Shown one piece after another: positions 1-54,344 of a DNA stretch of 54,344 nt; within the stretch, counting starts at the first letter, position 1; every line of letters begins with the position of its first letter. Source of the stretch: an uncultured Synergistales bacterium (GTDB lineage Bacteria; Synergistota; Synergistia; Synergistales; Aminobacteriaceae). The stretch lies in assembly GCA_905235735.1 (NCBI GenBank), contig CAJOMU010000015.1, forward strand, positions 1 through 54,344. Reading direction: 5' to 3'. A model generated the notes under the pieces. The model was not told where the DNA came from. It was given only the letters and a program-made list of their open reading frames with translations, and ran no database searches. The translations under genes were made by a program, and so were the position numbers.

Positions 1-38
1 TTATTGATTATCTTCCATTAATGAAAATCGATTCGTGA
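1..38 (+). CDS. 3' end of an upstream gene (partial)
   Basis: The frame beginning at base 3 is open from the window edge and ends with TGA at 36-38, giving a tail of eleven residues (IDYLPLMKIDS). The next gene's ribosome binding site and ATG follow directly, as expected inside a tight operon. The product cannot be named from so few residues; this is inferred only from the open frame and the spacing. Confidence 0.35.
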   Translation, partial: IDYLPLMKIDS

Positions 39-55
39 AAGGAAAGTTATTGTAC

Positions 56-1822
56 ATGAAAGCGTATATCAAAGCAATAGAATATTATCTGCCCGAAATC
101 ACAGAAGAAAACACTAATGCGAGACTTCGGAAGAAAACAGGAATTGAACGAAGGCATATATGTCCGCCGAATATGACAGCAGGAGATATGGCCGCTATTG
201 CCGCTGAAAAATTATTTGAACATGGCCTCGATCGTTCATCAATAGATTTTCTGCTTCTATGCACACAATCGCCGGATTATTATCTTCCTACAACTGCATG
301 TATTCTTCAGGACAGATTGAAACTCAGTAAGAATTGCGGTGCTCTTGATTTCAATTTAGGCTGTTCGGGCTTCATTTATGGTCTCGGACTAGCAAAAGGT
401 CTTATCGAATCCGGGCAGTGCAGGAACGTTCTCCTTCTGACCTCTGAGACATACAGTAAGTATATTAACCCCGAAGACAACTCGACAAAAAATTTGTTCG
501 GTGATGCTGCTTCTGCTGTACTTGTCTCCGCTGTTGATACGGATAAATCTGGTCTCTATGGATTCGTTTACGGCACTGACGGAAGCGGTGCAGGAGATTT
601 AATCGTTCCTGTTGGAGGCAGCAGAAACAGTTACATGAACACTGAGACAGAAACATTCAGGGATTCATACGGAAATGTCAGAAGGAACAGAGATTTATAC
701 ATGAACGGTCAGAACATAATGAACTTCGCACTTGATACAGTTCCGTCGACCGTAAATAAAATTCTCGCAGATTCATCATTAGGCAGGCAGGACATAAACT
801 ATTACATTTTTCATCAGGCGAACAATTTAATTCTTGATTCACTCAGAGACAAATGCGGACTTCAGGAAATGCCCTACTGGGAGGACATAAAAGAATACGG
901 CAACACTGTATCAAGTTCACTTCCAATAGCGGCAGAAGATATGCTTTCACTGAAACATTACAGCAGTGCAAGACGCGTAATGATGATTGGGTTCGGTGTA
1001 GGTCTTTCATGGGGAGGATGCATAGCGGATATGAGTTTCATTGCGGGCAGGAAATTTTCTGAGAGGGACAAAACGAAAGAGTATCTCAGAATTGAAGGTG
1101 ATTCAGTTATCCTTGAAGAGATACGACCTGAATACTTCCCCTGCGTAATAAACTGGCGGAATGACGGGGAGCTTAACAGATTCATCAATCAGCCTTATGA
1201 ACTCACATATGAATCAGAATCTCAATGGTACGAGAATATATATCTCAGAGATAACACTCAGGGATTCATGATTATGATAGATAAGGAAAGCATGAAGCCT
1301 TTTGCTACTCTCGGATGGACAGATTTCGACTGTGAAAAGAAGCAGTGTATTCTTGGCCGTCTTATGCTCAGTGATTCAGGTTATGCCAGTGCACTCATGG
1401 AGGGAAATATCCTGCTGTCAGATTATCTCTATGAGTTCGTTGATGTCATGTACGCTCACGTAGGAATACATAACAGAAAGGCACTCAGATGGGATTTCAT
1501 GATGGGATTCGAGAAGCATTCAGGTGAATGGGAATATCCTTCTGAGGCACTCGTGAATAACGTAGAACAATGCGAAATTTTCAGGACAGCAGAGAAGCAT
1601 TACGAGACTAGGAAATTGCTTACGACAGCTAAGATAAAATCAGTAGAATATATGATGACAGAAAACAAAACCGTTTCTACAATCGAAACACGAAACACGA
1701 AACACGAAACACGAAACACGAAACACGAAACACGAAACACGAAACACGAACACGAAACACGAAACACGAAACACGAAACACGAAACACGAAACACGAAAC
1801 ACGAAACACGAAACACGAATAA
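56..1822 (+). CDS. 3-oxoacyl-ACP synthase III (FabH-like) fused to a GNAT acetyltransferase
   Basis: The first ~335 residues are a KAS III fold. The catalytic Cys lies in NLGCSGFIYGL, the His in FHQAN and the Asn in YGNTVSSS. FabH-type enzymes condense an acyl-CoA or acyl-ACP with malonyl-ACP, or act as acyltransferases in surface-glycan clusters. From about residue 345 to 520 a GNAT-like domain follows (WRNDGELNRFINQ, later IHNRKALRWDFMMGF), resembling the amino-sugar N-acetyltransferases of the PseH group. The last ~45 residues are an artificial-looking repeat of ETRNTKH encoded by a 7-base array. A GTG at 35 is in frame, but ATG 56 has an AAAGGAAAG sequence about 10 bases upstream and is preferred. 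It heads a cassette with FkbH, ACP and methyltransferase genes. The fusion and the tail are both unusual; the substrate is not known. Confidence 0.85.
   Translation: MKAYIKAIEYYLPEITEENTNARLRKKTGIERRHICPPNMTAGDMAAIAAEKLFEHGLDRSSIDFLLLCTQSPDYYLPTTACILQDRLKLSKNCGALDFNLGCSGFIYGLGLAKGLIESGQCRNVLLLTSETYSKYINPEDNSTKNLFGDAASAVLVSAVDTDKSGLYGFVYGTDGSGAGDLIVPVGGSRNSYMNTETETFRDSYGNVRRNRDLYMNGQNIMNFALDTVPSTVNKILADSSLGRQDINYYIFHQANNLILDSLRDKCGLQEMPYWEDIKEYGNTVSSSLPIAAEDMLSLKHYSSARRVMMIGFGVGLSWGGCIADMSFIAGRKFSERDKTKEYLRIEGDSVILEEIRPEYFPCVINWRNDGELNRFINQPYELTYESESQWYENIYLRDNTQGFMIMIDKESMKPFATLGWTDFDCEKKQCILGRLMLSDSGYASALMEGNILLSDYLYEFVDVMYAHVGIHNRKALRWDFMMGFEKHSGEWEYPSEALVNNVEQCEIFRTAEKHYETRKLLTTAKIKSVEYMMTENKTVSTIETRNTKHETRNTKHETRNTKHEHETRNTKHETRNTKHETRNTKHE
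1684..1819 (+). repeat. Heptanucleotide array (CGAAACA)n at the 3' end of the KAS III-GNAT gene
   Basis: Nine perfect CGAAACA units (1684-1746), one 6-base variant CGAACA (1747-1752), nine more perfect units (1753-1815) and a partial CGAA that runs into the TAA stop. Because 7 is not a multiple of 3, every forward frame through the array reads the same seven-residue cycle and stays open. Unit number therefore decides only which frame is used after the array. As sequenced, the stop is at 1820-1822, 100 bases before the next ATG. Loss of one unit would move the stop to 1920-1922, touching the next ATG at 1923. Gain of one would move it to 1933-1935, overlapping that gene. Confidence 0.95.
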
Positions 1823-1922
1823 TCTATGCTTTAATAAGAGTATTATATACAGACAAATTATTCCTTGTTCATATCTTTTGGGCAGGGAATTTTTACATGC
1901 TTCTTCACTGGAGGCGGCGTAA

Positions 1923-3704
1923 ATGTTCACGATAAAGTACCCGTTCGACAATGATGAAATTTTACGCAGGCAAAAATCACTCAGACGCAGACTTCTTGAA
2001 CGCGATAGCATATCATATATCACTAAACGAATTGCCGTTCTCGGAGGCTCAACCGTAACTGACATTAAGAACATTCTTGAGATATTTCTGCTCAATGACG
2101 GAATCAAACCAGAGTTCTACGAATCAGAATACAATAAATTCTATGAGGATGCTGTGTTCGGAAATCCTGAACTTGATAGATTCAATCCTGAGATAATAAT
2201 CATATTCACGAGCATAGCTAATATATTGAACGTTCCTGCAGTTAATGATTCATCTGATGAAATAGAAGCAAAACTTGAGAATGAATTCATGAGATTCAAA
2301 AACGTCTGGGAAAATCTTTCACGCAAATTTTCAGCCGTGATAATCCAGAATAATTTTGACTTCCCTCCCTCACAGCCGGAAGGTAACTTTGATGCAGTGT
2401 ATCCTAATGGGCTTGAACACTTCATGAATGTCCTGAACAGGAAATTTTCGGAGTATGCAGCCTCACACAGAGGATTCTATATACATGACATAAATAGATT
2501 ATCCGCAGAAACAGGACTTGAACGATGGCACAAACGCTCTCAGTTTTATTCATACAAATTCGCACTTAACTATGACGTGTTTCCTAATGCTGCATGGAAC
2601 TTGAAGAAAATTATCTGTGCAGTACTTGGCCGCACTAAGAAATGTCTTGTTCTCGATCTCGATAATACATTGTGGGGTGGTGTTATCGGTGAGGATGGAC
2701 TTAACGGAATATCAATCGGGAATGAAACTCCTTTGGGTGAATCATACACTGACTTTCAGAAATACGTTAAGCGTCTTAAAGAACGTGGCGTTATTCTTGC
2801 TGTATGTTCAAAGAATGACAATGATGTTGCGGAACTGGGCTTTACTCATCCTGACAGCGTGTTGAAACTCGAAGACTTTGCCGCTTTTCATGCTAACTGG
2901 AATACCAAGAACATAAACATCAGACAGATAGCACATGAACTTAATATCGGACTGGACAGTCTGGTGTTCATTGATGACAACCCTGCAGAAAGAGAAATTG
3001 TACGGCGTGATATTCCGGAAGTAAGCGTGCCGGATTTCGATCCCGAAGACATATTCACATGCATAAAGGCAATCGAGGATAACGGATATTTTGAGACAGC
3101 AGCAATCTCTGAAGATGACATAAAGCGCAGTGATACATACAGGCAGAATAAACAGCGTCATGAACTCGAAGAAAGCTCAGGGAATTATGATGAGTTTCTG
3201 AAGTCTCTCGAAATGGAAGCAGAAATCTCACCGTTCAGAGAGATATATTTTGACAGGATAACTCAGCTCACGAATAAAACCAATCAGTTTAATCTCACGA
3301 CAAAACGCTATACCCTCGCTGAGATTAAGAGTGCATCAGAAAGTCCTGAACACATTACGCTGTACTGCAGGCTTAAGGATAAATTCGGAGATAACGGGAT
3401 CATATCACTGGTTATAGGAGAGATTCACGGCGATAACTTGAAGATTATTCTGTGGCTGATGAGCTGCAGAGTTCTCAAACGCGGAGTTGAAGATTTGATG
3501 CTCGACTGCATTGTTCGAGAGGCCAGGAAGAGAGGGTGCATAAAACTCACAGGAATATATATCAGAACAAAAAAGAATTCAATGGTTGAGAGCTTATATA
3601 AGGATTTCGGGTTCTCTTTGCTCAGTTCGGAAGATGATCATACTGAGTGGGAGCTTGAGCTGAATAATTACGAGAATAGAAATACATTCATAAGAGAGGA
3701 GTGA
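1923..3704 (+). CDS. FkbH-like HAD-IIIC family protein
   Basis: A 593-residue protein with an N-terminal SGNH/flavodoxin-like part (~1-230), then a HAD subfamily IIIC domain with motif I at VLDLDNTLWGGVIGEDG and a later FIDDNPAEREIV motif, and a C-terminal acetyltransferase-like part (~430-590). FkbH proteins take 1,3-bisphosphoglycerate and load a dephosphorylated glyceryl unit onto an acyl carrier protein; some relatives act on other three-carbon units. The ACP gene at 5058 is the likely partner. The ribosome binding site GGAGG lies 8 bases before the ATG. The stop overlaps the region upstream of the VOC gene. Domain assignment is firm; the glyceryl-ACP role is inferred from family and neighbours. 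Confidence 0.88.
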   Translation: MFTIKYPFDNDEILRRQKSLRRRLLERDSISYITKRIAVLGGSTVTDIKNILEIFLLNDGIKPEFYESEYNKFYEDAVFGNPELDRFNPEIIIIFTSIANILNVPAVNDSSDEIEAKLENEFMRFKNVWENLSRKFSAVIIQNNFDFPPSQPEGNFDAVYPNGLEHFMNVLNRKFSEYAASHRGFYIHDINRLSAETGLERWHKRSQFYSYKFALNYDVFPNAAWNLKKIICAVLGRTKKCLVLDLDNTLWGGVIGEDGLNGISIGNETPLGESYTDFQKYVKRLKERGVILAVCSKNDNDVAELGFTHPDSVLKLEDFAAFHANWNTKNINIRQIAHELNIGLDSLVFIDDNPAEREIVRRDIPEVSVPDFDPEDIFTCIKAIEDNGYFETAAISEDDIKRSDTYRQNKQRHELEESSGNYDEFLKSLEMEAEISPFREIYFDRITQLTNKTNQFNLTTKRYTLAEIKSASESPEHITLYCRLKDKFGDNGIISLVIGEIHGDNLKIILWLMSCRVLKRGVEDLMLDCIVREARKRGCIKLTGIYIRTKKNSMVESLYKDFGFSLLSSEDDHTEWELELNNYENRNTFIREE

Positions 3705-3709
3705 TTGTC

Positions 3710-4133
3710 TTGAAGGTTCATCATGTAGGTTATCTCGTTGCAGATATGAACAATGCGCTGAAAGAATTTCTGAATCTCGGCTATGAGATTGAACAGGAAG
3801 TTATGTATGACCCTGTCAGGAACATCAATATATGTTTCATACGCAATAACGGCTTTCTCATTGAGCTTATATCACCATGTGAAGGCTGTAAATTATTTTC
3901 GGGTCTGGCCAGAAGAATCGGGAATGCTCCTTATCATATATGTTATGTAATTAATACAACTGGGGGGGGGGGTAACGTTTAACGAGCAAATTGCGATGCT
4001 TGAAGAGAAAGGATATATGCTCGTGAAGATGCCTGAAGCAGCACCTGCACTTGAAAACAAAAAAGTTGCATTCATGATGAATGATGCAATTGGTCTGATT
4101 GAGATACTTGAAGGAGGAAAAAATGACAAATGA
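3710..4133 (+). CDS. VOC (glyoxalase-fold) family protein, frame broken at a G11 tract (OFF)
   Basis: The 5' part reads MKVHHVGYLVADMNNALKEF and on to YHICYVINTT, a vicinal-oxygen-chelate protein of the methylmalonyl-CoA epimerase-like group. In the current frame it stops at 3980-3982, just after eleven Gs. The rest of the fold (VTFNEQIAMLEEKGY to IGLIEILEGG) continues in another frame and ends with TGA at 4131-4133. Deleting one G joins the two into a 140-residue protein of normal family length. The start is probably TTG 3710, with AGAGGAG 8 bases upstream; GTG 3701 is also in frame but lies on top of the ribosome binding site. The downstream methyltransferase starts inside its last codons. 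Reaction unknown; VOC partners of FkbH/ACP systems may isomerise or process the ACP-bound unit. Confidence 0.75.
3962..3972 (+). repeat. G11 homopolymer tract inside the VOC gene
   Basis: Eleven consecutive G between ACT and TAACG. The reading frame of the VOC fold changes exactly here; G10 (or G13) would join the two halves. Confidence 0.9.
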
Positions 4134-5027
4134 ACTTGAAGAATTTCTGAAGATCATCTGTGAAAAGAATCAGTTGCACGGAAAATATTTGAAGAAATTC
4201 ATTCCATCGTTATCAGATTATGAACTGTATGGACTTCACAGGCTGATACGTTTTTATCAGTCTCTTGGGAACTCTGTGAATGACATTGCCGATTGCTATT
4301 TGCTATTCATACAGGTTGTTATGGAAGAGACGAAGTATTTTGCAGAGCACGGGACATACAGATACAGTACGTTTAACGAAGTCAGTAACGATGTTTATTT
4401 CAATGACAGCTACATGACGAAATACATGGTAGGTCTGGGGCTTTCAACGTACCTTCTGAATTTTCATCTTGAGAGCATGAGATTCTATGATGAATTCATA
4501 CGCGGTGTTAAAGGTATCCGTTATCTTGAAATAGGGCCTGGACACGGAGAATATTTCGTTAAGGCTCTCGAACTTTCAGGGCTGAAATTCTTTCATGCAG
4601 TTGACCTCTCGAAAACGTGTGTAGATATGACGAGTAAATATACGCATTTTTGCTGTATTGGGAGAGGGGGGGGCAAAATTACTTAGTGATAGAGCAAAGA
4701 GATTTTTTCAGCTTTGTGCCTGAAGAGAAATATGACGTTATTGTCATGGGAGAAGTTCTTGAACACGTTGAGAGGCCGGTTGATTTTCTGCGTCAGATGT
4801 TGAGATGTTCTCATAAAGATACATTGAGCTATGTTACAACGGTTATAGATGCTCCTGAACGTGATCATATATACCATTTTCATACGCCGCAGGAAGTTTT
4901 TGATACGGTTGAATCTGCCGGTCTCAAAGTGAAAGACTACAGGCTGATCACTCATAACGATAAGCCAGTTGAAAAAGTTATGAAGCTGCATCAGCCGATA
5001 CTTGCCGCAATGATTCTTACGGTATAA
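4123..5027 (+). CDS. SAM-dependent methyltransferase, frame broken at a G8 tract (OFF)
   Basis: The start ATG 4123 has a strong AAGGAGG about 6 bases upstream. The N-terminal ~125 residues are helical and specific to this family. The SAM-binding motif I is YLEIGPGHGEYF, followed by an acidic strand end in HAVDLSK. The frame then stops at 4684-4686 after eight Gs. The remaining Rossmann part (FFSFVPEEKYDVIVMGEVLEH, then HIYHFHTPQEVF) lies in the next frame and ends at 5027. One extra G gives a continuous protein of 301 residues. In the cassette it could O-methylate the ACP-bound acyl group or the target sugar; this is inference. As written only a 187-residue fragment lacking the acceptor half would be made. 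Confidence 0.82.
4666..4673 (+). repeat. G8 tract inside the first methyltransferase gene
   Basis: Eight G between AGA and CAAAAT, at the frame change between the SAM-binding half and the rest of the methyltransferase. G9 (or G6) restores a single frame. Confidence 0.9.
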
Positions 5028-5057
5028 GACTATAAATATGCAAGGAGGAATGTTATT

Positions 5058-5309
5058 GTGAAACTGGAAGAAGTTATGAATGAACTTCAGCCTATATTCC
5101 GTGAAGTATTTGACGATGATTCTATAGTGCTGACCAATGAAACAAATGCAGAAAATATTGAAGACTGGGATTCTCTTTCACACATACGGTTAATCGTAGC
5201 GATTGAGAAAAAGTTCGGAATCAAGTTTGCCTATGATGAGCTTCAGAACATGAAGAATGTCGGAGAGGCAGCTGAAATCATAAACCGTAAGCTGAGTGAA
5301 AAAGAATGA
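5058..5309 (+). CDS. Acyl carrier protein
   Basis: An 83-residue acidic protein with the phosphopantetheine attachment serine in EDWDSLSHIRL. Length and charge fit the ACP family. It starts with GTG, with AAGGAGG about 9 bases upstream, and its stop overlaps the next gene's ATG by four bases, so translation is probably coupled. This is a dedicated ACP placed among FkbH, KAS III, GNAT and methyltransferase genes rather than the fatty-acid ACP next to fabF. It likely carries the small acyl (glyceryl-type) group made by the FkbH protein. Confidence 0.9.
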   Translation: MKLEEVMNELQPIFREVFDDDSIVLTNETNAENIEDWDSLSHIRLIVAIEKKFGIKFAYDELQNMKNVGEAAEIINRKLSEKE

Positions 5310-5905
5310 GCAGTAATTTTCGTTTCGATGCAGTGCAGGAGTACAGGCACAAAGAGATTAACGGAGTATGCATTGATCTCGTACCTTTTGAAATGAAGTA
5401 TGCAGAAGAATTCGTGAGTATGCGGAATTCTGAACGCAATAAATACTTCTTCAATCAACAGGTTAATCTCACTGTCGAGAGTCAAAAAGTATGGTACGAA
5501 AAGTATCTGAGCAGACCTGACGATATATTCTGGGCAATCTTGAATAAACGAGGAAAATTCATAGGCACAACAAGACTGTATGATATTGCACCTGATGGTT
5601 CGATTCTTGAGCAGGGAAGTTTCATGATTGATGAAAGAGTCGCTAAAGAAGCACCATATGCAATTGAGGCTAACATAATGTGTCTGGATTTTGCGTTTGA
5701 TGTCCTCAAGGTGAAAGAGATAATCAACAGAGACAGGAATGACAACAAGGTCATGAATAACCTATCGAGAAAATTCGGATTCAGATTCATTCGTGATACT
5801 GAGGTTAATGGTGTACCGTACAGATACTGCCTCTGCAATCATGAGGATTATATGTCCGTGCGTGATGATATATATTCGCTGATCAAATACTGGTCTGAAC
5901 GCTGA
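5306..5905 (+). CDS. GNAT family N-acetyltransferase
   Basis: A 199-residue GNAT protein. VPFEMKYAEEFVSMRNSE, then a 'W..I' segment (FWAILNKRGKFIGTTRLYDI) and a late NRDRNDNKVMNNLSRKFGF acceptor/CoA region follow the order seen in amino-sugar N-acetyltransferases such as PseH. It overlaps the ACP stop by four bases, so an acyl-ACP rather than acetyl-CoA could be the donor, as in other ACP-coupled GNATs. That donor choice is inference. Together with the GNAT domain of the first gene, the cassette holds two GNAT modules. Confidence 0.82.
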   Translation: MSSNFRFDAVQEYRHKEINGVCIDLVPFEMKYAEEFVSMRNSERNKYFFNQQVNLTVESQKVWYEKYLSRPDDIFWAILNKRGKFIGTTRLYDIAPDGSILEQGSFMIDERVAKEAPYAIEANIMCLDFAFDVLKVKEIINRDRNDNKVMNNLSRKFGFRFIRDTEVNGVPYRYCLCNHEDYMSVRDDIYSLIKYWSER

Positions 5906-5929
5906 TATTTCAAGAGGAGAATTAGAAGC

Positions 5930-6654
5930 ATGTTAAGCAAAGAACGTAAAAGGGTAACAGAAATAGCAAGAAGTGCAGGTTACTCTGAAGGTGTCATGTA
6001 TCACACAACGAGATACTGCGGTGAAATTTTCATGCGCTACATGAATTCAGGTAGTGTTCTTGAACTTGGCCCTGCGGAAGGATTGATGACTGATGTACTT
6101 TTTCCGAAGTTCAGTGATGATTACACTGTAGTTGACGGAGCAGATTTCTTCGTTGAGTCTGCAAAGGAACGTCATCCCGGCATTAAGGGAGAAGCAAGCC
6201 TCTTTGAAGATTACAGACCAGGAAGAAAATTCGACAACATTATTCTTGGCCATGTCCTTGAACACGTAGAAGACCCCGTTGGAATTCTGAAGCTATGTTC
6301 AACATGGATGCGTAATAATTGTGTCAGGGGGGGGTAATACTTGCCGCAGTTCCAAACAGAGACAGCTTGCATCGTCAGGCAGCCGTGAAAATGGGTATGC
6401 TTGAACGGGTTGATTCTCTCAATGCTTCGGACATAAAGAACGGACACAGGAGAGTGTATAACTTTTCTGGATTGAAGAGGGATTTTGAGAGTGCAGGACT
6501 TAGGATAATACAGTCAGGAGGATATTGGCTGAAGACATTATCGAATGCACAGATAAATGAGTTCTACACAGTTGAAATGATAAATGCGTTTCTGAAACTC
6601 GGAGAAGAATATCCCGAAATTGCCGGTGAGATTTACGTTGTGGCCGGTGTGTAA
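5930..6654 (+). CDS. Class I SAM-dependent methyltransferase, frame broken at a G8 tract (OFF)
   Basis: Starts at ATG 5930 after an AGAGGAGAA ribosome binding site. SAM motif I is VLELGPAEGLMTDV, an acidic residue follows in VVDGADFF, and FDNIILGHVLEHVEDP is the typical motif II region. The frame ends at 6335-6337 straight after eight Gs. The remaining strands (VILAAVPNRDSLHRQ to EIYVVAGV) are in the next frame, ending at 6654. One extra G gives one protein of 241 residues, a normal size. It is a different methyltransferase from the one at 4123, so the cassette has two independently switchable methylation steps. The target is unknown; an O-methylated acyl group or sugar is a reasonable guess. 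Confidence 0.82.
6327..6334 (+). repeat. G8 tract inside the second methyltransferase gene
   Basis: Eight G between GTCA and TAATAC at the frame change of the methyltransferase. G9 restores the frame. Confidence 0.88.
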
Positions 6655-6665
6655 ATGAATCAAAA

Positions 6666-6700
6666 TGCCGCAGAACGTTATATTGTCCTGCGGTTATCTT
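6666..6700. terminator. Hairpin between convergent genes
   Basis: CCGCAG (6668-6673) pairs with CTGCGG (6688-6693) and is followed by TTATCTT. It sits between the end of the acyl cassette and the end of the minus-strand gene at 6678, whose stop codon lies in the loop. Confidence 0.55.
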
Positions 6701-7007
6701 CTCGTTTCAATGCTGCCTCTTCAATTAGGCGCGTCTGTTCTTCACGGTGCTCTATGTTCTGACGTTCAAGAATTTCCTTGCGCTGTGCAATCTGTCTGAG
6801 CTTTTGAGACTTCGATACCATGTCATTATGTCTGTCCCATGCCTGCATCGTCGTCCTGTTCAAACTTAATTTCGCAGCTTCGTACAGTTCAAGTGCCTCT
6901 TCCTGCGTCTCTGGAATTCTCCTCTCTCGCTTCCATTCAGAAGAGTCAGGCAGTTCATCCCATATGCTCCCCAATCTGTATTGTGTGCTGACCGATGTAC
7001 TTCTCAC
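6678..7007 (-). CDS. Unknown small charged, probably coiled-coil protein
   Basis: No family recognised. The open frame gives up to 109 residues, but the first part overlaps the TSCPD gene; a TTG at 6974 would start at LGSIWDELPD and reduce the overlap to 20 bases. The body is rich in Glu, Arg, Gln and Leu with a helical pattern (EEALELYEAAKLSLNR, then QRKEILERQNIEHREEQ). No signal peptide or membrane segment. It is last in the minus-strand operon with coaX and dus. Confidence 0.6.
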   Translation of the reverse strand: MRSTSVSTQYRLGSIWDELPDSSEWKRERRIPETQEEALELYEAAKLSLNRTTMQAWDRHNDMVSKSQKLRQIAQRKEILERQNIEHREEQTRLIEEAALKREDNRRTI

Positions 7008-7248
7008 TTAATGCCTCCTCTATCGCTATCGATAACTGATCCGCACATGACGTTCCTCTTGTGCCGCACTTATTTCCCTTCAGTATCGTTGCTATCGTTC
7101 CTGCATCTGCCCCCTCAATTAATTTTGAGATTGCAGACAAATTTCCTGGACAGCCTCCCGAAAATTTTACGCTGTACATCTTCCCGTCTTCTATATCAAA
7201 CGTTATCCTCTTCGCGCATACATCCTTAGTTGTGTATTCTACCCTCAT
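6955..7248 (-). CDS. TIGR03905-type TSCPD domain protein
   Basis: A 97-residue protein with a Cys-rich TSCPD-like core: FSGGCPGNLSAISKLIEG, then LKGNKCGTRGTSCADQLS. The TSCPD module also occurs at the C-terminus of some ribonucleotide reductases; the stand-alone family has no proven role and may bind metal. It starts 4 bases after the dus stop and overlaps the following unknown gene. Confidence 0.8.
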   Translation of the reverse strand: MRVEYTTKDVCAKRITFDIEDGKMYSVKFSGGCPGNLSAISKLIEGADAGTIATILKGNKCGTRGTSCADQLSIAIEEALSEKYIGQHTIQIGEHMG

Positions 7249-7251
7249 ATC

Positions 7252-8187
7252 TCAGTTCATTACTCCTTCCCGTAATACGTTTCTTAATTCTTCAAGACTT
7301 CCTGACATCATTGCACGTCTCCTTAGTTCCGCTGAACCTTCAGTGTATCTTAACATGCTTCCCGCAAATCTCTTCAGTAATACAACAGCTTTGTGTTCTC
7401 CAGAAACTTCAAGTGTACGTTGTGAGAATTTCAGCAGTGATTCAAGTTTTGATTCGTTTGTCCTGTATGTCCCGTTGAACTCCTCGAACAAAAACGGATT
7501 CGATATTGCTCCCCTCGCTAACATCACCATAATACTGCCGTATGATAAGTATTCGTTGATGTCTTCTATCGTCTTTACATCTCCACTCGCACTTATGTAA
7601 CCCTTAAACCTCTTTGAAGATTCAGCAATTACACTTCTGTCCGCTATCCCCTCGTAACGCTGTGAAGGTGTCCGGCCATGTATGCATACGTTATCCGCTC
7701 CTGCTCTCAATAACGCTTCTATGAATCTCAACGTGTTATTGTTATCGTCATCCAGTCTCCGTATCTTTACCCACACAGGTAGACCAAGCGACTTTAACCC
7801 CGAAACCATTCGTGATGCCTTAACTGAATCTTTCAGCAATGCAGAACCTGAACCGTTACGCGTTATCTTCGGCATTGGACAGGCCATGTTAATCCCGAAT
7901 GCAGAGAATTTATTCCCGAACTTCAATACACATTCTGCACCAGAGACTAAAACCTTATCGTCATTCGCGAAGAGTTGAATCACTAACGGTGCTTCATGTT
8001 CTGATACTTTCATCATGTCATACGTCTTCGCATTGTCCCGAATCAATCCCGCACAGCTTATCATCTCCGTGTGTGTCAGTGCCGCTCCCAATGACGAGAA
8101 AAATTCACGAACTGTTATTGTAGTAACGCCTGCCATTGGTGCAAGACATAAACGATTCTTGAGAGTTAAACCTCCGATTGTAATCAT
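7252..8187 (-). CDS. dus: tRNA-dihydrouridine synthase (Dus family)
   Basis: A 311-residue FMN enzyme that reduces uridines in tRNA. Visible features are the N-terminal LAPMAGVT FMN-binding start, the catalytic Cys in NMACPMPKITRNGSGSALL and the phosphate-binding CIHGRTPSQRYEG region. Length fits DusB-like proteins. Its start overlaps the coaX stop by four bases, so the two are co-translated. DusB is the best guess for the subfamily. Confidence 0.9.
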   Translation of the reverse strand: MITIGGLTLKNRLCLAPMAGVTTITVREFFSSLGAALTHTEMISCAGLIRDNAKTYDMMKVSEHEAPLVIQLFANDDKVLVSGAECVLKFGNKFSAFGINMACPMPKITRNGSGSALLKDSVKASRMVSGLKSLGLPVWVKIRRLDDDNNNTLRFIEALLRAGADNVCIHGRTPSQRYEGIADRSVIAESSKRFKGYISASGDVKTIEDINEYLSYGSIMVMLARGAISNPFLFEEFNGTYRTNESKLESLLKFSQRTLEVSGEHKAVVLLKRFAGSMLRYTEGSAELRRRAMMSGSLEELRNVLREGVMN

Positions 8188-8951
8188 GAATTCACTCGCT
8201 CATATATCATCTTTAAGCCTTCAAGCGTAAGCCACTTATCTACATACTGAATGTTCCTTGAGACTTTCGCCATTAATCCTGCATGGCCTCCCGTCGCTAC
8301 AACCTTTGCGTCTTTCATTCCGTCTTCATTCCGAATCATGTCTATGATATGGTCAGTCAGTCCTGCATTCCCGAATAGTATTCCTGATTGTATCGCTTCC
8401 TCCGTGTTTCGTCCTATCACACTTTCTGGGATATTCAGTGCAACTTGAGGAAGTTTCGCCGCCTTTGAGAACAATGCAGATATTCCAGAGTTCAGACCTG
8501 GTGCTATTACTCCTCCGAGATAATCGCCGTCCTTCGATACTACATCGAATGTTATTGCTGTACCATAATCCGCAACAATCACAGGTGCTCCATACTTCTC
8601 ACGTCCTGCAAGTGCATTCACTATTCTGTCTGCTCCTACTTCATGAGGATTCTTCGTGAGTATCTTCATTCCCGTATCCGTTGATGCGTTCACCTGAAGA
8701 GGATTTACACCGAAGTATTGCCTTATCGCTTCCTTCATCGGGAAGTCGAGTGAAGGCACTACACTCGCAAATGCTGCACCTGTTATCTTATCCGGCGTAA
8801 TATTCTTCGTGCTTAGAAGATTCAGAAAGTATATTCCGAGTTCATCTGATGTGTGAAGTATCGATGAAAGTCTCCAATGTGCAATCAATTCTTCTCCGTC
8901 ATAAATACCTGTTACTGTTGTCGTGTTCCCTGTGTCGATTACTAAAAGCAT
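8184..8951 (-). CDS. coaX: Type III pantothenate kinase
   Basis: A 255-residue ASKHA-fold kinase for the first step of coenzyme A synthesis. The N-terminal phosphate loop is MLLVIDTGNTTTVTGIYDGE, followed by HEVGADRIVNALAG with the family GxDR-like motif, and VADYGTAITFDVV with the acidic catalytic region. The start codon directly follows the stop of the FAD oxidoreductase gene, and it overlaps dus downstream. Confidence 0.93.
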   Translation of the reverse strand: MLLVIDTGNTTTVTGIYDGEELIAHWRLSSILHTSDELGIYFLNLLSTKNITPDKITGAAFASVVPSLDFPMKEAIRQYFGVNPLQVNASTDTGMKILTKNPHEVGADRIVNALAGREKYGAPVIVADYGTAITFDVVSKDGDYLGGVIAPGLNSGISALFSKAAKLPQVALNIPESVIGRNTEEAIQSGILFGNAGLTDHIIDMIRNEDGMKDAKVVATGGHAGLMAKVSRNIQYVDKWLTLEGLKMIYERVNS

Positions 8952-10217
8952 TTATTCATTAACACTCCCTGCTACATATCCTGTTGACCAGCATATTTGA
9001 AGGTTAAATCCTCCTGATGGGCCGTTGATGTCCAAAATTTCACCGGCAAAGTATAAATTATCACATAGTTTAGATTTCATTGCAGCAGGTTCTATTTCGT
9101 TCAGATTCACTCCTCCTCGCGTTACTACTGCGTTGTTGAAACTCCATAATCCGTTTATGTTCATGCGTATATCTTTAAGCAGCTTCACGAATTCAAATAT
9201 CTCTTCTTCTGAAATATATTCTACCGGCTTATCATGAGGAATGTCTGAGAGTTCGAGAATAAGATTAGTCATCTTCGCAGGAACTAATGAACGTGTAAGA
9301 CCTGCAAAACGTTTATGGCCGGAAAATTTTTTTATGTCGCGTTTTATTCTTGCGATTAGGATTCCGTGTGTCAGTGTAGGCTTTAAGTCTAATGAGAATG
9401 AAAGCTCACCGCGTTTCATCCAGTCTGGTACATGTGTACTCATCTCCATTACGATTGGGCCGCTTATCCCAAAGTTCGTGAATTCCATATCTCCGAATCT
9501 TTCATCAACTTCTTTTCCGTCAATCAGAACATGAATCCTCACATGCTTCAAATCACATCCACTTGCAAGTTTTACCCAAGTCTCTCGTGTCCTCACTGGC
9601 ACTAATGCAGGATATAATTCCGTTATCGTATGTCCTGCCTGACGCGCAAAATCATAACCGTCTCCTGTTGAACCTGTCTTAGGATATGACTTTCCTCCCG
9701 TCGCAATAATATACTTGTCCGCTGTGTATTCGTTATTCTCAGTGATAACATAATCAACATGGCCATGCTTCACCTTTAGTGCTTTAACTGGTGTATCACG
9801 CATTATCCTTACGCCGTACTTCTTGCACTGCATGAGTAACATATCGAGTACTCTTTTGCTTCCTCCTTCAGCAGGGAAGATTCGCTTTCCTCTTTCCTCA
9901 ATCCATTTCACTCCAATATGACTGAAATATTCACGTGTCCTCAATGGCCCGAACTTGCTGAATGCAGAGTAAAGAAACTTTCCGTTATTGCCATATTTAG
10001 AGATGAAAACGTGTATGTCAGGTTCAGCATTCGTGAAGTTGCATCGTCCTCTTCCTGACAATAATAATTTCTCTCCTACAGAATGATTCTTCTCTGCTAT
10101 TGCGACTTTCTGACCTAGTGATGCTGCTCTTATTGCCGCGATTAAACCTGCAGGCCCTCCTCCAATTATGAGAGTGTCAAATTTTTCCATGCGTTTGCTT
10201 TTATCTCCTTCATACAA
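8952..10217 (-). CDS. NAD(P)/FAD-dependent oxidoreductase (HI0933/BaiN-like)
   Basis: A 421-residue flavoprotein with the N-terminal dinucleotide-binding motif IIGGGPAGLIAAIRAASLG, the family-specific LLSGRGRCNFTNAE segment, YIIATGGKSYPKTGSTGDG and the C-terminal FAGEILDINGPSGGFNLQ. This matches the HI0933/BaiN family. Family function is poorly defined; the members are not all bile-acid enzymes. The start is either ATG 10217 or ATG 10190 (MEKFDTLIIGGG). The second leaves a more usual N-terminus but has its AAGGAG 14 bases away. First gene of the minus-strand operon. Confidence 0.88.
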   Translation of the reverse strand: MYEGDKSKRMEKFDTLIIGGGPAGLIAAIRAASLGQKVAIAEKNHSVGEKLLLSGRGRCNFTNAEPDIHVFISKYGNNGKFLYSAFSKFGPLRTREYFSHIGVKWIEERGKRIFPAEGGSKRVLDMLLMQCKKYGVRIMRDTPVKALKVKHGHVDYVITENNEYTADKYIIATGGKSYPKTGSTGDGYDFARQAGHTITELYPALVPVRTRETWVKLASGCDLKHVRIHVLIDGKEVDERFGDMEFTNFGISGPIVMEMSTHVPDWMKRGELSFSLDLKPTLTHGILIARIKRDIKKFSGHKRFAGLTRSLVPAKMTNLILELSDIPHDKPVEYISEEEIFEFVKLLKDIRMNINGLWSFNNAVVTRGGVNLNEIEPAAMKSKLCDNLYFAGEILDINGPSGGFNLQICWSTGYVAGSVNE

Positions 10218-10238
10218 TATTCACCGCTACTTGTATAG

Positions 10239-10244
10239 TATAAT
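10239..10244 (+). promoter_or_regulatory. -10 box (TATAAT) for the TolC operon
   Basis: A perfect TATAAT 44 bases before the TolC start, in the gap between divergent genes. No convincing -35 at 17 bases. Confidence 0.5.
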
Positions 10245-10287
10245 AACAGCCAAATCTTTTTATCACATATGAAGGTGAAAACTTCTC

Positions 10288-11676
10288 ATGAAAACTCTTA
10301 GACATCATATAATTTTCTACAGCACCATAATTTTTTCATTCATGTTCTGTTTAACGGATATGTCTTATGCTTCTGTTTCAATGCGTCTCCCTCAATACAT
10401 AAATGAAATCCTGCTCAATAATCATTCACTGAGGGCAGGCGTAAAAAATGTTGAAGCAGGTTACTATTCCGTTCTCGCATCAGTCGCGTATCAGAAACCG
10501 AATATCAGTGCATCAGCTAACGGTTCATACACTACGAGAATGCTGTCAGTTCCCGAAAATAATGTATTTGCAGGCAGCATAGCAGCAGTGTACACGCAGA
10601 GAATAGACATCTCGAAGAGTTACACGCTCGATGAAAATCAGAACATTCTCGGCTATGAAGTCTCACGTGCAAATTTCGACAATACCATTAACACGATGAT
10701 TGCGGCAGCTGAAGAAACATGGTGGTCGGCAGTTCTTGCAAGAGAGAACATGAAACTTCAGAAAGAAATTCTGTTACAGCGTTCGGAGAATCACAGGGTA
10801 ACGGTTGAGAAGTTCAATCAGGAATTAGTTCCGAGACTCGATATTGTCCGAAGTGAAGCACAGGTCGTTGAAGCAGAAACTCTCGCTAAGACAGCTGAGA
10901 CTACATACATGAATCTTCTCGCTGAACTCTCATTGATGGCAGGAGGTCTCGATGTTGAACCTGTTGATGAAGAACTTCAGGTGCCGGAGTTCGACGTTGC
11001 ATTGAACTATGAAGAAGCACTCGAATATCGTCCTGATGTCAGAGCCGCAAGATTGAATCTTGAACGTGCAAAACTCGTCAAAGCTCTCACAGCTAAGGGT
11101 ATGAAACCTACACTGGACTTCGGGTTTCAATGGACAGCATGGGCAGACCCTGAGTCAGCAACCACACCGAATAAGCAGCAAGCAGGTGCATCATTGACGC
11201 TCACACTTCCGATATATGACGGCAAAGCAACCAAGTATAAAGTCATGAATGCTGACAGATTGATTCAGGTAGCAGAATCGAATCTCGAAGCGTTGCGTGA
11301 ACAGACAAGGCGAGATATAACCGTTGCCATGAACAACTGGAAGAATGCGGCCGCATCTGAGCATGACAAAAAGCGTCAGGTTGAACGTTCAGAGGAGGAA
11401 CTGAGAATAACGGAACTAATGTACGCTGAAGGTATGGGTGCACAGATAGATTTAATCAACGCACAGACAGCATACCAGACAGTTAGAACGCAATATCTCG
11501 ATGCAGTGAAGAATATGTATGTAGCACTGGTTGCACTCAGGAAATCAATCGGGGATTATTCACCTGATGAAAATGGAACATGGAAGGAAGCAGTTGTGCG
11601 TTACGGCAAGGGCAAAGATATAATCGGTGAGACAGGTCTTAAAACTCTGAGGACGAATGCGAAGAATAAAAAATGA
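10288..11676 (+). CDS. TolC family outer membrane protein
   Basis: A 462-residue outer-membrane efflux channel subunit. A signal peptide covers residues ~1-29 (hydrophobic IIFYSTIIFSFMF, cleavage near SYA). Two repeats of long helices follow, each with the family pattern (QELVPRLDIVRSEAQVVEAE and EGMGAQIDLINAQTAYQT). Between them are strands such as GASLTLTLPIYDG. TolC proteins connect inner-membrane pumps or type I secretion to the outside. No pump or adaptor gene is adjacent. The lytic transglycosylase overlaps its stop by four bases, suggesting a coupled cell-wall opening step. Confidence 0.9.
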   Translation: MKTLRHHIIFYSTIIFSFMFCLTDMSYASVSMRLPQYINEILLNNHSLRAGVKNVEAGYYSVLASVAYQKPNISASANGSYTTRMLSVPENNVFAGSIAAVYTQRIDISKSYTLDENQNILGYEVSRANFDNTINTMIAAAEETWWSAVLARENMKLQKEILLQRSENHRVTVEKFNQELVPRLDIVRSEAQVVEAETLAKTAETTYMNLLAELSLMAGGLDVEPVDEELQVPEFDVALNYEEALEYRPDVRAARLNLERAKLVKALTAKGMKPTLDFGFQWTAWADPESATTPNKQQAGASLTLTLPIYDGKATKYKVMNADRLIQVAESNLEALREQTRRDITVAMNNWKNAAASEHDKKRQVERSEEELRITELMYAEGMGAQIDLINAQTAYQTVRTQYLDAVKNMYVALVALRKSIGDYSPDENGTWKEAVVRYGKGKDIIGETGLKTLRTNAKNKK

Positions 11677-12344
11677 TGAAAAAATCCGCATCACTTGCAC
11701 TCTCAATAATCTTCCTGCTATGCCTGTCATGCGATTCATTCTCTGAGAATATTATTGCCCCTAATGCAAATATATTCCCGTCATCAACGAATACAAAGAC
11801 GAAGCCTCAAATATTATTAGCAAGGGAATCATCAACAAGGAAAGCATCAGCAGGAGAAACAAATGACACGAAAGCAAAAAATATTGTCTCACTGTTCATG
11901 ACGAAGAACCCAAAGCTGAATCAACAGACAGCAAAGAAGTATGCTGAATTAGTGATTGAGGCATCAGAGAAATACAAGCAAGACCCTTATGTTATAGCGG
12001 CTATAATTGTTCATGAATCGACCGTGAATAATAAAGCTGTCTCAAAAGGCGGAGATTACGGTCTCATGCAAATACGCTGGAAGTATCATAAAGATTCAGT
12101 GCGTAAAGATTTTCCGAAAGTTAAGCGACCTCAAGACATGTTTGACGCAAGGGTTAATATCTTCTATGGGACTAGAATATTCAGTGAATACTTCAGGAAG
12201 GCCAAGAATGATTTACGCGGTGGATTAATGGGCTACAGTTCAGGGAGTGTGAAGCTGACGACAAAAGTTATGGCTACATTGAAGGAATTGCAGTCGAAGG
12301 AAACAAAAACGAATACGAAAACACAAAAGCGAAAGGAGAAATAG
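11673..12344 (+). CDS. Lytic transglycosylase (SLT domain), probable lipoprotein
   Basis: A 223-residue secreted protein. The signal peptide ends in LLCLSC, a lipobox, so the mature protein is probably lipid-anchored. A Ser/Thr/Lys-rich linker is followed by an SLT domain (~75-200) with the catalytic Glu in IIVHESTVNNKAVS and the GDYGLMQIRW motif. It cleaves peptidoglycan. The C-terminal tail is basic and rich in Lys/Thr. Its ATG overlaps the TolC stop, and the Synergist-CTERM gene starts 6 bases after it. Confidence 0.87.
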   Translation: MMKKSASLALSIIFLLCLSCDSFSENIIAPNANIFPSSTNTKTKPQILLARESSTRKASAGETNDTKAKNIVSLFMTKNPKLNQQTAKKYAELVIEASEKYKQDPYVIAAIIVHESTVNNKAVSKGGDYGLMQIRWKYHKDSVRKDFPKVKRPQDMFDARVNIFYGTRIFSEYFRKAKNDLRGGLMGYSSGSVKLTTKVMATLKELQSKETKTNTKTQKRKEK

Positions 12345-12349
12345 ATTAC

Positions 12350-13471
12350 ATGAAAAGAATTCTAGCGGCAATAATAATTCTCACGGCATTATCAGGCATA
12401 TCATATGCAGATATAGTTTACACGACATCAAGCGGTTCACTAGGAATTATCCCTGTCAACAGCAAAGAGGATATTGGAACTCCATTAGTGATGTATTCAG
12501 GTCTGGGTTCAAATCCTCTTGTCGGGTCATATGTAGTTGAAACGAGTCAGAATAAAACGAGTCCGTACATTATGGTTGTGAACAGAAGTTCAAGTTTAGA
12601 AGAATCAGACACAGCATTAATCTTCAAAGCATCGGATCTGACATCGCCTGTTGAAAGAGTAACGCTTAAAGGTGTATATCACACGAAGGCGTTTGCAAGT
12701 TCCTACAATGGGAGGTCATTGTTCTTTGCCTCGCAGGGAAATGCATCAATTGTTGAGTTTGCTTCATCGTCGCCTGATATTCCGCTGAACATGTACATGT
12801 ACGATAACATTTCGGAAGATACAGACTATGAGCCTGAACTAGTTGATATGTCTGTGGGAATGTATCACATATTGGCACTCTTCAGAGCAACGCCGGATAA
12901 ACTTGAATTATTTACGTTTGACGGTCAGCTTAAAGAAGGAATTAAAGACTTCAGAAGAGGAACGATACGAAATGATGCAACAAATATTTCTTACCTGAGA
13001 GCAAACAGATTCGCAATAGGAGCAGAAGGAGGGATAATCCAGTTGAATTACACAGCAATACAGGCGGTTATTAGTACAGATTATCCTGTAAGCTCAGTAT
13101 GCCGTGATACAGGAGACGGATTATTTTACGCGGAACAGTCTGAATCAGGGGACGTAAATATTTGGCATTACGTTGATGAGACCATAACGAAAATTGCATC
13201 TCTTGAGAGTGATTCTGACTGCAAGTTACTGAAGGATAGTAATTATGAAGTGCTTGCTGTCATGACTGAGAAGGGAATTTACCTATACGGCATGAGGGAT
13301 GGCACATTGCTTGCTTCGTTTGATACTTCGAGTCTTGGAGGTGTGCCGCTGAATATCACAGTGAGTAAGGCAGCGGGAGACGATGGCAGTTCGGGGAGCA
13401 ACTGTAATGTTTCGAGTATAGGTGCATTGATGATGAGTATTATGGTATTTGCGTTGAAGCGTAAGAGATAG
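12350..13471 (+). CDS. Secreted protein with Synergist-CTERM sorting signal
   Basis: A 373-residue protein with an N-terminal signal peptide (hydrophobic to ISYA). A body of repeated strand segments follows, possibly a propeller-like fold (GLFYAEQSESGDVNIWHY, GIYLYGMRDGTLLASF). The C-terminus has a Ser/Gly stretch, a Cys in GSNCNVSS, a hydrophobic helix and KRKR. That tail matches the Synergist-CTERM class, presumed to be processed by a dedicated membrane protease. The body has no recognised enzymatic motif. It is third in the TolC operon and is followed by a terminator. Confidence 0.8.
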   Translation: MKRILAAIIILTALSGISYADIVYTTSSGSLGIIPVNSKEDIGTPLVMYSGLGSNPLVGSYVVETSQNKTSPYIMVVNRSSSLEESDTALIFKASDLTSPVERVTLKGVYHTKAFASSYNGRSLFFASQGNASIVEFASSSPDIPLNMYMYDNISEDTDYEPELVDMSVGMYHILALFRATPDKLELFTFDGQLKEGIKDFRRGTIRNDATNISYLRANRFAIGAEGGIIQLNYTAIQAVISTDYPVSSVCRDTGDGLFYAEQSESGDVNIWHYVDETITKIASLESDSDCKLLKDSNYEVLAVMTEKGIYLYGMRDGTLLASFDTSSLGGVPLNITVSKAAGDDGSSGSNCNVSSIGALMMSIMVFALKRKR

Positions 13472-13490
13472 ATATTCTTATTAGGATTTA

Positions 13491-13525
13491 TATCCCCTCG
13501 TAATGCGGCGGGGGGATATTTTGTA
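13491..13525 (+). terminator. Terminator of the TolC operon
   Basis: TATCCCC pairs with GGGGATA across a GC-containing loop and is followed by TTTTGT. Located 20 bases after the Synergist-CTERM stop. Confidence 0.65.
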
Positions 13526-13533
13526 TGCGTATC

Positions 13534-13542
13534 TGATATAAT
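13534..13542 (+). promoter_or_regulatory. Extended -10 promoter of the GT8 gene
   Basis: TGATATAAT, a perfect -10 hexamer with the TGn extension, about 43 bases before the GTG start at 13585. No -35 needed for this class. Confidence 0.55.
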
Positions 13543-13584
13543 TTTGGGAGCATTAAATATTTCAATGAGAGGAGTAGTTGACAG

Positions 13585-14660
13585 GTGAATGATAATAACG
13601 GTATAATCGACCAACGACCAACGACCAACGACCAACGACCAACGACCAACGACCAACGACCAACGACCCGATACATGTCGCTTTAGCAGTATATGATCCA
13701 ACAGGGACGTATTCACAGCATGCCGGAGTAACAATCACATCAATATTCGAGAATACGAAGAGCAAAGTTATAGTTCATCTTCTTCATGACGATACACTCA
13801 CCGAAGACAACAAACGGAAATTCATACGTACAGCAGAAAAATACAATCAGACAATAGAACTTGTTGATGTTACGAATCAATTTGAGTTCAGCCGCAATAT
13901 CGAAAAAATGCAAGATACATACAGAGTAACTATAGGAACTTACTATAGGCTTCTGCTTCCCGATCTGTTACCGAAAATGTCAAAGGTTTTATATTTCGAC
14001 TGCGACATAATTTTTGATCTTGATGTTCAAGAGTTATGGAATGTTGATGTAAAAGATTACTGTATGGCAGGAGCCCTTGATATGAATCTCGTACGTTATA
14101 ACAACGGAGCTGATGAATTTGTACGAGATTTCCTGATGGGATGTAATTTTCATACGTATGTTAATGCAGGTGTGCTCGTTATGAATCTAAACATGATTCG
14201 CAAGAGAGGTAATTTGTTTCAAGATGCTATGAACTGGCTGAACACCCATGTGCATCTTATGCAGCTCAGCGACCAAGATATAATTAACTGCCTGTTCTAC
14301 AAGTCCATCAAAATAATCGACCATAGGTTCAATAATATGTGTCCGATAATAGAGCAGGAAACATTGAATAGCATAATACATGCATCAGGCTTCAATAGGG
14401 CTTGGGAGATAACTGGTATGCCGTATCAAAAAATGTATTGGAAGACGTATCTCATCAGTGAATGGGGCAGAAATAAGTCCCCCGAAGAAGTTATTGACGC
14501 AATCACGTCATATGCACCCAAAAGAACAATCAGCAAAAAACTTCCTCTGTATAAGCGCATCTTGTTAAAAATCCAAACGAGAAAATCAATCAAAATAATC
14601 ACGTACATATCGAAATATGTTTTTTACAAACTCAAATACACCATCAGTTCCCCTTGCTAA
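13585..14660 (+). CDS. GT8 family glycosyltransferase, frame broken by a heptamer array (OFF)
   Basis: The 3' frame, open from just after the array, encodes HVALAVYDPTGTYSQHAGVT, then KVLYFDCDIIFDLDV (the DxD metal/nucleotide-sugar site) and AGALDMN. This is a LgtC/RfaJ-like GT8 enzyme that adds a hexose to lipooligosaccharide or similar glycan. The first ATG in that frame is at 13908, far inside the fold. The real start is GTG 13585, with GAGAGGAG about 11 bases upstream; its first codons (MNDNNGI) fit a family N-terminus. From there the frame runs through the 7-base array and stops at TAG 13684. One more unit, or two fewer, joins start and body into 360 or 353 residues. As sequenced, only a 33-residue peptide would be made. 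It stands alone between two terminators. Confidence 0.85.
13608..13668 (+). repeat. Heptanucleotide array (CGACCAA)8 in the N-terminal coding part of the GT8 gene
   Basis: Eight perfect 7-base units from 13608 to 13663 plus a partial unit. It lies between the ribosome binding site/GTG start and the conserved first strand of the glycosyltransferase. All frames through the array are open and read the same cycle of seven residues, so unit number acts as a clean three-state frame selector. Confidence 0.95.
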
Positions 14661-14682
14661 TTCAGTGAGGGGATTTCCTTTC
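14646..14682 (+). terminator. Possible terminator of the GT8 gene
   Basis: TTCCCC and GGGGAT pair across a 15-base loop and are followed by TTCCTTTC. The stop codon of the gene lies in the loop. Short stem, so only moderate support. Confidence 0.45.
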
Positions 14683-14734
14683 ATGTAGTGTAAAATATTC
14701 TGCAACTTAAATCACGAAAGGATATGAAAACATT

Positions 14735-16165
14735 TTGAGCCTCGCACTATTCAACGACCTCACTAGAAAAAAAGAACCCTTTATACCAATTAAAGAAGGT
14801 CAGGTTACTTTCTATTCTTGCGGCCCAACTGTATATGATTACTTTCACGTCGGAAACTCAAGACCCTTCATCGTCTTCGACGTTCTCAGAAGATGGCTTG
14901 AACATGAAGGCTATCATGTTACATTCGTGCAGAACTTCACAGACATTGACGACAAAATGATTCACAGAGCACACAAGGAAGGTATAACAGTTCAGGAATT
15001 AGCAGAGAGATTCATTGCTGAATATAACAAAGATGCAAACGCACTCGGAATCAGAAAGCCAGACGTATCCCCAAGAGCAACAGAACATATTCCCGAAATC
15101 ATTCACACAATTGAACGCATAATCGAGAATGGACACGCTTACGTCTCAGACGGTGATGTGTACTTCGACATTCAGAGCTGGCCTAAATATGGAACTCTGT
15201 GCAAGCAGAACCTCGAAGACCTCGAAGCAGGTGCACGCGTTGAACCTGGCGAAAAGAAAAAAGACCCTCTCGACTTCGCATTATGGAAAGCAGAAAAGCC
15301 CGGCGAACCTTCTTGGCCAAGCCCGTGGGGAAATGGCAGACCTGGATGGCACATTGAATGCTCCGCAATGTCATCGAAGTATCTCGGTGATAACATCGAT
15401 ATTCATTCAGGCGGAGTAGATCTCATGTTCCCTCATCATGAGAATGAAGCCGCTCAGAGTGAAGCTGCTTCAGGAACAGATAAACCGTTCGTGAATTATT
15501 GGCTGCATAATGGATTCCTGCTCATCGATAACGAAAAGATGTCAAAGTCATTAGGCAACTTCTTAACCGCAAGAGCAGCTATCGAAAAATATCCTCCGTT
15601 AGCCTTGAGGTTCTTCATGCTCAGTGCTCATTACAGAAGCCCGATTAATTTCACTACTGATGCACTCGAACAGTCAGCAGCAGGTGTATCAAGATTACGA
15701 AACAGCAGGAGCGATTTAAATTTTGCCGCAAAGACCAGAACAGGTAAGAATGAATCGTTTGACCTGAAAAAATTTCAGAATGAACTCGATGAACTTCACA
15801 CGAAATTTTCTGAGGCCATGAATGACGACTTTAATACCGCCGCCGCTATGGGAATATTATTTGATGTCGTATATCTCATCAATACTACCCTCAAAGAGAA
15901 TGATATTCTGCCTGATGAATTCTTCACTCTCTCAAAGAATGCACTCGGTGAATACGATTCTATACTCGGTGTGATTGGGCCTGATGATTCAGAAAGTGAA
16001 CATGATGAAGAATCAGCTGAGATTGAGAATTTGATTCAGGAACGCACAAACGCAAGAAAAACTAAAGACTTCGCACGTTCAGATGAAATTCGCAATATGC
16101 TTAAAGCTCGCGGAATTGTCCTCGAAGATACTCCGCAGGGCACGAAATGGAAGCGTGAATTATAA
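14735..16165 (+). CDS. cysS: Cysteinyl-tRNA synthetase
   Basis: A 476-residue class I synthetase that charges tRNA-Cys. Zinc-binding Cys in FYSCGPTVYDYFHVGN, which also holds the HIGH-like motif (FHVG); further zinc ligands in WHIECSAMS and HHENE; KMSKS in NEKMSKSLGNF. A DALR-type helical domain follows and length is normal. It starts with TTG 14735 after AAAGGAT about 12 bases upstream; the in-frame sequence begins SLALFNDL as in relatives. The MFS gene starts two bases after its stop. Confidence 0.95.
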   Translation: MSLALFNDLTRKKEPFIPIKEGQVTFYSCGPTVYDYFHVGNSRPFIVFDVLRRWLEHEGYHVTFVQNFTDIDDKMIHRAHKEGITVQELAERFIAEYNKDANALGIRKPDVSPRATEHIPEIIHTIERIIENGHAYVSDGDVYFDIQSWPKYGTLCKQNLEDLEAGARVEPGEKKKDPLDFALWKAEKPGEPSWPSPWGNGRPGWHIECSAMSSKYLGDNIDIHSGGVDLMFPHHENEAAQSEAASGTDKPFVNYWLHNGFLLIDNEKMSKSLGNFLTARAAIEKYPPLALRFFMLSAHYRSPINFTTDALEQSAAGVSRLRNSRSDLNFAAKTRTGKNESFDLKKFQNELDELHTKFSEAMNDDFNTAAAMGILFDVVYLINTTLKENDILPDEFFTLSKNALGEYDSILGVIGPDDSESEHDEESAEIENLIQERTNARKTKDFARSDEIRNMLKARGIVLEDTPQGTKWKREL

Positions 16166-16167
16166 TT

Positions 16168-17445
16168 ATGGCCGGAACGAATCAGTTTGCGTTATTATTC
16201 AAGAGACGGTTCATGCCTCTCTTCCTCACACAGTTTCTCGGTGCATTCAATGATAACTTCTTCAAGAGCGCGCTGATGATGCTCATAACATACAGGCTCG
16301 GTGATGAAGCCGGTCTCGATTCGCGTATCCTCGTTAATGCCGCCGCTGGAGTGTTCATACTTCCCTTCTTCGTCTTTGCTCCCGTTGCAAGAGACCTCGC
16401 GGATAAGTATGACCGTTCAGATTTAATGCGATGGGTTAAATTCGCGGAAATAGTTATTATGTCTGGTGCAGCACTTGGATTTTATCTAAACAGTTTATAT
16501 TTCCTAATGGCTGTCTTATTCCTCATGGGTGCACAGTCAGCTTTCTTCTCGCCTGCAAAGTACAGCATACTTCCTCAGCATTTACCAGAAGAAGAATTAA
16601 TCGCAGGAAACGGATTGATTCAAATGGGTACATACCTCGCAATCTTAACGGGAACGATTTCAGGAGGGCTGATTGTACTTCGCGAGAACGGAATATATCT
16701 TACTGGCGGAATTGCAGTGAGCATTGCAGCAGCAGGATGGTTAAGCAGTATGTTCATCCCTCCGACTAAACCCATAGAACCAAATCGAAAAGTTTCATTC
16801 GCAATCGTCAGACCCACAATACAAATGTTCAGTGAGATTATTCCGATGAGAAATGTTTTCGGTTCAATGCTCGCTATTTCATGGTTCTGGTTAGTCGGTG
16901 CTACTTTCCTCGCTCAGTTCCCTACGTATTCGCGTCTCATTCTCGGAACTGATGAGAGTGTCGCAACAAGTTTCCTCGCAATATTCTCATGCGGTATAGG
17001 ATTGGGTTCAATGGTCTGCAATGCAATTCTGAAGGGTAAAGTTACAACTAAATACGTTCCTTCTGCGGCATATGGAATTGCAATCGCAAGCGTGTTATTG
17101 TGGTACGTAAGCGACAGACCTCCAGTATCACCAGATGCACCAGTAATCGGAGCACTTGAATTCTTCTCGAAACCTGAGAACTTCATGATTACGTTCTGCC
17201 TGTTTGCTATTGCATTCTGCGGAGGGTTATACATTGTGCCACTGTATGCCGTGATGCAGACGAAAGCACCCGAAGAAAAAGTTTCGGGAGTAATTGCATG
17301 TTCCAATATAAGCGATTCAATCTTAATGGCTGTTGCGGCAGTTGCAGCAAGCATGTTAATCTCGTGTGGAATAAGTATTCCGCAAATATTTTTGACGATG
17401 GGGCCTACGACATTTATTGTTGGTCTTCTTGTAGGAATGATATAG
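16168..17445 (+). CDS. MFS transporter of the LplT (lysophospholipid) type
   Basis: A 425-residue membrane protein with about 12 predicted helices. The N-terminus FLTQFLGAFNDNFFKSAL and the segment GAQSAFFSPAKYSILPQHLP are typical of the LplT/Aas transporter part, which flips lysophospholipids across the inner membrane for re-acylation. No fused acyltransferase domain is present, and none lies next door. It forms a pair with cysS, ending in a strong terminator. Confidence 0.8.
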   Translation: MAGTNQFALLFKRRFMPLFLTQFLGAFNDNFFKSALMMLITYRLGDEAGLDSRILVNAAAGVFILPFFVFAPVARDLADKYDRSDLMRWVKFAEIVIMSGAALGFYLNSLYFLMAVLFLMGAQSAFFSPAKYSILPQHLPEEELIAGNGLIQMGTYLAILTGTISGGLIVLRENGIYLTGGIAVSIAAAGWLSSMFIPPTKPIEPNRKVSFAIVRPTIQMFSEIIPMRNVFGSMLAISWFWLVGATFLAQFPTYSRLILGTDESVATSFLAIFSCGIGLGSMVCNAILKGKVTTKYVPSAAYGIAIASVLLWYVSDRPPVSPDAPVIGALEFFSKPENFMITFCLFAIAFCGGLYIVPLYAVMQTKAPEEKVSGVIACSNISDSILMAVAAVAASMLISCGISIPQIFLTMGPTTFIVGLLVGMI

Positions 17446-17450
17446 AAAGC

Positions 17451-17487
17451 TTAAAGGGGGGCTTGAAGATTTCAGCCCTCTTTTTTT
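17451..17487. terminator. Bidirectional terminator between LplT-like gene and ricT
   Basis: AGGGGGGCT pairs with AGCCCTCT, followed by a run of seven T. It separates two convergent genes. Confidence 0.8.
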
Positions 17488-18605
17488 GTGCTTTCACTTT
17501 TCGCTTTAGGTCTTCTTCGTTTCGATTGCCATTCCCGATTCATATTGCGATTCTGATTCTGCTTCTGCTTCTTGGCTTTGGGTTTGGTCTTCGGCTTCGG
17601 TGATGATTCCGATTTTGATGTCGATGCTCTAAATGATTTCGCATTCACTCTCATGTTACGTCTCGCCTGCTTCGCCTTCTCTAATCTTTCAATCCGTTCC
17701 TGTGCCGCCTTCTTCTTTGCCGCCATCTCCTTATCTACTCCCCATTCTTCTCCGTTGAGCACTGCCTCTTTGAAGTCAGGGAATTCTGATATTAGAACAG
17801 GAACAAGCCTACCTGAAGGAAATCTGATGTTCACTCGTTCATTTCCTATGTCTAAACTCTCAAGCGTATATGTCCCCTGCTCCGTCTTTATCTTCGTGCC
17901 TGGTCCGGGTAATTTCGCCCACATCTCTGAATACAATTCCTGCTCATATGACATGCAGCACATTAATCTTCCGCATAAGCCTGATATCTTCGTCGGATTC
18001 AATGCACTCCTCTGTTCCTTCACTATCTTTATGCTTATTGGTGAAAATCCCCTCAGCCAGTAACTACAGCAGCATGGACGACCGCATGACGCAATTCCCT
18101 TCACTATGCGCGCCTCATCCCGAAGTCCTATCTGACGCATCTCAATTCGAGTCCTGAATTCATGTGCAAGGTCTCTCACGTATGCACGAAAATCTACACG
18201 CTGTTCTGACGTGAAATAAAAATACAGCCTCTTACGGTCAAGAATATATTCAACGTCTACAAGTTTCATGTTGATGCCATGAGACACAAGAATTTCCCGC
18301 GCCCTCAAAAGCACATCTTCTTCATCATTACGGCACATGTAATATTCTTCTATGTCATTTATATCAGCTTCCTTTACAAACTCAACATCCTGTAGCATTG
18401 CCTCTGTCGTCTCTTCATATTGTGAGGCTTCTGACCTGTATCTTTCTTCCTGTTCTCCTGTCAGCATTCCTCTTTTAAGACCCATTTCATAACCTCTCGA
18501 TGTCTTGAGTACTAGCCACCTGTTATGATTAAGCTGCTCTTCATCTTTCAGTCTCATTAAACCCAAGTATCTGGGCTTACCAAATATCGTTAAGTATATG
18601 CTCAA
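17472..18605 (-). CDS. ricT: PSP1 domain protein RicT/YaaT
   Basis: A 377-residue cytoplasmic protein. The PSP1 domain (~1-270) carries the Cys clusters CGRPCCCSYWL and CGRLMCCMSYE, which in Bacillus bind an Fe-S cluster in the Ric/Y-complex acting with RNase Y. The last ~90 residues are a Lys/Ser/Gln-rich basic tail that may touch RNA. The gene starts with TTG at 18605 inside the end of holB (29-base overlap). The order tmk-yaaR-holB-yaaT is also that of Bacillus. Confidence 0.9.
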   Translation of the reverse strand: MSIYLTIFGKPRYLGLMRLKDEEQLNHNRWLVLKTSRGYEMGLKRGMLTGEQEERYRSEASQYEETTEAMLQDVEFVKEADINDIEEYYMCRNDEEDVLLRAREILVSHGINMKLVDVEYILDRKRLYFYFTSEQRVDFRAYVRDLAHEFRTRIEMRQIGLRDEARIVKGIASCGRPCCCSYWLRGFSPISIKIVKEQRSALNPTKISGLCGRLMCCMSYEQELYSEMWAKLPGPGTKIKTEQGTYTLESLDIGNERVNIRFPSGRLVPVLISEFPDFKEAVLNGEEWGVDKEMAAKKKAAQERIERLEKAKQARRNMRVNAKSFRASTSKSESSPKPKTKPKAKKQKQNQNRNMNREWQSKRRRPKAKSESTKKEG

Positions 18606-19317
18606 TTTCTATGCTTCTTTCTTCTGTTTTATCTGTTTTATCTGTTTTATCTTTAAGTGTCAGTATTATTATGTCGCTCATCATTGCAGGCGATAAATTC
18701 TTCCTGTCGTTTAAGAGTTTCAATCTGTATATCTTATCTGCAAGAACAAAATTATTCTCATTCACCGCATAGTTCGTCCATGCTTCAAGGTCTACTGCTA
18801 TAATGTCAGCATCTTTCTTCCGTGATAACCATTCAAGCCATTCTGATTCACTCTCTGGAGGCTTCGATGATTCAACTTTCTCATCAGACATAAGAACACT
18901 GAAGCGAGACCTGCTCTTGAGAGTTCCAAGAAAGAATTTTGCATCGTCCATCAGGAATAATATATATGCATGTTCTGGTGGTTCCTCTGAAATTTTCAGC
19001 AGACTATTTCCTGCATTCGGATTCAATCTTCCGGCATTCATTATTACCCCGAAACGCCTTGATGATTCTAACGGCATCAATGCAATATCCTGAATCAAAT
19101 TCCTGCACGTATCTATGTCTGGTGCTTTGTCTCTTCCTATTACCATTAAATCAGGGTGTGATGACCTGTAACTTCCGAGAATAATTTTTGCAAGCGACTG
19201 TATTATCTCTTCATGCCATTTTGACGGCGATACTATTGCTCTCGTATGCGGAATATTTCCCGCTTCAGTCTCACGTAATATATCCTGCCACCTTACATTA
19301 AAAGCGAGATTAGACAA
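18577..19317 (-). CDS. holB: DNA polymerase III delta' subunit, short form
   Basis: A 246-residue clamp-loader-like protein. The recognisable core is PNAGNSLLKISEEPPEHAYILF followed by FFLGTLKSRSR, the sensor region of delta'. It is clearly shorter than the usual ~320 residues and lacks the N-terminal zinc ligands and a P-loop; delta' does not need ATPase activity. A threefold 9-base repeat near the 3' end encodes KTD repeats and keeps the frame. Overlaps yaaR and ricT at its two ends. Confidence 0.82.
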   Translation of the reverse strand: MSNLAFNVRWQDILRETEAGNIPHTRAIVSPSKWHEEIIQSLAKIILGSYRSSHPDLMVIGRDKAPDIDTCRNLIQDIALMPLESSRRFGVIMNAGRLNPNAGNSLLKISEEPPEHAYILFLMDDAKFFLGTLKSRSRFSVLMSDEKVESSKPPESESEWLEWLSRKKDADIIAVDLEAWTNYAVNENNFVLADKIYRLKLLNDRKNLSPAMMSDIIILTLKDKTDKTDKTEERSIEIEHILNDIW

Positions 19318-19763
19318 CCTTTTATTTCCTCCATTATCGAAAGTGCCTTCGTTCTGTCGCCTTCATATTTGAATGCCTCTTCTAGTTCATCCATCATCTT
19401 CTCCGTACGCTCAATCGTGATGTAAAGTTTCCGGTCAGTCCTTCGCCACCTCATATCACGCTTGATTCGCAATCCCTGTGATGCTCGTCTGAGAAGTTCA
19501 GTTAGTACACTTCGGTATTCCTCGATTAGTCTTCCGCCTGGAAAAACTGATAATCTGTCCGAGAGTTCATATAACTGGTCAAGCAAATCTTCAAGCTCTG
19601 AACTCTCCATTGCTGACTCAAACGAAAACGGATTTGCACTCGTGATTGATTCTGCTGGTGATGAATGATAACCTGTGCTTGAACCTCCAGATTCGATTCG
19701 CGTCTGAGGTGATGATGATGGGGCATTCCCTCCACTGCGTTTTATCTGAACTGGCCCGCTCAT
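19293..19763 (-). CDS. yaaR: YaaR family protein (DUF327)
   Basis: A 156-residue protein with a Ser/Gly-rich N-terminal third and a helical C-terminal part (ELEDLLDQLYELSDRLSVFPGG, LRRASQGLRIKRDMRWRR, KLYITIERTEKMMDELEEAF). This and its place between tmk and holB match Bacillus YaaR, whose role is unclear. It overlaps both neighbours by a few bases. Confidence 0.78.
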   Translation of the reverse strand: MSGPVQIKRSGGNAPSSSPQTRIESGGSSTGYHSSPAESITSANPFSFESAMESSELEDLLDQLYELSDRLSVFPGGRLIEEYRSVLTELLRRASQGLRIKRDMRWRRTDRKLYITIERTEKMMDELEEAFKYEGDRTKALSIMEEIKGCLISLLM

Positions 19764-20335
19764 AATCTCTTCTCCAGTTCCAATTTTATCTTCGCAAACA
19801 CTTCGTCTTCTTTCATGTCCGAACAGTGAATCACAATATAGCCTTCAAGATTAAGATAGCAATCTGATACACGCTTCATGAGGGATAAACCTTCGGATTC
19901 AAATTTGTCTTGCGAATTATGACGCTCAAGCACTCTCGAATATGCAAGCTCAGGATTTATTTCAAGCAATATCTTCACGTCAGGCTCAGGGAATTTACAC
20001 GAGGCTATTATGTTCTTCACATACGACAGATTAAGGCCATGACCTCCGCACTGATACGCAAGTGTAGAATCATTATAGCGTTCGCAGATTACATTATGAC
20101 CTTCATTGAGTTCAGGAAGAATTATTCGCTTCAAATGTTCGGCTCTGTCTGCAAGGAACAATAACAGCTCTGACATCGGAGATATTCCCCTGCTCGAAAG
20201 TATGAACTCCCTGAATGAATACGGCTCATATGTCCGTATCGTCTTCACGTGAGTGCGTCCTTCAAGCCATTCTGATAGTCTCTTTGATTGTGTCGATTTC
20301 CCGCAACCGTCAATGCCTTCAATCGTTATGAACAT
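19760..20335 (-). CDS. tmk: Thymidylate kinase
   Basis: A 191-residue kinase making dTDP from dTMP. P-loop MFITIEGIDGCGKSTQSKRL at the N-terminus; ERYNDSTLAYQCGGHGL is the conserved dTMP-binding DR(Y/F) region; the lid region is short. Length is slightly below the usual ~205. The start overlaps the end of the S55 peptidase gene by 17 bases. Confidence 0.93.
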   Translation of the reverse strand: MFITIEGIDGCGKSTQSKRLSEWLEGRTHVKTIRTYEPYSFREFILSSRGISPMSELLLFLADRAEHLKRIILPELNEGHNVICERYNDSTLAYQCGGHGLNLSYVKNIIASCKFPEPDVKILLEINPELAYSRVLERHNSQDKFESEGLSLMKRVSDCYLNLEGYIVIHCSDMKEDEVFAKIKLELEKRL

Positions 20336-22019
20336 TAATTAACCTCTTCATCATTCCATCGATGAAATATTCCGTGCTGTATATCTTCAATGTACCCTCT
20401 TTGATTCTTCGCGCTTTCGTCTCACTGAGATATTCCTGTTCCTCGGGTAACAAATCGGGTTCATGGTCTGCATTCCTGTTATTCCTATTCTTAATGGCCT
20501 TCTTCAATGCTTCGGTTAAATTGTCATTGTTCAGCTCAATTATTAGTTCGTTGTTCGCATCAATGGCTTTAAGTTCAGACAGCATTCTTGAGAGACTGTT
20601 TATGCTTTTCAGTCCTTCCTCGATTGCCGCAGATGATAATGGCTCAACACTTCCTCCGCGAACAATAAGCTCCGTTACTCCCGATGCACTCTTCGGTATT
20701 GTCATCTTGAATTTATGTTCCGTTACGCCTTTTCTCCATTCCCGTAATTTCACCTTCACTTCTATCTCTTCTCCTGCCTTTGCACTCTTCACTGTCTCTA
20801 TGTCCTCAATGATTAACACTTTGGGTAATTGTGTCGCCTCAACAGTAACAGTGAATCCTACAGGCATTGTATCCTTGAATGGCTGAGTGAGATACGCATT
20901 GATTATCTTTGTCGCCTGAGTGAATGCATCTGAGATTATATTTTCCTCAGAGAAGAATATCTCATTTCTTGACCAGCCTTTCGGTACGTTCTTGCCGTCT
21001 ATGCTAATCATTACGCACATTGTTCCCTGACCTTTACGTCCCCATGCTTCCTCTGCTAGTGCCGTGAATACTCCTGATAGTAACGTATGACTCATGAATT
21101 CATCTGCCGCAACACGGAAATTGAATTTTTTCTCGGTCTTTGAATCTAAATCACGAAACACAAAACTTCCAGGTATAGACTGCGCATAGTATCCGAATTT
21201 ACCTCCTATAGCTGCTTCTCTGTCCTGCGTTACCGTTCCTATTATGCCCTCCGCACTCGCTAGCTTAAAAGGGAATTCGTAACTGTCTATCGTGTCATGA
21301 ATGAATGTCTTTGCGGCCATGTATGACACATTCCCTCTCTTCAATAATGAATGTCCGAACGCAAGAAATCTTCCATGCTTATCGACTGCCGTAACTACTC
21401 CTACAGCACCTACTTCAACATCTCCCCACACAAGCAATGCTGAAATCGAATCACCGGGACGCAATGATGTGTCTGTGATTCCTGTCATGCCTGATGACGA
21501 TGTTATTCCCTGTACCGCATTTATTCCAAGAGATGAAAGCATATCCTTCAATGCTGGAGTGTTTATGTTAAGCCCTGATACACTGAATGTATCTGTAAGT
21601 GTCTCATTAGTTCTGTCTGAAAGTTCATCCGGGTAATCGAATATCCTTATCATTGATTCAATCGGCGTTACTAGCGCAAATTTCTGCGTGCTCTTCTCCC
21701 ACCCTGAACGTACTGCTCCTGCAAGTCTGCCGTTAATGTACAATGGTGAACCTGACATACCTTGTGAAAGTTTATGCGGGCCTGTGAATTGAATCAAAAT
21801 CTCGTCTGTGAGTTCAACTCCTGGTTTCGTCTGGGATATGCTGATTATCTTTACTGGGAGCTTAACCCTCGTATATCCCTTCAAGACCGTCAGAACATAT
21901 CCATTCATGCCGGGCTTTATGTTTCTTACCGGAATAATTTCTTCATCAGGAGTAAACGCAGATGCACATGATGACATTAAAAACAGAATCAATAACGCAT
22001 AAATTTTTCTCATTTTCAT
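20319..22019 (-). CDS. SpoIVB-type S55 peptidase domain protein, probable lipoprotein
   Basis: A 566-residue exported protein. The N-terminal signal ends in LMSSC, a lipobox. The S55 core holds the catalytic Ser in LSQGMSGSPLYINGRLAGAV and a candidate His in FLAFGHSLL. S55 peptidases include SpoIVB, which triggers sigma factor activation in spore formers. No spore genes are seen here, so a different envelope role is likely. C-terminal ~200 residues are helical with no recognised domain. The ATG overlaps the prfB stop by four bases. Confidence 0.82.
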   Translation of the reverse strand: MKMRKIYALLILFLMSSCASAFTPDEEIIPVRNIKPGMNGYVLTVLKGYTRVKLPVKIISISQTKPGVELTDEILIQFTGPHKLSQGMSGSPLYINGRLAGAVRSGWEKSTQKFALVTPIESMIRIFDYPDELSDRTNETLTDTFSVSGLNINTPALKDMLSSLGINAVQGITSSSGMTGITDTSLRPGDSISALLVWGDVEVGAVGVVTAVDKHGRFLAFGHSLLKRGNVSYMAAKTFIHDTIDSYEFPFKLASAEGIIGTVTQDREAAIGGKFGYYAQSIPGSFVFRDLDSKTEKKFNFRVAADEFMSHTLLSGVFTALAEEAWGRKGQGTMCVMISIDGKNVPKGWSRNEIFFSEENIISDAFTQATKIINAYLTQPFKDTMPVGFTVTVEATQLPKVLIIEDIETVKSAKAGEEIEVKVKLREWRKGVTEHKFKMTIPKSASGVTELIVRGGSVEPLSSAAIEEGLKSINSLSRMLSELKAIDANNELIIELNNDNLTEALKKAIKNRNNRNADHEPDLLPEEQEYLSETKARRIKEGTLKIYSTEYFIDGMMKRLINVHND

Positions 22020-23129
22020 TGTCTCTCTCTTGCTTTCTGACTGAGATATTCCATTATGAAATCATTTATATCTCCGTCCAATACTGATTGTATATTTCCC
22101 TTCTCAAAGTTAGTCCTGTGATCCTTCACCATTGTATACGGGTGCAGAACATAACTTCGTATCTGACTTCCCCATGTCGATTCTTTCTTCTCGCCTACCA
22201 CCGATGATAATTCCTCTTCTCGTTCTCGCAATGCTAGTTCATACAGTCTGCTCTTCAGGACATGCATACATACCTGACGATTCATGTGCTGACTTCTTTC
22301 GTTCTGACACGTTACGACTATTCCCGTTGGAATGTGCGTGATTCGCACTGCTGAATCTGTCCTGTTCACGTACTGACCTCCTGCACCTGATGCCCTGAAC
22401 GTATCGACCTTCAAATCTTCGGGCTTAATCTCAACGTCAACATCATCACTGAATTCCGGCGACACTAACACTGATGCAAAGCTGGTGTGTCTTCTGTGCG
22501 CAGAATCGAACGGTGATATTCGCACAAGTCTGTGAACTCCTCGCTCTGCTTTCAGGAAGCCGTATGCATATTCTCCCTGCACTAATATCGTCGCACTCTT
22601 GATACCGTCTCCTTCATCTGTTGTTGCCTCTATTACATTAGTCTTGAAGTTCTCGCGTTCACAGTAACGAAGGTACATGCGCATCAACATTCCAGCCCAG
22701 TCCTGCGAATCTAAACCTCCAGACCCTGAATGAATCATTAAGATTGCGTTCGATGAATCATGAGGTTCATTGAGGAGCAATAAGAGATTCAAACGTTCGA
22801 GTTCATTCTTGAGTTCTGAAGCTCTCTGTGTGAATTCTGATTCGAGTTCTGCATCTTCAGTTTCATCAAGAAGTTCTGAGAGTGTGATTAACTCTTCATA
22901 CTCTGAATGAATGTGCCTGCTGTTTTCGAGTTTTGCATTTACTGATGATAATTCCTTCAGCGTATCTTCATGGCCTTCGGAGTTCCAGAAGTCAGGCTGA
23001 GATGTTATGCGGGTGAGTTCATGTGATTTTGCTTCGAGGGCTTCAAGGTCAAAGACTGTCCTGCCACGTTTGAATTGACGTATGCAGTTCTTCCAGTTCT
23101 GTTTTGAGATTTGGGTTCATTAAATTCAT
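22016..23129 (-). CDS. prfB: Peptide chain release factor 2, programmed +1 frameshift
   Basis: RF2 terminates translation at UGA and UAA. The start ATG 23129 has AAAGG 5 bases upstream. After 26 codons the frame meets CTT TGA C (23054-23048); shifting +1 gives VFDLEALEAKSHEL and the rest of the protein, about 370 residues in all. The SPF codon-recognition motif (ISPFDSAHRRHTSF) and the GGQ motif (ASGAGGQYVNRTDSAVRITH) are intact. The in-frame TGA is autoregulatory: low RF2 raises frameshifting. The Shine-Dalgarno-like stimulator before the site is weaker than in E. coli (CAGGA). First gene of the six-gene minus operon. Confidence 0.93.
23048..23054 (-). promoter_or_regulatory. prfB recoding site (CTTTGAC)
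   Basis: Slippery CUU codon followed by UGA C on the minus strand, at codon 26/27, with CAGGA a few bases upstream as the stimulating element. Standard RF2 autoregulation. Confidence 0.88.
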
Positions 23130-23184
23130 TTTGCCTTTCAGATTTATATTTAATTTTCTGAAATGATAACACACAGGGATAAAT

Positions 23185-23213
23185 AAAAAACCCCGCTCAA
23201 TAAGAACGGGGCA
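23185..23213 (-). terminator. Terminator of the giant surface protein gene
   Basis: On the minus strand, GCCCCGTTC pairs with GAGCGGGG across a short loop and is followed by TTTTTTATTT, just after the stop at 23229. Confidence 0.8.
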
Positions 23214-23228
23214 TGAATAAATCCTAAA

Positions 23229-26200
23229 CTACTTTCTGCGCTTTGAGATTAAAGACAATCCCATAAGAGCGAGAACGTAAATGCTGAATCCTGAATCACA
23301 TCCGCCGCCACCGCTGCTTCCTGGTGCAGAATTATTATTGTTGTCAGGAGTCGGTGACGGAGTTGGTGATGGAGAAGATGCAACAGTAGTGATGACTGGA
23401 GCGTAAGTTTTTCCCGGTTCCATGTAAGCGGCAATATTGATGTGCTTATTGGCAGGGACAGTTGTGATTTCATTTCCGTCATCATCAAGGAATTTGTATG
23501 CGTCTTCAGTATCACTTGCTGAGTCGAACACATTTGCACTTGCAGAAGTATTTTCGCTCATCATGTGAAGTACGATATTTGTGCCTGCTTCTGCGTTACT
23601 GAGAGTAACAGCGAACACATAAACTCCCTGTCTTGTGACCACGATAATGGGAAGGACACCGACTACAGTTTCATTTGAAGGTATAGCACTTCTGTCTTCA
23701 TCGCTGAGATCGGAAACATCGCGCTGACTACCGTATGAACTTTCCGGGAGCTCGAGAACTTCCGTACCAGATGAAAGGCCTAGTAACCCGATTATTCTTG
23801 AGCCAATGCTGTCGAGATTCAAAGGTGTAGTATCAGGTTTAACATTTCTTCCAGACGTAGGAGTTGGTTGAACATCATCACTCGGAGTTGGTGTAGGTCT
23901 GACATCATCACTGGGTGTAGGCGTTGGCCTGACATCATCGCTGGGCGTAGGCGTTGGCCTGACATCATCGTTGGGCGTAGGCGTTGGTCTGACATCGTCA
24001 CTTGGTGTAGGCGTTGGCCTGACATCGTCACTGGGCGTTGGTGTCGGTCTGATATCGTCACTGGGCGTTGGTGTCGGTCTGATATCGTCACTAGGCGTTG
24101 GTCTGACATCGTCACTCGGAGTTGGTCGGACGTCATCGCTCGGAGTCGGTCGAACGTCATCGCTTGGTGTTGGTCTAATATCATCGCTTGGAGTCGGTTT
24201 GACATCATCACTCGGAGTTGGGTTAGGATTCGGTTGAACATTATCATCATCATCATCATTCGGTGCAGGTGTAGGTGTTGGTGTTGGCGTAGGTGTAGGT
24301 TGAACAGGCCGAATCTTAGCGAGTATCAGTTCCACATCTTTTTGTGTAGCCTCTGCTGTTATGATTGGTGAATATGTTCCTTCTCCGAAATACGCAACAA
24401 CGTTGATGTATTCATCACCTGAAATTACACTGCAGGGGAATCCGTCATCATCAACGAATAACATTCTGTCATTCTTCAGCGTATCTTCTACCTCTGTCTC
24501 TGGCATAGGAACTGCTGAAACATTCACAATCTCTGCATCTTCCTTCGCAATTTCGCCTGATACAAAGAATATTGATGTTCCAGGATTCGTGACATTCTCA
24601 ATCGGCACTCTGAACATGTAGAAACCTGCATAATTCACTTCAAACTCAGGAAGGACTACGGCAAGGAGCTGCGGAGTATCCATGTTGATTAAGTCAGCAC
24701 TGAGCTTATTGAACGCCTGAACAGCATCAACTGAAGTTGTTATGTCATAATAAATTCCGTCAACAAATTCCTCCACATCACCAAGATTCAGATTATACAT
24801 GTAATTGGATATTGCCTCATTAGCCATGTCTGAAGTGTAATCAGGCATCGCGAATCTCGGATACACTGATAATCCCTCAACACCGACATCTTTACTCTCT
24901 TCATCGTATTCAGGTGTTGGTTCAGGTTCAGGGGCTGGATACGGTGATTCATACTCATCGCCTTTACTTCCGTTTCTGTCCTGCGAGACCATTGCGCGAA
25001 GTTCATTGATGAAAGCGTCAACATCATCAGTGAGTCCCGGAACTCCACCTTTATCATCAGCTACCCAGATTTCACGTGCGTATGTTGAACTATAACCATA
25101 TGACAGCGTGAACGTAGTCATGCCTGCTTTAAGTGCCGTCAGCATAATCGATACGTTAGAGTATGTTGTATTGAGAACATCCATGCTTACGATTGATGTG
25201 TTTCCGACAAAGGGCATTGGCGTTCCGTAATTACGATTGAGGATAATGTTGATGTCCTTCACTTCACCGGCCTTCATCACGAGTGGCAAATAGTCATCGG
25301 TAACCAGTCCGCCCCAACTGCGAACATATTCACTGTCTGAGTTCCATGCTCTGTCGTTGTCGAATCTCCACCGATAAGTTATACCATCTTCTTCAAAATA
25401 CACATAAATGTTCTCAATCCCGGATGCAGGATATTCAAGTTCAATAGTTCCGTTTGTACCCGAAGCACTTGCCAGAAGGCTGCTGCCGTAGTAATCAGCC
25501 CTTCCGAAGACCTGAATGTCTACACTGGTTACGTCAGGAGTGATTTTATTATCAGATGAGTCAACGAAGCCATATCTTATTTCAGTAACATTGAGGCCAT
25601 TCATCGAGAGTTCAACATAAGGTTTGCGTGTGTCGAGCTGTTCCTGAGGAGTTTTTGCTTTGCTCGCCTGGATGTCGTAACTTCCATCATTGATGAGGCT
25701 GTCGGTGAACTTCCATTCGATATGTACATCTTGATTGGGCGTTCTGTAAAGCTCACAATAGTATCTAACTCTCCACATCATTCTATGTGTATTCTCTGAG
25801 AAATAGTTGTATAAATCCGTCGGATAAAGCTCGCGTGTTTCGTAAGGTTCCGGATCACCTGACACATAGGCATACAGCGTACCTCTCAGCTTTTCTCTAA
25901 GCGTTTCCCAATCGCCATCCCAGTTAATATTTTCTCTGGTTAGTGTGATACGGCGTGATTCAAAACCGGAATTCTTATAATTTGGCCTGCCCTCAATCAA
26001 CGGGATAATTACAGCAGGATTGTCTTCGTATGAAACTTCAAGATCACTGCTTTCAATGACAACATCAGGATCAGGATCAACATCGGGCATTGTTCCCTCA
26101 ATGACACGAATTTTACGTTGAGTTGCATAGTATTGCTGCGTGCCGTCTGAATAAACATTCTCTGGGTTATGTGCAATAAAACTTATTGTAGTTTCTCCGG

Positions 26201-28484
26201 CTTTCAATCCCTTGAGAGTGAACGCAAACCTCGATGTCGTATCGTCAAATACTGCAGGTTCAACACTAACTATGCTGTCATCCCACACTCTGATCTCATC
26301 GGCGTATGCATATCCATAGGCAAGATCTATGCTAACCGGAGTTTCCGTGAAAAGCTGGTACGTGCCATATGTGTCATCGCCCATTTGACCCCAATCTGAT
26401 ACAAAGCAATCGGGATTATACCAGTAGAATTCCCAGTGATAGCTTGTACCATTGTCGTTGAATCTGAAAACAACTCTATAAATTTCATTGTACGTAATTC
26501 CCTCACTCAAGAGGTCAAAGCTGCCAGAAAGTGCTATATCGTCCAAAGGAATATATTCTCTGCCATACATGTACATATCGATGTACACATTAGGTACATT
26601 TTCAGGTTCTACTGCCTTTGACTGATTAGATGGATTGACAAAACGCCAGTCTATACGTGAGATAATATCTCCGCTCCTGATTAGCTCGAAGTACGGCACA
26701 TAGGTTTTGAGCTGTTCATCCTTATCACGGTATGTAGTCTTGTCAATGCTTATGCCGTGAATCACGCCGCTGAGGTCTGAACTGTTAGGAAAATCGACCC
26801 AGAGATTCAAATTTTCCAAATCGTAATTATTCCCAAACCCCAAACTACCGAATGTAATATAATTTTTACCATCCTCGTATTCGATCCAAGCACCCAATGT
26901 GTAACTTATTACTTCATCTCCGCTGTAAATGGCACAGTAAGCCCCAGCAATTTCATCATTAATATCGCCGCTGATTTCCTTTCGCAGAGTGAAATTTGAG
27001 TAATTATTTCTGGCAGAAGGATAATACGGCCTGCCTTCAACAAAATCTGCTACTATATTGCACTTGTTAACATGAGCTTTGAAGTCTGGTTCGTTCTCTG
27101 GTTCCGGCAAATTTCCGTCCTCGTCAGTTACGATTATATAACAGCTTTTTGATATGCCAATCGGGGTAGGTACAGGAACATCATCGGGATTGTCTGGAAC
27201 TTGCACAGGTACATGGAAGTTGATGTCCAAACGCGTAATACCATACTTCAACCCGCTGAACACAAACGATAATGTGGACTTGTTGCCTATATATACATCA
27301 TCGCTGTAAGTTCCTGGCTGAACGTTGAACTCTACATTGTCAACACTCGCTATAGATGGATTCCATACACTTATATCAACAGAAGGATATGTATCCGGGA
27401 GCCCCTGAACGAACACATCAATAGTATCGCCTGAGACAATCTTTATCGTTGAATTGCTAAGGTATTCTCCCCAGTCAACATTTCTGAATTCCCTGTCAGC
27501 AGGGCAGAATGTCCATCTGTACGTGTCATATCCCTTGTCGACTTCAACAGTTACCTCATTCAGTCCATAGTAATATGCTCTAGCCTTATTGTCGCCGTCA
27601 TCAGGGCTGTCGTCAGGTATCTTTGAGATTTCATATTTCAGGACACTGCCGCCGTTATCAGAATACGATTCCCTTCCGTTGTATTCGCCGTAACCATAAC
27701 TACTGTACCCACCAGAACCGTCCCAGTTTTCATACCTTCGAGCATAATTGCCGCTGAAGCTAACCCGCACTGCTGAGACATCAGGGCCAGGTGCAACTGG
27801 TGCAGCTAACGTATCTCCTGACCTCACAAAATACACATTGATTTTTGTGATAAGGTCTTTGCTGTCCGTCTCGAGCTTAACATACGGAACTATAGCTCTG
27901 TCATAAGCTGTCTTCGTGTCTGAAGGTACTATTGCTCCGCCCATTAATACCTTATCTTCAGAACCTAACGCCGGCATGTTCAAGTTCCAGTATACTTTTG
28001 TCCCGGTAAGTGCTGATATGCTGGGATAATCCCAACGGTAAGAGACAATCTGACCGCCGCCGAAATCAAATGTCTCATTGTTATACATGAACCTTTGAAT
28101 GCCCGTATTCTGTCCGAGTACATCATCGCTCTTCGTTCCAACTATCAATGTCCCGTTTACACCTTTGAACCTCGATGCATCACCAACGAGATACAGCTCC
28201 GGCCTCTTCCATATCTCTAGCTCTTCTTCAGAGTTAGGCGGAACAGGGAGCGGAATATTCTGATGAGAACTCCAACTCTTTGGGTAATAACTGAACTGTG
28301 AGTAGTCCGGCTTGTTGTTTATGAGAGGAACATAATTGTTCTCGAACCTCGCATGAAACCATAAGCCACCGGGAACATTAGGCAACACTGAAGCATATGC
28401 TCCAGAACCAACTGACGCAGTGCATGTTATAATAACCATAACAATCAGCATCAGATGCACAAAGAATCTGCGCATAACACACAT
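23229..28484 (-). CDS. Giant secreted modular surface protein with Synergist-CTERM tail
   Basis: A 1751-residue protein. A signal peptide covers ~1-30 (start ATG 28484 has AAGGAGG 8 bases upstream). Three related modules follow up to ~residue 1160. Each has a line like VEGRPYYPSARNN or IEGRPNYKNSG, a 'Y.WEF/RW' segment, and an Ig-like (BIG2-type) end such as WDDSIVSVEPAVF...GLKAGETTIS. Then come an Asp/Pro/Thr repeat region (~1396-1540) and two copies of a smaller domain (FYMFRVPIENVTNPGTS and GVYVFAVTLSNAEAGTN) flanking it. The tail is GGGGCDSGFSIYVLALMGLS plus KRRK. A surface or adhesin-like role is inferred. Its promoter has a G10 spacer tract, so expression may switch. Confidence 0.85.
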   Translation of the reverse strand: MCVMRRFFVHLMLIVMVIITCTASVGSGAYASVLPNVPGGLWFHARFENNYVPLINNKPDYSQFSYYPKSWSSHQNIPLPVPPNSEEELEIWKRPELYLVGDASRFKGVNGTLIVGTKSDDVLGQNTGIQRFMYNNETFDFGGGQIVSYRWDYPSISALTGTKVYWNLNMPALGSEDKVLMGGAIVPSDTKTAYDRAIVPYVKLETDSKDLITKINVYFVRSGDTLAAPVAPGPDVSAVRVSFSGNYARRYENWDGSGGYSSYGYGEYNGRESYSDNGGSVLKYEISKIPDDSPDDGDNKARAYYYGLNEVTVEVDKGYDTYRWTFCPADREFRNVDWGEYLSNSTIKIVSGDTIDVFVQGLPDTYPSVDISVWNPSIASVDNVEFNVQPGTYSDDVYIGNKSTLSFVFSGLKYGITRLDINFHVPVQVPDNPDDVPVPTPIGISKSCYIIVTDEDGNLPEPENEPDFKAHVNKCNIVADFVEGRPYYPSARNNYSNFTLRKEISGDINDEIAGAYCAIYSGDEVISYTLGAWIEYEDGKNYITFGSLGFGNNYDLENLNLWVDFPNSSDLSGVIHGISIDKTTYRDKDEQLKTYVPYFELIRSGDIISRIDWRFVNPSNQSKAVEPENVPNVYIDMYMYGREYIPLDDIALSGSFDLLSEGITYNEIYRVVFRFNDNGTSYHWEFYWYNPDCFVSDWGQMGDDTYGTYQLFTETPVSIDLAYGYAYADEIRVWDDSIVSVEPAVFDDTTSRFAFTLKGLKAGETTISFIAHNPENVYSDGTQQYYATQRKIRVIEGTMPDVDPDPDVVIESSDLEVSYEDNPAVIIPLIEGRPNYKNSGFESRRITLTRENINWDGDWETLREKLRGTLYAYVSGDPEPYETRELYPTDLYNYFSENTHRMMWRVRYYCELYRTPNQDVHIEWKFTDSLINDGSYDIQASKAKTPQEQLDTRKPYVELSMNGLNVTEIRYGFVDSSDNKITPDVTSVDIQVFGRADYYGSSLLASASGTNGTIELEYPASGIENIYVYFEEDGITYRWRFDNDRAWNSDSEYVRSWGGLVTDDYLPLVMKAGEVKDINIILNRNYGTPMPFVGNTSIVSMDVLNTTYSNVSIMLTALKAGMTTFTLSYGYSSTYAREIWVADDKGGVPGLTDDVDAFINELRAMVSQDRNGSKGDEYESPYPAPEPEPTPEYDEESKDVGVEGLSVYPRFAMPDYTSDMANEAISNYMYNLNLGDVEEFVDGIYYDITTSVDAVQAFNKLSADLINMDTPQLLAVVLPEFEVNYAGFYMFRVPIENVTNPGTSIFFVSGEIAKEDAEIVNVSAVPMPETEVEDTLKNDRMLFVDDDGFPCSVISGDEYINVVAYFGEGTYSPIITAEATQKDVELILAKIRPVQPTPTPTPTPTPAPNDDDDDNVQPNPNPTPSDDVKPTPSDDIRPTPSDDVRPTPSDDVRPTPSDDVRPTPSDDIRPTPTPSDDIRPTPTPSDDVRPTPTPSDDVRPTPTPNDDVRPTPTPSDDVRPTPTPSDDVRPTPTPSDDVQPTPTSGRNVKPDTTPLNLDSIGSRIIGLLGLSSGTEVLELPESSYGSQRDVSDLSDEDRSAIPSNETVVGVLPIIVVTRQGVYVFAVTLSNAEAGTNIVLHMMSENTSASANVFDSASDTEDAYKFLDDDGNEITTVPANKHINIAAYMEPGKTYAPVITTVASSPSPTPSPTPDNNNNSAPGSSGGGGCDSGFSIYVLALMGLSLISKRRK
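23870..24300 (-). repeat. In-frame tandem repeats encoding (PTP)SDD(V/I)R linker
   Basis: About fifteen units of 18 to 24 bases encode PTPSDDVR and PTPTPSDDVR repeats, bordered by PTPTPT and DDDDD. All units are multiples of three, so copy-number change alters linker length but not the frame. Confidence 0.9.
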
Positions 28485-28546
28485 AAAAACTGCCTCCTTA
28501 AATAATATAAATCAGTAATTTGGATAATATGAATAAACAGTTATAC

Positions 28547-28576
28547 ATACTAACACCCCCCCCCCTAAAAAGTCAA
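28547..28576 (-). promoter_or_regulatory. Promoter with a G10 spacer tract, giant surface protein
   Basis: Read on the minus strand: TTGACT (28576-28571), then TTTTA, ten G (28565-28556), TGT, then TAGTAT (28552-28547). The spacer to TAGTAT is 18 bases and would be the optimal 17 with G9. An alternative -10, TATAAC (28545-28540), would give 25 bases. The start codon is about 63 bases downstream. The layout equals known phase-variable promoters in which a homopolymer sets -35/-10 spacing. Confidence 0.6.
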
Positions 28577-28654
28577 GTGCGTTTTTAAATCTTCAAATCT
28601 TTTTCTCTGTTATACTTGTTGCATAATATTTTTTGTCAGGAGGCTTTCTTTCTC

Positions 28655-30277
28655 ATGGACATTAAAACTTTCTTCAACATCGTAGGTGGAGTCGCGTTAT
28701 TCCTTTACGGCATTAAGTTAATGAGTGAAGCATTACAGTTCATCGCTGGCGACCATATGCGTAAACTCATCGGTACTCTCACTAAAACTCCCCTTCGCGG
28801 AATATTCGTAGGCATTCTCGTTACCGTTCTCATTCAATCTTCAACTGGCACTACCGTTATGACCGTCAGCTTCGTGAACAGCGGCCTTCTGAATCTCACT
28901 CAGGCTATAGGCATCATAATGGGAGCTAACATAGGAACAACCGTTACAGCACAGATAATCGCATTCAAGATTGAAGCCTTTGCTTTGCCGTTAATCGCAA
29001 TCGGTGTCGTACTTTCAATGTTCAAAGTCAAAAAACAAATCGCTTATCTTGCAAGCGGCATCGTAGGACTTGGCCTGCTCTTTATGGGAATGCAATTCAT
29101 CGAAAGTGCAGCAGGTGTAATATCAGAACATAAAGACCTCCTTCTGTTGCTCAGTGCTAATCCGTTTACAGGTGTTGTCGCAGGTGTTATTCTGACGATT
29201 ATCATTCAGTCCAGCGCGGCTACAATCGGTCTCACTATGGCTCTTGCTTCTCAGGGTCTCATTGACCTTGATGCGGCTATTCCCATTATTCTGGGTACTA
29301 ATTTAGGTACTACTCTCACAGTCATTGTTGTCTCAATGAGTGAAAGCAGACCAGCTAAACAGGCAGCAGCAGCTCACGTTCTCTTCAACCTCATAGGTTC
29401 GATACTATGTCTAATAGTACTGCCTCTCTATAAGGAGATAGTCGCAATGAGTGCAAGTGATATTGAACGTCAGATAGCTAACTCTCACATGATATTCAAC
29501 GTCATAATCACAATAGTATTCTTCCCGTTCGTATCGCTGCTCGCAAAATTAATTGAAACATTAATTCCAATTACACCTGAAAAGAAACCCGAAGATGTTA
29601 TGTATCTTGACCCGACACTCATCAACGTATCAACTGCTTCCGCCGTTGCCGCAGTGAAAGATGAATTGATGCACATGGGAAGAATCATTTACGGAATGTT
29701 TGAACTGGTTCGCGAATCATTCTTCAGCTACGACCAAAATCAAATGGAAGATAGACTGAAGAGATTCAATTCGTATGAGCAGAGCATAAACACAATCACC
29801 AGAGCAATATCTGAATATGCATCTGAAATATGGCAACGCGGAGTTTCTGATGACGTATCAACTGTTCTTGGCTGTTACGTGAATGCCTCGCTTGACCTCG
29901 AAAGAATCGGAGACAGAGCAGAAAATCTCATTGAACGATGCGATTACATGGATAACTATTTATCGAAGGATGCAATTGAAGAGTTCAAAGACATGTACGA
30001 TACGACTATGTTAGCTGTGGGTACGTCAATGTCATCACTGAAGGATGAGAATGCAGGTGAAGCTCATGAAGTGATTGAAGACTTAGAGAGGCGTATCGAC
30101 AATCAGGAACGCACATACAGAAAGAATCACATCGAGAGATTGAATCGCGGTGAATGCGACCCTGAAAAAGGCGTGAACTACATTACGTTACTGAGCAACC
30201 TTGAGAGAATAGGCGACCATAGCAACAACATAGCAGGTTACACGCTCGATATAATTTCGGTGAACGAGAGAGCATGA
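28655..30277 (+). CDS. Na/Pi cotransporter family protein with PhoU-like tail
   Basis: A membrane protein of 540 residues from ATG 28655 (CAGGAGG 11 bases upstream). Two inverted Na/Pi repeats carry the QSS motifs (VLIQSSTGTTVM and IIIQSSAATIGL) typical of NptA/YjbB phosphate transporters. The C-terminal ~200 residues are PhoU-like helices with two copies of a LERIGD motif. It moves phosphate across the inner membrane, probably with Na+. The pbpC start overlaps its stop by four bases. Confidence 0.88.
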   Translation: MDIKTFFNIVGGVALFLYGIKLMSEALQFIAGDHMRKLIGTLTKTPLRGIFVGILVTVLIQSSTGTTVMTVSFVNSGLLNLTQAIGIIMGANIGTTVTAQIIAFKIEAFALPLIAIGVVLSMFKVKKQIAYLASGIVGLGLLFMGMQFIESAAGVISEHKDLLLLLSANPFTGVVAGVILTIIIQSSAATIGLTMALASQGLIDLDAAIPIILGTNLGTTLTVIVVSMSESRPAKQAAAAHVLFNLIGSILCLIVLPLYKEIVAMSASDIERQIANSHMIFNVIITIVFFPFVSLLAKLIETLIPITPEKKPEDVMYLDPTLINVSTASAVAAVKDELMHMGRIIYGMFELVRESFFSYDQNQMEDRLKRFNSYEQSINTITRAISEYASEIWQRGVSDDVSTVLGCYVNASLDLERIGDRAENLIERCDYMDNYLSKDAIEEFKDMYDTTMLAVGTSMSSLKDENAGEAHEVIEDLERRIDNQERTYRKNHIERLNRGECDPEKGVNYITLLSNLERIGDHSNNIAGYTLDIISVNERA

Positions 30278-32514
30278 AGAAAATTCTGATTTCAATTGTA
30301 ATTCTAATTGCAGGAGTGTTCGCGTTCTTATGGTTCAGCATAGACGTTAATCCTGATAGAGTTACGACTATATACGGTTCACCTGCACTCTATGACATCA
30401 ACGGCAAATTATTTCACGTGAGATTGTCGCCTGATTCGGAGTGGCAGATTCAAATTCCGTTGAACGAGATGGGAAAATGGCTTCCGTTGGTGGCAGTTAA
30501 TGCTGAAGACGGAAGATTCTTCTCTCATCCGGGAATTGATTTGATTGCATTAATGCGCGCTATCTTTCAGGATTTAACGAGAGGGCGTGTTGTATCAGGA
30601 GCATCAACGATAACGACTCAGGTTATCCGAATGGCGGTATCGGAACGTGAAAGGCGAAAACGTACACTGCCAACGAAAATTCGAGAGTTCATAATGGCAT
30701 TGAAGATAGAGCGAGAACTCACGAAAGAGCAAATTCTTGAATGCTATTTGAATCTCGCGCCATTTGGGGGGAATATCAGGGGAGTACAGGCGGCGTCATT
30801 AATATATTTTGGGAAGACTGCATCACAAATCTCAAGAGGGGAGGCATGTCTGCTAATCGGAATGCTCAAAGGCCCTACGCTTTACCGTCCCGACCTTAGA
30901 CCTTCAGCCGCAAGACGGAGACGCAATGACATAATAGCACTGATGGAACGCAAGAACGTCTTCACGTATGAGGAAGCGAGACGCGCATATCGAGAGGAAC
31001 TTCCCGGACGAAAATTTGAAATGCCTTCAAGAGCATGGCATTATTCGGAATTAATGTTCAGTCAAAATCCTCAGCATGTACAGAGATACGATACGACATT
31101 GAACCTTGAGATACAGGTGAAACTTGAAGCGATACTGAAGCAATCGTTAAATGAATTTCCGCGTAGTATAACGTTATCGGCAGGCATAGTGGACAATAAG
31201 GTGGCAGAATTAGTAGGATGGGTAGGAAATGCGCGGTTCGTCTACAAGTCTGATTCGTCATCTTCATCATGGGTTGACTGCGGGAGAGCACCTCGATCAC
31301 CTGGTTCAACATTGAAGCCTCTCGCATATCTCTCAGCAATCGAACAGGGCATACTCACACCTTCAACATTGCTTGCGGATACATCAGCGGCATTCTCAGG
31401 ACGTGCACCACGAAACTTTGACCTTCAATATAGAGGAGCAGTTACAGCACGTTCTGCACTTTCTGAATCTCTCAATGCTCCTGCTGTACGTGTATTGCGT
31501 TTTGCAGGCAACGATAACGTTCTCAATCTCATGCGCGAGGCAGGACTTCGTCATTTGAATCAGTCATCGAAATATTACGGTGATAGTTTGATTCTCGGAG
31601 GCTGTGATGTAACTCTCCTTGAGGAACTCGAAGCATATACTATGATTGCCTCACTTGGAATTCACAGACCTTTACGATTGTTGCAGGAAGCTCCAGAGAT
31701 AAGCGGAAGGTTAGCGAGTTCTGCGGGTTGCTGGCTCATATCGGATATTCTGATTCACAGAGGAGAACTATCAATGCTTGCACGAAATACACTCGGTGCA
31801 AAATGGCGCGTTGCATTGAAGACGGGAACATCATACGGTCTTCGTGATGCGTGGTGTGCCGCTTGGACTCCTGATTACACTGTTGTAGTGTGGGCAGGAA
31901 ACCCTGAAGGTGATTCATGGCCGGGACTTGTCGGTGCGAGGGCAGCTGCTCCTGTTGCAGTGAAGATACTTCGTTCTGTATCTCCTAAATCAGAATGGTA
32001 CGATAAACCCAGTAACCTAACTATGCAGAAGGTATGCGCTCTCTCTGGTAAACCTCCGACTGCGTTATGTCCTTCACTCAAATATGAATGGGCTATCGAT
32101 GGCGTAACTAAAACTTTTCCATGTAACATGCACGTGATTAAAGAAGGTCAATCAGTCGTGAATATGCCTGCGGGATTCAGTGAGAGCCTCAAGAACAACA
32201 ATGAACGGATCGACATCAACAAGAAGAGTTCAACTCTCAGTATCATATCTCCCATTCCTGGAGCTTCATACTTCGCAGCCCCTCTCGACTATGAACGTAA
32301 AATACCAATGAAGGCAGAAGGTTCAAAGGGACGTTTATGGTGGTATCTAGACGGAGTATATATCGGTTCGTCTGAAGGAAAGAGCACATTCTTTCATGAT
32401 GTTCCTGACGGTGAACATGTAATCAGTGCAGCAGATGAAGCAGGACACAGTGCAAAAGTTAATGTGAAGGTGTTCACACCCGGCAGAAGAACTCAGAGTG
32501 AATTGCTGTTTTGA
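30274..32514 (+). CDS. pbpC: Penicillin-binding protein 1C
   Basis: A 746-residue bifunctional peptidoglycan synthase. One N-terminal membrane helix; glycosyltransferase (GT51) motifs VNAEDGRFFSHPGID, GASTITTQV and ALKIERELTKEQILE; transpeptidase with SxxK in SPGSTLKPLAY, SxN in SESLNAP and KTG in ALKTGTS; then the PBP1C C-terminal domain (~590-746, YLDGVYIG). Normal length. Co-translated with the phosphate transporter gene. Confidence 0.92.
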   Translation: MKKILISIVILIAGVFAFLWFSIDVNPDRVTTIYGSPALYDINGKLFHVRLSPDSEWQIQIPLNEMGKWLPLVAVNAEDGRFFSHPGIDLIALMRAIFQDLTRGRVVSGASTITTQVIRMAVSERERRKRTLPTKIREFIMALKIERELTKEQILECYLNLAPFGGNIRGVQAASLIYFGKTASQISRGEACLLIGMLKGPTLYRPDLRPSAARRRRNDIIALMERKNVFTYEEARRAYREELPGRKFEMPSRAWHYSELMFSQNPQHVQRYDTTLNLEIQVKLEAILKQSLNEFPRSITLSAGIVDNKVAELVGWVGNARFVYKSDSSSSSWVDCGRAPRSPGSTLKPLAYLSAIEQGILTPSTLLADTSAAFSGRAPRNFDLQYRGAVTARSALSESLNAPAVRVLRFAGNDNVLNLMREAGLRHLNQSSKYYGDSLILGGCDVTLLEELEAYTMIASLGIHRPLRLLQEAPEISGRLASSAGCWLISDILIHRGELSMLARNTLGAKWRVALKTGTSYGLRDAWCAAWTPDYTVVVWAGNPEGDSWPGLVGARAAAPVAVKILRSVSPKSEWYDKPSNLTMQKVCALSGKPPTALCPSLKYEWAIDGVTKTFPCNMHVIKEGQSVVNMPAGFSESLKNNNERIDINKKSSTLSIISPIPGASYFAAPLDYERKIPMKAEGSKGRLWWYLDGVYIGSSEGKSTFFHDVPDGEHVISAADEAGHSAKVNVKVFTPGRRTQSELLF

Positions 32515-32573
32515 TTTCTGAATCGTCCTCCCGAAAATATAATATATAATGAATTTCATCACATTTTGAATTT

Positions 32574-32598
32574 CAACCCGTACTGACGGGTTTATATA
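32574..32598 (+). terminator. Hairpin after pbpC
   Basis: AACCCGT pairs with ACGGGTT and is followed by TATATATA. It may end pbpC or sit in the rnj leader, since two overlapping TATAAT boxes (32538-32550) lie just upstream. Confidence 0.45.
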
Positions 32599-32629
32599 TA
32601 AATATCTTTCAATAAGGGAGGCAGAAAAT

Positions 32630-34369
32630 TTGACTTTCAAACGGAAAAAATTTTCACAGACAGATTTACAGGAACATCTTAACTTCATTCCATTGGGAGG
32701 ATTAGGCGAAATAGGAAAAAATATGTACGTCCTCGAATACAATGATGAAATGATAGTTATAGACAGCGGATTGAAATTCCCAGACAGCGAATTGCCCGGC
32801 ATTGATTACATTGTGCCTGACATAACATATCTTGAGAATAACCGTGAAAGAATTCTCGCAATCATCATCTCTCATGGCCATGAAGACCATACAGGAGGAC
32901 TTCCTTATGTACTTTCGCATCTCGATGTTCCTATTTATGGAACGCAATTAACTCTTGGCCTCATCAGGAATAAACTTCAGGATGATCTGCCCGGCTTCAA
33001 ACCGAAAACGTTCGAGATAAGAGCAGGTGATGTGATAAAAATCGGTTCATTCACGATTAGATTCATTGCTGTGGCACATTCAATACCTGACGGAGTAGCA
33101 CTCTCAATTGATACGCCTCTGGGAAGAATCATTCACACCGGCGATTTCAAACTCGACAGCACTCCAATAGACGGACGTGTTACGGATTACGGAGCTCTTG
33201 CTGAAGAAGGCGACAAAGGTGTTATGCTCTTATGTTCAGACAGTACGAACGCTGAACGTAAAGGTTTCACTCCATCAGAACGAATCATTTCAGGAACTCT
33301 CGATAATCTCTACAGGACGTACAGAAACAAGAGAATCATAATCTCATCATTCGCAAGTAACGTTCACAGAATTCAACAGGTTGCGGATGTATCTGCTCGT
33401 TTCAACAGGAAAATTGCTTTTCTCGGACGAAGCATGATTCGAAATGTCGAACTTGCTCGCGATACAGGATATTTGAAGATTGATTCTAAAACCATAATAC
33501 CAATTGAAGAGAGCTGGAAATATTCAGATAATCAGTTAGTAATCATCACTACAGGAAGTCAGGGTGAACCATTCAGCGGATTAGTTACTATGAGCAAAGG
33601 TGAAAACAAAGCCGTAGTTCTCGGTGAACATGATGTAGTGTTTCTTCTTGCATCAGTCATTCCTGGAAATGAAAAGCTCGTGAACAATACAATCAACAGA
33701 TTATTTGCTCAGGGCTGCGAAGTAGTGTATGAGAAGGAGAGACAGATTCACGTATCAGGACATGCATCATCTGAAGAGTTAAAGATTATCATGAACATCA
33801 CAAGACCTCAGTACTTTGTTCCAATTCACGGAGAGTATAAGCATATGGTGAGGCATTCACAGTTAGCGCAGGAAGTTGGAATCCCTCAGAAAAATATATT
33901 CCTCATGACTAACGGTGAAGTCTTAACGTTCACGAGGAATGCACCGCCTTATAAAAACGGACATGTTCAGTCAGGCGCAGTAATCATTGACGGGAATGCG
34001 GCGGGAAGCATAAAGAGTGAAGTGATGAAAGAGAGACGCGAAATTGCAGAGGATGGAGTTCTTGTTGTTGCGGCTGCTATTGATGACAAAGGCAATCTGT
34101 TATCACCTGTAGCCATTGAGACACAGGGAGTGTTCATCTCTGAAGACAGCAAACAGGTGTTCAATGAATTATATGCGGTATCAGAACGAGCAATACAGGA
34201 GTTCTCAGGTAAACGAGCGAACATAGATGCATTGAAGAAAACGATAAAAGCAAGAGTTCGTGATGTACTGAGAAAACGAAACTCATCATTTGCTGTAGTT
34301 CTGCCGGTAATATCAGTAAAATATTCAGGTTATGAAGAATCATCATTCTTTGAGAAAGATTTCTTTTAG
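32630..34369 (+). CDS. rnj: Ribonuclease J
   Basis: A 579-residue metallo-beta-lactamase/beta-CASP RNase. Metal ligands in ISHGHEDHTGGLPY and IIHTGDFKLD; CSDSTNAERKGFTPSE marks the beta-CASP part; HVSGHASSEELK and PIHGEYKHM complete the site; a C-terminal domain follows. It degrades and matures RNA 5'-3' and by internal cuts. It starts with TTG 32630 after GGGAGG 8 bases upstream. uppP follows 12 bases later. Confidence 0.93.
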   Translation: MTFKRKKFSQTDLQEHLNFIPLGGLGEIGKNMYVLEYNDEMIVIDSGLKFPDSELPGIDYIVPDITYLENNRERILAIIISHGHEDHTGGLPYVLSHLDVPIYGTQLTLGLIRNKLQDDLPGFKPKTFEIRAGDVIKIGSFTIRFIAVAHSIPDGVALSIDTPLGRIIHTGDFKLDSTPIDGRVTDYGALAEEGDKGVMLLCSDSTNAERKGFTPSERIISGTLDNLYRTYRNKRIIISSFASNVHRIQQVADVSARFNRKIAFLGRSMIRNVELARDTGYLKIDSKTIIPIEESWKYSDNQLVIITTGSQGEPFSGLVTMSKGENKAVVLGEHDVVFLLASVIPGNEKLVNNTINRLFAQGCEVVYEKERQIHVSGHASSEELKIIMNITRPQYFVPIHGEYKHMVRHSQLAQEVGIPQKNIFLMTNGEVLTFTRNAPPYKNGHVQSGAVIIDGNAAGSIKSEVMKERREIAEDGVLVVAAAIDDKGNLLSPVAIETQGVFISEDSKQVFNELYAVSERAIQEFSGKRANIDALKKTIKARVRDVLRKRNSSFAVVLPVISVKYSGYEESSFFEKDFF

Positions 34370-34381
34370 GTAGGTGTTAAT

Positions 34382-35170
34382 ATGCTTCACACAATTATAT
34401 TAGGTATCGTTCAAGGGTTATGCGAGTTTCTTCCTGTCAGTAGTTCAGGACATCTTGCATTGTTTCAGCACTTCTTCGGCTTAGGGAATGACAATCTTGT
34501 AGCATTCGATTTGCTTCTTCATGTTCCGACTGTGCTCGTCATTCTGATATTCTTCTGGCGTGATGTAGTTCGCATTATCGTCGAATGGTTCAGCGGTTGG
34601 TTCAGCAAACGAAAGTTATCGGGCTGGTCTTACGGGTGGGCAATAATAATCGCAACTATCATGACTGCGGCAGGATTACCATTGAGAAAACTTGTTGATG
34701 AGTTATCGAGTTCACCGTTATATGTAGGATGCGGATTAATATTCACGGCACTAATCATGTTCGTAGTTCCGTTAATCTCTCGCGGCAGAACGAATTCATC
34801 AATAATGAAGATTGCGGTCGTTGTGGGAATTGCACAAGGTATAGCAGTATTGCCCGGAGTATCACGTTCAGGAATGACGATAATGGCGGGTTTGCTAATG
34901 GGATTGAGTGTGAGTGAGGCATTCAGATTCTCATTCTTAATTTCCGTTCCTGCTGTATTGGGCGCATCATTACTTGAGGCATTGAAGATGTTCAAGTCAG
35001 GGGAGGCAATATTCCTGCCTGAAGGGGCATTATGGGCGGCAATAGCGGCATTCGTATTTGGATTTGCGGCATTAATGCTCGTTCGTAAAGTTATTCTCGC
35101 AGGCAAGTGGGGATATTTCAGTCTCTATTGCTTCATCGTTGGTGTTACGGCTATCGTTCTGTCGTTATGA
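34382..35170 (+). CDS. uppP: Undecaprenyl-diphosphatase
   Basis: A 262-residue inner-membrane protein with the two family motifs, GLCEFLPVSSSGHLAL near the N-terminus and GIAVLPGVSRSGMTIMAGLLMG centrally. It recycles the lipid carrier for peptidoglycan and surface glycans, and gives bacitracin resistance when abundant. Its stop overlaps the maf start (ATGA). Confidence 0.95.
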   Translation: MLHTIILGIVQGLCEFLPVSSSGHLALFQHFFGLGNDNLVAFDLLLHVPTVLVILIFFWRDVVRIIVEWFSGWFSKRKLSGWSYGWAIIIATIMTAAGLPLRKLVDELSSSPLYVGCGLIFTALIMFVVPLISRGRTNSSIMKIAVVVGIAQGIAVLPGVSRSGMTIMAGLLMGLSVSEAFRFSFLISVPAVLGASLLEALKMFKSGEAIFLPEGALWAAIAAFVFGFAALMLVRKVILAGKWGYFSLYCFIVGVTAIVLSL

Positions 35171-35736
35171 TGAGAATGGTATTAGCGTCAGGAAGTCCAA
35201 GAAGGCGTGAATTGCTTCAGTCTCTTGGACTTTCGTTTGATATTTACAGGCCGGATGTCGATGAAAGTGTTATTGAAGGTGAATCACCTCATGAATTATG
35301 CATGAGACTATCACGATTGAAAGCGGAAGCAGGAGCGGAAAAGTTTTCTGATTCACTCATCATTGCGGCAGATACTATCGTTGTGATTGACGGATTGATT
35401 CTCGGAAAGCCTAAAGACAGAACAGATGCATTCAATATGCTGAAGAGACTTCAAGGGAGGTGGCACGAGGTCATAACGGGAATAAGTATATGCATGAAGA
35501 AAAATATTCTCTCACATGACGAACATACGCAGGTGAAGTTCCGTTCGCTCAGTGATGAAGAAATCCGTGCATATATTTCGACTGGTGAATGCGATGATAA
35601 AGCCGGAGCATATGCAGTTCAAGGTTACGGTTCATTATTGGTTGAAGGGATTGAAGGAGATTATTTCAATGTCGTGGGATTACCTTTATGCAGTCTTGGA
35701 AGAATGCTCGGTGTATTCGGAATGAAAATATTTTAG
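35167..35736 (+). CDS. maf: Maf family nucleotide pyrophosphatase
   Basis: A 189-residue protein starting MMRMVLASGSPRRRELLQSL. The ADTIVVIDG and GKPKD motifs and a KAGAYAVQGYG segment define the Maf/YhdE family, which hydrolyses dTTP, UTP or modified nucleotides. The open frame extends upstream, but ATG 35167 overlaps the uppP stop and begins at the family N-terminus. Confidence 0.92.
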   Translation: MMRMVLASGSPRRRELLQSLGLSFDIYRPDVDESVIEGESPHELCMRLSRLKAEAGAEKFSDSLIIAADTIVVIDGLILGKPKDRTDAFNMLKRLQGRWHEVITGISICMKKNILSHDEHTQVKFRSLSDEEIRAYISTGECDDKAGAYAVQGYGSLLVEGIEGDYFNVVGLPLCSLGRMLGVFGMKIF

Positions 35737-35764
35737 GGGGGGAAACGCTTTCTACCCCCTAAGC
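35734..35764. terminator. Bidirectional terminator between maf and the LpxK fusion
   Basis: TTTAGGGGGG and CCCCCTAAGC pair around an AAACGCTTTCTA loop. Its G7 run is part of the stem and lies outside coding sequence. Confidence 0.75.
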
Positions 35765-37929
35765 TTTACGTATACATCTTCACGGACAGACCAGCCCAGA
35801 TTATTGCATGCATAATTCACTATGTCATCAAGTGCTCCAGGCTTACCCATTCGTTGAACTCCGGCCATGCTCATTGCTTCGTAAAGTGCTTCGTCATTCA
35901 GAACATGTATTACCGTATCAGCTAATACATTTGCATCTGCACTAACAAGAATCTCTGAATCTCCCAGCAGTTTCTTTTGTACGCGCTTTCCTTTCTCGTC
36001 AATCGACACAACAGGAATTCCCAAACCTGCACATAATTGATTTGCTGTTCCACCGAGACCAAGAAGTATTTTCACTCCGTCAACTGCACGTGCAATAGGT
36101 TCACTCGTCAGCTCGATGTGAATATCATCATGAATGAGTTCATCATCAATGACATTCCAACCCAAAGCCCTGCAAGAATCAAAGAACTCTTCAAGCGGCA
36201 ATGTAGGAGCAAGAACCATTCTGAAACGTGATTCGTTCTTTGCGATTATCTTCACGGCATCGAGAATCAATTTCACATCATCACATGCCCTCTTGCGGCT
36301 TCCAGGCAATAACAGAATGACATTCCCCTTCAAGTGTTCATGAATATCATCTTCGTACAGCAAATCCATTATCGGACTTCCTGAATACACTGCACGTTTC
36401 CCTAACTGCTTTGCACTCTCATCATCGCGTGTCCATGTCCTTAACGTGAATCGATTTATGATTGCCCGTTCAATTCTCCAATGTCCCGACAAGTAAACCG
36501 TCTTGGCCGTAGCACAGAACATAGGACGTGAACCTGACCCCCATAACGTATGAAGCAGCAGATAGACATCTCCAACGCATACAGGTGTTCGTATTCGTCC
36601 TGAAATCTTCTTCCAGTCCCGTAACTGTGCACTCACATGCTTTAAGAGTCCTGCTCTCATGTCGCCGAGCAAATCACGAAGGCTGTACTTCACGACACCT
36701 CCTGAAGGTGTAACAGAAGGTGCAGATTTAATCTCAAATCCTGCCTGCGAATATGCATCACCTTTTCCCACTAACGGGAATGCAGATATATTTGATTCTG
36801 GAAGTTTGCGTTTCAGTTTCTTAGCGAGCATTACACCGATTGCGTCTTCACCGTAACCATTCGAGGCTATTATGATTTCGGGTTTCATGCATTCATTGAG
36901 AGAAGAGAAGAATCTTTCAGGCTCATTAAGGACAGCGCGTACTCTTGGAACTATCAGAGGCATATTCAAGTTCCATTTGAATTGTTCGGGAAGGTTATAT
37001 AAATCTTTCTCAGTGCATATCATTGCATCGGTATTATTGCTTCCCGCGAGTGCACATAATCTTTCAAGCTCAATGTTCGTATATCTGTGATGGTCTCGAT
37101 AATGCTTCTCTCCTGACAGAATTAATCCGTAATCTCTTATTGAACGTCTGAAACTTTCAGGGCTTCCTATTGCTGAGAATGCAAATACTTTCATTCCTGT
37201 TTTAGGCTGCTCATTCATTCCGAACATCAGCCACCCGTCATGTTTCAATACGGACGTGAATATCCTTTCGTCAGGCACATATTCCCTTACATGTTCACGC
37301 AATGCTTCAAGCTCTTCACGTTCAGCCATATCTGCCTTTGTAAGCACAACAATATCTGCCCTCGATAAAGCATTCACATCCTCGCGCATTACTCCAGCAG
37401 GTGCTAATTTCCCTGAACCGAACGGACACATTGCATCTATAAGAACAATATCGCAATCACGAGCAAGACTTCTATGTTGAAATGCATCATCAGCAATCAC
37501 GAGTTCAATTCCTGAATCTTTAAGAGCATTCACACCTTCAATTCTGTGTCTGGCAATCGCAACTGGTATGTCTGGAAGTTTACGTGAGAGCAATAACGGT
37601 TCATCTCCTGCATCATCGCGTTTACCTTCACCGTTTCGGATTATCTTTACGTCCTTGTTTCGGCCTGTATAGCCTCTTGTTACGATTCCAGTCTTCACTC
37701 CACGATTGACCGCATACTCCGCAAGCATTTCAACGAATGGTGTTTTATTTGTTCCGCCGTAAGTGAGATTTCCAACGCTGATTAACGGTAACGGAGACTC
37801 ATCTGTTTTCATGAGGCCATGTATACGCATGAAATCCATGACAGATATTGCTGTTCTGCTTACCCATGATAACGGCGTGAATATTATGTCCATAAGGAAA
37901 TTATATTTATCTCCGTTGATGTGATTCAT
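35752..37929 (-). CDS. lpxK: Tetraacyldisaccharide 4'-kinase (LpxK) fused to an LpxB-like glycosyltransferase domain
   Basis: A 725-residue fusion. Residues ~12-340 are LpxK: SVGNLTYGGTNKTPFVEML is the P-loop region, GIVTRGYTG and IADDAFQHRSL are family motifs. It phosphorylates the lipid A disaccharide. From ~345 a second unit begins (MKPEIIIASNGYGEDAIGVML) and runs to the end with NVILLLPGSRKR and GLGGTANQLCAGLGIPVVSID, the pattern of lipid-A-disaccharide synthase-related proteins (TIGR03492 type). Start ATG 37929 has AAGG 5 bases upstream. Last gene of a minus-strand trio with MsbA-like and LpxB-like genes, so it belongs to outer-membrane lipid synthesis. The fusion is unusual. Confidence 0.85.
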   Translation of the reverse strand: MNHINGDKYNFLMDIIFTPLSWVSRTAISVMDFMRIHGLMKTDESPLPLISVGNLTYGGTNKTPFVEMLAEYAVNRGVKTGIVTRGYTGRNKDVKIIRNGEGKRDDAGDEPLLLSRKLPDIPVAIARHRIEGVNALKDSGIELVIADDAFQHRSLARDCDIVLIDAMCPFGSGKLAPAGVMREDVNALSRADIVVLTKADMAEREELEALREHVREYVPDERIFTSVLKHDGWLMFGMNEQPKTGMKVFAFSAIGSPESFRRSIRDYGLILSGEKHYRDHHRYTNIELERLCALAGSNNTDAMICTEKDLYNLPEQFKWNLNMPLIVPRVRAVLNEPERFFSSLNECMKPEIIIASNGYGEDAIGVMLAKKLKRKLPESNISAFPLVGKGDAYSQAGFEIKSAPSVTPSGGVVKYSLRDLLGDMRAGLLKHVSAQLRDWKKISGRIRTPVCVGDVYLLLHTLWGSGSRPMFCATAKTVYLSGHWRIERAIINRFTLRTWTRDDESAKQLGKRAVYSGSPIMDLLYEDDIHEHLKGNVILLLPGSRKRACDDVKLILDAVKIIAKNESRFRMVLAPTLPLEEFFDSCRALGWNVIDDELIHDDIHIELTSEPIARAVDGVKILLGLGGTANQLCAGLGIPVVSIDEKGKRVQKKLLGDSEILVSADANVLADTVIHVLNDEALYEAMSMAGVQRMGKPGALDDIVNYACNNLGWSVREDVYVKLRG

Positions 37930-37967
37930 ATATGCCTTCAGTAGTTCCGAAATTTTTCACACTCTCC

Positions 37968-39713
37968 TTAATTCATATCACCGAATTGCATTCTGTATAA
38001 GTCTGCGTAAAGACCTCCAGCCTTCATCAGCTCATCATGTGTCCCTGACTGAGTGAACTTTCCGCCTTGAAGCACAAGTATTCTGTCAGCCTCACGTATG
38101 GTTGTAAGTCTGTGAGCAATGATGAAAGAAGTACGTCCATTCATGGCCTGATTGATTGCCTTCTGCACCTGACGTTCCACAGCTATATCAAGAGAGCTTG
38201 TTGCTTCATCGAGGATTAATATTCTAGGGTCTCGTATCACTGCACGTGCAATTGCTATTCTCTGTCTTTGACCTCCTGACAATGTTACGCCTCTTTCACC
38301 GACTTCAGAATCGTATTTATCCGGCAATGATTCAATGAAAGTTCTTATGTCTGCAATCTCTGAGGCCTCGATAATCTTTTCCATGCTTGCGTCTTCAAGT
38401 CCATATGCGATGTTGAAGGCTATAGTTCCCTTCATCAGAATGCATTCCTGCGGTACGATTCCAATCTGACGGCGTAAATCTCTCAATGAAAGTTCACGTA
38501 TATCATGGCCATCAATCAATATGCGTCCGTTATCGGGGTCATAGAATCTCGGAATCAAATCAACGAGTGTAGATTTACCTGAACCTGTAGGGCCTACAAT
38601 TGCGATTCGTTCACCTGCTTTCACGTTAAGGTTTATGTTCTTCAGGATTGTTTGACCGTCTTCATAGCTGAATGATACATCTTCAAATGCAACTGAACCC
38701 GTAAGTCTTCCTGTGCTTATACCTCCGTCAGTCAATGCACTCTCCTCAATCGGGGATTTCAGCATATCGAATATACGTTCAATTGATGCTATACCTGTCT
38801 GCAATGTGCTCATTTGATTCATTACGCTTCTTATTGGCTGAACCATGAAAGCGATATATCCCGTGAATGAAATCAATTCTCCAGGTGTTAAACTTCCATT
38901 GATGACGCTCTGACCACCGAACCAGAAGATGATACATAGTGCAAGAATAAGGAATGCCTCAATAACTCCTGATGATACTCCCTGAACTGATACTGCATTC
39001 AATAAGGCATCATAGTTCTCTCTATTAGCCTTCTTGAATCTCTCAAGTTCTGAATCTTCCGTTGCGAATGAACGCACAACACGTATAGCCGAAAATGCTT
39101 CCTGTGCCGTTGCAGTTATGTCCGCGAGATGTTCCTGAACGTTATGTGCAGCCTTACGCAATTTTTTTGCTGCGAGCGATAAGAGACCTGCAACTATGGG
39201 GAGTACGAGAATGATGAGACATGTGAGCTTCCAGTTGATATAGAGAATGAACGCGAACATTCCGATGAAGGTTACGAGGTTGAATAGCAAATCTACAATT
39301 GTTCCTGTAACTATGCTCTGTAATGTCGCGACATCTCCTGTTATCCTGCTCATGAGTTCTCCGATTCGTGATGCATAAATTTTCTTGAGGCTCATTCTCT
39401 GCATATGGTCGTAAAGGTCTGTGCGAATATCCATCACTACAGACTGGCCTGCCTGATTCATAAGATACTTCTGGTAGTATGTAGTGATTGCCTTAAGTCC
39501 GAAGATGAGGAATACTGATACACATATGATGTTGAGCATGAAGACATTCTTTGAGATAAGGACATCATCGACTATGGACTTGAACAGGTAAGGGGGAAGG
39601 ACATTCAAACCTGACGAGGCAAGCATGAAGAACATTGCGAGAAGAATTTTCACGTAATGAGGGCGTGTATACGAAAGCAAAAATTGTATTGGTGTCTTAT
39701 TCTTCATGTTCAT
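37968..39713 (-). CDS. MsbA-like lipid A exporter (ABC half-transporter)
   Basis: A 581-residue ABC exporter from ATG 39713, which overlaps the stop of the LpxB-like gene. Six predicted helices (~1-310) precede a canonical nucleotide-binding domain: Walker A IVGPTGSGKSTLVDLIPRFYD, signature TLSGGQRQR, Walker B ILILDEATSSLD and switch His in FIIAHRL. All catalytic residues are present, so it can act as a homodimer. Position between two lipid A genes makes flipping of lipid A or a similar glycolipid the best guess. Confidence 0.87.
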   Translation of the reverse strand: MNMKNKTPIQFLLSYTRPHYVKILLAMFFMLASSGLNVLPPYLFKSIVDDVLISKNVFMLNIICVSVFLIFGLKAITTYYQKYLMNQAGQSVVMDIRTDLYDHMQRMSLKKIYASRIGELMSRITGDVATLQSIVTGTIVDLLFNLVTFIGMFAFILYINWKLTCLIILVLPIVAGLLSLAAKKLRKAAHNVQEHLADITATAQEAFSAIRVVRSFATEDSELERFKKANRENYDALLNAVSVQGVSSGVIEAFLILALCIIFWFGGQSVINGSLTPGELISFTGYIAFMVQPIRSVMNQMSTLQTGIASIERIFDMLKSPIEESALTDGGISTGRLTGSVAFEDVSFSYEDGQTILKNINLNVKAGERIAIVGPTGSGKSTLVDLIPRFYDPDNGRILIDGHDIRELSLRDLRRQIGIVPQECILMKGTIAFNIAYGLEDASMEKIIEASEIADIRTFIESLPDKYDSEVGERGVTLSGGQRQRIAIARAVIRDPRILILDEATSSLDIAVERQVQKAINQAMNGRTSFIIAHRLTTIREADRILVLQGGKFTQSGTHDELMKAGGLYADLYRMQFGDMN

Positions 39714-40804
39714 TCGGACGCAGCTATGTCGCATAATCTTGAAGCAGCTCCTGATTCGCCTGAGAGATTCAGATATTCTTCGCGAGTCTTTCTGAGTGCT
39801 TCGGGGTTCATGAGTTCCTCGCATATTTCTTCTGCGGCATCTTCGGGAGTAACATCACCGTACATTTCATTCATGACTTTATGAGGTGCTATCCTGTTTG
39901 GAAGTGAGATATATCCCCATCGTTTGAGTATTCTCATTGCACCGTATCTCCTAAATCTTATTCCTATTACTGGAAGTGAGGCCAAGAAACCGAGAATGCC
40001 TGCAACAGGAATATACTTCAGGAATTTTTCGGGAGCAACGACTAACGCAGGAAGTCCGCAATGCATAAGTTCAAAGTTATTTGTTCCAGGCTGAGTTAAT
40101 GCGTAATCTGCTTCTCTCATTGCAACACCTGCACCTGAACGAACTGGTTCAAGTCCTGCCTTTTTCCATTGAGTGAATTCTGATTCTGGCATGAACTGCG
40201 AGAATAGAGTACGAATTCTTGCCTCTGGAATTTTCGTGAGTATGTTCGTTTTCACATCAACAAGCCATTCTAATGCTGCGTGTCTAATTGCTGGTCTTGA
40301 GCCTGGCATGAATAATATTCTCGGTGAATTCTCTTTATGCGGCCACTTCCATTGAGATAATGCTGAAGGTGTCATATCCATATCTAATGCATCTTTCACG
40401 AGGTCTCCGATAGGAATCACATCATCAAGACCATTTGCCTGCTGACGATATGCAGTGAGCATCTTCACACCTTTAATTTGTTTTCGAGGCCCATATGTGT
40501 AACAAGTCAGAGGGGCATTTGAACTCTTCGACATTCTTAATCCGAACTGTATATCTCCTCCCAATTGAAGTACTCTGTCTGTTTTCTCATGTACTATTTC
40601 ATTCCATGTTCTTGATGTTCCCGAAGGCCCTTCGAGTTTATCCACTCCCAATAACGAAGCAGCTTCTCTCTCATGTCCAGATGAGAACGGACAAGGTAAC
40701 AGCCACAATGAAATAGAATGTCCTCTTTTACGCAATTCAGATGCGACAGGGCGAACCCAGCCCCATAATTCGCCTGGCCCATTAGTTAATATAGTTACTC
40801 TCAT
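39710..40804 (-). CDS. LpxB-like (lipid A disaccharide synthase family) protein
   Basis: A 364-residue protein with the N-terminal TILTNGPGELWGWVRPVASEL, an ILFMPGSRPAIRH segment and the late ALTQPGTNNFELMHCGLPALV, a glycosyltransferase sugar-nucleotide region like that of LpxB. LpxB joins UDP-diacylglucosamine with lipid X. Sequence is divergent, so it may be a related glycosyltransferase instead. It heads the operon with MsbA-like and LpxK. Confidence 0.72.
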   Translation of the reverse strand: MRVTILTNGPGELWGWVRPVASELRKRGHSISLWLLPCPFSSGHEREAASLLGVDKLEGPSGTSRTWNEIVHEKTDRVLQLGGDIQFGLRMSKSSNAPLTCYTYGPRKQIKGVKMLTAYRQQANGLDDVIPIGDLVKDALDMDMTPSALSQWKWPHKENSPRILFMPGSRPAIRHAALEWLVDVKTNILTKIPEARIRTLFSQFMPESEFTQWKKAGLEPVRSGAGVAMREADYALTQPGTNNFELMHCGLPALVVAPEKFLKYIPVAGILGFLASLPVIGIRFRRYGAMRILKRWGYISLPNRIAPHKVMNEMYGDVTPEDAAEEICEELMNPEALRKTREEYLNLSGESGAASRLCDIAASE

Positions 40805-40885
40805 GAAATCACAACCCTGTGAAAAAATTTTGTGCTAAAGATTTATTCTATAATACATTCAAAATCACAGGAGAAATTTTATCTG

Positions 40886-42622
40886 ATGTACAGAAAGTTA
40901 TTATCATGCGTTCGCGAATATAAACGTCAATCACTCGAAGCACCCTTCTATGTATCTCTTGAGGTAATCATGGAATGCATTATACCTTTCATAACAGCGA
41001 GGCTAGTGAATCAAATCCGCAATGGCTGTACGATGAATGAGCTTGTGTTCGACGGAGCACTGTTAATCATCATGGCCTTCATGTCATTAACGTTCGGAAT
41101 AATAGCGGGTAATTCATGTTCAACAGCATCATGTGGATTTGCGAAGAATTTACGGAGTGATATGTTCAAGGCAATACAGAAATTTTCGTTTGCGGACATA
41201 GATAGATTTTCAACAGCATCATTAATCACGCGAATCACAACTGACGTAAGCAATGTTCAGCAGGCCTACATGATGATAATACGAACAGCAATACGAGGGC
41301 CTTTAATGTTAATCTTCTCATTCATCATGGCCTTCATAATGGGAGGAAGAATAGCGTTAGTGTTTCTGTTTGCGGCTCCATTCTTAGGTGCGGGTCTGTT
41401 CATGGTTGCGAAGTGGGCAATGCCGACATTCAGAAGGATATTCAGGCAGTATGATGAGTTCAATGAATCAGTTCAGGAGAATGTATACGGTGTACGTGTG
41501 GTGAAGTCATTTGTTCGAGAGGAATACGAGAAGGAAAAATTTTCGGTGAGCAATGATGCAATTCTGAAGAGCTTCACTAAGGCTGAAAAAATTCTTGTGC
41601 TGAACAATCCGTTAATGCAATTCTGTACGTACATAGTGATGATATTCATTCTGTATTACGGAACATACAAGGTAATCACGACAAGGGGATTAGATTTGAA
41701 TATCGGACAGATAAGTTCACTCATAACATACGGAACTCAGATACTCGGAAGTTTAATGCGTCTTTCAATGGTGATGGTGATGATAACACTTGCACGTGAA
41801 TCAGCAGTACGAATCGTTGAAGTGTTAGAGGCTCAGCCAACACTCAGAAGTCCTGAGAACGGGATAACGGAAGTAAAAGACGGAGGAATAATCTTCAGAG
41901 ATGTATGCTTCAGATACGGGGATAACACAAGAAATCCATACGCATTGAGTAAGATAAACATTGAGATAAAAACCGGCGAGACAATTGGAATCATCGGAGG
42001 AACAGGTTCATCAAAGACTACGCTTGTGCAGTTAATCCCACGACTATATGATACGACAGAAGGAAGTGTTATATTAGGAGGTCATGACGTAAGAGAATAT
42101 GAACTTGAATCACTGAGGAATAACGTAGCAGTTGTATTGCAGAAGAACGAAATATTTTCCGGAACAATCATCGAAAATCTGAAATGGGGAAATAAACTCG
42201 CCTCGAAGGAAGACATTGAAGAAGCATGCAGAGTATCATGTGCAGATGAATTCATAGAGAGACTGCCGGATAAACTTGAAACGCACATTGAGCAGAACGG
42301 AACGAATTTATCAGGAGGTCAGAAGCAAAGGTTATGCATAGCACGAGCATTATTGAAGAAGCCTAAAGTATTGATTCTTGATGATGCATTGAGTGCTGTT
42401 GATACACACACTGACGCGAAGATACGAGCCTCACTGAAAGAATATATGCCTGACGTAACGAAGATAATCATTGCACAGCGTATACTTTCAGTGAAGGAAG
42501 CCGATAGAATAATAGTAATGGAGGGAGGGGAGGTGAAAGCAATCGGAAGACATGAAGAACTGTTAAAGACGAGTGAGATATACGGCGAAATATATTCATC
42601 ACAGCAGCAGGAAATACAATAG
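40886..42622 (+). CDS. ABC half-exporter with degenerate ATP site
   Basis: A 578-residue exporter (start ATG 40886, AGGAG 12 bases upstream). Six predicted helices come first. The nucleotide domain has Walker A GGTGSSKTTLVQLIPRLYD, signature NLSGGQKQR, Walker B VLILDDALSAVD with Asp in place of the catalytic Glu, and IIIAQRI with Gln in place of the switch His. These replacements mark the degenerate half of heterodimeric exporters such as TM287 or BmrC. No canonical partner follows; the nearest is the divergent MsbA-like gene at 37968. It starts a three-gene operon with two secreted proteins. Confidence 0.86.
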   Translation: MYRKLLSCVREYKRQSLEAPFYVSLEVIMECIIPFITARLVNQIRNGCTMNELVFDGALLIIMAFMSLTFGIIAGNSCSTASCGFAKNLRSDMFKAIQKFSFADIDRFSTASLITRITTDVSNVQQAYMMIIRTAIRGPLMLIFSFIMAFIMGGRIALVFLFAAPFLGAGLFMVAKWAMPTFRRIFRQYDEFNESVQENVYGVRVVKSFVREEYEKEKFSVSNDAILKSFTKAEKILVLNNPLMQFCTYIVMIFILYYGTYKVITTRGLDLNIGQISSLITYGTQILGSLMRLSMVMVMITLARESAVRIVEVLEAQPTLRSPENGITEVKDGGIIFRDVCFRYGDNTRNPYALSKINIEIKTGETIGIIGGTGSSKTTLVQLIPRLYDTTEGSVILGGHDVREYELESLRNNVAVVLQKNEIFSGTIIENLKWGNKLASKEDIEEACRVSCADEFIERLPDKLETHIEQNGTNLSGGQKQRLCIARALLKKPKVLILDDALSAVDTHTDAKIRASLKEYMPDVTKIIIAQRILSVKEADRIIVMEGGEVKAIGRHEELLKTSEIYGEIYSSQQQEIQ

Positions 42623-42634
42623 GAGGGTGATTAC

Positions 42635-43885
42635 ATGCGTAAAAGATTAATTGCAGGGTTAATTATGGTTTGTATGTTATGCAGTGTGTCTTATGCAGAA
42701 GAATCAGATTCATGGACAGATTATTTCTCGATTGCATGGGATTCATTCTGTGATTGGGTAGTTAGTTGGTTCACATCAGATGAGCCTGAAGTTATTGAAA
42801 TTTCACCTGATACACTTCCTCCGCACATCGCCTCAGAATGGAATGCTCTGACTGATACATTAGGTGATACACTCACGCTTAGGGACAAGCAGGATACACT
42901 TCCGAATTACGCGTTATTCGGAGAGGACAAGAGCACGAATGCGAAGAAGATTAACGAACTCTTGAACCGAGCTATCTCAATGCTGACTAACGGAGAGGCA
43001 GGAGATATACGCAGACAGTCGAATGAACTTCGAGAACGAATCCGAACACAGAGAATAGAACTCGATGAACTTCGCAATAAACGCATCACTGCACCTGATA
43101 AAAGTTCGATGTTAATGTTCTGGAAACTGACGAAGGATAAAGCAGACAAGAAAATATACGAGCTTGAAGAATCAATCAGGCATGATGAGACAGCATTGAC
43201 TGAAGTGAACCTGAAACTCACGAATGCACTGCGTAAGATTGGGCTTGAACTTGATGAATCGCAGATAGAGATACTCATGAATTCCGCGACAGGTGATGAC
43301 CTAATGCAGAACACGATAATATTCTCGAATGTGAAGAGCATAGTAGCAAAACTTGAGGAACTTTCGCAGAATGACACTAACAGCATAGAGATAACGCGAA
43401 GGTACACGGGAATGTATCTTGTCCTGAATGACTTATTGATTCACACGCAGGAAGAACTTGTGCGTAAGATAGACGGAACATATAAGCCCAGACTGAATGA
43501 GATAATCCGTGAGGCGGAAACACTCAGACATGATGCGCTGAAGAAAAGCCGAATGAACACGTACACTGAAAGTCAGAGGGCATCATTTGAGACTAATGCG
43601 GAGAGTAACGGAATGACAATTAGAGTTGCGAATCTCTACATTGCACTTCTGGATTCACAGAGGGCGGGAACAATGGAGAGCATAAGGAGCCTGAAACTGA
43701 ATCGAGATTTAGCGGAGAATACATACAGGACAGTGAGAAGTTCAGGAGAGCTTAGAGGATTAATTCATTCAGGATTGAGTTTACTTGATGCAGTGAATGA
43801 ATTGAAGATGCCAGAGCTGAAAATATTTGAGAGTGATGCGATGCGAATTGAGTTTGAGAAGATAAATGCTAGACTTAAACGATAG
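42635..43885 (+). CDS. Unknown secreted coiled-coil protein
   Basis: No family recognised. 416 residues with a clear signal peptide ending in VSYA. A Trp-rich segment follows (DYFSIAWDSFCDWVVSWF). Long charged helices with coiled-coil character come next (DIRRQSNELRERIRTQRIELD, DKKIYELEESIRHDE, and further helices to the end). The start ATG has AGGAGG about 7 bases upstream. Between an ABC half-exporter and a secreted C39-like/GH13 protein; it could be a periplasmic adaptor or scaffold, which is inference. Confidence 0.75.
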   Translation: MRKRLIAGLIMVCMLCSVSYAEESDSWTDYFSIAWDSFCDWVVSWFTSDEPEVIEISPDTLPPHIASEWNALTDTLGDTLTLRDKQDTLPNYALFGEDKSTNAKKINELLNRAISMLTNGEAGDIRRQSNELRERIRTQRIELDELRNKRITAPDKSSMLMFWKLTKDKADKKIYELEESIRHDETALTEVNLKLTNALRKIGLELDESQIEILMNSATGDDLMQNTIIFSNVKSIVAKLEELSQNDTNSIEITRRYTGMYLVLNDLLIHTQEELVRKIDGTYKPRLNEIIREAETLRHDALKKSRMNTYTESQRASFETNAESNGMTIRVANLYIALLDSQRAGTMESIRSLKLNRDLAENTYRTVRSSGELRGLIHSGLSLLDAVNELKMPELKIFESDAMRIEFEKINARLKR

Positions 43886-43895
43886 GAGGATGATT

Positions 43896-46322
43896 ATGTT
43901 CAGAAAATCAATTGTATTCGTCATCTTGTTTTCACTCTTAACATTCACATCACACGCTGAACCTTTGCGTGTAGTCCCATATCCCGAAGGTACAGATACA
44001 CAATCAGAAGGTGCATCATCAGCTCCTAAGGACATCAATCACAAGCCGTCAGCATATTTCGACACATCAACGGACTTCTTCACGCTCGAATCAAAGGGTA
44101 CACTCAGGATTCTGAATCATTACCCTACGTACCAGCAGACGAAAGAGAACACATGCGGCCCTGCAGCGGCATTGACGTTGTTGTATTACTTCGGCATTCA
44201 TGATTACGATGAAGCATCACTTTCACGTGAAATGAAGACTCAGCCCTACCCAATCGGAACGAATCCGAAAGACATGTTAGCATTCTTCGTCAGACTGGGC
44301 TGGGAAACTGAAAGCAATTTAACGCATTCACGTTTTGATGAGTATGATAATTTCAAGGAGTTCGTTCTGAAGAATTTGCGTGAAGGCACTCCCATTATGG
44401 TTGAAAATGTCTACTGGGGAGGACACTGGCGCGTAATCATCGGCTATGATGACATAGGAACAGAATCGACGCTTGATGACGTGTTAATTCTCGCAGCCCC
44501 TTATGACACATGCGATCATAATCAGGACGGTTACGGTGTGGAAAACGGTGAAATGTTTTATGCGACATGGTTTGATCATTCAATGCTGCCTGAAGACCAG
44601 AGAGATCAGCCGTTTATAATAGCGAGACCGAAAACGAAAGGAGAGACAGCGAAGGTGCTTAAATGGTGGCAGAAGAAACCAGTATATCAGGTATACCCGA
44701 AGAGTTTTCTTGATACGGACGGAACAGGAACGGGAGACATTAAAGGCATAACGCAGAAGCTCGACTACATAAAATCACTTGATGCCGGAGCAATATGGAT
44801 TACGCCTGTATACTCTTCACCTATGGTCGATAATGGATATGACATTTCAGACTACACGGACATAAATCCGTTATTCGGGAGCATGAAGGACTTTGACGAG
44901 TTAGTGAGAGAAGCAGACAAACGAGGAATCAAAATCGTAATGGATTTAGTATTCAATCACACGTCAGATCATCACAAATGGTTTCTCGAATCAAAATCAA
45001 GCCGCGATAACGCAAAAGCAGACTGGTACATATGGAGAGATGCGAAACCTGACGGAAGCGTACCAACGAACTGGAGAGCAATATTTGGGGGCAGTGCGTG
45101 GACATGGAATGAAGAACGAAAGCAGTATTATCTTCATACATTTGCGAAGGAACAGCCCGATCTGAACTGGGAAAATCCAGATGTGAGACGTGCATTATAT
45201 GACGCGGCAAAATTCTGGCTATCAAAGGGTGTCGGAGGCTTCAGAATAGATGCGATAACGTACATAAAGAAGCCCAAAGAATTTATCGATGGAACTCCTG
45301 ACAACAAAGACGGAACTGTGAATATTCACCTGATGACAGCAAACACGCCGGGCATTTTGGATTTTCTGAGGGAGTTCAAGCGAGAGGTAAGAGAAGGAAG
45401 AGACATATTCACTGTAGGAGAGGCAAACGGAGTATCACCAGAAGAGTTATCGGATTGGGTTGGGAGTAACGGAGTATTTGATATGTTATTCGAGTTCAGT
45501 CATGTAACGCTGCCTTTTGGAGATTCGGAAATATGGTGCTATCCTCGTGAATGGAAATTAACTGACCTTAAACGTGCACTCACTGCGAGTCAGAATGCAA
45601 CATCAAATAATGGGTGGTATCCGATATTCTTTGAGAATCACGATCAGCCCCGAAGCGTGAATCATTTCTTACCCGAAGGTTATGACACGAAGAAGGCCGC
45701 AAAAGTTCTTGGAGCTGTATTGCTGACCATGAGGGGAACTCCATTTATTTATCAAGGAGAAGAACTCGGAATGACTAATCGTTTCTGGAGGGACATAGAC
45801 GAGATAAACGATGTGCAGACGAAGGGACAATATGAGATTGCGCTTCACGAAGGATTCAGCAAGGATGAAGCGATGAAGTTCATACGATATTTCAGCAGGG
45901 ACAATGCGCGTACGCCAATGCAATGGAACTCATCAACAAACGCAGGCTTTACACCTGAAGGAGTTCATACATGGCTTCCATTGAATGATAACTACACGAG
46001 CATAAACGCAGAGGACGAATCGAAAGATGATACTTCAGTTCTGAATTTCTACAGGAGACTTGCGAAGTTCAGACGGGAACATGAAGTGCTGATAACGGGA
46101 GGATACAGAGAGATATTTTCAGAGAGCGAAGAGATATTTGCATTTGAAAGATATGATGAAGCAGGCGATAAGCTAATCACGATTGCGAATTTCACGGACA
46201 GAACGATAACGCTTCCTGAAGATTTCACGAGCAAACATAGAATCATTCTGAGCAGTGAAGGAAGTAATAATGCATCAGAGCTTTCACCGTTAGAGGCAAG
46301 AATATATGTTCCTGTGCTATAA
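43896..46322 (+). CDS. Secreted fusion of a C39-like peptidase domain and a GH13 alpha-glucosidase
   Basis: An 808-residue protein with a signal peptide (VFVILFSLLTFTSHA). Residues ~60-250 look like a C39/papain-like domain: Cys in KENTCGPAAALTLLYYFG, His in GGHWRVIIGYDD and Asp in APYDTCDHNQDG. From ~265 a full GH13 domain follows: YQVYPKSFLDTDGTGTGDI, VFNHTSDHH, nucleophile Asp in GFRIDAITY, acid Glu in VGEAN and NHDQPR. These resemble oligo-1,6-glucosidase or trehalose-type enzymes; a beta-sandwich domain ends the protein. ATG 43896 is preferred, with AGGAGG 6 bases upstream; it lies 10 bases after the previous gene. Confidence 0.85.
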   Translation: MFRKSIVFVILFSLLTFTSHAEPLRVVPYPEGTDTQSEGASSAPKDINHKPSAYFDTSTDFFTLESKGTLRILNHYPTYQQTKENTCGPAAALTLLYYFGIHDYDEASLSREMKTQPYPIGTNPKDMLAFFVRLGWETESNLTHSRFDEYDNFKEFVLKNLREGTPIMVENVYWGGHWRVIIGYDDIGTESTLDDVLILAAPYDTCDHNQDGYGVENGEMFYATWFDHSMLPEDQRDQPFIIARPKTKGETAKVLKWWQKKPVYQVYPKSFLDTDGTGTGDIKGITQKLDYIKSLDAGAIWITPVYSSPMVDNGYDISDYTDINPLFGSMKDFDELVREADKRGIKIVMDLVFNHTSDHHKWFLESKSSRDNAKADWYIWRDAKPDGSVPTNWRAIFGGSAWTWNEERKQYYLHTFAKEQPDLNWENPDVRRALYDAAKFWLSKGVGGFRIDAITYIKKPKEFIDGTPDNKDGTVNIHLMTANTPGILDFLREFKREVREGRDIFTVGEANGVSPEELSDWVGSNGVFDMLFEFSHVTLPFGDSEIWCYPREWKLTDLKRALTASQNATSNNGWYPIFFENHDQPRSVNHFLPEGYDTKKAAKVLGAVLLTMRGTPFIYQGEELGMTNRFWRDIDEINDVQTKGQYEIALHEGFSKDEAMKFIRYFSRDNARTPMQWNSSTNAGFTPEGVHTWLPLNDNYTSINAEDESKDDTSVLNFYRRLAKFRREHEVLITGGYREIFSESEEIFAFERYDEAGDKLITIANFTDRTITLPEDFTSKHRIILSSEGSNNASELSPLEARIYVPVL

Positions 46323-46353
46323 TGAACTAAAATTATATCCAAAGGAAAATATC

Positions 46354-46829
46354 ATGAATTCAAGCGATGATAAAATACGTAATATTACTCTAGTGGGGGG
46401 GGGGGCAGTAGTGCTCAATCCCTGCGTGAAAGGTGTCCTGTCATAAATTTCAAATGGCTTGGAGATGAGCGCGGAAAACTCGTAGTCATTGAGGGCGGCA
46501 TTACAATTCCGTTTGAGATTAAGAGAGTGTTCTACATTTACGATTCAGACAGAGACGTTATACGAGGCAGGCACGCAAACAGAATTTCAGATTTCGTTCT
46601 TGTGAATGTAGCAGGACAAAGCAAAGTGAGATTAACTGACGGACATGAAGAATTTGTTACGGAACTCAACAGGCCGATGATGGGTGTATATATTCCTCCA
46701 ATGGTTTGGAAAGATATGTACGATTTCTCAGAGGATTCGGTTCTTCTCGTACTCGCAAGCACGCATTACGATAACAGCGAATACATTCGTGATTATGACG
46801 AGTATTTACGACTCATGAATGAAAGATAG
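46354..46829 (+). CDS. FdtA/QdtA-type dTDP-sugar 3,4-ketoisomerase, frame broken at a G11 tract (OFF)
   Basis: The start ATG 46354 has AAAGG upstream and encodes NSSDDKIRNITLV before eleven Gs. In that frame the product ends at 46444-46446 after 30 residues. The cupin body (INFKWLGDERGKLVVIEG, FEIKRVFYIYDSD, GRHANR, IPPMVWKDMYDF) is in the next frame and has no good start of its own. One more G gives a continuous 158-residue protein. FdtA/QdtA isomerise dTDP-4-keto-6-deoxyglucose to the 3-keto form on the way to Fuc3NAc or Qui3NAc in surface glycans. No aminotransferase or acetyltransferase partner lies next to it. It stands between the GH13 fusion gene and a terminator. Confidence 0.83.
46395..46405 (+). 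repeat. G11 tract in the N-terminal coding part of the FdtA gene
   Basis: Eleven G between CTAGT and CAGTAG, between the start codon and the cupin fold. G12 (or G9) joins the frames. Confidence 0.88.
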
Positions 46830-46833
46830 AATA

Positions 46834-46870
46834 TGCTCCCCTTGAAGCAAATTCAGGGGGAGTTCTTTTA
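46834..46870. terminator. Bidirectional terminator between FdtA and glmS
   Basis: GCTCCCC pairs with GGGGGAG around an AT-rich loop and is followed by TTCTTTT. Confidence 0.7.
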
Positions 46871-46873
46871 TGC

Positions 46874-48709
46874 CTATTCGACAGTAACGCTCTTGGCCAG
46901 GTTTCGAGGTTTATCGACATCAAGTTTCCTCGCAACAGCAACATAATATCCCAGTAACTGTAACGGAATAACAGATAAGCTCGCACTCAGATGTTCATCA
47001 GTCTCTGGAATATGAAACACGAAATCTGCATCATCCTTCAACGCTTCACACCCTCTCGATGCAACAACAAGCAAAAATCCTCCCCGTGATTTTGCCTCAA
47101 GCATATTACTCGCAATCTTCTGATACAGATTCTTCTGCGTAATCACTCCCGCAACTAACATTCCCTTCTCAATCAGACTTATAGGGCCGTGTTTCATCTC
47201 ACCTGCTGCACATGCCTCACTGTGAAGGTAGCTGATCTCTTTCATCTTCAGACTTCCTTCCATTGCAACGGCATAGTCGATATTCCTTCCGAGATAGAAT
47301 GCGTTTCTTGCGTTCACGAAGCGTTCTGCAACTTCCCTTATGCGTTCTTTCTCATCGAGTATCTCATCAATCTTCTCCGGCAATGTCTGAATCTCTCCGA
47401 TAAGATGCTCATAGTATGTATCATCAATCGTACCTCTGACCTTCGCAAACTGAATCGCAAGAACATAGCACGCAATTAACTGTGCACTGTATGCCTTCGT
47501 TGTAGCAACCGCAATCTCAGGGCCTGCCATAGTGTAAAATATGCTGTCTGCTTCACGTGCAATCGTACTGCCCACAACATTCACTATTGCGAGTGTCTTT
47601 ATGCCGTTTTCCTTTGCGAGCCTCATTGCCGCTAACGTGTCTGCTGTCTCACCTGACTGCGATATTATGATTGTGAGTGCATTCTTATCGAGGGGCATAT
47701 GTCTGTAACGGAATTCTGATGCCATTTCAATGCGCACAGGTATCTTCGCTAAATCCTCAATCACATACTGTGCTGCTGCTCCGACATGATACGCACTTCC
47801 GCACGCAACTATGTATATCTGTGAAATATTCTTTATCGCTTCGTCATTGAGGCCATGTTCAGACAGGTCTATTCTGTTCGAATGAAACACAGACCTGAAT
47901 GTATCTTTAACTGCACGTGCCTGTTCGTGAATCTCCTTCATCATGAAATGTTCAAAGCCGCCCTTCTCTGCCGCCTGTGCATCCCACGTTACTTCACTGA
48001 GTTCCTTATGTTTCGCGTAGCCTTCAGTGTCAAAGAAGCGAACGATTCCCTTCTTCAGTTGAACTATGTCCATGTTGTCGAGATAGTAGACCTGTCTAGT
48101 ATCCTGAAGTATTGCTGACACGTCAGACGCAAGGAATGATTCGCCTTTACCCTGACCAGCAATCAACGGGTTATCCTTACGAACTCCCCATACCTCATTG
48201 GGATAATCCTTGAATAACAGAACGAAACAGTACGAGCCTTCAATCTTCTTGATTGCCTGTGTGATTGCTTTTAACGGTGTCTTCTCCTGACGATAATAGA
48301 AGTCGATTAACTTCACTGCTGCTTCCGTGTCTGTCTGCGAATAGAATGCATAACCATGATTCGCGAGCATGTTCTTAATCTCCCGATAGTTCTCGACGAT
48401 TCCGTTATGAACAGCTACGACTAACATATCATCGCTCCATAAAGGATGAGCATTTATGTCTGAAGGTTCACCATGAGTAGCCCATCTCGTATGACCGATT
48501 CCGCAAGTGCCTTTTATGCCTTCATTTGATGATTTGATTCTTTCTTCGAGGGTTTTCAATCGTCCTTTGTTCTTCTCAATCTTAATCTTTCCGTCATTCA
48601 TCACAGCTATTCCTGCTGAATCGTAACCGCGATATTCAAGTTTCGCCAGACCAGACAGCAATATATCGCTTGCCTGCCTGTCACCTGTGTAACCTAAAAT
48701 TCCGCACAT
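46874..48709 (-). CDS. glmS: Glutamine-fructose-6-phosphate aminotransferase
   Basis: A 611-residue enzyme making glucosamine-6-phosphate for peptidoglycan and lipid A. The start must be at 48709 (MCGILGYTGD), which leaves the catalytic Cys at position 1 after Met removal; GGGGAGG is 9 bases upstream. A class II glutaminase domain (GHTRWATHGEPS) is followed by two SIS domains (VACGSAYHVGAAAQY and LGRNIDYAVAMEGSLKMKE). C-terminus KPRNLAKSVTVE is conserved. No ribozyme-like leader is evident. Confidence 0.96.
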   Translation of the reverse strand: MCGILGYTGDRQASDILLSGLAKLEYRGYDSAGIAVMNDGKIKIEKNKGRLKTLEERIKSSNEGIKGTCGIGHTRWATHGEPSDINAHPLWSDDMLVVAVHNGIVENYREIKNMLANHGYAFYSQTDTEAAVKLIDFYYRQEKTPLKAITQAIKKIEGSYCFVLLFKDYPNEVWGVRKDNPLIAGQGKGESFLASDVSAILQDTRQVYYLDNMDIVQLKKGIVRFFDTEGYAKHKELSEVTWDAQAAEKGGFEHFMMKEIHEQARAVKDTFRSVFHSNRIDLSEHGLNDEAIKNISQIYIVACGSAYHVGAAAQYVIEDLAKIPVRIEMASEFRYRHMPLDKNALTIIISQSGETADTLAAMRLAKENGIKTLAIVNVVGSTIAREADSIFYTMAGPEIAVATTKAYSAQLIACYVLAIQFAKVRGTIDDTYYEHLIGEIQTLPEKIDEILDEKERIREVAERFVNARNAFYLGRNIDYAVAMEGSLKMKEISYLHSEACAAGEMKHGPISLIEKGMLVAGVITQKNLYQKIASNMLEAKSRGGFLLVVASRGCEALKDDADFVFHIPETDEHLSASLSVIPLQLLGYYVAVARKLDVDKPRNLAKSVTVE

Positions 48710-48952
48710 ACAAAAAGACCTCCCCATACTAAGATAAAAATTTTTGTGTATATTCTATCCTATACGAGAAGGTCTTATGAACTAGAGAATTTTATCCCTG
48801 TTCAATTTATAAAAAATTATACAGACGAAAAAAACGAAAGACAATATAATATGAAATCCGGCCATGAAAAATTTTTAAGTAGATTTGAATTGTTAAGAGT
48901 ATCAATCTGTTATAAAATTATTTCGTCAATTTCAGGAGGCATTAATTAAACT

Positions 48953-49291
48953 ATGAGCGATTGTATTTTTTGCAGGATAGCAGACGGAGACATACCCGCA
49001 GAGTTTATATACCGTGATGATAAAGTTGCTGCCTTCCGTGATGCGAATCCTCAGGCACCCGTACATATACTAGTGATTCCCAGAGAACATTGTGAATCAT
49101 CAGCACATGTCGATGATCCTTCATTATGGAGCGTATTAATTGACAGAGCCGTAAAAATTGCGCGTGAGCTTGGCCTTGAGAAAGACGGTTACAGAATGGT
49201 AATCAATACCGGCACTCAGGGAGGGCAATCAGTACCTCATCTTCACCTTCACTTACTGGCAGGACGCAATCTCGGATGGCCTCCGGGATAA
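48953..49291 (+). CDS. HIT family protein
   Basis: A 112-residue histidine-triad nucleotide hydrolase of the HinT type. [17 protein letters not shown] is the N-terminal start and [11 protein letters not shown] the histidine triad. It acts on purine nucleoside phosphoramidates. CAGGAGG precedes the ATG. The preceding 243-base AT-rich gap to glmS holds TATAAT-like boxes (about 48845 and 48911) and no good gene. rpsU follows 43 bases later. Confidence 0.92.
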
Positions 49292-49334
49292 GAGGCTCGT
49301 CTATCGAATCATTGAAGGGAGGGAACACAGAAAA

Positions 49335-49532
49335 ATGACGACAGTAACCCGTAAAGACGGCGAGACGATCGAAGATACCCTGAGACGCTTCAAGAGGGAA
49401 GTAGCCAGAGTAGGAACACTAAGAGAGGCCCGCAGACGTGAACATTACGAGAAGCCCAGCGATGCAAAGAAGATAAAGCGAGCTGAAGCTGCCCGTAAGA
49501 GAAAATCAATGCGGCACAGGAATCCAGGCTAG
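49335..49532 (+). CDS. rpsU: 30S ribosomal protein S21
   Basis: A 65-residue, very basic protein: [19 protein letters not shown] and a C-terminal [16 protein letters not shown] tail. GGGAGG precedes the ATG. The usual operon partner GatB/Yqey follows after a terminator-like hairpin. Confidence 0.95.
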
Positions 49533-49552
49533 GAATTTTCATCGAGAAAATC

Positions 49553-49582
49553 ACGGGGGCTTGAAAGACAGCTCCCTTTTTG
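49553..49582 (+). terminator. Terminator after rpsU
   Basis: GGGGGCT pairs with AGCTCCC around TGAAAGAC and is followed by TTTTTG. Confidence 0.75.
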
Positions 49583-49606
49583 TATGTTAAGGAGGAATGT
49601 ATATTC

Positions 49607-50059
49607 ATGTCATTAACGCAGGATATTACACATGATTTGACGCAGGCCATGAAAGCACGGGAAGAACCAAAGCTCTCGACATTACGAATGCTGAAGGCTG
49701 AACTTCAGAAATTGCAGGCGGACAAAGGAAAAGGAGTTGAGATTACAGACGATGATGTTTACGCTGTAATTCGCAGACTCATAAAGCAGAGAAAAGATGC
49801 GGCAGAACAATACGCATCAGGAGGAGCGAATGACCGTGCAGAATCTGAACTGTCAGAGATAAAGATACTTGAACCTTATCTGCCCAAACAGCTTAGTGAT
49901 GAACAGATTGATGAAATGGTTGCAGAGGCAGCGAAAGAGATTAATGCATCAAGTCCGAAGGATATGGGCAAGCTGATGAAGGCTGTGATGTCAAAGGCAA
50001 AAGGTCAGGCTGATGGTTCACGAGTAAAAGACAGAGTGAATGCGTTCCTGAACCAGTGA
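49607..50059 (+). CDS. GatB/Yqey domain protein
   Basis: A 150-residue protein of the YqeY family: LSTLRMLKAELQKLQADKGK, ITDDDVYAVIRRLIKQRKDA, and LKPYLP-like ILEPYLPKQLSDEQ. The domain also forms the tail of GatB; stand-alone members lie next to rpsU and have an unproven tRNA-linked role. The start ATG 49607 has AAGGAGGA about 11 bases upstream; an in-frame ATG at 49580 is not favoured. Confidence 0.9.
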   Translation: MSLTQDITHDLTQAMKAREEPKLSTLRMLKAELQKLQADKGKGVEITDDDVYAVIRRLIKQRKDAAEQYASGGANDRAESELSEIKILEPYLPKQLSDEQIDEMVAEAAKEINASSPKDMGKLMKAVMSKAKGQADGSRVKDRVNAFLNQ

Positions 50060-50065
50060 GAATTT

Positions 50066-50104
50066 ATGCCGGGAGTTATGATTGATTCCCGGCGTTATAT
50101 TTCT
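50066..50104 (+). terminator. Terminator after the Yqey gene
   Basis: GCCGGGA (50068-50074) pairs perfectly with TCCCGGC (50087-50093), followed by GTTATATTTCTTT. Confidence 0.78.
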
Positions 50105-50220
50105 TTAGCTGGGGAATCATGTAGTCAGCCCTTGCTCTGCTGCTCATGTAGTCAGTTAAGACTTAGGCTAGTCAATAAAGGCTCTTACAAGCCTCCAGCT
50201 TTAGCCGTGAGGTTATTGAC
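50105..50220 (+). mobile_element. Scar of an IS200/IS605-type (tnpB) right end
   Basis: CCTCCAGCTTTAGCCGTGAGG (50192-50212) contains the GCTTTAGC(C)GTG hairpin core typical of the 3' end of IS605/IS1341 elements, where it forms the end of the omega RNA scaffold. Upstream lies a 15-codon tail with a stop at 50157-50159 and two exact TCATGTAGTCAG copies (50117-50128, 50144-50155). No transposase body is present, so it is a relic. Identification rests on motif recognition only. Confidence 0.5.
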
Positions 50221-50235
50221 TCTTTAGCATACTGT

Positions 50236-50345
50236 GAATAGCACCTTTTGTTTTTGAGCGGGTGCTTAATTATACACTGAAAGGGTTTCAAGCCGGAGGT
50301 CTCTTTTGTTTCGGGATCACCGGCTGTTGTATTCACTGAAAGGTA
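50236..50345 (+). other. Intergenic hairpins and direct repeat upstream of the aldo/keto reductase
   Basis: Within the 475-base gap 50060-50534. AGCACC...GGGTGCT forms one hairpin (about 50238-50265). AGCCGG...CCGGCT forms a second (about 50291-50326), and it is flanked by a direct CACTGAAAGG repeat (50276-50285 and 50335-50344). No gene, no recognised riboswitch. From 50346 to 50534 the sequence is AT-rich with only the reductase ribosome binding site (ACAGGAGG at 50515-50522) recognised. Confidence 0.4.
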
Positions 50346-50534
50346 GTTCCGAAAAGATATTGTGTTAATTTGTAAACAATATTTCTTTGAAATGTAATTG
50401 AGCCGAGATTTTATACCTCAAGTTTAAATCTGTCAAATGCACCCGTAAAATTCATTTAAACATACCTGAAAAAATTTATGAGTTTATGCTAATGATTAAA
50501 CTTAAGATTTTTCACAGGAGGTTTCACTCTGAAC

Positions 50535-51341
50535 ATGAAGACTTTTACACTCAAGAACGGTCTCGTAATTCCTGCGATTGGTTTCGGAACATACAAGGTC
50601 AATGTTGAATCCGTATGCATGGCAATAGAAGCAGGATACAGATATTTTGATACGGCATCATTCTACGGAACTGAATGCATGATAAGTGAGGCAATATCAC
50701 GAAGCGGAATGAAACGCGAAGATTTCATCATTGCATCGAAACTCTGGAAGACAGATATGGGATATGAGAATACACTGAAGGCATTCAACCTGACACTTGA
50801 GAACCTCAGAACGGATTACGTTGATGTGTTCATGATTCACTGGCCGAATCGAGAATTAAATCTCGAAACATGGAGTGCAATGGAGGAATTGTATTCGCAG
50901 GGGAAGATTCGTGTACTTGGCCTGAGCAATTTTCTTCCGTATCATGCAGAGGAGATTCTGAATCACTGCAAGATTAAGCCATTGATTGCGCAGTTAGAGT
51001 TTCATCCGGGACATACGCAGACATTCGCACTGAATTACTATCGTGAGAAGGGGATTTTGCTTCAGGCATGGAGTCCGACAGCACGAGGGAGAGTTCTCGA
51101 TGACGTTCTGATTCGTGAGCTGTCAGAGAAATATCACGTGAGCCAGGTGCAAATCTGCCTGAGTTTCTGCCTTCATGAAAACGTAATGCCCCTTCCAAAG
51201 TCATCAAGTCTGGAACGCATGAAAGAAAATCTTGCGAGTATGGAGATAGAAATTGAGCCTGAAGACATCATGAGAATCGAGAATATGCCGCCTATGGGTT
51301 GGGGAGGTGAACACCCTGACAGAGAACGAATAAAAATATGA
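50535..51341 (+). CDS. Aldo/keto reductase
   Basis: A 268-residue NADPH-dependent reductase. GFGTYKVN near the N-terminus, catalytic Tyr region YRYFDTASFYGTE, Lys in ASKLWKTD, His in VFMIHWPN and the C-terminal PLPKSSSLERMKENL NADPH loop. Relatives act on 2,5-diketogluconate, methylglyoxal or similar carbonyls; the substrate here is open. Length is normal. Confidence 0.92.
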   Translation: MKTFTLKNGLVIPAIGFGTYKVNVESVCMAIEAGYRYFDTASFYGTECMISEAISRSGMKREDFIIASKLWKTDMGYENTLKAFNLTLENLRTDYVDVFMIHWPNRELNLETWSAMEELYSQGKIRVLGLSNFLPYHAEEILNHCKIKPLIAQLEFHPGHTQTFALNYYREKGILLQAWSPTARGRVLDDVLIRELSEKYHVSQVQICLSFCLHENVMPLPKSSSLERMKENLASMEIEIEPEDIMRIENMPPMGWGGEHPDRERIKI

Positions 51342-51377
51342 ATATATAATGTTCTTGCTTATGGATATATATGTGTT

Positions 51378-52082
51378 ATGGATAATTCACACTTCAGCTA
51401 TTATTTCAAGGGGGCGGACTATGATATTGGTGATGTCAGTGATAAAGATGTGCTGAACGAACTTATCAGAACAGGCTCATCCATTGAAGCAGCAATACGT
51501 CTTGAAGGTGGTTATGCCTCCGTCGGAAATAATTTTTCGTCATGGATGAACAAAAACTCATTTCCTGTATTGAATCCTACATACTGCGGCTCTGAGAACA
51601 GAATGTATGTTATAGATCCATACGGGCGGATATTCCCCTGCTGGAGTGTTGTCGGCAAGGAAGGCGAAGAAATCGGCTTTGTTTCTGGCGGAAAGTTCAT
51701 GTACAATTTCAACATGGCGAAATGGCACACAAGAACTTCTGACAGAATGCCGGAATGCTCAAAGTGCCCGTTTCTGATGCTCTGCGGCGGAGGCTGTGCA
51801 AAGGCAGGAATGAAAACTCTCATGAAAGCTAACTGCGATGCTTTTCAGGAGAAATTTGCTCTCGTTGCTCCTATTGCAGTCAAGAAGGCTCTGAACCGTA
51901 AAGACGAATCACCAGAAACAGAATCAAAAGTAATATCCAAATATAAAGATGACCCTTCATGTTTATCTCTTAGTGTTCGTGAATTCCTTTGCAAATTGAA
52001 TCCAGAAGAACGAAATATCTTAATGACAACTGAAAGTGAGAAGCAGGCAATGGACATTCTGAAGGTACGTACGGTCATGTAG
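51378..52082 (+). pseudogene. SPASM-domain fragment of a radical SAM maturase (N-terminus missing)
   Basis: 234 residues holding only the auxiliary Fe-S (SPASM) half: TYCGSENRMYVIDPYGRIFPC, then CSKCPFLMLCGGGCAK and NCDAF, which is the C-terminal pattern of radical SAM/SPASM peptide maturases of the Clostridium/Synergistota type. The catalytic CxxxCxxC TIM barrel (about 230 residues) is absent, and no frame upstream supplies it. No ribosome binding site precedes the ATG. A 5'-deleted relic is likely; a stand-alone SPASM protein is possible but less so. Confidence 0.7.
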
Positions 52083-52113
52083 GCGGTCAAGGATACAAGA
52101 ATTCCTCACTGAT

Positions 52114-52122
52114 TGATATAAT
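52114..52122 (+). promoter_or_regulatory. Extended -10 promoter of the NuoL/MrpD-like gene
   Basis: TGATATAAT, a perfect -10 with TGn extension, 48 bases before the ATG at 52170. Confidence 0.5.
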
Positions 52123-52169
52123 TTTAAATTATCCCGTACAAATTATTCAGACAGGAGGAACCTGTATTC

Positions 52170-53642
52170 ATGAACGAAAAATTTTTACTGCTTCCGATTA
52201 TCATTCCTGCAATAGCTGCACTCTTAATCCCTACGATAAAATTTCCCGACAAGAAAATTCGCAACATCTTCATTGAATGTTCAGTTATACTCAACACGAT
52301 AATAATTCTTCTGCTTGTAATATATCCTCCTGCGAATACATTAACACTCTTCAGGTTATCCGAGCGTGCTGGATTTTCACTCAGGCTTGACGGTCTTGGA
52401 ACAGTCTTTGCTGTCCTGATTGCATTGATGTGGCCTCTGACTACATTGTACGCATTCGAGTACATGAGCCATGAACACAGAGAGACTTCGTTTTTCGGCT
52501 GGTTTGTCTTAACATACGGAGTCGTTTCAGGAATCGCATTATCATCTGACCTTCTGACACTGTATTTATTCTATGAGGTTATGACATTAACGACCTTGCC
52601 CTTAGTGATGCATGAGATGGACGGACGTGCGCGTTATGCCGGTCGAAAATATCTGTTCTATTCTGTAGGAGGAGCAGCGTGTGCATTCATCGCACTGACA
52701 TACATAATGTACATGGGAGGCGGCGAATCATTTATGCTAGGAGGCACATTAGGAGTGTGGCCGAATGAACCGAGTCAGATGTTACTCTGGGCATGGTTCT
52801 TGGGCTTCTTAGGTTTTGGAGTGAAGGCGGCGATATTTCCGTTTCATAGCTGGTTACCTGCCGCATCAGTTGCACCCACACCTGTAACTGCATTGCTTCA
52901 TGCTGTTGCTGTCGTAAAGGCGGGAGTATTCGCGATAATCCGGCTCACATGGTACGTGTTTGAACCTGAAACGTTATCGGGAACATGGGCACAATATGCG
53001 GCATTCACACTTGCATGTATAACGATAGTCTACGGTTCATCAATGGCTCTCGCAACACAGCACCTTAAACGAAGATTTGCATATTCAACCATAAGCCAGC
53101 TTTCATATATTCTTGTGGGCGTATTGCTTCTCACACCTGAAGGATTAGTCGGAGCATTAACACATATGGGAGGCCATGCAATAATGAAGATAAATCTGTT
53201 CTTCTGTGCAGGAGCTATATTGTGTCAGACAGAAAGGGAATACCTGTTCGACATGCGTGGAATTGGTCTCGGAATGCCAAAGACATCATTTGCGTTATTG
53301 ATTTCGGGATTAGCTTTGTGCGGACTACCACCTTCTGCGGGGTTCATGGGAAAATGGCAATTGGGTACAGCATCGGCGGCGAGTTCACCGTTGGGTCATG
53401 CGGGAATTGCTATGTTAATGATTTCTGCTGTGCTGACGGTTCTGTACATCTTCTCGATATTCAGCATATTCATAATGCCCGGTCAGAATTTCGATTTTAA
53501 GACTGCGAACAGAGGAGTATCAGATCCAGGAATATCAATGCTTGCACCATTGGGAATATTAGCTGTTAGTGCGTTCGTTTATGGTCTTTATGCTGAACCG
53601 TTAATCAGATTCTTTAACCGAATTGCTCAAGGGGTGCTATAA
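52170..53642 (+). CDS. Proton-conducting membrane transporter (NuoL/MrpD-like)
   Basis: A 490-residue membrane protein with about 14 helices. YLFYEVMTLTTLPLVMHE holds the conserved helix-5 Glu, FGVKAAIFPFHSWLPAASVAPTP the helix-7 Lys and HSWLP motif, and KRRFAYSTISQLSYI the helix-8 Lys. These are signatures of the antiporter-like subunits of complex I, Mrp antiporters and group 4 hydrogenases. It stands alone, with no other complex subunits next to it. AGGAGG precedes the ATG. Confidence 0.88.
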   Translation: MNEKFLLLPIIIPAIAALLIPTIKFPDKKIRNIFIECSVILNTIIILLLVIYPPANTLTLFRLSERAGFSLRLDGLGTVFAVLIALMWPLTTLYAFEYMSHEHRETSFFGWFVLTYGVVSGIALSSDLLTLYLFYEVMTLTTLPLVMHEMDGRARYAGRKYLFYSVGGAACAFIALTYIMYMGGGESFMLGGTLGVWPNEPSQMLLWAWFLGFLGFGVKAAIFPFHSWLPAASVAPTPVTALLHAVAVVKAGVFAIIRLTWYVFEPETLSGTWAQYAAFTLACITIVYGSSMALATQHLKRRFAYSTISQLSYILVGVLLLTPEGLVGALTHMGGHAIMKINLFFCAGAILCQTEREYLFDMRGIGLGMPKTSFALLISGLALCGLPPSAGFMGKWQLGTASAASSPLGHAGIAMLMISAVLTVLYIFSIFSIFIMPGQNFDFKTANRGVSDPGISMLAPLGILAVSAFVYGLYAEPLIRFFNRIAQGVL

Positions 53643-53661
53643 TTTCAGAGTCAAGTTCCTT

Positions 53662-53737
<76 letters not shown>

Positions 53738-53748
53738 TTAAGACAATA

Positions 53749-53780
53749 ACAAGCCTCGATATAATTCGGGGCTTTCTTCA
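53749..53780 (+). terminator. Terminator after tRNA-Arg
   Basis: AAGCCTCGA pairs with TTCGGGGCTT around ATAA and is followed by TCTTC. Confidence 0.7.
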
Positions 53781-53816
53781 TAAATTACCTATCACAAATT
53801 AATGCGATTGGACGAG

Positions 53817-53848
53817 TTGACTTTTGCCCCCCCCCCCTGTAGTAGAAT
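53817..53848 (+). promoter_or_regulatory. Promoter with a C11 spacer tract, DUF697-like gene
   Basis: TTGACT (53817-53822), TTTG, eleven C (53827-53837), TGTAG, TAGAAT (53843-53848). The spacer to TAGAAT is 20 bases; C8 would give 17. The alternative -10 TAGTAG (53840) gives 17 now. Same layout as the promoter at 28547-28576. Confidence 0.6.
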
Positions 53849-53880
53849 AAACGCAAAATATATTCACGGAGGCGGATTGA

Positions 53881-54270
53881 TTGACGATGACGGATGAAGA
53901 AAGAAGCAAGTGTCATAAAATCATTCACACAGCGGCCGTTTCTGCTGCGGCAATCGGAGGAGGTTTAGCACAGCTTCCGGGTTCAGATACAGTTCCGATT
54001 ACAGCAATACAGGTCGGAATGATTATCAGTCTAGGTGTGGTGTTTGGAAAGACAATCACGAAGACAGCAGCAACATCTATAGTCAGCGGGTTTGTTGCAT
54101 CTTACGGCGGAAGAGCTTTATCACAATGGCTTGTAGGCTGGATACCTGGCTGGGGAAATGCTGTGAATGCTTCAACTGCTTTTACCGAAAACCGCCAGAA
54201 AGCCCCTAGCTTTAGCTATGTGGATGAATGGCGCAAGGTAATTTATTTTGCTATAATTTCTTATGCATAA
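53881..54270 (+). CDS. DUF697-like small membrane protein with IS-altered C-terminus
   Basis: 129 residues. Hydrophobic segments (VSAAAIGGGLAQLPGSDTVP, IQVGMIISLGVVFGKTITK, QWLVGWIPGWGNAVNASTA) fit the DUF697 family, whose members sit in the membrane next to GTPase-like systems. After about residue 100 the family pattern ends abruptly. The remaining ~28 residues are read from an IS605-type end (54184 onwards), so the natural C-terminus is lost. It starts at TTG 53881 or ATG 53887, with CGGAGG 8 to 14 bases upstream. Its promoter has a C11 spacer. Confidence 0.7.
   Translation: MTMTDEERSKCHKIIHTAAVSAAAIGGGLAQLPGSDTVPITAIQVGMIISLGVVFGKTITKTAATSIVSGFVASYGGRALSQWLVGWIPGWGNAVNASTAFTENRQKAPSFSYVDEWRKVIYFAIISYA
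54184..54268 (+). mobile_element. IS200/IS605-type right end or omega RNA 3' end
   Basis: CCCCTAGCTTTAGCTATGTGG (54203-54223) has the AGCTTTAGCT core of IS605/IS1341 3' ends, followed by GATGAATGGCGC. It supplies the last codons of the DUF697-like frame. No tnpB body lies upstream, so only an end was inserted or retained. Confidence 0.5.
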
Positions 54271-54344
54271 TGGCAAATGAGATACGATGTATCGGAAAAA
54301 CCATCAAGGGCAGGCCAACGTGTGGAGGACGTAATTTAAAGACC
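54270..54344 (+). CDS. Partial open frame at the window edge
   Basis: ATG 54270 opens a frame that continues past the window: MANEIRCIGKTIKGRPTCGG and five more residues. The CxxGKTxKGRPxC pattern could be a small zinc-binding protein. No ribosome binding site is visible and the product cannot be named. Confidence 0.35.
   Translation, partial: MANEIRCIGKTIKGRPTCGGRNLKT

Follow-up and report, generated by a model that had tools for sequence, protein, structure and literature searches.

The DNA examined here, a stretch of 54,344 nucleotides ('the window') that forms the start of contig C15 in the 2.1 Mb genome of an uncultured gut bacterium of the Synergistales (G000), seems to begin partway into an operon, carrying its downstream half; this operon probably decorates one surface sugar. 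It would acylate a dTDP-3-amino-3,6-dideoxyhexose destined for a surface glycan and would be phase variable, with polyG tracts as switches and heptamer repeats as frame selectors between its modules. We hold this overall reading with somewhat more confidence than doubt. It draws on gene content, active-site residues, the pairing of two contigs, tract positions, selection and a frame pattern at seven gene boundaries, and from these we infer the substrates, products, acyl group, methylation, transfer, target and every switching event.

Seven genes are packed on the forward strand at positions 56-6654. The ORF lists, together with Pfam and NCBIfam searches, confirm the proposal of an initial annotation that KAS III, FkbH, ACP, GNAT and methyltransferase genes share one operon, and they add a VOC gene that it had not named. 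The first ORF (56-1822) is a KAS III-GNAT fusion. Its KAS III part (about 56-1045) matches ACP_syn_III and has Cys103, His253 and Asn283; the C-terminal part of the ORF is without a Pfam match, and a GNAT-like part at about 1090-1620 was recognized by inspection. The counterpart of this second part is a separate gene in a sister species (G034), in which KAS III and the GNAT-like protein are encoded at 6615-7625 and 7628-8314 of the corresponding locus (L016). At the end of the ORF lies an array of 19.6 copies of CGAAACA (1684-1819), followed by a 12-bp hairpin and a short T run that together resemble a terminator (1860-1890), 32 nt upstream of the FkbH start. FkbH itself (1923-3704) is an HAD-IIIC protein with a GNAT-fold C-terminal domain. 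Beyond it come the VOC gene (3701-4133, with its Glyoxalase_4/VOC match on 3701-3982), the SAM methyltransferase gene MT1 (4123-5027, domain on 4650-5027), which has a homologue in Campylobacterales pse loci, and the acyl carrier protein ACP2 (5058-5309), a PP-binding protein with the Ser of its DSL motif at residue 39. The last two genes are a GNAT acyltransferase (GNAT2, 5306-5905), which matches PF13302 but no named family in NCBIfam and is predicted to carry an acyl group from ACP2 to a sugar nucleotide, and a second SAM methyltransferase, MT2 (5930-6654, domain on 5930-6337). An Rfam search of the window gave only a single tRNA, and a scan of the window with a degenerate hairpin pattern gave no match.

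Contig C15 ends before the KAS III gene, and the remainder of the genome was searched with the neighbours of the same genes in the sister species, where they stand at the matching place. The ketoreductase and FdtA of that species match contig C10 at 71% and 84% identity, with the ketoreductase at the contig end and FdtA further in, a spacing that resembles that of the sister species. The gene set on C10 comprises a GT2 glycosyltransferase, FdtA, FdtB, a 3N-formyltransferase, a GNAT, a second ACP (ACP1) and the ketoreductase, with ilvC beyond. In another genome (G032), about 2 kb separates ilvC from dusB and the cassette has no match, an arrangement that supports both the neighbourhood of C10 and C15 and the variable presence of the operon at this site. 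Judged by these matches, the operon is continued upstream of the window on C10, and its upstream neighbours are sugar-nucleotide genes, as the initial annotation expected, rather than members of an unrelated pathway.

The C10 genes also point to the sugar. The best solved matches of the 3N-formyltransferase are TDP-3-aminoquinovose N-formyltransferases, that of FdtB is QdtB and that of FdtA is a dTDP-6-deoxy-3,4-keto-hexulose isomerase. With RmlB also present in the genome, four members of the dTDP-Fuc3N/Qui3N pathway are found here: an FdtA/QdtA isomerase, an FdtB/QdtB aminotransferase, a 3N-formyltransferase and RmlB. This gene set makes a dTDP-3-amino-3,6-dideoxyhexose (Fuc3N or Qui3N) the most likely sugar. 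A second FdtA-like gene lies in the window at 46354-46829, with a G11 tract (46395-46405) near its 5' end. Pseudaminic acid, the sugar of the Campylobacter comparison, is not borne out, since PseI (TIGR03586) has no match in this genome or in three relatives (G034, G025 and G005) and genes of FdtA/FdtB type are present instead.

The decorated sugar could be destined for flagellin, so that the operon would still be a flagellin-glycan block in function. Six flagellin genes are present in the genome, the homologous block of Campylobacterales adjoins PseB and PseC, and di-O-methylglyceric acid is known on the pseudaminic acid of Campylobacter jejuni flagellin (PMC3068675). On the other hand, neither C10 nor C15 carries a flagellin match, PseI was not found, and lipopolysaccharide is an equally possible target. 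Flagellin is thus a possible destination, though we are inclined to doubt it.

The central enzyme of the window is FkbH, which matches TIGR01686 at 306 bits against a cut-off of 147. Eight of its residues (Asp245, Asp247, Thr249, Ser296, Lys329, Asp351, Asp352 and Cys515) do not vary among 26 homologues, and an alignment shows the same HAD residues and Cys515 to be common to Streptomyces methoxymalonyl-type and Campylobacterales proteins. Cys515 is the conserved Cys of the C-terminal SCR motif. The active site, on which the earlier proposal of glyceryl loading depended, is therefore intact. A structure model (pLDDT 85) matches BF1531 in a fold search, and GNAT-fold enzymes over shorter stretches. 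FkbH is accordingly a predicted loader of a glyceryl-type group onto ACP2; relatives of FkbH are able to load other three-carbon units. A literature search on FkbH with O-antigen or glyceric acid found no paper on acylation of surface sugars. The VOC protein has a candidate ligand pattern H/E/H/E that aligns with its homologues, and methylmalonyl-CoA epimerase is among the weak PDB matches of a Campylobacterales relative; a C2 epimerase of the acyl thioester is a possible role.

How the acyl-carrier genes are grouped is suggested by 80 related FkbH loci, where an ACP accompanies FkbH in 74, an MBOAT in 64 and a VOC in 11, and a KAS III was matched in none. By these partner counts the operon reads as two modules, one of ACP1, ketoreductase and KAS III-GNAT and one of FkbH, VOC, MT1, ACP2, GNAT and MT2. 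The genes might instead form a single pathway in which KAS III condenses the FkbH product, glyceryl-ACP, giving the sugar an acyl group that is longer and either branched or tetronate-like. In tetronate clusters KAS III uses glyceryl-ACP in just such a condensation; a Streptomyces plasmid cluster has KAS III, FkbH and ACP next to one another, and KAS III adjoins FkbH both here in the window and in six loci of Campylobacterales. This pathway is nevertheless unlikely, as the FkbH module occurs without KAS III, both in the 80 related loci and in a Campylobacterales locus of FdtA/FdtB type (L159). The array and hairpin also come between KAS III and FkbH in the window, and a ketoreductase and second ACP lie on the KAS III side. 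The two-module arrangement is used below.

Tracts of G divide three genes of the FkbH module into two reading frames each: G11 in VOC (3962-3972), G8 in MT1 (4666-4673) and G8 in MT2 (6327-6334), all three out of frame as assembled. A change in tract length would alter the frame, judging by the frames that flank the tracts and likewise by those after the heptamer arrays. Long G/C runs are far above chance: six of at least 8 occur in the 54 kb window where first-order Markov sequences have a mean of 0.10, and four of at least 9 where 60 simulations gave none. Two further long C tracts occur in the window at 28556-28565, between two divergent ORFs, and at 53827-53837. The initial annotation, which placed G tracts in three genes and a heptamer array in a fourth, was right about their presence, but the array lies in the 3' tail of the ORF, past the conserved part. 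Its length therefore leaves the enzyme uninterrupted, and the idea that it switches KAS III at the coding level was rejected.

The split genes could simply be decaying pseudogenes or the result of homopolymer errors, with the heptamer arrays as neutral minisatellites. The assembly has all three of these genes out of frame, a state that sequencing or assembly error could produce, and the sister species has stretches of N behind its VOC tract and behind the G tract of a polysaccharide pyruvyl transferase gene (13037-13049 of L016), a gene that takes the place of MT2 in the window. However, the sister species has tracts in the same two genes, VOC (G12) and MT1 (G10), and in a Campylobacterales locus (L158) MT2 is in frame with a 12-base tract at the codons corresponding to the G8 of the window. 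Selection also appears similar on the two sides of the tracts. Between the window genome and the sister species, pN/pS is 0.26 before the tract and 0.32-0.35 after it in VOC, and 0.21 and 0.17 on either side in MT1, compared with 0.20-0.24 in FkbH, ACP2, GNAT2, KAS III and ketoreductase, all of these being rough figures with synonymous sites near saturation. The parts past the tracts thus seem similarly constrained, as would be expected of genes that are used when in frame. With the frame pattern at all seven array boundaries, described next, also against it, decay or error is a very unlikely account, and the tracts are better read as putative switches.

Six gene boundaries, three of the window genome and three of the sister species, carry heptamer arrays of differing units; at equivalent places the sister species has other units. 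The units contain little or no T and leave all frames open, a property shared by about 69% of random heptamers; the CGAAACA unit ahead of FkbH is T-free and open in all three frames. At all six boundaries one frame stops 0-29 nt past the array, before the hairpin, and the other two pass the hairpin to reach or go beyond the next start codon, so that the frame would set whether a ribosome stops before or after the hairpin, as in attenuation or translational coupling. At a seventh boundary, in a further genome (G025), one frame stops at once and two reach or enter the next gene; a hairpin like those of the other six was not identified there. Shuffling the leaders one by one leaves two frames open across the hairpin at a rate of 1.4-21% (0.014-0.21). 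The six boundaries are three homologous pairs and do not count as independent; if each pair is represented by its larger value, a cautious joint probability comes to about 9e-4, for a statistic that was chosen after viewing the sequences. The fold z-scores of the leaders are -4.4 (that ahead of FkbH), -3.9, -2.2, -2.7, -2.3 and -0.5, five of the six being below -2; scans of the array regions as a whole with terminator patterns gave no excess over shuffles. It is therefore conceivable, and we put it forward tentatively and with a little more doubt than belief, that the 3'-tail arrays are frame-selecting attenuators, in which slippage of a T-free repeat would switch the whole downstream module, superimposed on the polyG switching of single genes.

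Heptamer arrays are also found elsewhere in the genome, in the 5' coding part of several glycosyltransferase-like genes. In the window, a GT8-like glycosyltransferase gene (13578-14660) has 8.7 copies of CGACCAA in its 5' coding part and is, as assembled, out of frame with an upstream GTG start. By inspection, contigs C4, C5 and C7 (L213, L214, L216, L217 and L220) have arrays at the 5' ends of glycosyltransferase-like genes, one of them (L216) with a stretch of N within its array.

These genes bear on a different role for the arrays, in transcription initiation. A sigma-70-like -35/-10 pair lies 0-3 nt ahead of each array, scoring 9-12 of 12 before every operon array with enough upstream sequence, and a score of at least 9 has a chance of 0.0073 at a random position. 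In several glycosyltransferase-like genes, however, the promoter-like stretch overlaps the Shine-Dalgarno sequence, the start codon and the first codons, and the arrays are coding. A promoter role also leaves unexplained both the T-free or T-poor units that are open in all frames and the pattern of frames after them. It is an improbable explanation, and frame selection is retained as the working proposal.

The operon as a whole probably works as follows. GT2, FdtA, FdtB and the 3N-formyltransferase would make and transfer the dTDP-3-amino-3,6-dideoxyhexose. In the first module, ACP1, the ketoreductase and KAS III-GNAT would provide a short 3-hydroxyacyl-ACP. In the second, FkbH would put a glyceryl-type group on ACP2. 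VOC may fix the configuration of this group at C2, its O-methylation would fall to MT1 and MT2, and GNAT would move it from ACP2 to the sugar nucleotide; the G tracts in VOC, MT1 and MT2 would allow these tailoring steps to be switched separately. The copy number of the array modulo 3 would determine whether ribosomes stop before the leader and hairpin or traverse them to the next start codon, and this reach would alter the expression of the next module.

The initial annotation had likened the gene set to one in the flagellar glycosylation locus of Campylobacter jejuni, and 399 Campylobacterales genomes were searched and the regions around the matches compared by tblastn. In six loci (L151-L156), homologous ACP, MT1 (36-43% identity), FkbH and KAS III genes are clustered downstream of a PseC-type aminotransferase, and VOC lies between MT1 and FkbH in three of the six (L152, L155 and L156). 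The genes upstream in L154 score above cut-off as PseB and PseC equivalogs, and an AAC(3)-like gene lies upstream of ACP. From their content we take these loci to be of the Campylobacter Cj1293-Cj1304 type, with the block presumably being Cj1298-Cj1304; a literature search for the locus tags Cj1298-Cj1303 found nothing. The likeness thus holds for ACP, MT1, FkbH and KAS III but does not extend to GNAT, which was not matched in any of the six loci, L154 having the AAC(3)-like gene instead.

Two further Campylobacterales loci (L158 and L159) have FkbH, ACP, VOC, MT2 and a related formyltransferase together with many G tracts, and L159 has FdtA and FdtB in addition. The C-terminal part of the window MT2 is 58-59% identical to MT2 of these two loci. 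KAS III was not found in either by the search used for the other loci, and MT1 gave only a weak cross-match in L159. Four other Campylobacterales FkbH-ACP loci (L146-L149) have G/C tracts and an MBOAT gene, two of them (L146 and L147) with MT1.

A homologous block of FkbH, KAS III, VOC and methyltransferase genes thus occurs in two phyla on different sugars, which suggests a portable acyl-decoration module for surface sugars and offers testable roles for Campylobacter genes of disputed function. If the arrays are indeed frame selectors, one repeat array could switch a downstream group of genes rather than a single gene; we know of no example of a repeat array used in this way.

The operon resembles several known systems in part. 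It has in one place all three genes of the dTDP-3-amino-3,6-dideoxyhexose pathway (FdtA/QdtA, FdtB/QdtB and the QdtF-type N-formyltransferase), but adds to them two acyl-ACP modules and phase-variation repeats. With the methoxymalonyl-ACP cassette (fkbG-K type, as on a Streptomyces canus plasmid, L167) it shares the FkbH HAD residues, the invariant Cys and a close ACP. The Streptomyces methoxymalonyl-type FkbH adjoins ACP and dehydrogenases, whereas the operon here is without an acyl-CoA or hydroxyacyl-CoA dehydrogenase and has GNAT, VOC and sugar-nucleotide genes. In FkbH-ACP-MBOAT loci, which occur among gut Firmicutes and elsewhere, FkbH is mostly 46-58% identical to that of the window, with an ACP nearby and sometimes a VOC or MT1, but an MBOAT membrane acyltransferase stands where the operon has GNATs, and FdtA/FdtB matches occur in only a few. 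The Campylobacter flagellin-glycan block has the same tandem genes on one strand, a neighbouring ACP and G tracts nearby. Its gene order is mirrored relative to the window operon, and it adjoins a PseC-type aminotransferase (PseB and PseC in L154) in place of FdtA/FdtB; the order in L158 and L159 differs from that of the window as well. Finally, polyG contingency tracts are familiar from Campylobacter and heptamer repeats from the hmw genes of Haemophilus influenzae, and both polyG in coding sequence and heptamers in 5' coding parts are found here. In contrast to those contingency genes, the operon arrays lie in the 3' tails of genes, upstream of a leader and of the gene block that follows.
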